Of a stretch of DNA of 42,092 bases, positions 1 to 42,092 are shown piece after piece. The translations under genes and the position numbers were made by a program. The notes under the pieces are model-generated. The model made no database searches and was not told where the DNA came from. It saw nothing but the letters and a program-made list of their open reading frames with translations. The stretch is taken from assembly GCA_015064135.1 (NCBI GenBank), contig SVSU01000004.1, positions 1 through 42,092 on the forward strand. The letters run 5' to 3'. The first letter of the stretch is position 1. Every line of letters starts with the position of its first letter. Origin of the DNA: Oscillospiraceae bacterium (GTDB lineage: Bacteria > Bacillota > Clostridia > Oscillospirales > CAG-272).

Positions 1-89
1 CCGAACTTTTCATCGGGAGCGTACCATCTGGAATCCCAGTTCTTGATTACGCCGACACGAAGGCCGTGCGGATTAACTTTCTGTCCCAT
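1..89 (-). CDS. rpsC: 30S ribosomal protein S3, N-terminal fragment
   Basis: The first 29 codons of S3 are visible, beginning MGQKVNPHGLRVGVIKNW, which is the conserved S3 N-terminus; the rest lies beyond the left edge. S3 is a 30S head protein at the mRNA entry channel. The ATG at 87-89 (complement) is preceded by GAGGAGG, which overlaps the stop codon of rplV, so the two genes are probably translationally coupled. The gene is truncated only by the window edge. Confidence 0.96.
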   Translation of the reverse strand, partial: MGQKVNPHGLRVGVIKNWDSRWYAPDEKF

Positions 90-104
90 CTATCGACTGC
101 CTCC

Positions 105-440
105 TCATTCTTTTTCAGCCACTGCGATTGTGATGTGGCTGGTTCTCTTCATGATTCTGTCTGCGGAACCCTTACCCTTGGGCATGATTCTCTTCATTGT
201 CATGCCGGGGCATACGAAGCACTCGGATACATAGAGATTTTCGGGGTTCATGGAGAAATTGTTCTCAGCATCAGCTGCTACCTTTGTGAGGAGCTTGAGA
301 ATGTGCTCGCTTGCAGCCTTGGGTGTTGTCTTGAGAATACCTACCGCTACTCCAACGTCCTTGCCTCTGATGAGGTCGAGAACGATCTTAACCTTGCGAG
401 GGGAGATGCGGATATGCTTCTGTGTGGACTTTGTTTCCAT
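105..440 (-). CDS. rplV: 50S ribosomal protein L22
   Basis: A 111-residue protein, the usual L22 length. It starts METKSTQKHIRISPRKVKIV and carries the typical SPRK..VLDLIRGK N-terminal region and a basic C-terminal hairpin (GMTMKRIMPKGKGSADRI) that in this family reaches into the nascent-peptide exit tunnel. L22 binds 23S rRNA during early 50S assembly. It lies between rpsS and rpsC in the standard S10 operon order, with 25 nt to rpsS. Confidence 0.97.
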   Translation of the reverse strand: METKSTQKHIRISPRKVKIVLDLIRGKDVGVAVGILKTTPKAASEHILKLLTKVAADAENNFSMNPENLYVSECFVCPGMTMKRIMPKGKGSADRIMKRTSHITIAVAEKE

Positions 441-465
441 TGTTTCTTATATCCTCCCTTTCGCC

Positions 466-747
466 TTATTTACCGTTGTTAGAGGTCTTGGAGCCTGCGT
501 GACCCTTAAAGGTTCTTGTAGGAGCAAACTCACCGAACTTGTGACCTACCATATCCTCTGTCACATATACGGGAACGTGCTTCTTACCGTCGTGAACGGC
601 TACTGTATGACCAACAAATTCCGGGAATATTGTAGAGGCTCTTGACCATGTCTTGAGCACCTTCTTTTCGCCCTTTTCGTTCATTTCGCAAACTCTCTTG
701 TAGAGCTTTTCTTCAATGAACGGTGCTTTCTTTAAACTTCTGCTCAT
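466..747 (-). CDS. rpsS: 30S ribosomal protein S19
   Basis: A 93-residue protein starting [15 protein letters not shown], the S19 hallmark. The central [23 protein letters not shown] region and the RTFKGH tail are conserved in the family. S19 sits in the 30S head next to S13 and contacts the A-site tRNA region and the 50S bridge. It follows rplB after 18 nt and has a GGAGG-type ribosome binding site upstream of the ATG. Confidence 0.97.
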
Positions 748-765
748 TTATGTTTGCCTCCTTCC

Positions 766-1593
766 TTACTTGCTTCTGCGCTTAACGATCATCTTGTCGG
801 TTCTTGCCTTCTTGTTACGAGTCTTGTAACCCAGAGCAGGCTTACCCCAAGGAGTAACAGGACCGGGACGACCGATGGGAGAACGTCCTTCACCACCACC
901 GTGAGGGTGATCGCAGGGGTTCATTACGGAACCGCGAACTGTGGGACGGATACCCATGTGTCTCTTCTTACCTGCCTTACCGATCTTAACGGTATCGTGT
1001 TCGATGTTGCCAACCTGACCGATTGTGGCCTTGCAGTCGGAACGAACATAACGCATTTCGCCGGAGGGGAGACGAACCATTACCAGGTTGCCTTCCTTAC
1101 CCATAACCTGAGCCTGTGTACCTGCGGAACGAACAAGCTGACCGCCCTTTCCGGGAGAAAGCTCGATGTTGTGCACGAAGGTACCATCCGGAATCTTACC
1201 GATGGGCAGTGTGTTGCCCGCTACGATATCTGCGCCTTCGCCGGAGTACAGAACTGCGCCGTCTGTTACGCCAACGGGAGCCACGATGTAGCTCTTCTTA
1301 CCTGCTTCGTCCTGAAGGAGAGCAATGTAAGCGGTTCTGTTGGGGTCGTACTCAACGCCGATAACGGTCTGAGCCATTGTGTTCTGTCTCTTGAAGTCGA
1401 TGATACGGTACTTCTGTCTGTTTCCGCCGCCCTTATGACGTACGGTGATGCGGCCATAGCTGTTACGGCCTGCGTTCTTCTTCTTTGTAGCGAGAAGGCT
1501 CTTTTCGGGAGTGAACTTTGTTACTTCATCAAAGGAAGGAACAGACATATGTCTTCTCGCCGGGGTAGTCGGCTTATACTTGATTGTAGGCAT
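766..1593 (-). CDS. rplB: 50S ribosomal protein L2
   Basis: A 275-residue protein, normal for L2. It starts [17 protein letters not shown] and contains the C-terminal motif [19 protein letters not shown], whose histidine in GGGEG-type context lies close to the peptidyl-transferase centre in known ribosomes. L2 is needed for subunit association and peptide-bond formation. A GAAGGAGGAA ribosome binding site precedes the ATG, and rplW lies 18 nt upstream. The 390-residue ORF on the other strand is a shadow of this gene. Confidence 0.98.
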
Positions 1594-1611
1594 TTTCGCT
1601 TCCTCCTTCTA

Positions 1612-1908
1612 TTAGTTCATACCTTCGAAGAATTCGATTGTCTTGGAATCGTCAGTCAGTGTTACGATTGCCTTCTTCCAAGATGCAGTCTTACCTGCAA
1701 TGTAGCGAACTCTCTTGGTCTTAGCCTTCATGTTCATTGTGTTTACAGCCTTAACTGCAGTTCCGGGGAACATTGCTTCAACAGCCGCTGCGATGTCTGC
1801 CTTTGTAGCATCCTTTGCAACCTCGAAGGTGTACTTCTTGTCTGCGATCATGTCCATGGACTGTTCAGTGATAAGGGGTCTGATAATGATGTCCTGAATG
1901 TACTTCAT
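1612..1908 (-). CDS. rplW: 50S ribosomal protein L23
   Basis: A 98-residue L23 with the typical IIRPLITEQSMDMI start and VNTMNMKAKTKRV segment. L23 surrounds the exit-tunnel mouth and docks trigger factor and signal recognition particle in bacteria. Its ATG overlaps the TAA stop of rplD by one base (TAATG), indicating tight translational coupling with L4. Confidence 0.97.
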   Translation of the reverse strand: MKYIQDIIIRPLITEQSMDMIADKKYTFEVAKDATKADIAAAVEAMFPGTAVKAVNTMNMKAKTKRVRYIAGKTASWKKAIVTLTDDSKTIEFFEGMN

Positions 1909-2531
1909 TACGCATATACCTCCTGAATCTTCATAGCTGCATCCTTTGCAACAACGAACGAATCACAGTTAAGGATGTCGTATACGTTGATGGTGTTGCT
2001 GAGAGCAACCTTTACGCCGGGGATGTTGGAGAAGCTCTCGTATACCATATCGTTCTTCTCGGGGAGAACAACGAGAACCTTCTTGCCTGCACCGATGGCG
2101 GAGAGCATCTTCACCATGGGCTTTGTCTTGTATTCTGTTGCTGTGATTGCATCAACAACGATCATCTCGCCTGCTGCAACCTTGGAAGAGAGTGCGCTTG
2201 TCATAGCCAGAGCGCGAACCTTCTTGTTCAGCTTTGTCTTGTAGAGACGGGGCTTCGGGCCGAGTGCGATACCACCGTGTGTCCACTGAGGAGCTCTTGT
2301 GGAGCCCTGACGTGCACGGCCTGTACCCTTCTGTCTCCAGGGCTTCTTACCGCCGCCGGATACTTCGGTACGGGTGAGGGTGGACTGTGTACCCTGTCTC
2401 TGGTTTCCGAGGTAACTCTTTACTGCCGCATGGAGGACAGCACCGTTTACGTCACAAGCAAATACGCTGTCAGCAAGGTTAATTGTACCTACTTCAGCAC
2501 CTGCCATGTTTACAATCTTCAGTTCGGGCAT
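1908..2531 (-). CDS. rplD: 50S ribosomal protein L4
   Basis: A 207-residue L4. The central extended loop GTQSTLTRTEVSGGGKKPWRQ followed by KGTGRARQGSTRAPQW is the exit-tunnel loop diagnostic for L4. In Enterobacteria L4 is also the autogenous repressor of its own S10 operon, acting on the leader RNA; whether that holds here is unknown, but the operon has a folded leader (see 3725-3968). It is coupled to rplW and lies 20 nt after rplC. Confidence 0.97.
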   Translation of the reverse strand: MPELKIVNMAGAEVGTINLADSVFACDVNGAVLHAAVKSYLGNQRQGTQSTLTRTEVSGGGKKPWRQKGTGRARQGSTRAPQWTHGGIALGPKPRLYKTKLNKKVRALAMTSALSSKVAAGEMIVVDAITATEYKTKPMVKMLSAIGAGKKVLVVLPEKNDMVYESFSNIPGVKVALSNTINVYDILNCDSFVVAKDAAMKIQEVYA

Positions 2532-2551
2532 TTTTTCTTCCTCCTTCCGAC

Positions 2552-3184
2552 TTATGCTTTCACGCTGTCACGGATGAACACGATTCCGCCCTTCGCGCCG
2601 GGTACTGCGCCCTTGATCGCGATGAGGTTCTTTTCTGTGTCAACCTTAACAACTTCGAGATTAAGAACAGTAACCTGTTCGTTACCGTACTGACCTGCCA
2701 TCTTCTTGTTCTTGTAGATTCTGGAAGGTGTGGAGTTCTGACCGAGAGAGCCGCCGTGACGGTGAACAGGACCGCCGCCGTGTGTCATTCTCTTGATCTT
2801 GAAGTTCCATCTCTTAACAACGCCGGAGTAACCGTGACCCTTTGTAATGCCTGTAATGTCGACCTTGTCGCCAGAAGCGAAGGTATCGGCAGCAATTACA
2901 TCGCCTACGTTCAGTGCGGAGATGTCGTCAAGACGGAATTCCTTCAGGTGACGCTTTGCAGAAACGCCTGCCTTCTTGAAGTGACCTGCAGCGGGCTTGT
3001 TAACAAGCTTTTCGCGCATATCCTCGAAAGCGAGCTGAACTGCTTCGTAACCGTCAGTTTCAACTGTCTTCTTCTGTGTGATAGCACAGGGACCGGCTTC
3101 AATTACCGTTACAGGGATAACTGTGCCGTTTTCCATGAAAATCTGGGTCATACCCAGCTTCTTTCCGATGATGCCTTTTTTCAT
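2552..3184 (-). CDS. rplC: 50S ribosomal protein L3
   Basis: A 210-residue L3 starting [16 protein letters not shown], the conserved N-terminus, and containing the [27 protein letters not shown] loop region in two conserved blocks. L3 is one of the first proteins to bind 23S rRNA and its loop approaches the peptidyl-transferase centre. The ribosome binding site is AGGAGGAAG just before the ATG. Upstream is an unusually long gap of 228 nt to rpsJ that can fold. Confidence 0.97.
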
Positions 3185-3412
3185 CGTTTTTCTTCCTCCT
3201 ATAAAAGGTTATTGGTTGATGCTGTGGGTTTTCCGGGAGCCGCCCGGAGCATCAACATGACCTTGACCGTCATCAAGCCGGGACTCTGCAGCAGGAAAAC
3301 TGCTCATCCTTCACAGAGGGGTTGTCCCCTGCGCGCTCTGCACGGTTGGTAATGGCTTTGTGTGGGTTTGCAGGACTCGCCTGCATGGGTTTTGGGTTGA
3401 TCCCGAGCCGAC
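3185..3412 (-). promoter_or_regulatory. Structured intercistronic region between rpsJ and rplC
   Basis: In most bacteria rpsJ and rplC are separated by tens of bases; here the gap is 228 nt and GC-rich. A 9-bp perfect stem pairs 3215-3223 (GTTGATGCT) with 3248-3256 (AGCATCAAC) and encloses a second perfect stem CCGGG/CCCGG (3233-3237 with 3243-3247). Further upstream in the transcript are GCAGG/CCTGC and AGGGG/CCCCT hairpins. The fold lies about 15-30 nt before the rplC ribosome binding site. I infer a cis-acting RNA (attenuator, autoregulatory binding site or processing site); no U-run follows the main stem, so it is not an obvious terminator. Confidence 0.5.
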
Positions 3413-3724
3413 TTACAGCTTCAGGTCGATATCAACACCGGCGGGAAGTTCAACAGACATGAGAGCTTCAACAACCTTCTGGGAAGGCTTGATGATCTCA
3501 ATGAGTCTCTTGTGAGTTCTCTGTTCGAACTGTTCGCGGCTATCCTTGTACTTGTGGACTGCACGAAGGATGGTGATGATTTCCTTTTCTGTGGGGAGCG
3601 GAACAGGACCGGAAACTTCAGCGCCGTTTCTCTTTGCGATCTCAACGATCTTTTCGGCCGCCTGGTCTACCAGTGTGTGTTCGTAGCTCTTGAGTCTGAC
3701 TCTGATCTTCTCGTTTACTGCCAT
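3413..3724 (-). CDS. rpsJ: 30S ribosomal protein S10
   Basis: A 103-residue S10 (NusE), first gene of the operon. The sequence [20 protein letters not shown], the GPVPLPTEK segment and the [16 protein letters not shown] block are diagnostic. S10 is in the 30S head and also partners NusB in transcription antitermination. A strong GAGGAGG ribosome binding site lies upstream of the ATG, after the long leader. Confidence 0.98.
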
Positions 3725-3968
3725 GGTGTGCCTCCTCTATGGATTATATAATAAATGGAAGTCGAGGCGATAAACACGCGGCCGGGTGTGTCTTTTCTCG
3801 GCTTAACATAAACCGAATCGGACAACGCTAAGGAGAAAAGTGTTGACTGACCCGGCGGAGCATATTCATACTCGCCCGATTTACTCGGACATACTCAGCG
3901 GAAATTCCCTGTTTTTGCATGACAGTATTCGCAAAAACAGCAACCTCCCGCATCAACGCACATCAAGT
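3725..3968 (-). promoter_or_regulatory. S10 operon 5' leader RNA, folded
   Basis: Between the predicted start of transcription (about 3968) and rpsJ lies a leader of about 245 nt. It holds a perfect 10-bp hairpin (3909-3918 with 3931-3940, CTGTTTTTGC/GCAAAAACAG) and a long two-part stem: GCCGGGT 3781-3787 with ACCCGGC 3850-3856, and CTTTTCTC 3792-3799 with GAGAAAAG 3833-3840. Ribosomal-protein operons are often autoregulated through such leaders (L4 for S10 operons). Which protein binds here is not shown by the sequence. Confidence 0.6.
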
Positions 3969-3974
3969 GAGACC

Positions 3975-4003
3975 ATTTTATCATATTTTTTGCTCAAAAT
4001 CAA
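3975..4003 (-). promoter_or_regulatory. Promoter of the S10 operon
   Basis: Reading the minus strand, TTGATT (-35) and TAAAAT (-10) are separated by 17 bp. This is a good match to the housekeeping sigma-70/SigA consensus and the only one seen upstream of rpsJ. The spacer is A-rich. Confidence 0.75.
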
Positions 4004-4482
4004 GGGTTTTAACCATATTCCGCCTTTCACAAGTAGGAGAAATTTAACACAAACCACGTTGTGTTTTTGTGCAGTTTGTGCAGATGTGGCTTTTTAGGGG
4101 GAGAAAGAGGGGGCTTTAAGCAATGTAGTAGTGTTGCAGACGTATTGACTTCAAGTCGTTTGTTGGCTTTCGCATAATCTGTACTTTAAATTACAGGGAT
4201 ATAGCGAAAGTGGGGCTTTTGTTTATGTATCGTTACTGTTTATTACAGCGATAAGGCGAACAAACAGCGTTAATCGAACTTTTTCTTTTGTCCACGCAAA
4301 AGAAAAAGGTTGGAAGCGCTGTTCGTTCGCTATATCACTATAACCCACAGCAACGATTCAAAAACCAACCGCCTCACGTTCACCATACCCCTGCAACCCA
4401 CAGCACTGCCCCCCCTATCCAAACCAAAACTTAAAATAATCTCGACTTCATGTATAATATCCCCCCAAATCCCCATCCCCCA
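4004..4482. other. Intergenic region between two divergent units
   Basis: No convincing coding sequence. Besides the inverted repeat at 4198-4336, the stretch has G-runs near 4096-4120, C-runs near 4408 and 4460-4482, and two copies of AACCCACAGCA (about 4342 and 4394). The ORFs listed in the track here lack ribosome binding sites and family features. Confidence 0.6.
4198..4336. repeat. Nested inverted repeat, possible MITE-like or extragenic palindromic element
   Basis: Three nested arms share one centre: GATATAGCGAA 4198-4208 with TTCGCTATATC 4326-4336 (11 of 11); GCGAACAAACAGCG 4256-4269 with CGCTGTTCGTTCGC 4317-4330 (13 of 14); and CTTTTTCTTTTG 4279-4290 with CAAAAGAAAAAG 4297-4308 (12 of 12, six-base loop TCCACG). 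The outer two right arms overlap, so the arms are alternatives in part. There is no ORF inside. It may be a non-autonomous mobile remnant or a repeated palindrome; copy number cannot be judged from one window. Confidence 0.55.
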
Positions 4483-4511
4483 TTGATTTTTCCGCAAATA
4501 TATGCTATAAT
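4483..4511 (+). promoter_or_regulatory. Promoter of the ECF sigma factor gene
   Basis: TTGATT (4483-4488) and TATAAT (4506-4511) with a 17-bp spacer, about 95 bp before the sigma-factor start. This looks like a housekeeping promoter, so basal expression would not need the ECF factor itself. Confidence 0.75.
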
Positions 4512-4606
4512 GATAACCGAAATGTTGCCACCAACAACTTTTCGAAAAAAGCACCCGGCACACAACCGAAAGTCTACATATTACTATATAGAGATCATAA
4601 CGAACG

Positions 4607-5257
4607 ATGATATTGAAAAAAGCCGCCATCCCACCACAGGATGAGCACAAAACATCTCCCCCAAAAGACGACGATTGCGAGAAACTCATCGCCTCAGCCA
4701 AAAACGGCGACAGCAATGCTTTCGGACAACTGGTGGAGATCTATGAAAAATTTGTATATGCCGCCGCTTGCCGAACCCTGTCCGTATCGGGATTGGGTAC
4801 CTCAGAGGCAGAAGATATTGCACAAGCTTCTTTTCTCAAAGCATGGCGTTCTCTCGCCTCCTTCAGAGAAGACTGTGCTTTTTCCACATGGCTCTACCGA
4901 ATCACACTGAACACCGCCAAAGATTATATCCGTTCCCATGTCCGCCACGGCACCCTCCCCTTGTGTTTTGAGGAGGGAGAGGACGGCGAAGAATGCATCA
5001 TCGACATTCCCGTAACGGAAGGCGCAGATATCCCGGAGGATGCGCTCGACAAAAAAGAACTGATTCTCGCCGTCCGTGAAGCCATCGAAAAACTCCCCGA
5101 GGATCAAAAAAAGGTGATCATTTTACGAGACATCCACGAATTGCCATACAGCGATATTTCTGCCATGCTGGGTATTGAGATCGGAACGGTAAAATCCCGT
5201 ATTAACCGAGGCAGGCAGGCGCTGAAAGCCATTCTCAGCACCAAAAACCTCCTCTGA
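4607..5257 (+). CDS. ECF-type RNA polymerase sigma factor
   Basis: A 216-residue sigma-70 family protein of the extracytoplasmic-function type, with only regions 2 and 4. Region 2 covers about residues 38-115, with AEDIAQASFLKAWRSL and FSTWLYRITLN as the core-binding and -10-recognition helices. Region 4 covers about 160-212 (LPEDQKKVIILRDIHEL, then YSDISAMLGIEIGTVKSR, the helix-turn-helix that reads the -35 element). It would redirect RNA polymerase to a small stress regulon. The ribosome binding site is weak (GAG at 16 bases), so the exact start is less certain. The next gene, 144 nt downstream, is probably its anti-sigma factor. Confidence 0.93.
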   Translation: MILKKAAIPPQDEHKTSPPKDDDCEKLIASAKNGDSNAFGQLVEIYEKFVYAAACRTLSVSGLGTSEAEDIAQASFLKAWRSLASFREDCAFSTWLYRITLNTAKDYIRSHVRHGTLPLCFEEGEDGEECIIDIPVTEGADIPEDALDKKELILAVREAIEKLPEDQKKVIILRDIHELPYSDISAMLGIEIGTVKSRINRGRQALKAILSTKNLL

Positions 5258-5327
5258 AGAACAAATTTTGAACATAATGGGAACTTTTATCTCCTCATTA
5301 TCGTCAAAACAACGCACGGCAAACACG

Positions 5328-5341
5328 TTGTTCATGAACAA
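5328..5341. other. Perfect 14-bp palindrome in the sigma / anti-sigma gap
   Basis: TTGTTCATGAACAA is its own reverse complement and lies 60 bp before the next start codon. It may be a dimeric repressor operator or a small RNA hairpin; a chance occurrence is possible. Confidence 0.3.
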
Positions 5342-5401
5342 TCTGCTGTGCAAAACTCAACGAAGGGACGTCTCCGAAAAAGGAGCATCACAATTTATTC
5401 T

Positions 5402-6415
5402 ATGAACGACAACAGCATAAACAGCGAACTCGGACATTCCGACAACAACAGCGAGAATTGTCCCCTGTCGCCGGATGAATGCGTGTTGATCCGACACAGC
5501 ATCTCACTTGCATTTCCTTGCCCAAAGGGAACTATCAAGAACGGGGTAATGAAGCAAATCCGCGCGGAAACGCTCAGAAGGCGTCGGATGAAACAATTTG
5601 TTCGTTATGGCAGCATAGCGGCCTGCTTCTTCCTTCTCCTCGGCATTACCTTGGGCATCTCTCCTCTTATCGACAGAGCGATGACGAAAAACACCGCAGC
5701 GGAAGCGGATGCAAGTCTTGCTGCCGAAGATGTCTATGCATATGCCGCCGTCGGAACAACAAGCACCACCGCATATTCGGCAGAAATGTCAAAAACCGAA
5801 GCAAAAACAAACGGCAGCAATGGTACTGCGGCAGACGAAAACACGGAAGAAGCACCTGCCGTGATGAAGAGTTTCCTCCAGAGCACACCTTCCTTCGCCG
5901 CCGACAAAGCAGCCCCTCCCGTTGACGACTGCGATGCCGTCTCCCGTGAGGAAGTTTGTGAAGCCGAAGAATATGACCTGAAAAAACAGGAACTCACCGA
6001 GAAACCCACCGCCGCCCTCGACAGCGGAACGGGAAATGGGGCAAACTGCGCAGCGGCTCCCGAAGCCATGGCAGATGCAATCAGCGAAGAGTCGGGAGCC
6101 TGCTTTCCTGCGGAGGAAGGCATCACCCTTGATTCCGTCCCCACCGCTTATGCATCTGCAGAAACGTGCTTCGCCTGCACCATGCACGGAACTGCCGCAC
6201 ACAGCTCCTATCACCTGTTCACCGACGAACTCATCGCTTATGTGGGCGAGGATGCCTTCGACGCATGGTACAGTACAGAAGAAGCAGCAGACGAATGCGG
6301 CATTCCCTCCGTCGCTTCCATGGTTCGCTATTTCGGCATAGACCGCGAGGCTTTTGTCCGCATCACCGAAGGCTCCGGCATATATTACAGCCTCGAAACC
6401 ATTTTCCCCGAATGA
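5402..6415 (+). CDS. Putative membrane anti-sigma factor with extracellular C-terminal domain
   Basis: A 337-residue single-pass protein. Residues 1-65 are cytoplasmic and end in a basic stretch (LRRRRMKQ); residues about 70-88 form one membrane segment (IAACFFLLLGITLGI); residues 90-265 are a low-complexity Ala/Glu/Thr-rich linker; residues about 268-337 form a compact domain (FTDELIAYVGEDAFDAWY ... MVRYFGIDREAF). Topology and position directly after an ECF sigma gene suggest a regulator that holds the sigma factor at the membrane. No zinc-binding HxxxCxxC motif is visible. I prefer ATG 5402 (AAGGAG lies 16 nt upstream) over the GTG at 5348 without any site. The C-terminal domain is not one I can name. 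Confidence 0.65.
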   Translation: MNDNSINSELGHSDNNSENCPLSPDECVLIRHSISLAFPCPKGTIKNGVMKQIRAETLRRRRMKQFVRYGSIAACFFLLLGITLGISPLIDRAMTKNTAAEADASLAAEDVYAYAAVGTTSTTAYSAEMSKTEAKTNGSNGTAADENTEEAPAVMKSFLQSTPSFAADKAAPPVDDCDAVSREEVCEAEEYDLKKQELTEKPTAALDSGTGNGANCAAAPEAMADAISEESGACFPAEEGITLDSVPTAYASAETCFACTMHGTAAHSSYHLFTDELIAYVGEDAFDAWYSTEEAADECGIPSVASMVRYFGIDREAFVRITEGSGIYYSLETIFPE

Positions 6416-6419
6416 TCTG

Positions 6420-6458
6420 TCTCCCGACCGTCCGAAAAGGATGGAACGGGAGATTTTC
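6420..6458 (+). terminator. Terminator of the sigma / anti-sigma unit
   Basis: TCTCCCG (6420-6426) pairs with CGGGAGA (6447-6453), extended inside by CCGTCC/GGATGG around a GAAA loop, and followed by TTTTC. Confidence 0.8.
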
Positions 6459-6515
6459 ATTTATCTGCACACAAAACCAAAAGTGCAAAATAATGGTTTT
6501 TTACTCATATCGCTA

Positions 6516-6544
6516 TTGAAAAAGCAGACGGAATGATGTATAAT
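6516..6544 (+). promoter_or_regulatory. Promoter of the aldolase gene
   Basis: TTGAAA (6516-6521), 17-bp spacer, TATAAT (6539-6544), 60 bp before the start codon. Confidence 0.75.
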
Positions 6545-6603
6545 AAGGTTGCAAAAACAAAAATCACTGTCATGGACAGTTCTGTATATGGAGGATTTAC
6601 ATT

Positions 6604-7494
6604 ATGACAAACACAAAGCCCGAAAAGCTGAAAGGCGTATTCCCGGCACTCATGACCGCGTTCAAAGACGATGCGGCAAGATCTTTTGACTGCGAAAACA
6701 CAAAGAAGCTCTGCCGTTTCCTGGCTGACACAGGCGTTCACGGTCTCTATGTAGGCGGCTCCAGCGGAGAAATGATCCTCATGACCGTTGACGAAAGAAA
6801 GGCACTTCTCGAGGCTACCATGGAAGTGGCAAAGGAAACAGGCATCGCCATCATCGCACACACAGGTGCCATGTCCACCGCCGACACCCTTGAGCTGACT
6901 CGCCACGCGGAATCCGTTGGTGCGGATGCTGTATCTTCCGTAACCCCTCTCTACTTCAAGTATACCGTTCGCGAGGTAAACTACTACTATGAGCGCATTG
7001 CGGGCGAAACCAACATTCCCGTTATCATTTACAACATTCCCGGTCTGACAGGTCTCTCCCTGAACAGAGAACAGCTCGGCACCCTCCTCTCCATCCCCGG
7101 TGTGGGCGGTATGAAGTTCACCTGTTCCGATTTCTGCCAGCTTGAACGTCTGGTTTCCGACCACCCCGACAAGATCTTCTACAACGGTGCGGACGAAATG
7201 CTTCTCTCCGGTCTGGCAGCAGGTGCTGACGGCGGTATCGGAACCACATACAACTTCATGCCCGAGAAGTTCGTTAAGATCTACAACGATTTCAAGGCAG
7301 GCAATATGGCAGACGCGCTCAAGACCCAGGGCGAAGCAAACGAGATCATCTGCGCCATCCTGAAGCACGGCGGTATGCCTTCCTCCAAGTATCTCATCAA
7401 CCGCAGAGGATTTGAATACGGCATCTGCCGCGAGCCTTTCATGCCCCTTCCCAAGGAATCCATGGAAGCGCTGGACAAACTGCAGCTCATATAA
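6604..7494 (+). CDS. N-acetylneuraminate lyase-like aldolase (DHDPS/NAL superfamily)
   Basis: A 296-residue class I aldolase with the TIM-barrel hallmarks of the dihydrodipicolinate synthase / N-acetylneuraminate lyase family: GGSSGE near residue 50 (carboxylate binding), Tyr143 in IIYNIPG and the Schiff-base Lys171 in GGMKFTCSD. The segment ADGGIGTTYNFMP matches sialic-acid lyases better than dapA enzymes, so cleavage of sialic acid or a related 2-keto-3-deoxy acid is my best guess. GGAGG lies 10 nt before the ATG. The rest of a nan pathway (nanE, nanK, transporter) is not in the window, so substrate is uncertain. It has its own promoter. Confidence 0.8.
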   Translation: MTNTKPEKLKGVFPALMTAFKDDAARSFDCENTKKLCRFLADTGVHGLYVGGSSGEMILMTVDERKALLEATMEVAKETGIAIIAHTGAMSTADTLELTRHAESVGADAVSSVTPLYFKYTVREVNYYYERIAGETNIPVIIYNIPGLTGLSLNREQLGTLLSIPGVGGMKFTCSDFCQLERLVSDHPDKIFYNGADEMLLSGLAAGADGGIGTTYNFMPEKFVKIYNDFKAGNMADALKTQGEANEIICAILKHGGMPSSKYLINRRGFEYGICREPFMPLPKESMEALDKLQLI

Positions 7495-7526
7495 TCAATC
7501 CCCCTTATTTTTGGTGAATTTTGTCC

Positions 7527-7554
7527 TTGAAATCCCCCTTGTTTCCGATATAAT
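7527..7554 (+). promoter_or_regulatory. Promoter of the DUF4838 lipoprotein gene
   Basis: TTGAAA (7527-7532), 16-bp spacer, TATAAT (7549-7554), 45 bp before the start codon. Confidence 0.7.
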
Positions 7555-7598
7555 AGGAATAACATAATTGCCGTTTGCGTCAAAGGAAAGGACAGACC

Positions 7599-9506
7599 AT
7601 GAAACGAGTATTATCACTGATTCTTTGTGCACTTTTGCTTGCCTCAAGCCTTGCTTCCTGTACCGTCACAGATCCAAAGAAAGCGGAAACAACGGCACCG
7701 GAAACAAACACAATCGAAACAAATGCTCCCGAGACAGAATCCTATGCAGCTGCCTACGACACCTCTCTTTTAACGGAAAACGGCATCGCAAAGGCGAAGA
7801 TCGTCGTTGCGGAGGGGGCAGATCGGCTTCTTACCTATGCGGCGGAGGAGCTGGCGTATCATGTCAAACTGGTAAGCGATGCAGAGATGGAAACCGTCTC
7901 GACCGCTTCTGCAGACAGCCTTTCTCTGATTATCGCTACCCCCGACGATCTTCCCGCCCTTGAGGAATTGTTCCCCGAAGACCTTCAGTGGCTTCGCGAG
8001 CTTTCCGAGGAGGGAAGTGACAAGCGCTACGGCGATGACGGCTTTGCCATTCGACAGATTGACAATAAAATTTACATTTTCGGCGCAACAGAGAAGGGTT
8101 CACTCAATGGCGTATATGATTTTATTGAGGACAACATGGGAGTTCTTTGGACCCGTACTGAGGTGAACGCCGGCACGGTCTATGTTGAACAGCCTACTAT
8201 TACGGTAAAAAAGGTGGATTACCGCGAAAAATCCCCCTTCACCATGCGCGGATATTCTATGTGGGGGCGCGAGGGCACCTCTGATACGGAAAAACTCTAC
8301 TCCCGCAACAAGCTCAATGCGTCCCTGTACCCCATGGAGGAACCCAACTATCCCGAGAAGCAGGCAATCATCGGCATTACGGGTGTTATGCTGGGACACG
8401 ATGTTCAGGAGTGGATTCTGAGAAGCCCCATTTACGATCCCAACTGCACCGAATACTGGAATGAGCTTGAGGATGGCGTTCCCGTTCCCGTGGATGACGC
8501 TATGAGAATCAAGCAGGTCAACTATTGGAGTCAGCTTACTACAGATACCATTGCGGCAAGCGTGATTGCCTATCTTGATGCCAATCCTCTTGTTACCAAT
8601 GTTTCCATCAGCGTAGAAGACAACGATGACTGCAGAAACTATCCCGAATGCACCCTTCCCTCTGAATACGCACCCGGTGAGTTTGTTTACCCCGGCGACG
8701 AGGACTACATCTCAACAGTGTTCTTCACCTTCCTCAACAAGGTAGCGGCGCAGGTTGAAGAAAAGCATCCCGATGTCACCATCAACACCCTTGCGTATTG
8801 GCTGGTGGAAACTCCTCCCAGATGCAAGCTTAACGACAGCATCCGTGTTTTTTTCGCTCCCATTTCCAAGTGTGAATCCGGTTCTTTGTCAGACCCCGAT
8901 TTAGCCCCCAATGCAACTTCCTTCCAAAATCTGGAGGAGTGGAAGACTATAACAAAAGATATCCTTTTCTATGATTACTATTTCTGCTATAATGGCATGG
9001 AGGATTACGAACGCCCCATCTGGTACGATATGCAGAAGGATCTGGTCTACTATGCGGAAAACGGCTATCTCGGTCCCATGGCTCAGGGCTATACGGATAA
9101 AGGAGAGCCGAACGACAGAGGCGGAGTGACCCTTCACGAGGGTTGGATCATGTACGGCTTGACAGCCTGGATCTATCACAAGCTTTGCTGGAACCCCTAT
9201 GAGGATATCGATGCACTGATCGTGGAATTCTGTGATAAGGTTTACGGTGTGGCATCGGATGAAATGCAGGAATATTACGCATACCTCTATAAGGGTTGGA
9301 CCGAGGGCGAGAGCGAGGGTATCATCTGGAATTTCAAGATTGGCACTGAATTCTATCTGGATCGGTTTGTTTATCAAGTTGATATCGAAAATGACATCAA
9401 AAACGTCCTCCGCAAGGCTTATGAGAAGGCGGAGACCGATGCGGCAAGAGAACGGATTGGTTATATCAAATCCCGCTATGAGTTGCACTTCCCTGATGAA
9501 GAATAA
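7599..9506 (+). CDS. Cell-surface lipoprotein, DUF4838 / GH67-N-like glycosidase-type protein
   Basis: A 635-residue secreted lipoprotein. The signal peptide MKRVLSLILCALLLASSLASC ends in an LASC lipobox with Cys21 as the lipidated residue, followed by a Thr/Glu-rich linker. Residues about 55-200 resemble the N-terminal domain found before alpha-glucuronidase-type barrels (IVVAEGADRLLTYAAEELAYH, then IYIFGATEKGSLNGVY). The remainder (for example ISVEDNDDCRNYPEC and INTLAYWLVETPP) fits the DUF4838 type often found in glycan-degrading loci. Catalytic function is not proven. The start is ATG 7599 after AAAGGAAAGGA; the TTG at 7575 in the track has no site. It may work on extracellular glycans, supplying the lyase upstream, which is inference. 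Confidence 0.72.
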   Translation: MKRVLSLILCALLLASSLASCTVTDPKKAETTAPETNTIETNAPETESYAAAYDTSLLTENGIAKAKIVVAEGADRLLTYAAEELAYHVKLVSDAEMETVSTASADSLSLIIATPDDLPALEELFPEDLQWLRELSEEGSDKRYGDDGFAIRQIDNKIYIFGATEKGSLNGVYDFIEDNMGVLWTRTEVNAGTVYVEQPTITVKKVDYREKSPFTMRGYSMWGREGTSDTEKLYSRNKLNASLYPMEEPNYPEKQAIIGITGVMLGHDVQEWILRSPIYDPNCTEYWNELEDGVPVPVDDAMRIKQVNYWSQLTTDTIAASVIAYLDANPLVTNVSISVEDNDDCRNYPECTLPSEYAPGEFVYPGDEDYISTVFFTFLNKVAAQVEEKHPDVTINTLAYWLVETPPRCKLNDSIRVFFAPISKCESGSLSDPDLAPNATSFQNLEEWKTITKDILFYDYYFCYNGMEDYERPIWYDMQKDLVYYAENGYLGPMAQGYTDKGEPNDRGGVTLHEGWIMYGLTAWIYHKLCWNPYEDIDALIVEFCDKVYGVASDEMQEYYAYLYKGWTEGESEGIIWNFKIGTEFYLDRFVYQVDIENDIKNVLRKAYEKAETDAARERIGYIKSRYELHFPDEE

Positions 9507-9530
9507 CACGGATCACATCTGAACCGTACA

Positions 9531-9572
9531 AGCGCATTCGATGCCAAAAACGGTTTTTCGAATGCGCTTTTT
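9531..9572 (+). terminator. Terminator after the lipoprotein gene (first of two)
   Basis: AGCGCATTCG (9531-9540) pairs perfectly with CGAATGCGCT (9559-9568), followed by a run of five T. Confidence 0.85.
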
Positions 9573-9590
9573 CGTATAATAATCCCTTAA

Positions 9591-9617
9591 ACCGTCGCTT
9601 TTGTGCGGCGGTTTTTT
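9591..9617 (+). terminator. Second tandem terminator
   Basis: ACCGTCGC (9591-9598) pairs with GCGGCGGT (9605-9612; one G-T pair), followed by TTTTTT. It lies only 18 bp after the first terminator. Confidence 0.82.
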
Positions 9618-9659
9618 GTCCCAAAAGAGGGGACCGCGTACAAAAATCGCCCCGCCTTC

Positions 9660-9688
9660 TTGCAATGTTTTGCCATTTGTGCTATAAT
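9660..9688 (+). promoter_or_regulatory. Promoter of the CPBP-tadA-HAD unit
   Basis: TTGCAA (9660-9665), 17-bp spacer, TATAAT (9683-9688), 52 bp before the first start codon. Confidence 0.75.
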
Positions 9689-9740
9689 GTTATTTTAGAT
9701 GAGTATTATCTCTTTATTTACTGCCCGAAAGGAGGCCGCC

Positions 9741-10574
9741 ATGAAGGAAAAAGTGTATTTCCACAACATATCCCACGTTATTGTGTCATTCTGCTTCTTT
9801 ATCCTCACCGGCAGAGCTGCGGCCTTTCTTATGGGACAAATTGCCGAATTCGATGCGGCCACAACCGAAATTTTCCCCTTTATCCTTGCGGCAGTGTGTA
9901 CGCTTCTCGTTTTCCGCTTGTTCAAAACAATAATTCCTCCCCCTGACGGAACGGAGGATGCTCTGCCCGTCATGGCAGGAAGGTTCCGCAAGCGACCCTT
10001 TTCCATGAAGCGTTATGTGCTCGAAACCATCCCCCACACCTTCATTACCGTCTCGCTCCTGATCCTCGTTATGTATCTCGTCACCATCGCCTTTACATCC
10101 GATGGTGCATTGATCAACGCGAGCCGCTATTCCGACTCCATACTCGCATTTCTTTCTATGATTGTTATCCATCCCTTGGCAGAAGAGTACATTTTCCGCG
10201 GTCTCTATTACGGGAAACTCCGTTCTATGAGTCCGATTTTCGCCTGCCTTATGCAAGCGGTCATGTTTGCCATATCTCACAACGGTGTGGGCGGTATGAT
10301 GTATGCGCTTATCGCCGGCATCATCCTCGGAACAGCGGCGGAACGCTCAAACGGTATTACCGTACCTGTTGCGGCACATATGATGATCAATCTGCGAACA
10401 TTCCTGTACAACGAATGGCTTCCCGACTCTCTTTGTTTCTCCATCGACCTCGCCGTTATGGCGGCAGGAGCAATATCTTTTGGAATCGTCTGTCTCGTGT
10501 TAAAAAAGCTCCCCTCTTACGAGAACTCTAAAAAACCTCCGTCAACAAGAGAGGAGGCGGATTTTGATGACTGA
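9741..10574 (+). CDS. CPBP family intramembrane glutamic endopeptidase
   Basis: A 277-residue polytopic membrane protein with the ABI/CPBP family motifs: EEYIFRGLYYGKL (Glu148, Glu149, Arg153; the EExxxR signature), the FAISHNG helix and a late HMMIN histidine. Related proteins in other organisms process prenylated proteins or bacteriocins or give self-immunity; the substrate here is unknown. The start is ATG 9741 because AAAGGAGG stands 5 nt before it; the in-frame ATG at 9699 lacks a site. Its end overlaps tadA by 8 bp, so the two are co-translated. It closes with a short charged tail. Confidence 0.88.
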   Translation: MKEKVYFHNISHVIVSFCFFILTGRAAAFLMGQIAEFDAATTEIFPFILAAVCTLLVFRLFKTIIPPPDGTEDALPVMAGRFRKRPFSMKRYVLETIPHTFITVSLLILVMYLVTIAFTSDGALINASRYSDSILAFLSMIVIHPLAEEYIFRGLYYGKLRSMSPIFACLMQAVMFAISHNGVGGMMYALIAGIILGTAAERSNGITVPVAAHMMINLRTFLYNEWLPDSLCFSIDLAVMAAGAISFGIVCLVLKKLPSYENSKKPPSTREEADFDD

Positions 10575-11106
10575 CAGGGAAAAAATTCTTGCGAAAATAA
10601 CAGAAAAATACAATACCGTCTCCCCCATACCGGAGCAAGCCGACCGTTTTTTCATGAGCGCAGCCTTAGAACTTGCCAAAGCCGCTGCTGTCCTCGGTGA
10701 AGTCCCGGTCGGTTGTGTTATTGTAAGAGAGGGAAAAATCATTGCCGCAGACTTCAACGGCAGAGAAGAAACAAAAGATGCCGTTTACCACGCAGAATGC
10801 TCCGCCATATCAAAGGCGTGCCGTGTTCTCGGCGGTTGGCGGCTGACCGGATGCACCCTGTATGTCACACTGGAGCCCTGTCCCATGTGTGCCGGCGCCA
10901 TCTGGAATGCAAGGGTTCCCCGTGTGGTAATCGGCGCCCGTGATGCAAAGGCAGGTGCCCTCGGCAGTCTTATCAACCTGAATGCATATCCCCTGAACCA
11001 CAAACCCCTGCTCACCTTCGGCGTCCTCGAAAAAGAGACCGCGGCACTTCTCAGAGATTTTTTCTCATCAAGGAGAAACCCCGTCCGCGGAAAGGAGTTA
11101 TACTAA
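10567..11106 (+). CDS. tadA: tRNA-specific adenosine-34 deaminase
   Basis: A 179-residue zinc deaminase that converts A34 to inosine in the anticodon of tRNA-Arg(ACG). The active-site motifs are HAECSAISKA (zinc His and proton-shuttle Glu) and EPCPMCAGAIWNARV (two zinc cysteines), with GEVPVGCVIV before them. There is an extra N-terminal helix of about 25 residues compared with common TadA. A GGAGG site lies 9 nt before ATG 10567; the TTG three bases earlier is the start chosen by the ORF track. It overlaps the CPBP gene and runs straight into the HAD gene. Confidence 0.93.
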   Translation: MTDREKILAKITEKYNTVSPIPEQADRFFMSAALELAKAAAVLGEVPVGCVIVREGKIIAADFNGREETKDAVYHAECSAISKACRVLGGWRLTGCTLYVTLEPCPMCAGAIWNARVPRVVIGARDAKAGALGSLINLNAYPLNHKPLLTFGVLEKETAALLRDFFSSRRNPVRGKELY

Positions 11107-11107
11107 A

Positions 11108-11983
11108 ATGAAGAAATCTTCTTCTTTTTCTCCGCAAAAGTTTGATCTGCAAAAAACGCTGTTTGTCTCCGACCTTGACGGAACTCTTCTCGGAAAGGGT
11201 GCCGTTTTCCCCGAAGGACTACACCTGCCCGAAAGGATCAATGCTCTGACAGAACGCGGTATCCGCCTGACCTATGCCACTGCAAGAACGATCCAGACGG
11301 TCAAGGACATTCTGGCAGGCATTACGTTCACAGCACCTGTGGCACTGATGAACGGTGTCCTGATCCGTGACATGATCCGAGGAGAATACCTGAGCGCGGA
11401 ATTCATCTCTGCCCATTCGGCTCTGTCCATTTTGGAAAAGATGGAGGAAATGAACATCTACCCTTTCATCTACACCCTCAGAAATGATGAACTCTCCACC
11501 TCTCACACCTCCGCCATCAATCCATATATGCGGAATTTCATGGAAGAACGGATCAAAAAGTACAACAAACCCTTCACGCTCCTGCCGAAACTCTCCGACG
11601 GAGTGAATGGGGACAATTCGGTGATCTATATCGTCATGATGGACACGAAGGAACGGCTTGCTCAGCTTCATGGAATCGTCGAAGCCGACCCCTCATTGAA
11701 GTGCGCCTTCTACAAGGATTCCTACGAGCCCGACATATGGTATCTTGAGATCTTCTCCGCCTCCGCCTCAAAAGGTGCCGCAGTCAGACGGATGAAAGAG
11801 TTTACGGGCGCAGAAAATCTGGTGGTATTCGGCGACAACACCAACGATCTGCCCATGTTTGAAGAAAGCGATTTTTCCTGTGCCGTGGAAAATGCGGCAG
11901 ACGAGGTAAAAAAACAGGCGAATCTGGTCATCGAAAATGCCGAGATGGGCGGGGTCGTCAATTTTCTCGAAAAGGCAAAATAA
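11108..11983 (+). CDS. Cof-type HAD-superfamily phosphatase
   Basis: A 291-residue haloacid-dehalogenase-fold hydrolase of the Cof / type IIB group. Motif I is SDLDGTLL (nucleophile Asp and acid Asp), motif II is TYATART, the lysine of motif III is in KGAAV, and motif IV is GDNTNDLPMF. The large C2 cap between motifs II and III fits a sugar-phosphate or cofactor phosphatase. The substrate cannot be read from sequence. The start codon follows the tadA stop after one base, so it depends on the GGAGT site inside the end of tadA. Confidence 0.88.
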   Translation: MKKSSSFSPQKFDLQKTLFVSDLDGTLLGKGAVFPEGLHLPERINALTERGIRLTYATARTIQTVKDILAGITFTAPVALMNGVLIRDMIRGEYLSAEFISAHSALSILEKMEEMNIYPFIYTLRNDELSTSHTSAINPYMRNFMEERIKKYNKPFTLLPKLSDGVNGDNSVIYIVMMDTKERLAQLHGIVEADPSLKCAFYKDSYEPDIWYLEIFSASASKGAAVRRMKEFTGAENLVVFGDNTNDLPMFEESDFSCAVENAADEVKKQANLVIENAEMGGVVNFLEKAK

Positions 11984-12006
11984 AAAAAGTTTTTTTCAAA
12001 AAAGTG

Positions 12007-12035
12007 TTGACAATCAATGGCGACTGTGCTATAAT
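12007..12035 (+). promoter_or_regulatory. Consensus promoter of tRNA-Pro
   Basis: TTGACA (12007-12012), 17-bp spacer, TATAAT (12030-12035): a perfect match to the housekeeping consensus, 18 bp before the tRNA. It is the strongest promoter of the window by sequence. Confidence 0.9.
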
Positions 12036-12053
12036 AATGAAGCTGTAAGGCAT

Positions 12054-12126
12054 CTGGGTGTGGCGCAGTTGGGAGCGCGCTACCTTGGGGTGGTAGAGGC
12101 CGCTGGTTCAAGTCCAGTCACTCAGA
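12054..12126 (+). tRNA. tRNA-Pro (anticodon GGG)
   Basis: All four arms fold: acceptor CTGGGTG/CACTCAG (one G-T pair), D stem GCGC/GCGC, anticodon stem CTACC/GGTAG with loop TTGGGGT, and T stem GCTGG/CCAGT with loop TTCAAGT. Anticodon GGG reads CCC and CCU. The discriminator base is A, normal for bacterial tRNA-Pro. CCA is not encoded (ATTT follows), so it must be added after transcription. Confidence 0.95.
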
Positions 12127-12129
12127 TTT

Positions 12130-12161
12130 AAAGGAGATATCCGAGAGGATGTCTCCTTTTT
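12130..12161 (+). terminator. Terminator of tRNA-Pro
   Basis: AAAGGAGATATCC and GGATGTCTCCTTT pair around a GAGA loop with one G-T pair, followed by a T run. Confidence 0.85.
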
Positions 12162-12226
12162 CACGTCATTTCACAGTCTCAGACACAGTCTGCATTCCCC
12201 ACTCCCGACAAAGGATGTGATAACCC

Positions 12227-13258
12227 ATGGAAAATCAATTCTGTATCATATTCGACACCAACGGAACACATATCGAAACTCGAAATTTCACCCCTCTCGT
12301 CACCACACCGGAACAAGAGGGCGTTTCTCCTTCCGATGTGTTCTACCACACACTTTCCCTTCCTGATATTCACCGTTTTGCCGAGTTCTGCCGCCGCAGG
12401 AAACGCCCTGTCAAATACGGAAATAAATCCGATCGCATGGCAATTTTTTACCCAACAGATTTTTACGGCTATTCTTACGCCTTCGCGGAAAAGAATCTCT
12501 CTGTGGAAGATGACAGAATATATGTCCGATTTTTCAGTGACCCTCAGATGTTATTCCGGCATACTTTACGCATCTGCCCACTCTTTTCCGCACAGCATAA
12601 ATATCTGTCTTCGGAAACAGCAAAAAACAAAAGCCAACCCAACGCCTCCCCTGTCGAGAAAACTATCCATCAAAGAAGAGTGCCTATCACCAATCTGCTC
12701 AGAATCGCGGAACTGTCCGTTCGCCAACTCTCCTCAGATCCCTGTTTCTTCGGCAATCGCTTTATTCTCTCGGGAGATGGGTGCCTGTTCGCATCAAAAA
12801 GACCGCAGAACCCAAAACATATGCTTCGCTTCATCTATCTTTTCTCCGACGCCGCGCTCATCACCGTAATTTATATCGCTTTCACCGCCTTAGCCAATAT
12901 TACCTCCACACACGACCTATGGCTTTCCGTCCATACGGACAGCGACGGCGCCGAGATCCGACTGGAGACAAATATCCCGCCTATCCCCACTTCCAAAAAA
13001 GAAGCCGCCAAAACTTTCTCCCGCTGCACCGAGACCTTAATATCTTTCGCTCTCTGCCTTGCGGAAACGGAAGGGTTTGCTCCATCTTCAGCACACGATC
13101 CGGAGAAAAACACATACTCCATTCATCTGCATATCGGAAAAGAGAACAAAAGCGAAGGTGAGTTCCGCTGCGGTGAACCTACCGGAGAGGAAATATCCGA
13201 GCTGTTCCAAAATGCCGGTTTGCTCGCCGGACTCCTTAATGAAAAAAATTCGGAGTAA
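12227..13258 (+). CDS. Unrecognised protein of 343 residues
   Basis: I do not recognise this protein. It starts MENQFCIIFDTNGTHIE after an AAAGGATG site. There is no signal peptide and no clear membrane helix except a weakly hydrophobic segment at about 208-225 (YLFSDAALITVIYIAFTAL). The segment following a TIHQRRVPITNLLRIAEL helix, then a stretch resembling SVHTDSDGAEIRLET, is loosely reminiscent of a histidine-kinase dimerisation helix and degenerate ATPase domain, but no H-box with context, N-box or G-box is visible, so I would not call it a kinase. It stands alone between the tRNA and the SLH gene, without a clear promoter. Confidence 0.6.
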   Translation: MENQFCIIFDTNGTHIETRNFTPLVTTPEQEGVSPSDVFYHTLSLPDIHRFAEFCRRRKRPVKYGNKSDRMAIFYPTDFYGYSYAFAEKNLSVEDDRIYVRFFSDPQMLFRHTLRICPLFSAQHKYLSSETAKNKSQPNASPVEKTIHQRRVPITNLLRIAELSVRQLSSDPCFFGNRFILSGDGCLFASKRPQNPKHMLRFIYLFSDAALITVIYIAFTALANITSTHDLWLSVHTDSDGAEIRLETNIPPIPTSKKEAAKTFSRCTETLISFALCLAETEGFAPSSAHDPEKNTYSIHLHIGKENKSEGEFRCGEPTGEEISELFQNAGLLAGLLNEKNSE

Positions 13259-13479
13259 TGAAAACGGGTACGATATAAAGTCCGAAATGTACTTCCCTTG
13301 TCTCGCCCAAACAGCAAAGTACCAAAAAGGGATATGTGCGCCTCCTCGGGGAACTTTTCGCCGCGGTCTAACGTCAAAGAAATGTAATTTTTTTGGATGA
13401 TCTCGCAGAAAAACGAGCAATCGGGACGAAACCGCACGGGATTTTACAAATATATTACAAATTTTATCACATCCCCCTC
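13259..13479. other. Intergenic region with AT-rich segment before the SLH promoter
   Basis: No gene is seen. The last 40 bp hold two ATTACAAA-like repeats and A/T tracts directly upstream of the -35 box, which would suit an UP element. Small ORFs in the track here lack support. Confidence 0.45.
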
Positions 13480-13507
13480 TTGAATAATTACATTATTGTG
13501 CTATAAT
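13480..13507 (+). promoter_or_regulatory. Promoter of the SLH protein gene
   Basis: TTGAAT (13480-13485), 16-bp spacer, TATAAT (13502-13507), 50 bp before the start codon, with an AT-rich upstream stretch. Confidence 0.7.
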
Positions 13508-13557
13508 ATTGGGGAGAAGTTATTTTTATATTTCAAAAACTCACACAGGAGGAAAAA

Positions 13558-16500
13558 ATGAAAAACATAAAGCGAATCCTTTCCGGTGTCCTTGCAGCAG
13601 CAATGATTTCCGCCTCGGCATCATTCATTTCCGCCGCCCCCGTAACCTTTACGGATGTGGACCAGCACTGGGCAAAGAGCTACATCACTTATCTTGTGGA
13701 AAAGGATGTACTCAACGGCTACAAACAGGACGACGGCACTTATATGTTCAAGCCTGAGGATACCGTAACCAGAGCAGAGTTCATCAAAATGATGGACGAA
13801 ACCTTCGGTCTTACCGAAACCGCAAACATTTCCGGCAAATACAACGATGTCAAGCCCGAGGACTGGTATTACGAATACTTCGCAAAGGCAGTCGCTCAGG
13901 GTTACATACACAACTACGGCAACACAGCCACACCGAACGGTGCCCTTTCCAGAGAAGAGGCTACCTCTCTCCTCGTCCGTTATCTGGATCTTTCCGATGA
14001 AGAAACCCTTCCCGCATCCACCTTCACAGACTACGCAAAGATCAGCTCCTATTACAGCAGAGACGTGCTGAAAGCGGCAAAGGCAAATCTCATCAACGGA
14101 TATAAGGAAAACGACGGCACCTCTACCTTCCGTCCCCAGAACACTCTGACCAGAGCAGAGGCGCTCACCATTCTTTACCGCGCAGCAGGTGCCATCTTCA
14201 CAGGGGATCGCTCCTCTACGGACACAGCAGCTCACTCCAACAACGCTGTTATCAAGGCGAGCGCAAACATCACCCTTGCAAATCAGGTTCTGGAGGGCCG
14301 CGTGATCGTCAGCGAAGGCACCGACACGGGCACTGTATTCTTCAAGCAGTCCAAAATCAATGACACACTCTATATCCGCGGCGGCGCAAATGTCACTCTT
14401 GACTCCACCACCGCAAAAACTGTTGTCATCGACTCTCCCGATATTATTTCCTTCACCGTTCAGAACAACAGCAGTATCGAAAATCTGATCATCAACGAAC
14501 GCTGCAGCATTATGCTGGGCTCCGGCACATCCGTTGAAAAGCTGACAACCGATGCCGATGCTAACCTTGTTACTATCAACGGAACAGGTATCATCAAGAA
14601 TGCATACATCAATTCCCAGAGCTTCTCCTCTACCATGGTTCCCCATAACTTTGAGATCTTTGACGGCATTATCGCCACATTTGCATCCAAGGATTACCAG
14701 GGTTCCAGCACAGCTCAGAAGGCATTTGTCAACACACCTTTCATGACCGTTGAAGACGAAGTACACTGCCTCAATGTGCTGGCTGAGGAAAACGGCTCAA
14801 TCCGTTACTACTTCACAACATCCCCCTATTGCCCCGGAATTTCCGACTTCGACGGATTCTACTTTGCGGCAGCCTATAAGAGCAGCTTCGATGTAAGGGC
14901 AAACACCTCCGAAAAGGAATACACATACAACACAAGCTATGTGAAGAGCTTTGGTTATATCGTACTTCAGCTTGAAGCAAACGGCAGATACTTCCCGCCT
15001 GTCATTATCCCCAATACAGATGCAAGCGGCACAGGTTTCACCACCGATCCCGTACTCAAGGATGAAAAGACCATCTCCTATTCCACAAGCACTCAGGGAA
15101 CTGTATACTATATGTACGCCACCGAAGGAACGAACATGAACATCAACGATTTCGTTCTGGCATACAGCGAACAGTCCGGAAGCCTGAAGGGCGAGACCAA
15201 TAACCGCAGCGGAAACATCGTCATCAACGCTACTTATGCGGAAGTAAACAACTACATGATCTTCATGTTCAAATCCGCAGACGGTCTGTACTATACTCCC
15301 GTTGTGGTAGCCCTCGGAAATGACGGCTTCTCAAAGGATCCTGTTGTGGTAACTCCCGGACTCATTGAGTTCACACCTTCCGTTACAGGCACGATCTACT
15401 ACTATTACTCCCTTACCTCGGACCTTCCCGCACCCGACAAGTTCAACTCGGAATGGAGATATGCTGACATCAGCGATTCCGATCCCGTAACCAAGGGAAA
15501 GAAGGGAAGCATCTCTTACACGACAAAGGATGCGGAAAAGTATCCCTACCTGATCCTTTGCCTCAACTCCAACAACTCGGACTATATGCTCCCCGTAGCT
15601 GTCAAGATCGACTACGACTCCGGATTTGCAGAACTCCCCGAGGTTGTTAATACCACCATCCGCTTTGAATCCTCCGTCAGCGGCAAGCTGAAGTATTATT
15701 ACTCCAATGTCCAGCAGGCACCCAGCGCTGCGGAATTTGCGGAAGCATACACAAAAGCCTCCTATAAGCTCAAGGGAGAAATAAGAGTTACCGTCAACGA
15801 CTTTGACACCTTCGACTATGACCCCGCCACAGCCGCCCTGTACAGTTACATGGTTATCATGATCGAGGATTCCACGGGAGAGGACTATCAGCCCGTTGTC
15901 GTAAACCTGCTGACCACAGCAGATACAGGCTTCTCCGTAGCACCCTATATCTACGGTGACAGCATTTACTTCAAGACAAATTACGACTGCAATGTATGGT
16001 TCTTCTACTCCAGAACCGACGATGCAGTTCCCGCCTCCGATTTCTATGAGAGATGGGATAAGTCCAACTACGGCTATCACATAAATGCTTCAAAGGGCAA
16101 CCTTAAAACCATTGAAATTGAAGAAGATCTGATCAGACAGTACCCCTACATCGTATTCTCCACCAGCAGGGATGCATCGAGCGAGATCTTCACCTACCCC
16201 GTTCTTCTGGATATCGAAAAGGATGCCGAGAAGAATTCCGATACCGGACTGAAGGTAACTTCCGTATCACAGACCTCCATTACCATCAACTCCGAAGTTT
16301 TGACCGAAATAGAAATTGACCTCACCGCTTATTCAGACGGCAGAATCTATTACTACGCAACAAACGAGTCAACCATCCCCTCCGCCTCCGCCTTCGACGA
16401 TAAGTATTTCGCCGTTGACAATGCTTATCGCGGAAGTGTCAGCGCATCTGACGGTCAGGAGGAGATCACGGTAAGACTTACCTCCAGATACAGATATGTT

Positions 16501-16923
16501 GTGCTCCGCCTGGAAGGCTCGGACGCAAACAACAAGGCTGTCTACTATACAGCTATCGTCATCGATACTCTGGATAAGAATCTTCCCACCGACTCCGGCT
16601 CCTCAGACATTCCCTACGATCCCACCCTCGGCACCACAGCGAGAACCTACGGTTTTGAAATAAAGGATATTAACCCCACCAAGAGACTGCTCACGATCCT
16701 TCCCACATATTCCGGAACCGTTACGGTAACTCTTGCAACCGAGGATATGTCCCTCGTTCTGTCACAGAATGAATATGTTGTACGGGAAGGCAGCGAGATC
16801 GACATTCCCTACACCAACGGCAGCGGCACCATCGGCGGATTGACACTTTACCTCTTCCTCCAGCTGACCGATGACGAGGAAACAACCTACGTCCGTTACG
16901 GCGGCATTGAAATGGTTCCGTAA
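13558..16923 (+). CDS. SLH-domain surface protein with seven tandem repeats
   Basis: A 1121-residue exported protein. A signal peptide (residues 1 to about 26, MKNIKRILSGVLAAAMISAS) is followed by three SLH domains at about 27-85, 95-150 and 158-215, with TRAE-type motifs VTRAEF, LSREEA and LTRAEA. These domains bind pyruvylated secondary wall polysaccharide. Residues about 230-370 are rich in short beta-strand turns (SSIENLIINERCSIMLG). From about 408 on, a unit starting GxIYYYY recurs at about 410, 511, 608, 706, 808, 926 and 1050, each with P..F...Y in the middle and a YxxVVV strand at the end. The last copy is diverged. Probably a major surface protein; GGAGG precedes the ATG. The GT4-CsaB fusion in this window likely makes its ligand. 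Confidence 0.88.
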   Translation: MKNIKRILSGVLAAAMISASASFISAAPVTFTDVDQHWAKSYITYLVEKDVLNGYKQDDGTYMFKPEDTVTRAEFIKMMDETFGLTETANISGKYNDVKPEDWYYEYFAKAVAQGYIHNYGNTATPNGALSREEATSLLVRYLDLSDEETLPASTFTDYAKISSYYSRDVLKAAKANLINGYKENDGTSTFRPQNTLTRAEALTILYRAAGAIFTGDRSSTDTAAHSNNAVIKASANITLANQVLEGRVIVSEGTDTGTVFFKQSKINDTLYIRGGANVTLDSTTAKTVVIDSPDIISFTVQNNSSIENLIINERCSIMLGSGTSVEKLTTDADANLVTINGTGIIKNAYINSQSFSSTMVPHNFEIFDGIIATFASKDYQGSSTAQKAFVNTPFMTVEDEVHCLNVLAEENGSIRYYFTTSPYCPGISDFDGFYFAAAYKSSFDVRANTSEKEYTYNTSYVKSFGYIVLQLEANGRYFPPVIIPNTDASGTGFTTDPVLKDEKTISYSTSTQGTVYYMYATEGTNMNINDFVLAYSEQSGSLKGETNNRSGNIVINATYAEVNNYMIFMFKSADGLYYTPVVVALGNDGFSKDPVVVTPGLIEFTPSVTGTIYYYYSLTSDLPAPDKFNSEWRYADISDSDPVTKGKKGSISYTTKDAEKYPYLILCLNSNNSDYMLPVAVKIDYDSGFAELPEVVNTTIRFESSVSGKLKYYYSNVQQAPSAAEFAEAYTKASYKLKGEIRVTVNDFDTFDYDPATAALYSYMVIMIEDSTGEDYQPVVVNLLTTADTGFSVAPYIYGDSIYFKTNYDCNVWFFYSRTDDAVPASDFYERWDKSNYGYHINASKGNLKTIEIEEDLIRQYPYIVFSTSRDASSEIFTYPVLLDIEKDAEKNSDTGLKVTSVSQTSITINSEVLTEIEIDLTAYSDGRIYYYATNESTIPSASAFDDKYFAVDNAYRGSVSASDGQEEITVRLTSRYRYVVLRLEGSDANNKAVYYTAIVIDTLDKNLPTDSGSSDIPYDPTLGTTARTYGFEIKDINPTKRLLTILPTYSGTVTVTLATEDMSLVLSQNEYVVREGSEIDIPYTNGSGTIGGLTLYLFLQLTDDEETTYVRYGGIEMVP

Positions 16924-16952
16924 GCTCCCCCTGAACCGAAATAATTAAAATT

Positions 16953-17010
16953 CACCCTGCTGCGGCTCGGTATGGAAAAACCATATCGCACCTCGGCAGG
17001 GTGTCTTTTT
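16953..17010 (+). terminator. Terminator of the SLH gene
   Basis: CACCCTGC (16953-16960) pairs with GCAGGGTG (16996-17003), with an inner GGTATGG/CCATATC stem around AAAAA, followed by TCTTTTT. Confidence 0.85.
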
Positions 17011-17054
17011 ATAAAAATCGCCGAGAAAACGGATGTATTGCTCCTTTTCTCGGC
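17011..17054 (-). terminator. Terminator of the yqhQ-to-nudix operon
   Basis: On the minus strand a perfect 10-bp stem (GCCGAGAAAA/TTTTCTCGGC, 17020-17029 with 17045-17054) is followed by GATTTTTAT. It lies 15 bp after the nudix stop codon and back to back with the SLH terminator. Confidence 0.8.
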
Positions 17055-17068
17055 TGATTTTATTCATT

Positions 17069-17524
17069 TCACTTGTTCACTTTGTTCCACAGACCATTCT
17101 CAAACCAATAGAAATTCTCCGAAAGCTCATCCTTTTCAAACACTTCATACATAAGGTCAAAGCCGTTTGCAAGGGTGTGGTTTTTCAGCTCGTCTTTCCT
17201 CAGCCAGAACACGCGCCCCTCCTCCGAGGATTTCAACTCCCCCGAGAAAGTGTCGGTTTTGAAGAAGAATACGATATAACGATATTCTCCGTCTCTATGG
17301 TTCCATTGCTTGACACCGCAGAGTCTCACATTGGAAACGGTGAGCCCCGTCTCCTCCTTCACCTCGCGGATAACGGAGTCAACAAAGGATTCGCCGCGCT
17401 CCACATGACCGCCGGGGAAGGTGATTCCGGGCCAGTTGGGATTCACCCTGTCCTGCACCAGAATCCTGTCTCCGTCATACACCATGCACATATTTGTGAG
17501 AACACACGTCTCCTTCTCTGCCAC
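17069..17524 (-). CDS. NUDIX hydrolase (MutT / 8-oxo-dGTP diphosphatase-like)
   Basis: A 151-residue protein with a complete Nudix box, GGHVERGESFVDSVIREV followed by KEETGL (GX5EX7REUXEEXGU), at about residues 37-59. The family hydrolyses nucleoside diphosphates linked to a moiety X; the WNHRDGEYRYIVFFFKT context fits MutT-like oxidised-nucleotide sanitising enzymes, but the substrate is not certain. The start is GTG 17524, three bases after the preceding stop; AGAGGA inside the end of the upstream gene can serve as its ribosome binding site. It is the last gene of a minus-strand operon. Confidence 0.88.
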   Translation of the reverse strand: MAEKETCVLTNMCMVYDGDRILVQDRVNPNWPGITFPGGHVERGESFVDSVIREVKEETGLTVSNVRLCGVKQWNHRDGEYRYIVFFFKTDTFSGELKSSEEGRVFWLRKDELKNHTLANGFDLMYEVFEKDELSENFYWFENGLWNKVNK

Positions 17525-17527
17525 GGC

Positions 17528-18034
17528 TTAAAAATCCTCTCTCAGCGGATGCTCGAAAATGAACGCATCCTTATCCTTCACGGGGAAGAAAAGGAATGTC
17601 TGCCCGGGGGCAAGGGGATTCATATACTCATGGTAGGCGCCGTTCACCGTAAGATGAAGCTTTTCAATGTATGCCAACGCTTCCTTGACCGCCTCTGCCT
17701 TCTTGCCCTCCACGCGGATGCTGATGTAATTGGATTCGGGAACCGTCCACTTTGTCCAGCCAAAGGGAGCGAAAGAATCTTCTTTTACCTCCACACCTGC
17801 CAGATAGAGACCCTTTCCGTCCTCCCATTCACCGAGTTCTCCCGAAAAATCGCTTCTCAGACCCCAGCAGCCGATAGGCTTGCCCTTTTTATCTCGCTTA
17901 ATGAGAGGAAATATCTCCTCCATTTCCGCATTTGCCTTCTTCCAGAGCTCGGCTACAAAGCCGTTTCCGTCCTCCGTGGAGCCCTTCTTACCGATTACGG
18001 TAAATGCACTTTTGTGAAGTCTTTTGATAACCAT
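17528..18034 (-). CDS. GyrI-like / AraC-type effector-binding domain protein
   Basis: A 168-residue stand-alone GyrI-like small-molecule-binding domain. Visible family features are the repeat-like strands with WGLRSDFSGELGEWEDGKGLYLAGVEV and the second half WTVPESNYISIRVEG ... YHEYMNP. In AraC/BmrR-type regulators this fold senses drugs or other hydrophobic ligands; there is no DNA-binding domain here, so a ligand-sequestering or hydrolytic role is possible. It lies 34 nt after ddl and 3 nt before the nudix gene, with AAAGGAAAG upstream of its ATG. Confidence 0.75.
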   Translation of the reverse strand: MVIKRLHKSAFTVIGKKGSTEDGNGFVAELWKKANAEMEEIFPLIKRDKKGKPIGCWGLRSDFSGELGEWEDGKGLYLAGVEVKEDSFAPFGWTKWTVPESNYISIRVEGKKAEAVKEALAYIEKLHLTVNGAYHEYMNPLAPGQTFLFFPVKDKDAFIFEHPLREDF

Positions 18035-18068
18035 ATTTTTGCTTTCCTTTTCTTAATTAAATCTTTTT

Positions 18069-19121
18069 TCAGTTCAATGCCCCGTTCAGCAGTCTCGTAA
18101 TAAGCTCACTGTATGAAATTCCCGAATGGATCATCAATCTGGGGTACATGGAAATGGGCGTAAATCCGGGAATGGTGTTTATTTCGTTAAACACGATCCT
18201 TCCGTCGGGGGTGTGGAAGAAATCTACTCTTGACAGCCCTCTGCACTCCAGTGCTTTGAAAATCTCCAGCGCATATGTTCTTGCCTTCTCCGAATCTGCT
18301 GCAGACAGTCTGGCAGGAATAAAGAAGGACGATGCATCGCTCACATATTTGGTGTCGTAATCGTAAAATTCACTGCCTCCGAGGTCGATCTCCGCAGGCT
18401 GAGACACCGTGTACTGCCCCTTTTCCTCAAGGACCGCAAGCTCGATCTCCGAACCCGTGATACACTCCTCGATCATGATTTTCTCGCCCTCGGCAAAGGC
18501 CACCGCAACGGCTGACGCAAAATCCTCCGCCGCCCTCACCTTCGATGCACCCACGGACGAACCGGAGCAGGCAGGCTTCACGAACATGGGATATCCGCCA
18601 AGCGCCCTCTCGCATTTCTCACGGAGAGCATCTATGGAATCGGTAGTACCTTTGTGCGCCACAACCATCTTCGCCATGGGGATATCCGTCTCCATGCTGA
18701 TTATTGCCTTTGTCAGCGCCTTATCCATGCACACCGCACTCGCCGTACAGCCGCATCCCACCACGGGAATACCCGAGACCGCGAAAAGCCCCTGCATGGT
18801 ACCGTCCTCGCCGCAGGCACCGTGGAGAACCGCGAACACCCCGTCACAGGGAATTTCACGTTCCGCACCATCCGTTACCGCACAAAGAGTTCCCGTCGTC
18901 ATATTTATTCTGACCTCGGGCAGCGAGCCGCCGCACCATGTATTTCTTCGGATCGCCTCAAGATCCCCCTCATAAAGATACCATTTGCCCTCTCGCGTTA
19001 TGCCGATCATGGCAACATTGAAGGCTGTTCTGTCAATATTCGACAGGACACCGTATGCGGAGGAAAGCGAAACCTCATACTCCGAGGATTTTCCTCCGAA
19101 AAGAACCGCTATATTCTTCAT
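18069..19121 (-). CDS. ddl: D-alanine--D-alanine ligase
   Basis: A 350-residue ATP-grasp ligase that joins two D-Ala for the peptidoglycan stem peptide. The N-terminus MKNIAVLFGGKSSEYEVSLS, the ATP-binding loop VKPACSGSSVGASKV, the VDFFHTPDGRIVFNEINTIPGF segment (metal-binding Glu/Asn) and the ISMYPRL end are all characteristic. Length fits the long Ddl type; residues specifying D-lactate instead of D-alanine were not evaluated. AAAGG lies before the ATG. It follows cimA after 36 nt in the same operon. Confidence 0.95.
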   Translation of the reverse strand: MKNIAVLFGGKSSEYEVSLSSAYGVLSNIDRTAFNVAMIGITREGKWYLYEGDLEAIRRNTWCGGSLPEVRINMTTGTLCAVTDGAEREIPCDGVFAVLHGACGEDGTMQGLFAVSGIPVVGCGCTASAVCMDKALTKAIISMETDIPMAKMVVAHKGTTDSIDALREKCERALGGYPMFVKPACSGSSVGASKVRAAEDFASAVAVAFAEGEKIMIEECITGSEIELAVLEEKGQYTVSQPAEIDLGGSEFYDYDTKYVSDASSFFIPARLSAADSEKARTYALEIFKALECRGLSRVDFFHTPDGRIVFNEINTIPGFTPISMYPRLMIHSGISYSELITRLLNGALN

Positions 19122-19157
19122 AAAACACCTTTCGTAACTACTGTGACGGAACGCCGC

Positions 19158-20792
19158 CTATCTTTGGGACTCAGCCCCCGAGGAATGCCTTGACAGCATA
19201 TATTCCACGGAATCTCTGAGCGCCTGCCAGCTTGCATTGATAATGTCGGAGGACACACCGATGGTTCGCCATACCGACACACCGTCTGTGGATTCGATAA
19301 GAACGCGAACAACGGAAGCCGTCGCTCCTGAGTTGAGTACACGAACTTTATAGTCCGAGAGATGCATTTCCCCGATTTCGGGATAAAAACGGGAAAGCGC
19401 ACGTCTGAGGCAAACGTCCATGGCATTAACGGGACCGTTTCCTTCCCCCGCGCTCAATTCCTCATTGCCGTCTACGGAGATCTTTATCATCGCCCAACTT
19501 CGCATCTCGTCGGCAGAGGTACCCTCCCCATCCTCATCCACGATCACCTTAAAGTTGAGAAGGTCAAAGCTGCGGCGCCTGATGCCGAATGCCTCATCAA
19601 GCACCAGAGCAAGGGACGCTCCCGCATCCTCGTAACTGTATCCTTCGGCTTCCTTCGCCTTGATCATCTCCGCCGCACGGACTACAACGGGATCGTTCTT
19701 CGATACGGTGCCGTCAGCCAAGCCTTTCGCAAACTCCTCCATACCGCTTCCCATACAGCGCTCAACGATAAGCTCGCGGAGTTTTTCAATAACCGCCGCC
19801 CTGCCCGAAAGACCGCTTATGAGTATATTCCGTTTGTTCCCCACAGCTTCGGGTGAGATGTGCTCAAAGGTTTTGGGGGACTTGTTCACCCCGTCTATAT
19901 GTGCCCCTGCCTTGTGGGTGAACGCATATCCTCCCACAAAGGGCTCGTTTTCGCTGAACGCCAGATTTGCAGTCTCATTGACAAATCGTGCGGTTTTTGT
20001 CAGTTTTTTTATCCTGTCTCCGATGCAGTCAAAGCCCAGCTTCAGCTGCAGAACGGGGATCAGCGTATTCAAATTGGCATTGCCGCACCGTTCGCCGATG
20101 CCGGAGATGGTTCCGTGAACCTGCACAGCACCCGACAACACGGCGGAAACCGAGCAGGCCTCAGCCATCCCCATATCGTTGTGACAGTGTATGCCGATGC
20201 TGCCGAAGCGGTCAACAACATCCTTCGTAATCATGCCAACCACATCGGGGAGCATACCGCCGTTTGTGTCGCAGAGTACCACTCGGGAAGCCCCTGCCTT
20301 CAATGCCGCATCGACCACACGGAGGCTGTATTCCGCATTGTCCGCATATCCGTCAAAGAAATGCTCCGCATCGAAGATTACTTCCTTACCTGCTGAGTGA
20401 AGATACCGCACCGTATCGGCAATCATGGCAAGATTTTCCTCCGCTGTTGTGCCGAGGACATTGGAAACCTGATAAAGCCAGCTTTTTCCGTACACCACCG
20501 CACAAGGAACGGGGGCCTTCGCCACGTATGGAAGAAAGAGATCATTTTCGCATCTCTCCATGGCTCTCCTCGTCTGAGTAAACGCACAGAGTTTGGAATT
20601 GGTAAGGCTCAGCTTTCCCAGTTCCGAAAAAAACTCGGCGCTTTGGGCATCGCAGAGCATCCCGGCTTCAATATAGGATACGCCGATTTCATCCAGCGCG
20701 TGAATCACCTTGATTTTATCGTCATAATTGAAATTGATTCCTGCCCCCTGTGCGCCGTCACGGAGGGTGGTATCAAATATCTCGATTTTCAT
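19158..20792 (-). CDS. cimA: Citramalate synthase
   Basis: A 544-residue HMGL-type enzyme that condenses pyruvate and acetyl-CoA to (R)-citramalate, opening the threonine-independent isoleucine route. The catalytic barrel starts MKIEIFDTTLRDGAQGAGIN; the metal ligands are in GIHCHNDMGMAEACS and the GERCGNANLNTLIP loop distinguishes it from LeuA (GERAGNT). The C-terminal regulatory domain is at about 420-540 (NSGATASVVRVLIESTDG). It begins 6 nt after leuA, so both alpha-keto-acid chain-extension enzymes are made together. The later enzymes (leuB, leuC, leuD) are not in the window. Confidence 0.94.
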   Translation of the reverse strand: MKIEIFDTTLRDGAQGAGINFNYDDKIKVIHALDEIGVSYIEAGMLCDAQSAEFFSELGKLSLTNSKLCAFTQTRRAMERCENDLFLPYVAKAPVPCAVVYGKSWLYQVSNVLGTTAEENLAMIADTVRYLHSAGKEVIFDAEHFFDGYADNAEYSLRVVDAALKAGASRVVLCDTNGGMLPDVVGMITKDVVDRFGSIGIHCHNDMGMAEACSVSAVLSGAVQVHGTISGIGERCGNANLNTLIPVLQLKLGFDCIGDRIKKLTKTARFVNETANLAFSENEPFVGGYAFTHKAGAHIDGVNKSPKTFEHISPEAVGNKRNILISGLSGRAAVIEKLRELIVERCMGSGMEEFAKGLADGTVSKNDPVVVRAAEMIKAKEAEGYSYEDAGASLALVLDEAFGIRRRSFDLLNFKVIVDEDGEGTSADEMRSWAMIKISVDGNEELSAGEGNGPVNAMDVCLRRALSRFYPEIGEMHLSDYKVRVLNSGATASVVRVLIESTDGVSVWRTIGVSSDIINASWQALRDSVEYMLSRHSSGAESQR

Positions 20793-20798
20793 ATTATG

Positions 20799-22331
20799 CT
20801 ATCCCTCAATTCGTCGTCTTCGAGCCCTTTCCCATTTGTTGATAGCGTTGAGATATGCCTTGATGGAGGATTTCACGATATCCGTTGAAACGCCCCGTCC
20901 CGTGAACACACTCTCGCCTTCCTTTATCTTAACCTTCGCTTCTCCGAGGGCATCTGTCCCTTCGGTCAGTGCCTGAATGTTGTAGGAGATCAACTCTACT
21001 CCGTCTGCCCCCGCGATTCGGTTTATGGCGTTGAATGCGGCATCGATGGGGCCTTCCCCGGGAGCCGCTTCCGTGACCTCCCCGTTCTCCACACCGTCGG
21101 AAAGGGTCACGAGGCACATTGCCTTGATCTTATTCCCCGACTGGATCTGGAATGTGGAGAGATAATACCGCCCCTCGATGGAGTCAAGGTATTCGCTGAC
21201 AATGGCGCGGATATCGTCGTCGGAGATCACCGATTTTTTGTCCGCAATCTCCTTGAATCTGGTAAATGCGGCGTCAATACCCACCCCGTCAAGGGAGTAC
21301 CCCAGCTTCGCTACCCGTTCGGCAAAGGCATGGCGGCCGCTTAACTTGCCGAGCACGATGGTATTATCCGTCAGCCCGATATCCTCGGGATTCATGATCT
21401 CATACGTCTTACGGGAACACATCATGCCGTGCTGGTGAATACCGCTTGCATGAGCAAAAGCATTGGCACCCACGATCGCCTTATTGGGAGCCACTCTGAT
21501 ACCCGAAAGGGACGAAATAAGACGGCTTGTCTCAATAAGTTCACGGGTGTTTATGTTGTGGGACACACCCATGGACTCCGCCCGCACGGTAATTGCCATA
21601 ACCGCTTCTTCAAAGGGAGTATTTCCTGCCCGTTCTCCCAGTCCGTTCACCGTACATTCCACCTGATCCGCACCGGCTGTGACTGCCGCAATGGTATTCG
21701 CCGTCGCCATGCCGAGATCGTTGTGGCAGTGGACGCTGACCACGGTTTCGGGCGGAAGGACAGCCTTGACCCTCCGAACAAGAGCAGAAAACTCATCGGG
21801 AGAGGAATACCCAACCGTATCGGGAATGTTTATAATATTCGCCCCTGCCTCCGCCGCACACTTCACCGCTTCAAGGAGAAAATCCGCATCGGAACGGGTC
21901 GCGTCCTCGGGAGAAAACTGCACTTCGTCAAAGAATTCCCGGGCATACGCCACATATTCTCTGATTCTCGCAAGTGCATCTTCCCTCGTTATATTCAATT
22001 TATGCTTCAGATGAATATCGCTTGTGGCAATAAACACATGAATGCGCCGTTTTCTCGCACCCTCCAGTGCCGATGCCGCCGCATCAATATCGCTTTTCGT
22101 CAATCTTGCAAGGGCAGAAACGGTGCTTTCGCGAATACTCTCCGCAACCCGGCGAACGGCGGCAAAATCACCCTCCGATGATGCAGGAAAGCCTGCTTCT
22201 ATTATATCCGCACCCAACTGCTCCAGGCGCATGGCAATATCGTACTTCTGCGCCGCACCGAAATGTACGCCCGGGGTCTGCTCCCCATCGCGCAATGTTG
22301 TGTCGCAGAACCGTATGATCCGTCCTGTCAT
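20799..22331 (-). CDS. leuA: 2-isopropylmalate synthase
   Basis: A protein of 510 residues (513 from the upstream ATG at 22340) that condenses 2-oxoisovalerate with acetyl-CoA, the first committed step of leucine synthesis. CDTTLRDGEQTPGVHF, the metal site VSVHCHNDLGMATANT and the loop GERAGNTPFEEAVMA are diagnostic; the C-terminal part (about 390-505) is the leucine-binding regulatory domain. I prefer ATG 22331 because AAGGA stands 8 nt before it; the ATG at 22340 has only a weak site. It lies 21 nt after prmC, with no T-box or attenuator in that gap. Confidence 0.94.
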   Translation of the reverse strand: MTGRIIRFCDTTLRDGEQTPGVHFGAAQKYDIAMRLEQLGADIIEAGFPASSEGDFAAVRRVAESIRESTVSALARLTKSDIDAAASALEGARKRRIHVFIATSDIHLKHKLNITREDALARIREYVAYAREFFDEVQFSPEDATRSDADFLLEAVKCAAEAGANIINIPDTVGYSSPDEFSALVRRVKAVLPPETVVSVHCHNDLGMATANTIAAVTAGADQVECTVNGLGERAGNTPFEEAVMAITVRAESMGVSHNINTRELIETSRLISSLSGIRVAPNKAIVGANAFAHASGIHQHGMMCSRKTYEIMNPEDIGLTDNTIVLGKLSGRHAFAERVAKLGYSLDGVGIDAAFTRFKEIADKKSVISDDDIRAIVSEYLDSIEGRYYLSTFQIQSGNKIKAMCLVTLSDGVENGEVTEAAPGEGPIDAAFNAINRIAGADGVELISYNIQALTEGTDALGEAKVKIKEGESVFTGRGVSTDIVKSSIKAYLNAINKWERARRRRIEG

Positions 22332-22352
22332 AGCCTTCATCCTTAAATCCTG

Positions 22353-23177
22353 TTATTTTATTCGTCTTATAACCGCAGCTCTCGTGTTGCCGCCGTAATC
22401 TTCAAGCGGCTCCGCGGACAGTCCTCGCTCTTTCGCATATCCGATGACGGCATCCGACTGCGCCGCGCCATGTTCAATAATCATAAATCCATCCGCCGAA
22501 AGATGTGGAGTGTAACTATCTATAATCGCCCGAATGAGGGATAATCCGTCCCCTCCGTCTGTCAGCGCGTGGGGCGGCTCTGCGAAAAGCTCGGGCTCAA
22601 GTCTGAGCATCTCCTCCGCCGTTACATAGGGGGGATTTGCCGATATCACATCGTAACCCTCGCCCTCCGAAAGCAAATCAACAGAAGCATCTCCGAGAAT
22701 CGTCTGCACCCTTTCCGAAAGTCCGAGACGGCGGAAATTCTCCTCCGCCTGCCCCATGGTTTCGGGGTAAAGCTCCACCGCCGCACCCGTCATATCCTCC
22801 CGGTAATGCAGAACAGCGGCAATGATGCATCCGCTTCCCGTACAAAGGTCGAGAATCCTGCCGTTTTTCGGCGCATTTTCGATGATGTATTCGCAAAGTA
22901 TCTCCGTATCGCTTCTCGGGATGAGGCAATTTTCGTTCACTGCGAAGGGTAAGCCCATAAACTCCCACTCACCGAGAATGTACTGAAGCGGATACCTTGA
23001 GCACCGCTTTCCGACCGCTTCCGAAAACTCGTCCGACATGGTAAACTCTTCGTCAACCGCGGCACGAAGGGAGGAATAACTGCGTCCCGTAAACCCTTCG
23101 GCAAGGAGCAGAGCCTCATGGAGTGCCCCTTCGATCCCTGCCTCGGCAAGCCTCTCAGCTATCTGCCGCAGAGTCAT
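22353..23177 (-). CDS. prmC: Peptide chain release factor N5-glutamine methyltransferase
   Basis: A 274-residue SAM methyltransferase that modifies the glutamine of the GGQ motif in release factors RF1 and RF2. The N-terminal helical domain (MTLRQIAERLAEAGIEG) is followed by the SAM site ILDLCTGSGCIIAAVL and the catalytic NPPY at residues 181-184. Its ATG overlaps the TGA of yqhQ (ATGA). In many Firmicutes prfA follows prmC; here leuA follows instead. Confidence 0.95.
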   Translation of the reverse strand: MTLRQIAERLAEAGIEGALHEALLLAEGFTGRSYSSLRAAVDEEFTMSDEFSEAVGKRCSRYPLQYILGEWEFMGLPFAVNENCLIPRSDTEILCEYIIENAPKNGRILDLCTGSGCIIAAVLHYREDMTGAAVELYPETMGQAEENFRRLGLSERVQTILGDASVDLLSEGEGYDVISANPPYVTAEEMLRLEPELFAEPPHALTDGGDGLSLIRAIIDSYTPHLSADGFMIIEHGAAQSDAVIGYAKERGLSAEPLEDYGGNTRAAVIRRIK

Positions 23178-24163
23178 TCCCCAGCCGCCTTTTCGTTCTC
23201 ATCTTTGTCAAGCAAAGATTCCTCAAAGGTTTCGGGAATAGCGTGGCGGAGAGCAGTGAGGGCAACCTCAAGCTGGCTGTCGTCGGGTTCTTTTGTGGTG
23301 ATTCTCTGAAGCCAGAGTCCGGGCGCGGAGAGTATCTTCACAAGGATATTTCCGCTGTGCTTGCCTGCAAGCATGAGGAATTCAAAGCCCACACCCACAA
23401 TAATGGGGAGCATCAGCAATTTGGAGCCGAAGCGCACCCACACATTGTCCCATGTCAGGAATGAATTGAGAATGATGGAAATGAACAGCATTACAAAAAT
23501 GAAGCTGGTTCCGCATCTCGGATGGAAACGGGAGCACTTTCTTGCGTTTTCGGGGGTGAGGGGCAATCCTGCCTCAAAACAGGCAACGGACTTATGCTCC
23601 GCACCGTGGTACTGATATGTTCTTTTGATATCGCTCATAAAGGACACACCCCAGATGTACAGCACAAAAATCGCCATACGGATAAGACCCTCGATAAGTG
23701 ACTTCACAAAGGGGATCTCCACTTTCAAAAGGGAGTCAACCTGCGAGGTCACAAATGTGGGGAGCATGAGGAAAAGTCCGACACCGAGAACAAGTCCCAG
23801 CACCATGCCGATGACTGACACCACCTTCATGAGATTGTCGCCGAATTTCTCCTGAATCCACTTTTCAAACTTCGTCTCGGGTTCATCCTCAATCCCCAGC
23901 ATCTCAGCCGATTTTGTCAGCATATCCATACTGAGAAGAAGCTGCTCCACAAAGCTGACACAGCCGCGGATGACGGGAAGATTGCATATCTTATGTTTTT
24001 TTCTGAGTGAGGTGTGCTTGGAATTGTCAAGGGTGATCCCTCCGTCCTCGCCTCTCACGGCAAGGCTCACATTCTCACCCGATTTCATCATAACCCCTTC
24101 AAGGACAGCCTGTCCGCCTACAATACCCAAACGGGGATCTACGACCTTCTTTTCTTTTTTCAT
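23174..24163 (-). CDS. DUF1385 family membrane protein (YqhQ-like)
   Basis: A 329-residue polytopic membrane protein of the DUF1385/YqhQ family. The N-terminal signature GIVGGQAVLEGVMMKSGEN and the YQYHGAEHKSVACFEAG and HPRCGTSF blocks are typical; at least four membrane segments are visible (for example VVSVIGMVLGLVLGVGLFLML). Its biochemical role is not known to me; it is commonly found next to prmC. I chose ATG 24163 because GGAG lies 8 nt before it; the ORF track begins at the TTG one codon earlier. It is the first gene of the operon, behind a folded leader. Confidence 0.9.
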   Translation of the reverse strand: MKKEKKVVDPRLGIVGGQAVLEGVMMKSGENVSLAVRGEDGGITLDNSKHTSLRKKHKICNLPVIRGCVSFVEQLLLSMDMLTKSAEMLGIEDEPETKFEKWIQEKFGDNLMKVVSVIGMVLGLVLGVGLFLMLPTFVTSQVDSLLKVEIPFVKSLIEGLIRMAIFVLYIWGVSFMSDIKRTYQYHGAEHKSVACFEAGLPLTPENARKCSRFHPRCGTSFIFVMLFISIILNSFLTWDNVWVRFGSKLLMLPIIVGVGFEFLMLAGKHSGNILVKILSAPGLWLQRITTKEPDDSQLEVALTALRHAIPETFEESLLDKDENEKAAGE

Positions 24164-24218
24164 CAATACTTCTCCATTTTAACATTTATATAATACAATA
24201 AAATCAAACCGCACATCG

Positions 24219-24294
24219 GAGAATTTTCCGTAAGGGAAATTCTCGGGAGTGGGAGGGTTCGCTTGAAATTACAAGCTGCACATTTCTCCCACTC
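24219..24294 (-). promoter_or_regulatory. Two-hairpin leader RNA of the yqhQ operon
   Basis: The 5' region of the transcript has a perfect 9-bp stem (GAGTGGGAG/CTCCCACTC, 24247-24255 with 24286-24294) enclosing a smaller GCTTG/CAAGC hairpin, directly followed by a second hairpin (24219-24244, GAGAATTT/AAATTCTC type). No U run follows either, so these are not plain terminators. No T-box sequence is seen. Function is unknown; stability control or a protein/ligand site is possible. Confidence 0.5.
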
Positions 24295-24297
24295 TAC

Positions 24298-24326
24298 ATT
24301 ATAACACATTCTTCGCCCGAAGTAAA
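24298..24326 (-). promoter_or_regulatory. Promoter of the yqhQ-prmC-leuA-cimA-ddl operon
   Basis: On the minus strand TTTACT (-35, weak) and TATAAT (-10, perfect) with a 17-bp spacer, immediately upstream of the folded leader. Confidence 0.6.
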
Positions 24327-24386
24327 TACATTGAAGGGGCGAAAAAAATTCTTTACAATGAAATATGCCTAATAATTCGTCTCTTG

Positions 24387-24415
24387 TTGACAAACCTGCT
24401 GTGTTCTGATAAAAT
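24387..24415 (+). promoter_or_regulatory. Promoter of the birA-glycosidase operon
   Basis: TTGACA (24387-24392), 17-bp spacer, TAAAAT (24410-24415), 38 bp before the birA start. It is the only clear promoter I see before the following run of co-directional genes. Confidence 0.8.
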
Positions 24416-24453
24416 ATTAAGGTAAGAAATATATCGTTTAAGGATGGTGGAGC

Positions 24454-25227
24454 ATGACAACGGAACAGCATCTCGCCGAGCGCGGTATTCATCATATCAT
24501 ACTCATTGAAAAGGAGAACACAGGCTCCACCAACACCGATGCAAAACAGTACATCGAAGCCGCCTCCCCCGAAAATCCCGTGCTCATCACAGCAGAGACG
24601 CAAACCGGAGGCAGAGGCAGGCAGGGCAAGCAGTTCTCCTCTCCGAAAGGCGGTCTTTACATGACCCTTGCCGTAAAACACGACTCCGCCTTTGCCGACG
24701 CTGTAAGAATCACCGCCGCCGCTGCTGTTGCGGTATCACGGGCGATCCGATCGGTCTGCGATCTTTCCTGCGAGATCAAATGGGTAAACGATATCTATGC
24801 AGGCGGCAAAAAACTGTGCGGCATACTGACCGAGGCGGTAAACGACTACGAAAAAGGGATAACGGAGTACCTCATCATCGGTGTGGGGGTCAACATTTCC
24901 GAATTTCCCGAAGGAATCAATGCCACGTCCCTGTTTGCCGAGCTTGGTAAAATAATCGACAAAAACACGCTCTGTGCAGAGATAACGGCAGAGCTTTTGA
25001 CCCTTCTTTGCGCCATCAAAAAAGGCGATTTTTCCTACATGGATGATTACCGCAGACTATCCTGTGTCATCGGAAAAGATATTGTCTGCTTCCAAAACGG
25101 CGAGGCTTTCACCGCACGGGCAACGGGTATCGACGACGATGGCGGTCTGCTTGTCACATACTCCGACGGACGATGCGGCACCCTCTCAAGCGGAGAGATT
25201 ACCCTGCGGTTTGCTGATATGCCCTAA
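24454..25227 (+). CDS. birA: Biotin--[biotin carboxyl-carrier protein] ligase
   Basis: A 257-residue enzyme that activates biotin with ATP and attaches it to a carrier-protein lysine. The ENTGSTNTDAK start, the adenylate loop GGRGRQGKQF and the catalytic KWVNDIYAGGKKLCGIL block are diagnostic, and a short C-terminal SH3-like domain follows. There is no N-terminal helix-turn-helix, so it is a ligase only, not a repressor of biotin genes. It leads a co-directional gene run with a 47-nt gap and no terminator before the next gene. Confidence 0.94.
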   Translation: MTTEQHLAERGIHHIILIEKENTGSTNTDAKQYIEAASPENPVLITAETQTGGRGRQGKQFSSPKGGLYMTLAVKHDSAFADAVRITAAAAVAVSRAIRSVCDLSCEIKWVNDIYAGGKKLCGILTEAVNDYEKGITEYLIIGVGVNISEFPEGINATSLFAELGKIIDKNTLCAEITAELLTLLCAIKKGDFSYMDDYRRLSCVIGKDIVCFQNGEAFTARATGIDDDGGLLVTYSDGRCGTLSSGEITLRFADMP

Positions 25228-25274
25228 CACAATGCAAAACATAAGAAGTTTTATTCTCAAAAAGGAGACCCATC

Positions 25275-27449
25275 ATGAAACAACTGAAAAAAGCGGAAAG
25301 TGTATTCAAAAATGCCGAGTACATCTGGCTGAAGGAACTGGTTGACACCGTAAACACCTATGTGGACTTCCACGAAACCCTTACAAAGAAGGAGGGCGCG
25401 GAATACCGTCTTTTTGTCACCGCCGACACCAACTATGCGCTGTATATCAACGGTGAATACTGCGATGGCGGTCAGTACGCGGACTATGAGGACACCTACA
25501 AGGTATACGACGAGATCGTTATCACCGATCACCTCAAGGAAGGCGAGAACGAAATTCTCATCACAGGCTACAGCCAGCACGAAAACAGCTTCACCTACCG
25601 CAAGGCAACAAGCGGTATCATGTATGTGTTCACGGAAAACGGCGAGCCTGTTGTAAGCTCAGGTCTCAACACACGCGCCAACAAAAACCCCAACTACAAA
25701 AGCGGCCCGGTGCCCAATGTTACATTCCAGCTGCTCTATTCCTTTGAATACTTCTTCGAGGGAGAGTGTGTTGAGCCCGGCGAGGTTGTTGTAACAAGAA
25801 CATTCGATACACTTCACGAGCGACCCATCCGAAAGCTTGTGACGGGGGAGCGCTGTGCTGTCACTCCCGTAGTTGCAGGCTCCTTCCGCGACGGCGTTGA
25901 TGAAGGGCATCCCGGCAAGAGAATGCAGTACGCATATCTGGGCTTTGCCGAACGTCTCCGCTACGGTGAATGCAAGACCGAGGACGGTGTGCTTCTGAAA
26001 AAGGCTGACGGCACCGACGGTATCTATGTGGTTTACGACCTCGGCAGAGAAGAAGCAGGTCTCATTTCCCTTGACATCACCCTCCCCTGCGATGCGGAAT
26101 TTCTCTTCGGTTGGGGCGAGCACCTTGACGACCTCCGTCTCCGCACCAATGTGGCAGTCAGCGACAGCAGTTACGCCGCACAGTTCCACGGCAAGGCAGG
26201 GCGCAATTCCTTCCTCCATCCCTTCAAGCGCTCCGGATGCAGATACATCGCTCTGCAGATCTACGCTCCCGAGGCTGAGATCCACTATGCCGGTCTCATC
26301 CCCACCGATTATCCCACAGCGGCAGATATCACCTTCCACTGTGCCGACAATCTCCACAACACAATCTACGAAGTGGCAAAGCGCACCATGCTCCTCTGCC
26401 TCCACGAGCACCACGAGGACTGCCCCATGCGCGAACAGGCGCTCTACGGTGTTGACTCAAGAAACCAGATGCTCTGCGGATACTACGCTTTCCGCGAATT
26501 CGATATTGCAAAGGCTTCCATCCGTCTCATGGCGCTGTCCATCCGCGACGACAACATGATCGACCTTTGCCCCCCTGCCATCACGGGACTGTGCATTCCC
26601 ACATTCGTGTGTGCCTTCCCCATTCAGACATGGGAATATCTTCTGTACTCCGGAGACCGCGAATTTGTCCGGGAAATGATCCCCACCGCTGAGCGTATCT
26701 GCGGCGAATTCCTCCGTCTCACCGATGAAAAAGGCATGATGAAGCGACTCACTCACGGCAACTACTGGAACTTCTACGAATGGCAGCCCGGACTTGACGG
26801 CTCAAAGGACTACACCTACGCGCTTCCTCTCTGCGCATTCGTTTCAATGGCATATCAAAGCCTCGGAAAAATCTATGCGGAATTCGGCGACAGCGCAAAT
26901 GCGGCAAAATGGGCTGAGGCGGCTGACCGTCTTAACAAGGTTTGCCACGAGGCGTTCTACAATGCTGACGAAGGCTACTACTTCACAAAGATTGATGACA
27001 CCACCGAGGAATACAAAAAGTTCCATCTGTCCCAGCTTTCAAACTCCCTTGCAGTCTGTGCAGGAATCTGCCCCGAGGATGAGCTTGACCGTGTTCTCGA
27101 AAACATCGTCAACAACAAATCCCTCCTCCCCGCAACGCTGTCATACAGCATTTTCCGCTATGACGCACTGATGAAGCGCCCCGAAAAGTACGGTCGTTAT
27201 GTGTTTACCGATGCGGCTGAAACCTACGGTTATATGCTCCGCCACAATGCAACCGCGTTCTGGGAAACCATCCGCGGCGGCGACGATTTCGTATATGCCG
27301 CAAGCCTTTGCCACGGCTGGTCCGCAGTGCCCATCTACCTCTATTTCCGTTATGCGGCAGGTATCGTCCCCACTGCCCCCGGCGTATTTGAGAAGAATCC
27401 CATGCCCGTTGAGCTGACAGGTATTTACGAGCTCACCGTCGGCGAATAA
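25275..27449 (+). CDS. GH78-like alpha-L-rhamnosidase family protein (copy A)
   Basis: A 724-residue six-hairpin glycosidase-like protein without signal peptide, so cytoplasmic. An N-terminal beta-sandwich (LFVTADTNYALYINGE, typical of the rhamnosidase N-terminal region) is followed by the alpha/alpha barrel from about 350. The catalytic-site block EDCPMREQALYGVDSRNQM (Asp382, Glu387, Asp394) and FWETIRGG (Glu664) correspond to the acid and base regions of GH78 enzymes, though the usual DERLGWTGD text is altered. Specificity for L-rhamnose is not certain. AAAGGAG precedes the ATG. It is a close paralogue of the protein at 29183. Confidence 0.8.
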   Translation: MKQLKKAESVFKNAEYIWLKELVDTVNTYVDFHETLTKKEGAEYRLFVTADTNYALYINGEYCDGGQYADYEDTYKVYDEIVITDHLKEGENEILITGYSQHENSFTYRKATSGIMYVFTENGEPVVSSGLNTRANKNPNYKSGPVPNVTFQLLYSFEYFFEGECVEPGEVVVTRTFDTLHERPIRKLVTGERCAVTPVVAGSFRDGVDEGHPGKRMQYAYLGFAERLRYGECKTEDGVLLKKADGTDGIYVVYDLGREEAGLISLDITLPCDAEFLFGWGEHLDDLRLRTNVAVSDSSYAAQFHGKAGRNSFLHPFKRSGCRYIALQIYAPEAEIHYAGLIPTDYPTAADITFHCADNLHNTIYEVAKRTMLLCLHEHHEDCPMREQALYGVDSRNQMLCGYYAFREFDIAKASIRLMALSIRDDNMIDLCPPAITGLCIPTFVCAFPIQTWEYLLYSGDREFVREMIPTAERICGEFLRLTDEKGMMKRLTHGNYWNFYEWQPGLDGSKDYTYALPLCAFVSMAYQSLGKIYAEFGDSANAAKWAEAADRLNKVCHEAFYNADEGYYFTKIDDTTEEYKKFHLSQLSNSLAVCAGICPEDELDRVLENIVNNKSLLPATLSYSIFRYDALMKRPEKYGRYVFTDAAETYGYMLRHNATAFWETIRGGDDFVYAASLCHGWSAVPIYLYFRYAAGIVPTAPGVFEKNPMPVELTGIYELTVGE

Positions 27450-27487
27450 ACCACGAATAAACGACAGATTAAAGGAGATTACATATT

Positions 27488-29170
27488 ATGTCTATTTTAC
27501 TGAAGGCTGTTCCGTCCTACGAAAAGTGCTTCTGGGATGATAGTTTTGCGGCAAAGCCCATATTCACAAAAGGAACCGTTCTCGGCGGTGAGGATTTCTT
27601 CTTTGAGATCGCCTACACCTCCGATAACCCCCTGCACATCCCCAAAGCGGTTGTAAAGATGGAAGTGGAATCCCCCATTGCGGAGCTTCTTACCTTCCAG
27701 GCAGTTCAGCAGGTCCCCAATATGTACCCCGTTTTCCCCATTGCACTGCAGGAAAAGGATCCCAACTATCTCCGCACAAAGCCCGGTCTTTATCCCGACC
27801 TGCTCCGCCCCGTGGACACCACAAAAATGGTATTTGTCCCCCACGGCGAACTAAAGTCCATGTTCGTTACCGTTTCCGTTCCCAAGGGTTATCCTGCAGG
27901 CGAATACCCCATCACCATCCGTTTCCGCGATTGGTGGGACGAAAACGCAGAACCCGTTGAAGTCACCGTCACCATCAAGGTCATCGGCGCCGATCTGCCC
28001 GAGCAGAACTTCAAGGTAACGCAGTGGTTCCACTGTGACTGCATTGCGGATTATTATGAAATAGAAATTTTCAGCGAAAAGCACTGGGAATACATCGAAA
28101 AGTTCATGCGCACCGCTGTGAAAAACGGTCTCAACACCGTCCTTACCCCCATTTTCACCCCCCCGCTTGACACGGAAGTAGGCGGCGAGCGTCCTACCGT
28201 ACAGCTGATTGACGTATACAAGACCGACGCAGGCTGGGAATTCGGCTTCGACCGTCTGGAGCGCTGGGTGAAGCTGTGCGACAAGGTTGGCTATGAATAT
28301 TTTGAAGTTGCTCATCTCTATACCCAGTGGGGTGCGGGCCATGCTCCAAAGATCATGGGTTATGTGAACGGCGAATATGTGAAGCTCTTCGGCTGGGAGA
28401 CCGATGCTCTCTCCGAGGAATACCGCACATTCATCCGCGCCCTCCTTACCGCATTCCTCGAAAAAATGAAATCCCTGAACGGTGCGGACAAGCGCTGTAT
28501 GTTCCACATTTCCGACGAGCCCAACCTCGACCATCTCGAACAGTACACCAAGGTAAAGGAGCAGGTTGCGGATATCCTCGACGGCTATGTTATCATGGAT
28601 GCGCTCTCCAACTACGAGTTCTACAAAACAGGCGCTCTGCCTAACCCCATTCCCTCCAATGACCATATTGACGAATTCATCGCCGAGGGTGTTCCCCATC
28701 TCTGGACATACTATTGCTGCGGTCAGTCCGTGGGCGTTTCCAACCGTATGCTTTCCATGCCCATGGCGCGTACCCGTGTCATCGGCTCTCAGTTCTGGAA
28801 GTACGATATCGAAGGCTTCCTCCAGTGGGGCTACAACTTCTACTATTCCCAGAACTCCGTTCACAAGGTCAACCCCTTTGAATGTACCGACGGCGACTAC
28901 TTCGTACCTGCAGGCGACTGCTTCTCCGTATACCCCGGTGACAGCGGCGAGCCCCTTGAAACCCTCCGCATCAAGGCATTCCTGCAGGCGCTTTACGACC
29001 TTCGTGCCATGAGACTGGCGGAATCCCTCTGCGGCAGAGAAGCCGTACTCGCGGCAATGGAAGAAGGTCTCAATTACAGCATCACCTTCGCAAAATACCC
29101 CACAGAGTGTGATTACTGTGCAAATCTTCGCGAAAAGATCAATGCCATGATCGAAGCGAACACAAAATAA
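27488..29170 (+). CDS. GH123 / DUF4091-like glycoside hydrolase
   Basis: A 560-residue cytoplasmic protein. An N-terminal beta-sandwich (about 1-170, ending PVEVTVTIKVIGADLPEQ) is followed by a TIM-barrel part with the Asp-Glu pair D343-E344 in MFHISDEPN, the arrangement used by GH123 beta-N-acetylgalactosaminidases, where Asp orients the 2-acetamido group and Glu is the acid/base. The next blocks (PHLWTYYCCGQSVG, GFLQWGYNFYYSQ) match DUF4091 proteins. Substrate-assisted cleavage of a GalNAc-like sugar is inferred. The gene lies between the two GH78-like paralogues with 38 and 12 nt gaps and a clear AAAGGAG. Confidence 0.8.
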   Translation: MSILLKAVPSYEKCFWDDSFAAKPIFTKGTVLGGEDFFFEIAYTSDNPLHIPKAVVKMEVESPIAELLTFQAVQQVPNMYPVFPIALQEKDPNYLRTKPGLYPDLLRPVDTTKMVFVPHGELKSMFVTVSVPKGYPAGEYPITIRFRDWWDENAEPVEVTVTIKVIGADLPEQNFKVTQWFHCDCIADYYEIEIFSEKHWEYIEKFMRTAVKNGLNTVLTPIFTPPLDTEVGGERPTVQLIDVYKTDAGWEFGFDRLERWVKLCDKVGYEYFEVAHLYTQWGAGHAPKIMGYVNGEYVKLFGWETDALSEEYRTFIRALLTAFLEKMKSLNGADKRCMFHISDEPNLDHLEQYTKVKEQVADILDGYVIMDALSNYEFYKTGALPNPIPSNDHIDEFIAEGVPHLWTYYCCGQSVGVSNRMLSMPMARTRVIGSQFWKYDIEGFLQWGYNFYYSQNSVHKVNPFECTDGDYFVPAGDCFSVYPGDSGEPLETLRIKAFLQALYDLRAMRLAESLCGREAVLAAMEEGLNYSITFAKYPTECDYCANLREKINAMIEANTK

Positions 29171-29182
29171 AAGGAGTTCGCC

Positions 29183-31369
29183 ATGAAAGGGCTGAAAAAA
29201 TCGGAAAGCATATTCAAAAATGCCGAATTCATCTGGGTGAAGGGTTTGGAGGATACCGTCAATGCCTACGCGGACTTCCACGAGACATTGGTAAAGAAAG
29301 CAGGGGTGGAATACTCCCTCTTTATCACCGCAGACTCCGACTACGCGCTGTATATCAACGGTGTGTTCCGGGAAGGCGGTCAATATGCGGATTATCCCGA
29401 CACCTACAAAGTATACGACAAAGTTGACATCACCGATTTTCTCACCGAGGGGGAAAACCAAATCCTGATTACAGGCTACTGTCAGAAAGAGGACAGTTCC
29501 ACCTATCGCGAGGGTGTGGGCGGTGTAATGTATGCCTTCACAGAAAATGATGAGGTGATCCTTACATCCGGGCTCCACACAAAAGCAAACAAGAACCCCC
29601 ACTATGTAAGCGGTCCCGTGGCTCTTGTGTCGGGGCAGTTGTCCTTCTCCTTTGAGTACTCCTTCATTGAACGCCCCGTTTCCGAAAAGGAACCCTTCAT
29701 CTCAAGGAGCTTCGACACCTTGTATGAGCGACCCACCAAAAAGCTCCTTATCAAAGACCGCTGTGCCGCCACACCCCTTGTTACGGGGTCCTTCCGGGAC
29801 GGAGTGGCAGAGGGGAATCCGGGACTTCGGATGCAAAAGGCGTACCTCGGCTTCACCTCACGTCTCAGGCTCAACGAATGTGTCTCCGACGGCGGTATTG
29901 TCCTCAAAAAGGAAGAAAACACCGACGGTATCTATGTGGTATACGACATGGGCAGAGAAGAAGCAGGACTTATCACCCTTGATCTGACCCTCCCCTGCGA
30001 TGGGGAATTCATCGTTGGCTGGGGCGAGCATCTGGACGATCTTCGCGTCTCCACGGACTTGTTCGGACGCTGCTTTGCCGCAAGATTCGACGGAAAAGCA
30101 GGCAAAAACACCTTCATCCACCCCTTCAAGCGCTCAGGATGCCGCTATGTTGCCATTCAGATATACGCCCCTGAAGCAAAACTCGATTATGTGGGCATTA
30201 CCCCCACGGATTATCCCACCGCCGCCGATGTAACCTTCCGCTGTGCCGACCGTATGGCAAATGAGATTTACGATATCTCAAAGCGAACTCTCCTCATGTG
30301 TATGCACGAGCATTACGAGGATTGCCCGTGGCGCGAGCAGGCGCTTTACACCATGGACTCGCGAAATCAGATGCTCTGCGGCTACTACGCATTCCGCGAA
30401 TTCGATATGCCGAAGGCTGCTATTCGACTGATGGCACTTTCCATCCGCGATGACGACCTTCTTGAGCTCTGCTCACCTGCCCGAGTATGCATCACCATCC
30501 CCTGTTTCAGCGCAATATTTGCCATTCAGCTTTGGGAATACCTTCTCTATTCGGGAGACCGTGATTTTGCGGCGGAAATGCTTCCCACAGCGGAACGAAT
30601 CTGTATGGGATTCCTCAACCGTGGGGGCGAAACGGGACTGCAGAAGGAATTCTTCTACCGCAAGTACTGGAATTTCTACGAATGGCAGAAGCTCCTTGAG
30701 GGATACGAAAAGCGACCCGAAACAGAAGCTGACCAGACATACGACCTGCCGCTGTGCGCCTTCGTTTCCATGGCATACCAAAGCCTTGCAAAGATTTATG
30801 CCCATCTCGGCGATGACACAAAAGCGGCGGAATGGACGGCATCTGCGGCAAAACTGAACGAGGCGGCACACCGCACCTTCTACAACGAAAAGGACGGATA
30901 TTACCTCACCTATTATCTTGAAAAATCGGGAGAAACACACAGTTATCACCTGTCCCAGCTTGCCAATGCACTTGCTGTCACAAGCGGTATCTGCCCCGAC
31001 GGGGAGCTTGACCGCGTACTCGAAAATCTGGCAAACAACACCGACCTCTTCCCCGTAACTCTGTCCCACAGCATCTTCTTCTACGATGCACTGATGAAGC
31101 GCCCCGGTGACTACACCCGTTTCGTGTTCGATCATGTGTCAAAATCTTACGGACACATGATAAAGAACGGTGCCACCACATTTTGGGAAACCCTTGACGG
31201 AAGCAGAGCTTTTAATTACGGCGGAAGCCTCTGCCACGGCTGGTCGGCGGTACCGATTTATCTCTACTTCCGATATGCGGCAGGTATCACCCCCACCTCC
31301 CCAGGCGTTTTTGAAAATAATCCCCTTCCCGAGAAATTGACGGGAATATACGAATTAACGATCGAATAA
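29183..31369 (+). CDS. GH78-like alpha-L-rhamnosidase family protein (copy B)
   Basis: A 728-residue paralogue of the protein at 25275, alike from end to end (both start MK.LKK.ES.FKNAE.IW and end TGIYELT). The active-site block is EDCPWREQALYTMDSRNQM (Asp380, Glu385, Asp392), and the second acidic residue is Glu669 in FWETLDGS. The main differences are a longer insertion near residue 500 (KLLEGYEKRPETEADQ) and changes in substrate-side loops (VCITIPCFSAIFAIQ), which suggests different specificity after duplication. No signal peptide. AAGGAG lies 6 nt before the ATG. Confidence 0.8.
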   Translation: MKGLKKSESIFKNAEFIWVKGLEDTVNAYADFHETLVKKAGVEYSLFITADSDYALYINGVFREGGQYADYPDTYKVYDKVDITDFLTEGENQILITGYCQKEDSSTYREGVGGVMYAFTENDEVILTSGLHTKANKNPHYVSGPVALVSGQLSFSFEYSFIERPVSEKEPFISRSFDTLYERPTKKLLIKDRCAATPLVTGSFRDGVAEGNPGLRMQKAYLGFTSRLRLNECVSDGGIVLKKEENTDGIYVVYDMGREEAGLITLDLTLPCDGEFIVGWGEHLDDLRVSTDLFGRCFAARFDGKAGKNTFIHPFKRSGCRYVAIQIYAPEAKLDYVGITPTDYPTAADVTFRCADRMANEIYDISKRTLLMCMHEHYEDCPWREQALYTMDSRNQMLCGYYAFREFDMPKAAIRLMALSIRDDDLLELCSPARVCITIPCFSAIFAIQLWEYLLYSGDRDFAAEMLPTAERICMGFLNRGGETGLQKEFFYRKYWNFYEWQKLLEGYEKRPETEADQTYDLPLCAFVSMAYQSLAKIYAHLGDDTKAAEWTASAAKLNEAAHRTFYNEKDGYYLTYYLEKSGETHSYHLSQLANALAVTSGICPDGELDRVLENLANNTDLFPVTLSHSIFFYDALMKRPGDYTRFVFDHVSKSYGHMIKNGATTFWETLDGSRAFNYGGSLCHGWSAVPIYLYFRYAAGITPTSPGVFENNPLPEKLTGIYELTIE

Positions 31370-31396
31370 GGGTATCTCCCTTTCAATGGAGTAATT

Positions 31397-32149
31397 ATGG
31401 ACGAGAAAACATTGGCATACATCAATATGTACGCGGTACTCGGCGGACTGGTGAAGCTTTGCGACATGGTACCGGAAGCACAAAAGATCCTCGGAAAATC
31501 CGGTGCCTCCATCGGGTTTGCCGTAAAGGACGGCCCCTCCGCCACGTTCACTTTTGTGGGCGGAAAATGTATTATGAAGGGCGGCGTGGAGGACTGCGTG
31601 ATCAAAATTCCCTTCTCCTCCCCGGAAAAATTCAACGGCATGATCGACGGAAAGGTGACTCCCATTCCCACAAAGGGCTTCACAAAGATCGGTTTTCTTC
31701 TGAACAAGTTCACCAAGCTGACCGACCTGCTCACCCGATATCTCCGCCCCACTGAAGAAGATCTCCGTGACCCCGTTTTCTTTGAGCAGAGCACCCTTCT
31801 CATGTTCCATGTGATTGCAGGCGCCATCTGCCAGATCGCAAATCACGACAAGGTGGGCATGGCGAGTGCCAAATATATCACCGACGGTGTTATCAAAATG
31901 GAGATCGCAGGTGCGGAAAGCGTTGCTCTCATTGCAAAGAATCACCGACTCACCTATTCATCTATCGTCCCCGATCGCATCATGTCCTTCATGCAATTCG
32001 CCGACATCAAAACCGCACGAGACCTTTTCGACGGCAAGATAAACAGCGTTGCTTCCGTGGGAACGGGCGGCGTTCGCATGGGTGGTATGATCTCACAGAT
32101 CGACAATATGAACCGTATCCTGTCGAGAGTTGAACTGTATCTCAGATAA
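31397..32149 (+). CDS. SCP2-like sterol-carrier-fold protein (possibly two domains)
   Basis: A 250-residue soluble protein. The strand-strand-helix text around residues 30-95 (ASIGFAVKDGPSATFTF, then CVIKIPFSSPEKFNGMIDGK) reads like an SCP2 lipid-binding domain, and a second similar unit runs from about 155 to 245 (GVIKMEIAGAESVAL ... MQFADIKTARDLFDGK). SCP2 folds carry hydrophobic ligands; in bacteria they also serve as domains of acetyltransferases and hydroxylases. The ligand is unknown. Its placement inside a glycosidase-aminotransferase operon is unusual. Family call is by pattern only. Confidence 0.55.
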   Translation: MDEKTLAYINMYAVLGGLVKLCDMVPEAQKILGKSGASIGFAVKDGPSATFTFVGGKCIMKGGVEDCVIKIPFSSPEKFNGMIDGKVTPIPTKGFTKIGFLLNKFTKLTDLLTRYLRPTEEDLRDPVFFEQSTLLMFHVIAGAICQIANHDKVGMASAKYITDGVIKMEIAGAESVALIAKNHRLTYSSIVPDRIMSFMQFADIKTARDLFDGKINSVASVGTGGVRMGGMISQIDNMNRILSRVELYLR

Positions 32150-32193
32150 TCCCTGACGGATAAACGAAAAATGTGAAAGGTTTGGTTTATAAA

Positions 32194-33486
32194 ATGAGAG
32201 ATATATACACCCATCAGAAAAGCGCGGCTGAATTTGCCCGTGCCATGAAGGTCATCCCCTCGGGGGTTTACGGCCATCTCGGTCCTGCCGAGGGATGCTT
32301 TATTCCCGTTGAAGCCTTCCCACTGTTCGGGGATAGGGCGTCGGGCTCCTACATCTGGGATGTGGACGGCAATCGCTATATTGACTATATGTGCGCATAC
32401 GGCCCCAACGTTCTCGGCTACAACGACCCCGATGTGGACGAAGCGGCGGCAAAACAGCGCGAAAAAGGGGACTGCATGACCTCCCCCTCCACCGTCATGA
32501 TCGACTTCGCAGAGCTTCTTGTGGACACCGTAGCCTCCGCAGATTGGGCGTTCTTCGCAAAAAACGGAAACGATGTGACCACCCTTGCTGTTATGGCAGC
32601 GCGCGCTTACACCCATCGCAAAAAGATCATTTTCTTTGACGGCTACTATCACGGCGTTGCCCCTTGGACGCAGAAAATCGACTACGCAGGCATTATCGAA
32701 GAAGATGTCATGCACAATATCCACCTTCCCTGGAACGATGAATTTGCATTGGAGGAGGCATTTGAGAAATACAAGGGCGAGATAGCCGCTGTTATTTCCC
32801 AGCCCTATATGCACGGAAATTTCCGCGACAACATCCTCCCCGAAAAGGGATTCTGGCAGAAGGTGCGCAAGCTCTGTACCGAAAACGATACTGTTCTCAT
32901 CGTAGACGATGTTCGCGCAGGATTCCGTCTTGATATTGCAGGCAGCGACCACTATTTCGGATTTGAGGCAGATCTGATCTGTTTCTGCAAAGCCCTCGCC
33001 AACGGATATAATGTCTCTGCCCTCTGCGGCAAGGAATTTTTAAAGAACACCATCTCATCCCTGTCCTATACGGGGAGTTACTGGCTCTCCGCGGTGCCCT
33101 TCGCCGCAGGTATTGCCTGCATTGAGAAGATGAAACGGCTGAATTCTCCGCAGATCCTTCTTGACCGCGGCTTCAAGCTGAAAAATGAGCTCATTCGTGC
33201 CGCCTGCGATTTCGGATTTGATCTAAGAGTTTCGGGCGTACCCTCGCTGTTCTACCTCAGACTTGCGGATGATCCCAGTCTGATGCTCCACCAGGAATGG
33301 ATCGCGGAGTGTGTAAAGCGCGGTATCTTCTTCACCAACCACCACAACCACTTCATCAACGCATCCCTCTCCGACGATGACATCAAGGAAACCGTAGATG
33401 TGGCTCGCGAGGCATTCTCCGTCATAAAAGACCGCCATCCCGATCTTTCCTCCCGCAAGGGTCTCACCGACGCCGAAAGAAAATAA
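32194..33486 (+). CDS. Class III PLP-dependent aminotransferase (GSAM-like)
   Basis: A 430-residue fold-type I aminotransferase related to glutamate-1-semialdehyde aminomutase. Visible are the AKNGNDVTTLAVMAARAYT phosphate-binding region, FFDGYYHG, the cofactor aspartate in VDDVRAGFR and the Schiff-base Lys266 in CKALANGYN. Text departs from true HemL (KALANGYNVSAL instead of GGGLPVGA), and no haem genes are nearby, so it more likely acts on a sugar, amino acid or polyamine. I use ATG 32194 because GAAAGG stands upstream at 13 nt; the GTG at 32173 lacks a site. The last residues before the DMT gene end 2 nt upstream. Confidence 0.82.
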   Translation: MRDIYTHQKSAAEFARAMKVIPSGVYGHLGPAEGCFIPVEAFPLFGDRASGSYIWDVDGNRYIDYMCAYGPNVLGYNDPDVDEAAAKQREKGDCMTSPSTVMIDFAELLVDTVASADWAFFAKNGNDVTTLAVMAARAYTHRKKIIFFDGYYHGVAPWTQKIDYAGIIEEDVMHNIHLPWNDEFALEEAFEKYKGEIAAVISQPYMHGNFRDNILPEKGFWQKVRKLCTENDTVLIVDDVRAGFRLDIAGSDHYFGFEADLICFCKALANGYNVSALCGKEFLKNTISSLSYTGSYWLSAVPFAAGIACIEKMKRLNSPQILLDRGFKLKNELIRAACDFGFDLRVSGVPSLFYLRLADDPSLMLHQEWIAECVKRGIFFTNHHNHFINASLSDDDIKETVDVAREAFSVIKDRHPDLSSRKGLTDAERK

Positions 33487-33488
33487 GT

Positions 33489-34418
33489 ATGGCAGTCTAC
33501 TACATTGCAACCATCGCCGCCATGCTGATCTGGGCAGCCTCCTATGTGTTCACGGACATCTGCTACGGTGTCATGACCCCCATTCAGGTGGCGGCAGTAC
33601 GAAGTCTTATCACAACGGAGATACTTGCCCTTGTTCTGCTCGTGCAAAAGCTGAGACAAATACACGGCAGAAAAAAATACGGCTCGGCTGTAATTGCCGT
33701 GATCCCTTCCACAACGGAAAAGCACACAAAAGGGGATATGGCATGGGTGTATGTAAGCGGTCTTCTCGGCATCACCCTTTATACCATCCTTGAAAACTAC
33801 GGTGTGCGCCTTACCACTACGGCAAACTCCGCGCTGGTGGTGGCATCATTCCCTGCCATGACGGTGCTTTTTGAATTTCTCATCTACAAAATGCGCCCCA
33901 CATTCTTGAAATCCGCGGGAATCCTCCTTGCCATTGTCGGTGTGGGGGTACTTACGGGCACCTCATCCTCCGTAGGTGAAAATCCCCTGCTCGGCAACCT
34001 TTGTCTTATCGTTGCCGGGGTAACATGGGCGTTTTACAGCTTCACCACACGGATCGTAGCGGACAAATTCCCTTCCACCACACTCACCTTCTATCAGATG
34101 CTGGGAAGTACAGTGTTCTATCTCCCCTTCGTCATGGCGGAAGGCGCTCGGTGGAAACCGTGGGCCCCATCCGTTCTCGGCTCGGTTCTCTTTCTTTGCA
34201 TCGGATGCTCCTTTGCGGCACTCCTTCTCTACAATTTCGGTTTGAGAAAGCTGTCCGCAGGCATTTCGGCAATTTTCCTTAATCTGATTCCCGTGTTCGG
34301 CATCGTATGCTCCGCGGTGATAGCAAAGGAGAACATCACGGTATATCAGCTCATCGGCGGTGCGGTTGTCATCGTGGGTGTACTGCTCAGTTGCGCCCCC
34401 GAAAAGAAAACAAAATAA
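33489..34418 (+). CDS. DMT-superfamily transporter with two EamA domains
   Basis: A 309-residue membrane protein with about ten membrane segments arranged as two EamA repeats. The first repeat has IWAASYVFTDICYG and LEFLIYKMRP-like ends; the second begins GNLCLIVAGVTWAFYSF and ends GGAVVIVGVLLS. Family members export or exchange amino acids, nucleotides, sugars or amines; the substrate is unknown. It starts 2 nt after the aminotransferase stop, so the two products are probably functionally linked, with the product or amino donor as a candidate cargo. Confidence 0.86.
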   Translation: MAVYYIATIAAMLIWAASYVFTDICYGVMTPIQVAAVRSLITTEILALVLLVQKLRQIHGRKKYGSAVIAVIPSTTEKHTKGDMAWVYVSGLLGITLYTILENYGVRLTTTANSALVVASFPAMTVLFEFLIYKMRPTFLKSAGILLAIVGVGVLTGTSSSVGENPLLGNLCLIVAGVTWAFYSFTTRIVADKFPSTTLTFYQMLGSTVFYLPFVMAEGARWKPWAPSVLGSVLFLCIGCSFAALLLYNFGLRKLSAGISAIFLNLIPVFGIVCSAVIAKENITVYQLIGGAVVIVGVLLSCAPEKKTK

Positions 34419-34420
34419 CC

Positions 34421-34468
34421 AAAAGCAGAAGTTTCGGTTTATCAAATACCGATGTCTTCTGCTTTTTC
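34421..34468 (+). terminator. Terminator between the DMT gene and sbcC (both directions possible)
   Basis: AAAGCAGAAG pairs with CTTCTGCTTT, enclosing a second CGGT/ACCG stem, followed by TTTTTCCTTTT on the plus strand and by TTTTGG on the minus strand. The facing genes sbcC and the DMT gene converge here. Confidence 0.85.
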
Positions 34469-34471
34469 CTT

Positions 34472-37228
34472 TTATCCTATCACACTGCCTCGACCGGCGG
34501 TTTTTTTAATCACAAGCTGTCTGTCGATTCGCTCTCTCAGCTCAGCCACATGAGAAATAATTCCAACAGAACGCCCGCCCCCCGACAAGGACGCCAGCAT
34601 CGCCACTGCCTGACTCAGGGACTCATCATCAAGGGAGCCGAACCCCTCGTCGATAAACATGGAGTCGATCACAACGCCGCCGCACTCAGCCTCCGTCTCA
34701 TCGGAAAGCCCCAGCGCCAGCGCAAGAGATGCCTTGAACGCCTCACCGCCCGACAGAGTTTTCACACTGCGCACCGAGCCGTTGTAGTGGTCCACCACAT
34801 CAATATCAAGGCCGCTTTTCCCCTTGAGTCCTCCTTCACGACGGCGGATCAGTTCATATTGTCCGTCCGTCAGCTTCATCAAACGGGTACCTGCCCGTCT
34901 GATGATTCTGTCAAAGAGCCTTATCTGAGCGAATGTCTCAAGGGTCAGCTTTTCCTTCCCCGATAAAGCACCGTTTGCCGTATCGGAAATGGCTTTCGCC
35001 TCACCCAGCCGCTTTGATACAACCGAAAGCTCCGACATACGCTCCCCCAGAATTCCTGCCGCCGTTCTGTTGCGTTCAAGTCTGATACCTACCTCCGATG
35101 CGGATTGCGTCAGCGTTTTTCTCGCCTCCCCCTTCCCTTCAACCTCCGCGGTCAGTGTGTCATATGCCTCGGCAATGCTGTCCTTCAGTTGTTCCTCCAA
35201 TTCTTCAATGGCTGCCGCATATCGTTCTCGCTTCAATAGAGCGGTTTTTCTCTCACCCTCCAGATCATCCCGTCTCTTTTCATAGTCTTTCATGAGCTTC
35301 TTTAGGGTGAGAATGGCATCCTCTGCCTCCGCTTTTCCTTCAAAATTCAAGCCGTCACCCAAATCCGATAACCTGACCGCCCATGCTTTTGCCTCCGCTT
35401 CCGCACGGGTCCCGCTGATCAGTTCTTCCTCAGCCGCCTTTGCGGTTTCAGACAGAAGCTTTGAATATTCGCTCCATTTTTCAAGAAGCTGTCCTCTCTC
35501 CGCCTCATCCTTTTCTGCCAGTCGGAGTTCCCCGAGCAATTCGGTCAACCTCTCCTCCAGCATCTCCGATCGTTTCTCGGCAAGAGAAAGCAAGCATGAT
35601 ATTCCGCCATCCGTCTCCTCACCAAACAGCTCCGCACCTCGCCGAAGGATCCCTTCCTTTTCCGCTGTACAGACACCGCTGAGCTGTCCTGCTTTCTCGG
35701 AAAGCTGTTGTGCCTCCTGCGCCAAGCGGTTCACCTGAACGCGGCGGCTCTCCAATTCTTCTCTGTCAGGCACACCATGATTTCTCTTTGCCGGGAAGGG
35801 ATGTTCCGCAGAACCGCACACAGGACATGGTTCTCCCTCCGTCAGCATTTCCCCGAGAATCCCCGCAATTCCGTCAAAATAAGCGCGCTCCATGGCAAAA
35901 AACTCTGCCGAAGCTCCATCGCTCTTTTCTGCAGCAATGCGGTACTTCTCTCGCATAGCAGACAGCGATCGTTCCTTTTCCTCAAGGGAACGTATCTGAA
36001 GAATAAGTCCGTCCGCGTCCGCTTTTTGCATTCGTGCGGTATTATATGTATCGGAAAGCTTCTCACGATCGGTCTCCGCCAGCCTGTCCAAAGCTGTTTT
36101 GATGGATTCAAGCTCCCCTTCCAACCATTCCTTTTTATCGTAAAGCTCACCTATCCGCTTCCCTTTTTCTTTCACCACAACTCTTGCCTCTGCAAGTGCC
36201 TTTTTTGCCTCATCCAAACGAATATAGTCAGGAAGCTGAAGCTCTACTCGTTTCACAAACGCATCCTGCGCATCATAAACTTCTTTGTCACCGAGAAGCT
36301 CCTCTGCTTTTTTCTCGAGGGCACCGATATCCTCCTCAATACTGCGAAGATATTCCCTTCCGTTTATCAGACGCTGTTCGTTTTTCCTGTCTGTTTCGCA
36401 CTTTGAAAGAAGCGTCCGGGCTCGAAGCAATTCTTCCTCTGCTTTTTCACACAGGGCTGACAGCTCACTCGCCAATGCAGCGTCCTCCTCTATGATACCG
36501 TCAATCACCTCTGCCGCATCTGACGAAAAAGCTCCGTTTCTCTTTACATCGGCCAGTTTTTCTCTGTATGCCGAATCCCGACCGCATTCCACCATAAAGA
36601 GCATCTGCTCAACTGCCTGTTTTTTCATCTCATACTCTCTGAGAACAGTGGAATACTCCCTCCTTGCTTCATCGGCAAAACGGAGATAGATATCCGTATT
36701 AAACAGTTTGCGCAAAACCTCAAGCCGCTTTGTCGTATCCGCAAAGAGAAACTCACGGAATTCTCCCTGTGCAAGCATGGCTGTTCCCCTGAACCGTCCG
36801 CTGTCAAGACCGACGAGCTCCTCTACCGCCGCCGTTACATCCTTATGCTTTGTGATGACCCGTCCGTCGGGCATGATGAGGGAAGCCTCCGCAGACTTTT
36901 CCTCCACGCGCTCTCCGTTTCGCTTGATCCTTTCCTTCCCGTAGACACGCTTCAGAATATACCGCTTGCTACCGTGAAGAAACTCCAATTCCACGAAAGT
37001 CTCTGTCCCCGGCTCCGCATATTTGCTCCGCAGCATGGTGCTCTGCCGTCCCGTACCGCTCGCTTCACCGTAAAGAGCATAGGCAATGGCATCGAAAATC
37101 ATTGTTTTTCCGGCTCCCGTGTCCCCCGTGATGAGGTACAGTCCGCCTCCCGTCAGCCGTTCCATATCAATCACGGTCAGGTCGGCATAGGGCCCAAAGG
37201 CAGACATTGTCAATTTCATCGGTCTCAT
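34472..37228 (-). CDS. sbcC: Exonuclease subunit SbcC
   Basis: A 918-residue SMC-like ATPase of the SbcCD (Rad50-Mre11 type) nuclease, which cuts hairpins and blocked DNA ends. Walker A GDTGAGKT is at residues 35-42; two long coiled-coil arms flank the zinc hook CPVCGS (Cys468, Cys471); the signature TLSGGEAFKASLALAL and Walker B VVIDSMFIDEGFGSLD close the ATPase. It is somewhat shorter than the E. coli protein in the coiled-coil arms. Its ATG overlaps the TGA of sbcD (ATGA), so both subunits are coupled. Confidence 0.96.
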   Translation of the reverse strand: MRPMKLTMSAFGPYADLTVIDMERLTGGGLYLITGDTGAGKTMIFDAIAYALYGEASGTGRQSTMLRSKYAEPGTETFVELEFLHGSKRYILKRVYGKERIKRNGERVEEKSAEASLIMPDGRVITKHKDVTAAVEELVGLDSGRFRGTAMLAQGEFREFLFADTTKRLEVLRKLFNTDIYLRFADEARREYSTVLREYEMKKQAVEQMLFMVECGRDSAYREKLADVKRNGAFSSDAAEVIDGIIEEDAALASELSALCEKAEEELLRARTLLSKCETDRKNEQRLINGREYLRSIEEDIGALEKKAEELLGDKEVYDAQDAFVKRVELQLPDYIRLDEAKKALAEARVVVKEKGKRIGELYDKKEWLEGELESIKTALDRLAETDREKLSDTYNTARMQKADADGLILQIRSLEEKERSLSAMREKYRIAAEKSDGASAEFFAMERAYFDGIAGILGEMLTEGEPCPVCGSAEHPFPAKRNHGVPDREELESRRVQVNRLAQEAQQLSEKAGQLSGVCTAEKEGILRRGAELFGEETDGGISCLLSLAEKRSEMLEERLTELLGELRLAEKDEAERGQLLEKWSEYSKLLSETAKAAEEELISGTRAEAEAKAWAVRLSDLGDGLNFEGKAEAEDAILTLKKLMKDYEKRRDDLEGERKTALLKRERYAAAIEELEEQLKDSIAEAYDTLTAEVEGKGEARKTLTQSASEVGIRLERNRTAAGILGERMSELSVVSKRLGEAKAISDTANGALSGKEKLTLETFAQIRLFDRIIRRAGTRLMKLTDGQYELIRRREGGLKGKSGLDIDVVDHYNGSVRSVKTLSGGEAFKASLALALGLSDETEAECGGVVIDSMFIDEGFGSLDDESLSQAVAMLASLSGGGRSVGIISHVAELRERIDRQLVIKKTAGRGSVIG

Positions 37229-38376
37229 ACGCCATCCTCCCTATTCAGTCTCTCAAAAATCCTCTCTGACAAGGAACGTTCGGATTCGCTCATGGGAGCA
37301 TTATTCTGCACGCGATACAATGCTTCAAACATTTCGGAGGGTGTCATCTCCTCCTCCCCTGCCAATGCATCCGACACTTCATCCATATCCGCATTATGGG
37401 CGGAACGGATATTTGCATACTCCAGTTTCATAATGTTGGGGTAAATCGTGCGCAAACGGTACAGGGCATCGGGAATGTAGTCCTCGTCCAGGAGAACAAC
37501 ATGGAAATAATCCTCCGTCTCCGTCCCCTCGTAATTTCTCCGAAGAGTCAATTCTTCATATGTTCCGCAAAGCCGACGTACATCATGAAGGGGCACAAGA
37601 GGAACCGTCTCCGTGTCGCACCTTCCCTTTTCCGAAAGAGTGACAATAACCACGGACTTTTCGGAATTGTGCTCGTCCAGGGAATATTTAAGAGGTGAGC
37701 CGGAATAGCGTACCGTGTCGCAGGCGATTCTCTGAGGCTTGTGCAGGTGTCCGAGGGCAACGTAATCGAATCCGTCAAAGAGAGAAGCCGAAACATTATC
37801 TGCTCCGCCCACATTTACTTCCTCGGATTCCGAGCGTTCCCCTCCCGTAACGAACTGATGGCACACGATCACGTTTCGCTGACTAAAATCCGCCTCCGCC
37901 AGTCCTATGGCATACCCAAGTGCACCATCCCATGAATCAAAATCCCCATCAGGACAGGTAGCAGTTACCGTAACGGGCTTCAGAAACGGAAGAAGATGAA
38001 CCCGCACCTCGCCATACTCATCCCGAAATATCGCCTTTTCCACTTTTCCGTCAAATCGAGGGGAAAGAAAAACTCCGTTTTTGCTGAGCAGTGCGGATGC
38101 AAACCCCACTCTGTCCGCCGAATCATGGTTTCCGTAATTGGCAATCAGCGCAATTCCCTTCTCGTGAAGCTCCGTCACAAATCGGTCAAACAGGGCGACT
38201 GCCTCCGCCGAAGGAGCACTTTTATCGTAAATATCCCCTGCCGCAACCACGGCATCGCAGTTATTCTCCTCGGCTATCCGACAAATCTCCGAAAGAATAT
38301 GCCTCTGGTCATCGATAAGCGGCATCTCATGCAGCCGTTTTCCCAGATGCAGATCTGATGTATGTAAAAATTTCAT
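37225..38376 (-). CDS. sbcD: Exonuclease subunit SbcD
   Basis: A 383-residue metallophosphoesterase, the nuclease subunit that pairs with SbcC. Metal-ligand motifs are HTSDLHLGKRL, VVAAGDIYDKSAPS, ANYGNHDSADR and, later, YVALGHLHKPQ; the C-terminal part (about 290-383) is the cap with the SbcC-binding helices. The start is ATG 38376 (MKFLHTSDLH); the GTG at 38388 in the track is four codons earlier and has no site. Ends overlap sbcC by 4 bases. Confidence 0.95.
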   Translation of the reverse strand: MKFLHTSDLHLGKRLHEMPLIDDQRHILSEICRIAEENNCDAVVAAGDIYDKSAPSAEAVALFDRFVTELHEKGIALIANYGNHDSADRVGFASALLSKNGVFLSPRFDGKVEKAIFRDEYGEVRVHLLPFLKPVTVTATCPDGDFDSWDGALGYAIGLAEADFSQRNVIVCHQFVTGGERSESEEVNVGGADNVSASLFDGFDYVALGHLHKPQRIACDTVRYSGSPLKYSLDEHNSEKSVVIVTLSEKGRCDTETVPLVPLHDVRRLCGTYEELTLRRNYEGTETEDYFHVVLLDEDYIPDALYRLRTIYPNIMKLEYANIRSAHNADMDEVSDALAGEEEMTPSEMFEALYRVQNNAPMSESERSLSERIFERLNREDGV

Positions 38377-38429
38377 AATCAATCCCACGTCATAAGTATT
38401 TTAATGCAAAATATTATCGGTAAAACTCA

Positions 38430-38458
38430 GGGGAAACCGTTCCGAAGAAAGTTTCCCC
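38430..38458 (-). terminator. Weak hairpin terminator after the GT-csaB gene
   Basis: GGGGAAAC and GTTTCCCC pair over 8 bp (38451-38458 with 38430-38437). The following minus-strand sequence TGAGTTTTACC has only a short T run, so termination may be partial and sbcD may be read through. Confidence 0.5.
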
Positions 38459-38466
38459 CCACAAAA

Positions 38467-40725
38467 TTATCCCAAAAGCTCCGAGGCTCTGTGCACATCC
38501 GCATGACACATGGCAGCCATCTCTGTTACATGACGGCTGACCGTGTCTGTAATCTCGTCGTGATGCCGCATTATATCCTCGGCACAGCAGACGATCTCTC
38601 CTGACTCAAGGGTTCTGACGGAAAGAATATATGGCTGCTCCAGCCGCTTCATAATGGAGTCGATCTTCGGGTCATAGGACAATCCGATAACGGGAACCCG
38701 GGCGCATCCGCTGAAGATCAGCATATGAAGCCGCATTCCCACCACAAACCTTGCCTGACTGAGTATTCCCACAAGTTCAGGTGCCGTTTCGGGCTCCGCA
38801 ATGCACGCAAAATCCCTGCCCAGTCTCTCGTTGATCCGTTCCACTGTCCGTCGGCAGATCTCCTCATCGTTCTGAGGCTGCATGGGAATAAGGACGGGAC
38901 ATAAGCCGAACTTTTCTCCGATCTCGGCACAGGCTGCCGCTGTTTCCTCCACCAAACGCTCCTCGTCGATAAGCTGCGCCAGCTTTCCCTCGCACCGACG
39001 GAGAGACACCGCAAAGAAGGGAGTTTTCGCAGAGAGACCGCGCTTCTGCATTGCCTTCTCAAGCTTTTCGCCCGTGTATCCACCCGTGAGAAAAGCAGGG
39101 TCTGCCGTGACCTTCACCTTTTCTCCGTCAACACCGAGGGTAATCAGCTCATCCTTTGAGTCGGGATCACGCACCGTCACGCAATCAGCGCCGCCCACAA
39201 CCTCTGCCGTGATCCTGCGGTTCTTCTCATCCATAATGGGGCCGATACCGTTGGCATAAACGTAAACCTTCGTTCCCATTTTCTTCGCCAAACGGATAAT
39301 TCCTGCGTAATACCACAGGCTGCGCTTGCTTGTGCCGTCCTGGAACAGGGTTCCGCCTCCCGATATAAGCAGTTTTGCCCCCTTCAGTGCGCGAATGATA
39401 CCGATAATATCTGTTCTTCCGATGCAGTTGATCCCTTTTTTCATCCGATCTCTTTTCGGCTTTCGGGTCAGTGCCGAAATTTTCACCCCCGGGATCTCCT
39501 CCGAAAGGCTCTGGGCAATGGTATCAAGGAGGGTCTCATCCCCCATATTCCCGAAGCCGTAGTAACCGCTGATTACCACATCGGCCTCTCCCCGGAAGGG
39601 TATGGGAGAGCGCAGTGTTCGCTCATACATGGACACATAGTCTCTCGCCATTCGCTCCGCCGTATAGTATTTCATTACCACCGAACGGCACCATTCTCCC
39701 CTCGCCCTGCGCTGTTCTTTGGACTCACCAAACAAGGCGGTAATATCCCGAAAAAGGGCACCCTCATCCGCCTGAGGATATCCTCGGCAGCAGAAATTTG
39801 TATCCATGGCAGGAGCGATAACGCTTTCGTCAAAAATCCCGAGAGCCCCCTGGTTTCCTGCAATAATCACAGGCTTGGATGCCGCCATTGCTTCAAGGGC
39901 AGAACGGGAAACTCCCACAAAAACATCGGCACACGACATGATTTTGTTGATATCGGAACGATTGTCCGTCATCGTCACCAACCGTCTGCCTGCTTTTTTG
40001 TTCACTTCCTCCGCCATGCGGTTTATCTTATCAAATTCCGTTCCGCCTCCGCCGATGATGATATCGAGATCGGGAATGGCTTCATCCAGCTTTTCGGCGA
40101 TGTTTACAATGCGGTAGGCAGGGTCGGCACGGTCCTCGTCCAGTCGGCTGACATATACCAGTCGGTTTCGCTCATCCCCCGTGGGCAGGTGAAACTCCGC
40201 GAGAAAATCATCGTAAGGTACATCTGCGGAATATTTCACCGTATCGATACCGTTGATGGTAACGCTTATTTTATCCGCAGGATATCCGTATTCCTGCACC
40301 AGGTATTCCCCGATGTCGTCGCTTACCGCCATGGAACGCTCTCCCCAGCAGGACAACCTTCTCCAAAGGGGGTTGATGGAAAAATTCAGGTGAGCCGTGG
40401 TGACAAAACGGAACCGATGCTTTTTCCAAAGAATGCCGCATATGAAAGCCGGAATCCTTGCATGGGCATGAACAAGATCGTAATTCCCCTCTGTAATCAG
40501 TTTCTCCAACCCTTTTAAGGAAGAAGCGACCGCATGAGGTGTCTTTCGGTCAAGGGGCAGCTTCACATGATCGATCCCCTCGGAAACGAGCATATCCGCA
40601 TGCACACCCCCATTTGACACAAGGGTAACGGTATGCCCCATTTTCCCAAGTTCGCGGCACAGCTCCAGAATATGGGTCTCAGCACCGCCGATATCCATCT
40701 TCATTGTCACCATCAGAATCTTCAT
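38467..40725 (-). CDS. csaB: GT4 glycosyltransferase - CsaB polysaccharide pyruvyl transferase fusion
   Basis: A 752-residue fusion. Residues 1 to about 375 are a GT4-type glycosyltransferase (MVTMKMDIGGAETHILELC, YVSRLDEDR, and VFVGVSRSALEAMAASKPVI, the nucleotide-sugar site). Residues about 380-752 are the CsaB domain (VVISGYYGFGNMGDETLLD and VGMRLHMLIFSGCARVPVIG), which transfers pyruvate from PEP to wall-polysaccharide sugars. Pyruvylated polysaccharide is the receptor of SLH domains, so this enzyme probably supports the SLH protein at 13558. Usually the activities are separate proteins. The start is ATG 40725 with GAAAGG 9 nt upstream; the upstream in-frame start in the track would overlap the small gene. 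Confidence 0.9.
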   Translation of the reverse strand: MKILMVTMKMDIGGAETHILELCRELGKMGHTVTLVSNGGVHADMLVSEGIDHVKLPLDRKTPHAVASSLKGLEKLITEGNYDLVHAHARIPAFICGILWKKHRFRFVTTAHLNFSINPLWRRLSCWGERSMAVSDDIGEYLVQEYGYPADKISVTINGIDTVKYSADVPYDDFLAEFHLPTGDERNRLVYVSRLDEDRADPAYRIVNIAEKLDEAIPDLDIIIGGGGTEFDKINRMAEEVNKKAGRRLVTMTDNRSDINKIMSCADVFVGVSRSALEAMAASKPVIIAGNQGALGIFDESVIAPAMDTNFCCRGYPQADEGALFRDITALFGESKEQRRARGEWCRSVVMKYYTAERMARDYVSMYERTLRSPIPFRGEADVVISGYYGFGNMGDETLLDTIAQSLSEEIPGVKISALTRKPKRDRMKKGINCIGRTDIIGIIRALKGAKLLISGGGTLFQDGTSKRSLWYYAGIIRLAKKMGTKVYVYANGIGPIMDEKNRRITAEVVGGADCVTVRDPDSKDELITLGVDGEKVKVTADPAFLTGGYTGEKLEKAMQKRGLSAKTPFFAVSLRRCEGKLAQLIDEERLVEETAAACAEIGEKFGLCPVLIPMQPQNDEEICRRTVERINERLGRDFACIAEPETAPELVGILSQARFVVGMRLHMLIFSGCARVPVIGLSYDPKIDSIMKRLEQPYILSVRTLESGEIVCCAEDIMRHHDEITDTVSRHVTEMAAMCHADVHRASELLG

Positions 40726-40742
40726 AGCCCCACGCCTTTCTA

Positions 40743-40922
40743 TCAATCTTTCTTATCCCTGTTTTTTCTCTTTTTCACCAAAATAACGATTCCGACCGCA
40801 ACAGCAACTGCCACGATCCCCACACCGACATACCACAGCGGATCGGGGCCTGCCACAAATATGGCTGTGGGGCCGTCCGCACCTCCGATAATTCCCACAG
40901 ATGCATCATTTACTTCAAACAT
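40743..40922 (-). CDS. Small membrane protein with an OadB-type GGADGPTAIF motif
   Basis: A 59-residue ORF not in the supplied track, found by translating the gap. The soluble N-terminal half is MFEVNDASVGIIGGADGPTA followed by IFVAGPDP; the second half is one membrane helix (YVGVGIVAVAVAVGIVILV) and a basic tail KKRKNRDKKD. SVGIIGGADGPTAIF is the signature of the membrane beta subunit of sodium-pumping decarboxylases (OadB/MmdB), here without the other helices. A GAGAGG ribosome site lies 6 nt before the ATG, 2 nt after the ygiQ stop and 17 nt before the csaB start. Its role is unknown. Confidence 0.75.
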   Translation of the reverse strand: MFEVNDASVGIIGGADGPTAIFVAGPDPLWYVGVGIVAVAVAVGIVILVKKRKNRDKKD

Positions 40923-40924
40923 AC

Positions 40925-42092
40925 TTAACCTCTCTTTTTGCCGCGCGGCTTTCCCGTGAATTTGGCTTTTTGATGGGGTACGGAATTTACATTGCTTTTC
41001 TTACCCCGACCGGGCGGCTCTCTTCTTCCGTCGCCTCGTCTGCCATCCGTTTTTACGGGTTTATTTCCCTCTTTTCGTTTAACATCCTTATCCGATCTCT
41101 CTTTTGATGGCGGTCTGACCCCCGAGAGCAGCTCTTTCAGCATTTCCTTGCCGCGGTCGGAGCAATAATTCATAGCCTCATAGATCATACGGCGGTTTTC
41201 GGGTTTTCTCCATTGCAGAAGGGCGCGCTGAAGCTGTTTTTCTCTGTAATCCGTGGCAGTATAGATTTTTTTCCCCGAAAACGGATCTATTCCCGTATAG
41301 AACATAACGGTGGAAGCGGTTCCCGGGGTGGGATAGAAATCCTGAACCTGCTCGGGCGCCAAACCGATCTTTTTGGTATACAGCGCCAACTCTGCCGCGT
41401 CGTCCATGGTGCTTCCCGGGTGGCTGGACATGAGATAGGGCACCAGAAACTGATTCTTACCCATCTGCTCATTGAGCTTCATGTATTTTTCTCTGAATCT
41501 ATCATACACCGCCACATCGGGCTTTCCCATATGAGACAGCACATTGGATGCACAGTGCTCAGGCGCCACTTTAAGCTGACCGCTGACGTGATCCTTCACC
41601 AATTTGCGGAAGAACGCATCGCTTCGGTCGGCAAGAAGATAATCAAACCGCACACCCGAACGAATGAACACCTTTTTAACCCCTTTAACCTGCTCAATAG
41701 CGGTAAGGAGTCTGATATACTCGCTGTGATCCGCGATCAGATTCTTACACGGACGGGGTACAAGACACCTTTTGTCCTGACAAACGCCATGCTCAAGCTG
41801 TTTGTCACAAGCGGCTCGGCGGAAGTTTGCGGTGGGTCCCCCCACATCGTGAATATACCCCTTAAAATCGGGCATAGCGGCGATCAATTCCGCTTCTTTC
41901 ACGCAGGATTCAATGCTTCTTGAGGTAACGGCGCGTCCCTGATGGAATGCCAGTGCACAGAAATTACAACCGCCGAAGCACCCTCTGTTGTGCGTAATGG
42001 AAAACTTCACCTCCGCAATGGCAGGGACACCGCCCATTTCCTCATACATAGGGTGATATGTGCGCATAAAGGGCAGGCGGTACACCTCATCC
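40925..42092 (-). CDS. YgiQ family radical SAM protein, C-terminal part
   Basis: The last 388 residues of a YgiQ-type radical SAM protein; the start lies beyond the right edge (the track's first Met at 42085 is a GTG inside the gene). The iron-sulfur motif CFGGCNFC (CX3CX2C) in [22 protein letters not shown], the DVGGPTANF and [15 protein letters not shown] blocks and the [17 protein letters not shown] segment are family-typical. The last 60 residues are a basic, probably disordered tail ([16 protein letters not shown]). The reaction catalysed is not known. A two-base gap leads to the miniprotein gene, so they are likely co-transcribed. Confidence 0.92.

Follow-up and report, generated by a model that had tools for sequence, protein, structure and literature searches.

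Why should a 59-residue membrane protein of an Oscillospiraceae bacterium carry the sodium-binding hairpin of a decarboxylase pump, and does that hairpin also occur on its own in other proteins? The question is raised by a small gene that lies between ygiQ and csaB in a stretch of 42,092 nucleotides, referred to below as the window. We find that unrelated proteins of Clostridia very probably share a segment of about 16-30 residues that is conserved at the protein level, is nearly identical to hairpin H1 of the pump subunit OadB, and is nearly always membrane-adjacent and predicted to face outward.

A miniprotein gene at the ygiQ-csaB junction

The gene occupies positions 40743..40922 of the minus strand (ATG at 40922, TGA at 40743-40745). 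A Shine-Dalgarno sequence, GAGAGG (40929..40934, minus strand), stands 6 nt ahead of the ATG within the last codons of ygiQ; the start is 2 nt past the ygiQ stop, and about 17 nt separate the stop from the likely csaB ATG. The original prediction of this open reading frame, with its coordinates, its GAGAGG site and its tight spacing, was thus confirmed, the strand being minus. Translation of the frame gives MFEVNDASVGIIGGADGPTAIFVAGPDPLWYVGVGIVAVAVAVGIVILVKKRKNRDKKD. The motif SVGIIGGADGPTAIFVAG, which resembles hairpin H1 of OadB (PMC7274780), makes up residues 8-25 (40848..40901, minus strand). As had been noticed at the outset, a single transmembrane (TM) helix is present (residues 29-50; 40773..40838, minus strand; pLDDT of about 90 in the model), as is a basic tail, KKRKNRDKK plus the last residue (40746..40772, minus strand). 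Sequence and a positive-inside count predict the tail to be cytoplasmic and the motif to be outside. No inverted or direct repeats were found around the gene.

Upstream lies the gene of the YgiQ radical SAM protein (40925..42085, minus strand; TIGR03904, E=1.4e-129), truncated at the end of the window. The downstream neighbor (38467..40725, minus strand; likely ATG at 40725) encodes a glycosyltransferase-CsaB fusion in which TIGR03609 matches residues 390-709 (E=4e-70). In this single protein of 752-759 aa the glycosyltransferase domain is N-terminal and CsaB comes after it; matches to the protein are found behind ygiQ in most of the genus. A ygiQ locus was located in 22 genomes of the genus, this one included, and csaB matches come next in nearly all of them. 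The miniprotein is absent from the junction in the 21 other genomes wherever it is readable (only partly so in L267, a short locus) and is present there in this species only; a few other genomes have a different small gene in between. Related miniproteins of the genus (L010, L011) are encoded elsewhere. Across the host families of the motif described below, no neighbor recurs except common transporter genes and regulators. The suggestion that ygiQ or csaB might be a recurring neighbor was therefore not borne out: csaB follows ygiQ in nearly all of the 21 other genomes, without the miniprotein wherever the junction is readable, and we reject either gene as a functional partner. Because the miniprotein junction occurs only here and no neighbor recurs across host families, we regard the neighbors of the miniprotein as its setting and not as a sign of its function.

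The motif is hairpin H1 of OadB

GGADGPTAIF had been taken for the N-terminal signature of OadB/MmdB. The resemblance is real and the position was mistaken: GIIGGADGPTAIF belongs to a mid-protein hairpin, H1, which holds Asp203 of the Na+ site. H1 is a helical hairpin of OadB with its tip around Asp203, a residue that helps bind Na+; H1 and H2 enter the membrane from opposite sides, and the Na+ site also requires Ser382 and Asn412 of H2 (PMC7274780). The Pfam model OAD_beta matches residues 6-25 of the miniprotein below threshold (E=2e-5; 24.2 bits against a cut-off of 31.6), which corresponds to 20 of the 349 model positions (112-131). TIGR01109 also matches (E=7e-5), and the solved OadB of Salmonella (6iva) is matched at residues 194-226. 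The tip of H1 is present with the equivalent of Asp203. A full multi-helix OadB, with H2 (Ser382, Asn412) and a score above the Pfam cut-off, is not what the 59 residues make up, and outside the motif region they show no similarity to OadB.

What the miniprotein shares with the OadB/MmdB beta subunits (PF03977, TIGR01109) is the H1 hairpin IGIIGGADGPTAIF with its flanks, about 30-35 residues on the same predicted outer-face side. Unlike these subunits, it lacks H2, all other helices and the second half of the Na+ site, is 59 instead of about 400 aa long, and is encoded outside a decarboxylase operon. An intact OadB is found elsewhere in the same genome (contig G000:C26), beside a gene for a probable carboxyltransferase subunit. 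Decarboxylase pumps also have small single-TM subunits, OadG (gamma) and MmdE, which the miniprotein resembles in being small and single-pass. To our knowledge these subunits do not carry the OadB motif. The miniprotein matched no small-subunit family of the OadG/MmdE kind at E up to 10, and its gene, on contig C51, is outside the decarboxylase cluster of C26.

In a comparison of profiles, 30-35 residues of the miniproteins and of a family of two-TM proteins align with H1 of OadB (hhalign probability 98%), the similarity of the two-TM family reaching 35 residues. In one of these proteins, L171, the TIGR01109 match extends across about 57 residues, which suggests a fragment of OadB as a possible ancestor of the two-TM family. 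The exact 8-residue core occurs in many independent open frames, and a reversed control pattern gave 0 matches in every genome. The recurrence of the motif is far above chance.

Many unrelated proteins of Clostridia carry the motif

About 70 distinct non-OadB proteins of Clostridia carry the motif (68 after de-duplication, including a few orthologues of PgsA, plus a handful found later). They were told apart from OadB by inspecting the open frame in which each motif match lies. We sort the carriers by domain match and architecture into about 18 unrelated host families, a grouping of our own rather than a formal clustering. The original prediction of an OadB motif in stand-alone single-pass peptides holds well beyond one strain: besides the window miniprotein, one-TM miniproteins were found in the same genus (L010, L011) and elsewhere (L038, L056, L207, L163, and others such as L135). 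The motif is not limited to miniproteins, and in this respect the prediction was too narrow, as it also occupies outer-face, mostly membrane-adjacent positions in many unrelated proteins. Two-TM proteins of 83-97 aa make up one group (L171, L194, L197, L208, L214, L220, L041, L210; L287 is similar). Lipoproteins comprise small ones (L054, L122, L123), rhodanese lipoproteins (L151, L154, L162, L217, L292, and L291 with a variant motif) and others (L202, L215, L288). The motif is also carried by XRE-HTH membrane proteins (L012, L064, L124, L129, L132, L168), HAAS proteins (L120, L126) and their look-alikes (L156, L200, L204), ABC permease-like proteins (L040, L127, L161), a TPM protein (L034), GtrA (L160), PgsA (L165 and its relatives among L221-L232), secreted or surface proteins (L009, L029, L111) and a cytosolic-looking family (L118 at 807-2345, L119 at 2660-4192, L209, L213).

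Pfam matches among the hosts are to HAAS, DUF6449, TPM, GtrA, CDP-OH_P_transf and, weakly, ABC2_membrane. OAD_beta matches the motif in 8 of 10 diverse hosts, always under its curated cut-off, and in L161 and L126 the match includes some upstream sequence. No family in Pfam, NCBIfam, PHROGs or PADLOC describes the stand-alone motif. Among papers outside subscription journals, none contains the string GGADGPT, of a kind that papers rarely print, and other literature searches surfaced only the OadB structure paper. As a pattern, the stand-alone motif is probably undescribed. In L013/L159 and L212 the frame with the motif has no clear TM helix and an arginine-rich tail, and may be a wrong downstream frame or a decayed gene.

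Position at the membrane and predicted structure

A hydrophobic segment lies no more than 30 residues from the motif in 60 hosts, and in 51 of these the motif is on the less positive side; the nine exceptions are five lipoproteins, which are exported anyway, and four two-TM proteins with mixed charges. Where a downstream TM helix is present, it mostly begins 5-11 residues past the motif. Judging from sequence, nearly all hosts have the motif beside the membrane and predicted to face outward, and the cytosolic-looking family is the exception. The window miniprotein fits the definition of such exoplasmic H1-motif proteins, namely an IGGADGPT core, outside a full OadB, that is predicted to be exposed on the outer side and to lie no more than about 12 residues from a TM helix or a lipid anchor. 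The OadB helix that comes after H1 leads into KLLTTKKER, a stretch placed in the cytoplasm by the positive-inside rule, so that H1 would enter from outside; given the outer-face position of the motif, this topology is predicted to be kept in the stand-alone hairpins. Both AlphaFold2 models give a beta hairpin at the motif, with GGADGPT as a turn beside the TM helix (pLDDT of about 52-68), and not a re-entrant helix. A Foldseek search of the PDB with the miniprotein model returned nothing significant.

Conservation and selection

Every residue of IGGADGPT is fixed across 42 stand-alone copies while synonymous third positions vary to the point that all synonymous codons occur, an invariance that is in part a matter of ascertainment, since the searches were seeded with the motif. 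Orthologous families found through the rest of the protein, namely PgsA and the rhodanese lipoproteins, offer a less biased view. In PgsA of one bacterial family, the motif is intact in L221, L225, L226, L228, L229 and L232; other members have decayed versions (IIGSADSPT, VIGGVDGPT, IIGDADGPT) or none in the same hypervariable outer loop. Among rhodanese lipoproteins, one orthologue carries the variant IISGADGPT, and the motif is missing from another. These decayed and absent copies indicate that the constraint on the motif, though strong, is not absolute, and that the motif is dispensable in some orthologues. PgsA, an enzyme of phospholipid synthesis, holds the motif in the outer loop between TM5 and TM6 in several genera, and close relatives have decayed copies.

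The original prediction had proposed purifying selection as a check, and such selection is apparent. Nei-Gojobori proportions computed per family give a pN/pS of 0.16-0.28 for the motif, values that are rough because synonymous sites are near saturation. The motif is below the rest of the protein in the miniprotein trio (0.27 against 0.56), the two-TM proteins (0.19 against 0.56), the XRE proteins (0.16 against 0.45) and the HAAS proteins (0.28 against 0.76), only slightly so in the rhodanese lipoproteins (0.18 against 0.26), and no more constrained than the enzyme in PgsA (0.28 against 0.26). Conservation acts on the protein and not on the DNA.

Distribution across genomes

The exact motif occurs in 171 of 243 Clostridia genomes and OadB in 179; none of the 64 genomes without OadB has the motif, as established by comparing the two lists by eye. 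At least 19 OadB-bearing Clostridia genomes have a stand-alone copy (Fisher p=0.005, with genomes that are not phylogenetically independent). As a control, 47 OadB-bearing genomes of other phyla, chosen through their OadB loci, were searched with the miniprotein profile. They yielded no clear stand-alone copy, and almost all matches fell in frames of OadB length; a shorter frame of 263 residues (L084) is an OadB cut by the contig end, and a weak match in G609 lies in a 75-residue frame with a stop. Stand-alone copies thus look characteristic of Clostridia, as judged from a small control. The DNA of the motif is slightly closer to the OadB of its own genome than to that of others (3.5 against 4.5 mismatches, p=0.0002), a difference that codon bias may explain.

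The phage records examined held no stand-alone copy; their matches were all OadB genes, on unannotated or unverified contigs. PHROGs gave no match, nor did PADLOC for the miniprotein. A phage origin was rejected on these grounds, the one carrier on a viral contig (L118) belonging to the cytosolic-looking family.

Discussion

Many unrelated proteins appear to reuse, almost unchanged, a hairpin from the catalytic site of a well-studied ion pump. This pattern is well supported; a docking mechanism is not. Even so, the near-identity to OadB, the shared topology and the co-occurrence with OadB lead us to favor, tentatively, the reading of the segment as an outer-face docking module that can be transferred between proteins, perhaps for the decarboxylase pump. 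A TM helix, a lipid anchor or the host protein would hold the hairpin on the outside of the membrane, to be recognized there by a partner acting in trans. That partner may be the pump itself or the usual binder of its H1 hairpin; these call for the fewest assumptions, as every genome in which the motif turned up also has OadB. The miniprotein of this species would represent the module alone, expressed from a ygiQ-mini-csaB gene string with a role tied to neither neighbor. The spread over about 18 unrelated hosts, the fixed residues under free codon use, the low pN/pS of the motif in most small families, its predicted outer-face position a short way from the TM helix and its retention in the otherwise hypervariable TM5-TM6 loop of PgsA also count for docking. 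Against it stand the absence of any partner or common gene neighbor among our results, the one cytosolic-looking family, the decayed or absent motifs of PgsA and rhodanese orthologues and the low-confidence beta hairpin of the models; moreover, the co-occurrence could mean that OadB is the source of the motif rather than its target, as the slightly closer motif DNA might hint, although codon bias alone could produce that.

A wider claim, that Clostridia with sodium-pumping decarboxylases use the Na+-site hairpin as a general outer-face recognition tag, grafted into miniproteins, regulators, lipoproteins, transporters and PgsA, whose carriers are read or gathered at the membrane by a common partner, would amount to a new bacterial system of short linear motifs, and we consider it doubtful. 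If the motif is such a tag, one short sequence would link biotin-dependent Na+ pumping, and hence energy metabolism, to regulators, lipid synthesis and surface proteins, and would provide a handle on dozens of uncharacterized small membrane proteins in gut and environmental Clostridia. For annotation, a low-threshold OAD_beta match in such proteins denotes the motif and not a pump.

The main rival to docking, which we judge somewhat unlikely, is a self-contained structural module: a beta or re-entrant hairpin on the outer membrane face that works without a partner, perhaps binds Na+ or lipid head groups, and would serve the XRE and HAAS membrane regulators as a sensor. The predicted hairpin with its GGADGPT turn beside the TM helix is what such a module would look like in both models, the motif-TM spacing is short and nearly constant, the same residues make a Na+ site in OadB (PMC7274780), and the cytosolic-looking family fits better here than under docking. 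However, the miniproteins are without the H2 residues Ser382 and Asn412 of that site, the confidence of the models is low, the Foldseek search was empty, and a module of this kind would by itself leave the near-identity to OadB outside the fold unexplained.

A tag for processing or sorting, recognized next to the membrane by a dedicated sortase-, protease- or rhomboid-like enzyme, is unlikely. The miniproteins share with C-terminal sorting signals (LPXTG, GlyGly-CTERM) the order of motif, TM helix and basic tail and the multitude of unrelated carriers, and they weakly match anchor models: LPXTG_anchor (TIGR01167) reaches 16.3 v 15.9 bits over residues 29-54, which are the TM helix and tail past the motif, and other anchor matches are below curated cut-offs. 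Unlike these signals, the motif has no LPXTG-like, sortase or rhombosortase core and no recurring enzyme neighbor, and it also occurs at the N-terminus, in mid-protein loops of the polytopic PgsA and GtrA and directly after lipoboxes, which would be odd positions.

Quite unlikely, too, is a decoy role in which surface copies of the hairpin titrate an outside agent, such as a bacteriocin or a phage protein, that binds the pump. Display on the outer face by many unrelated carriers in pump-bearing genomes only would suit a decoy, but no such agent is known, hosts such as the XRE regulators are unlikely to be abundant, the phage records examined hold no stand-alone copy, and PADLOC has no match to the miniprotein.

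Short segments common to unrelated proteins are known from Rickettsia palindromic elements and bacterial amyloid signaling motifs. A neutral or selfish in-frame element that moves between genes like the former would account for the scattered hosts, the differences in presence at the ygiQ-csaB junction and in PgsA, and the positions in loops and linkers. It is nevertheless very unlikely, given that conservation is at the level of protein with no conserved palindromic DNA, that no repeats surround the miniprotein gene and that the motif is kept across long-diverged orthologues; with codons varying freely, a mobile element at the DNA level was rejected as the basis of conservation. In contrast to the amyloid signaling motifs, no paired NLR-effector genes were seen. 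That the miniprotein is a translated scrap of a degraded oadB, as the original prediction had allowed, is extremely improbable and largely refuted: identity with H1 and the extended similarity of the two-TM proteins speak for it, but oadB is intact elsewhere, synonymous change is near saturation under purifying selection, hosts are many and unrelated, and the rest of the miniprotein is unlike OadB.

In the XRE-HTH and HAAS-like membrane regulators, the motif sits between two TM helices, and some of the HAAS-like genes are beside PadR-like genes. Members of the cytosolic-looking family are 340-510 aa long, have the motif near the C-terminus and, in the three members scanned, gave no other Pfam match; one (L118) is on a viral contig and one is beside an O-acetyl-ADP-ribose deacetylase gene.
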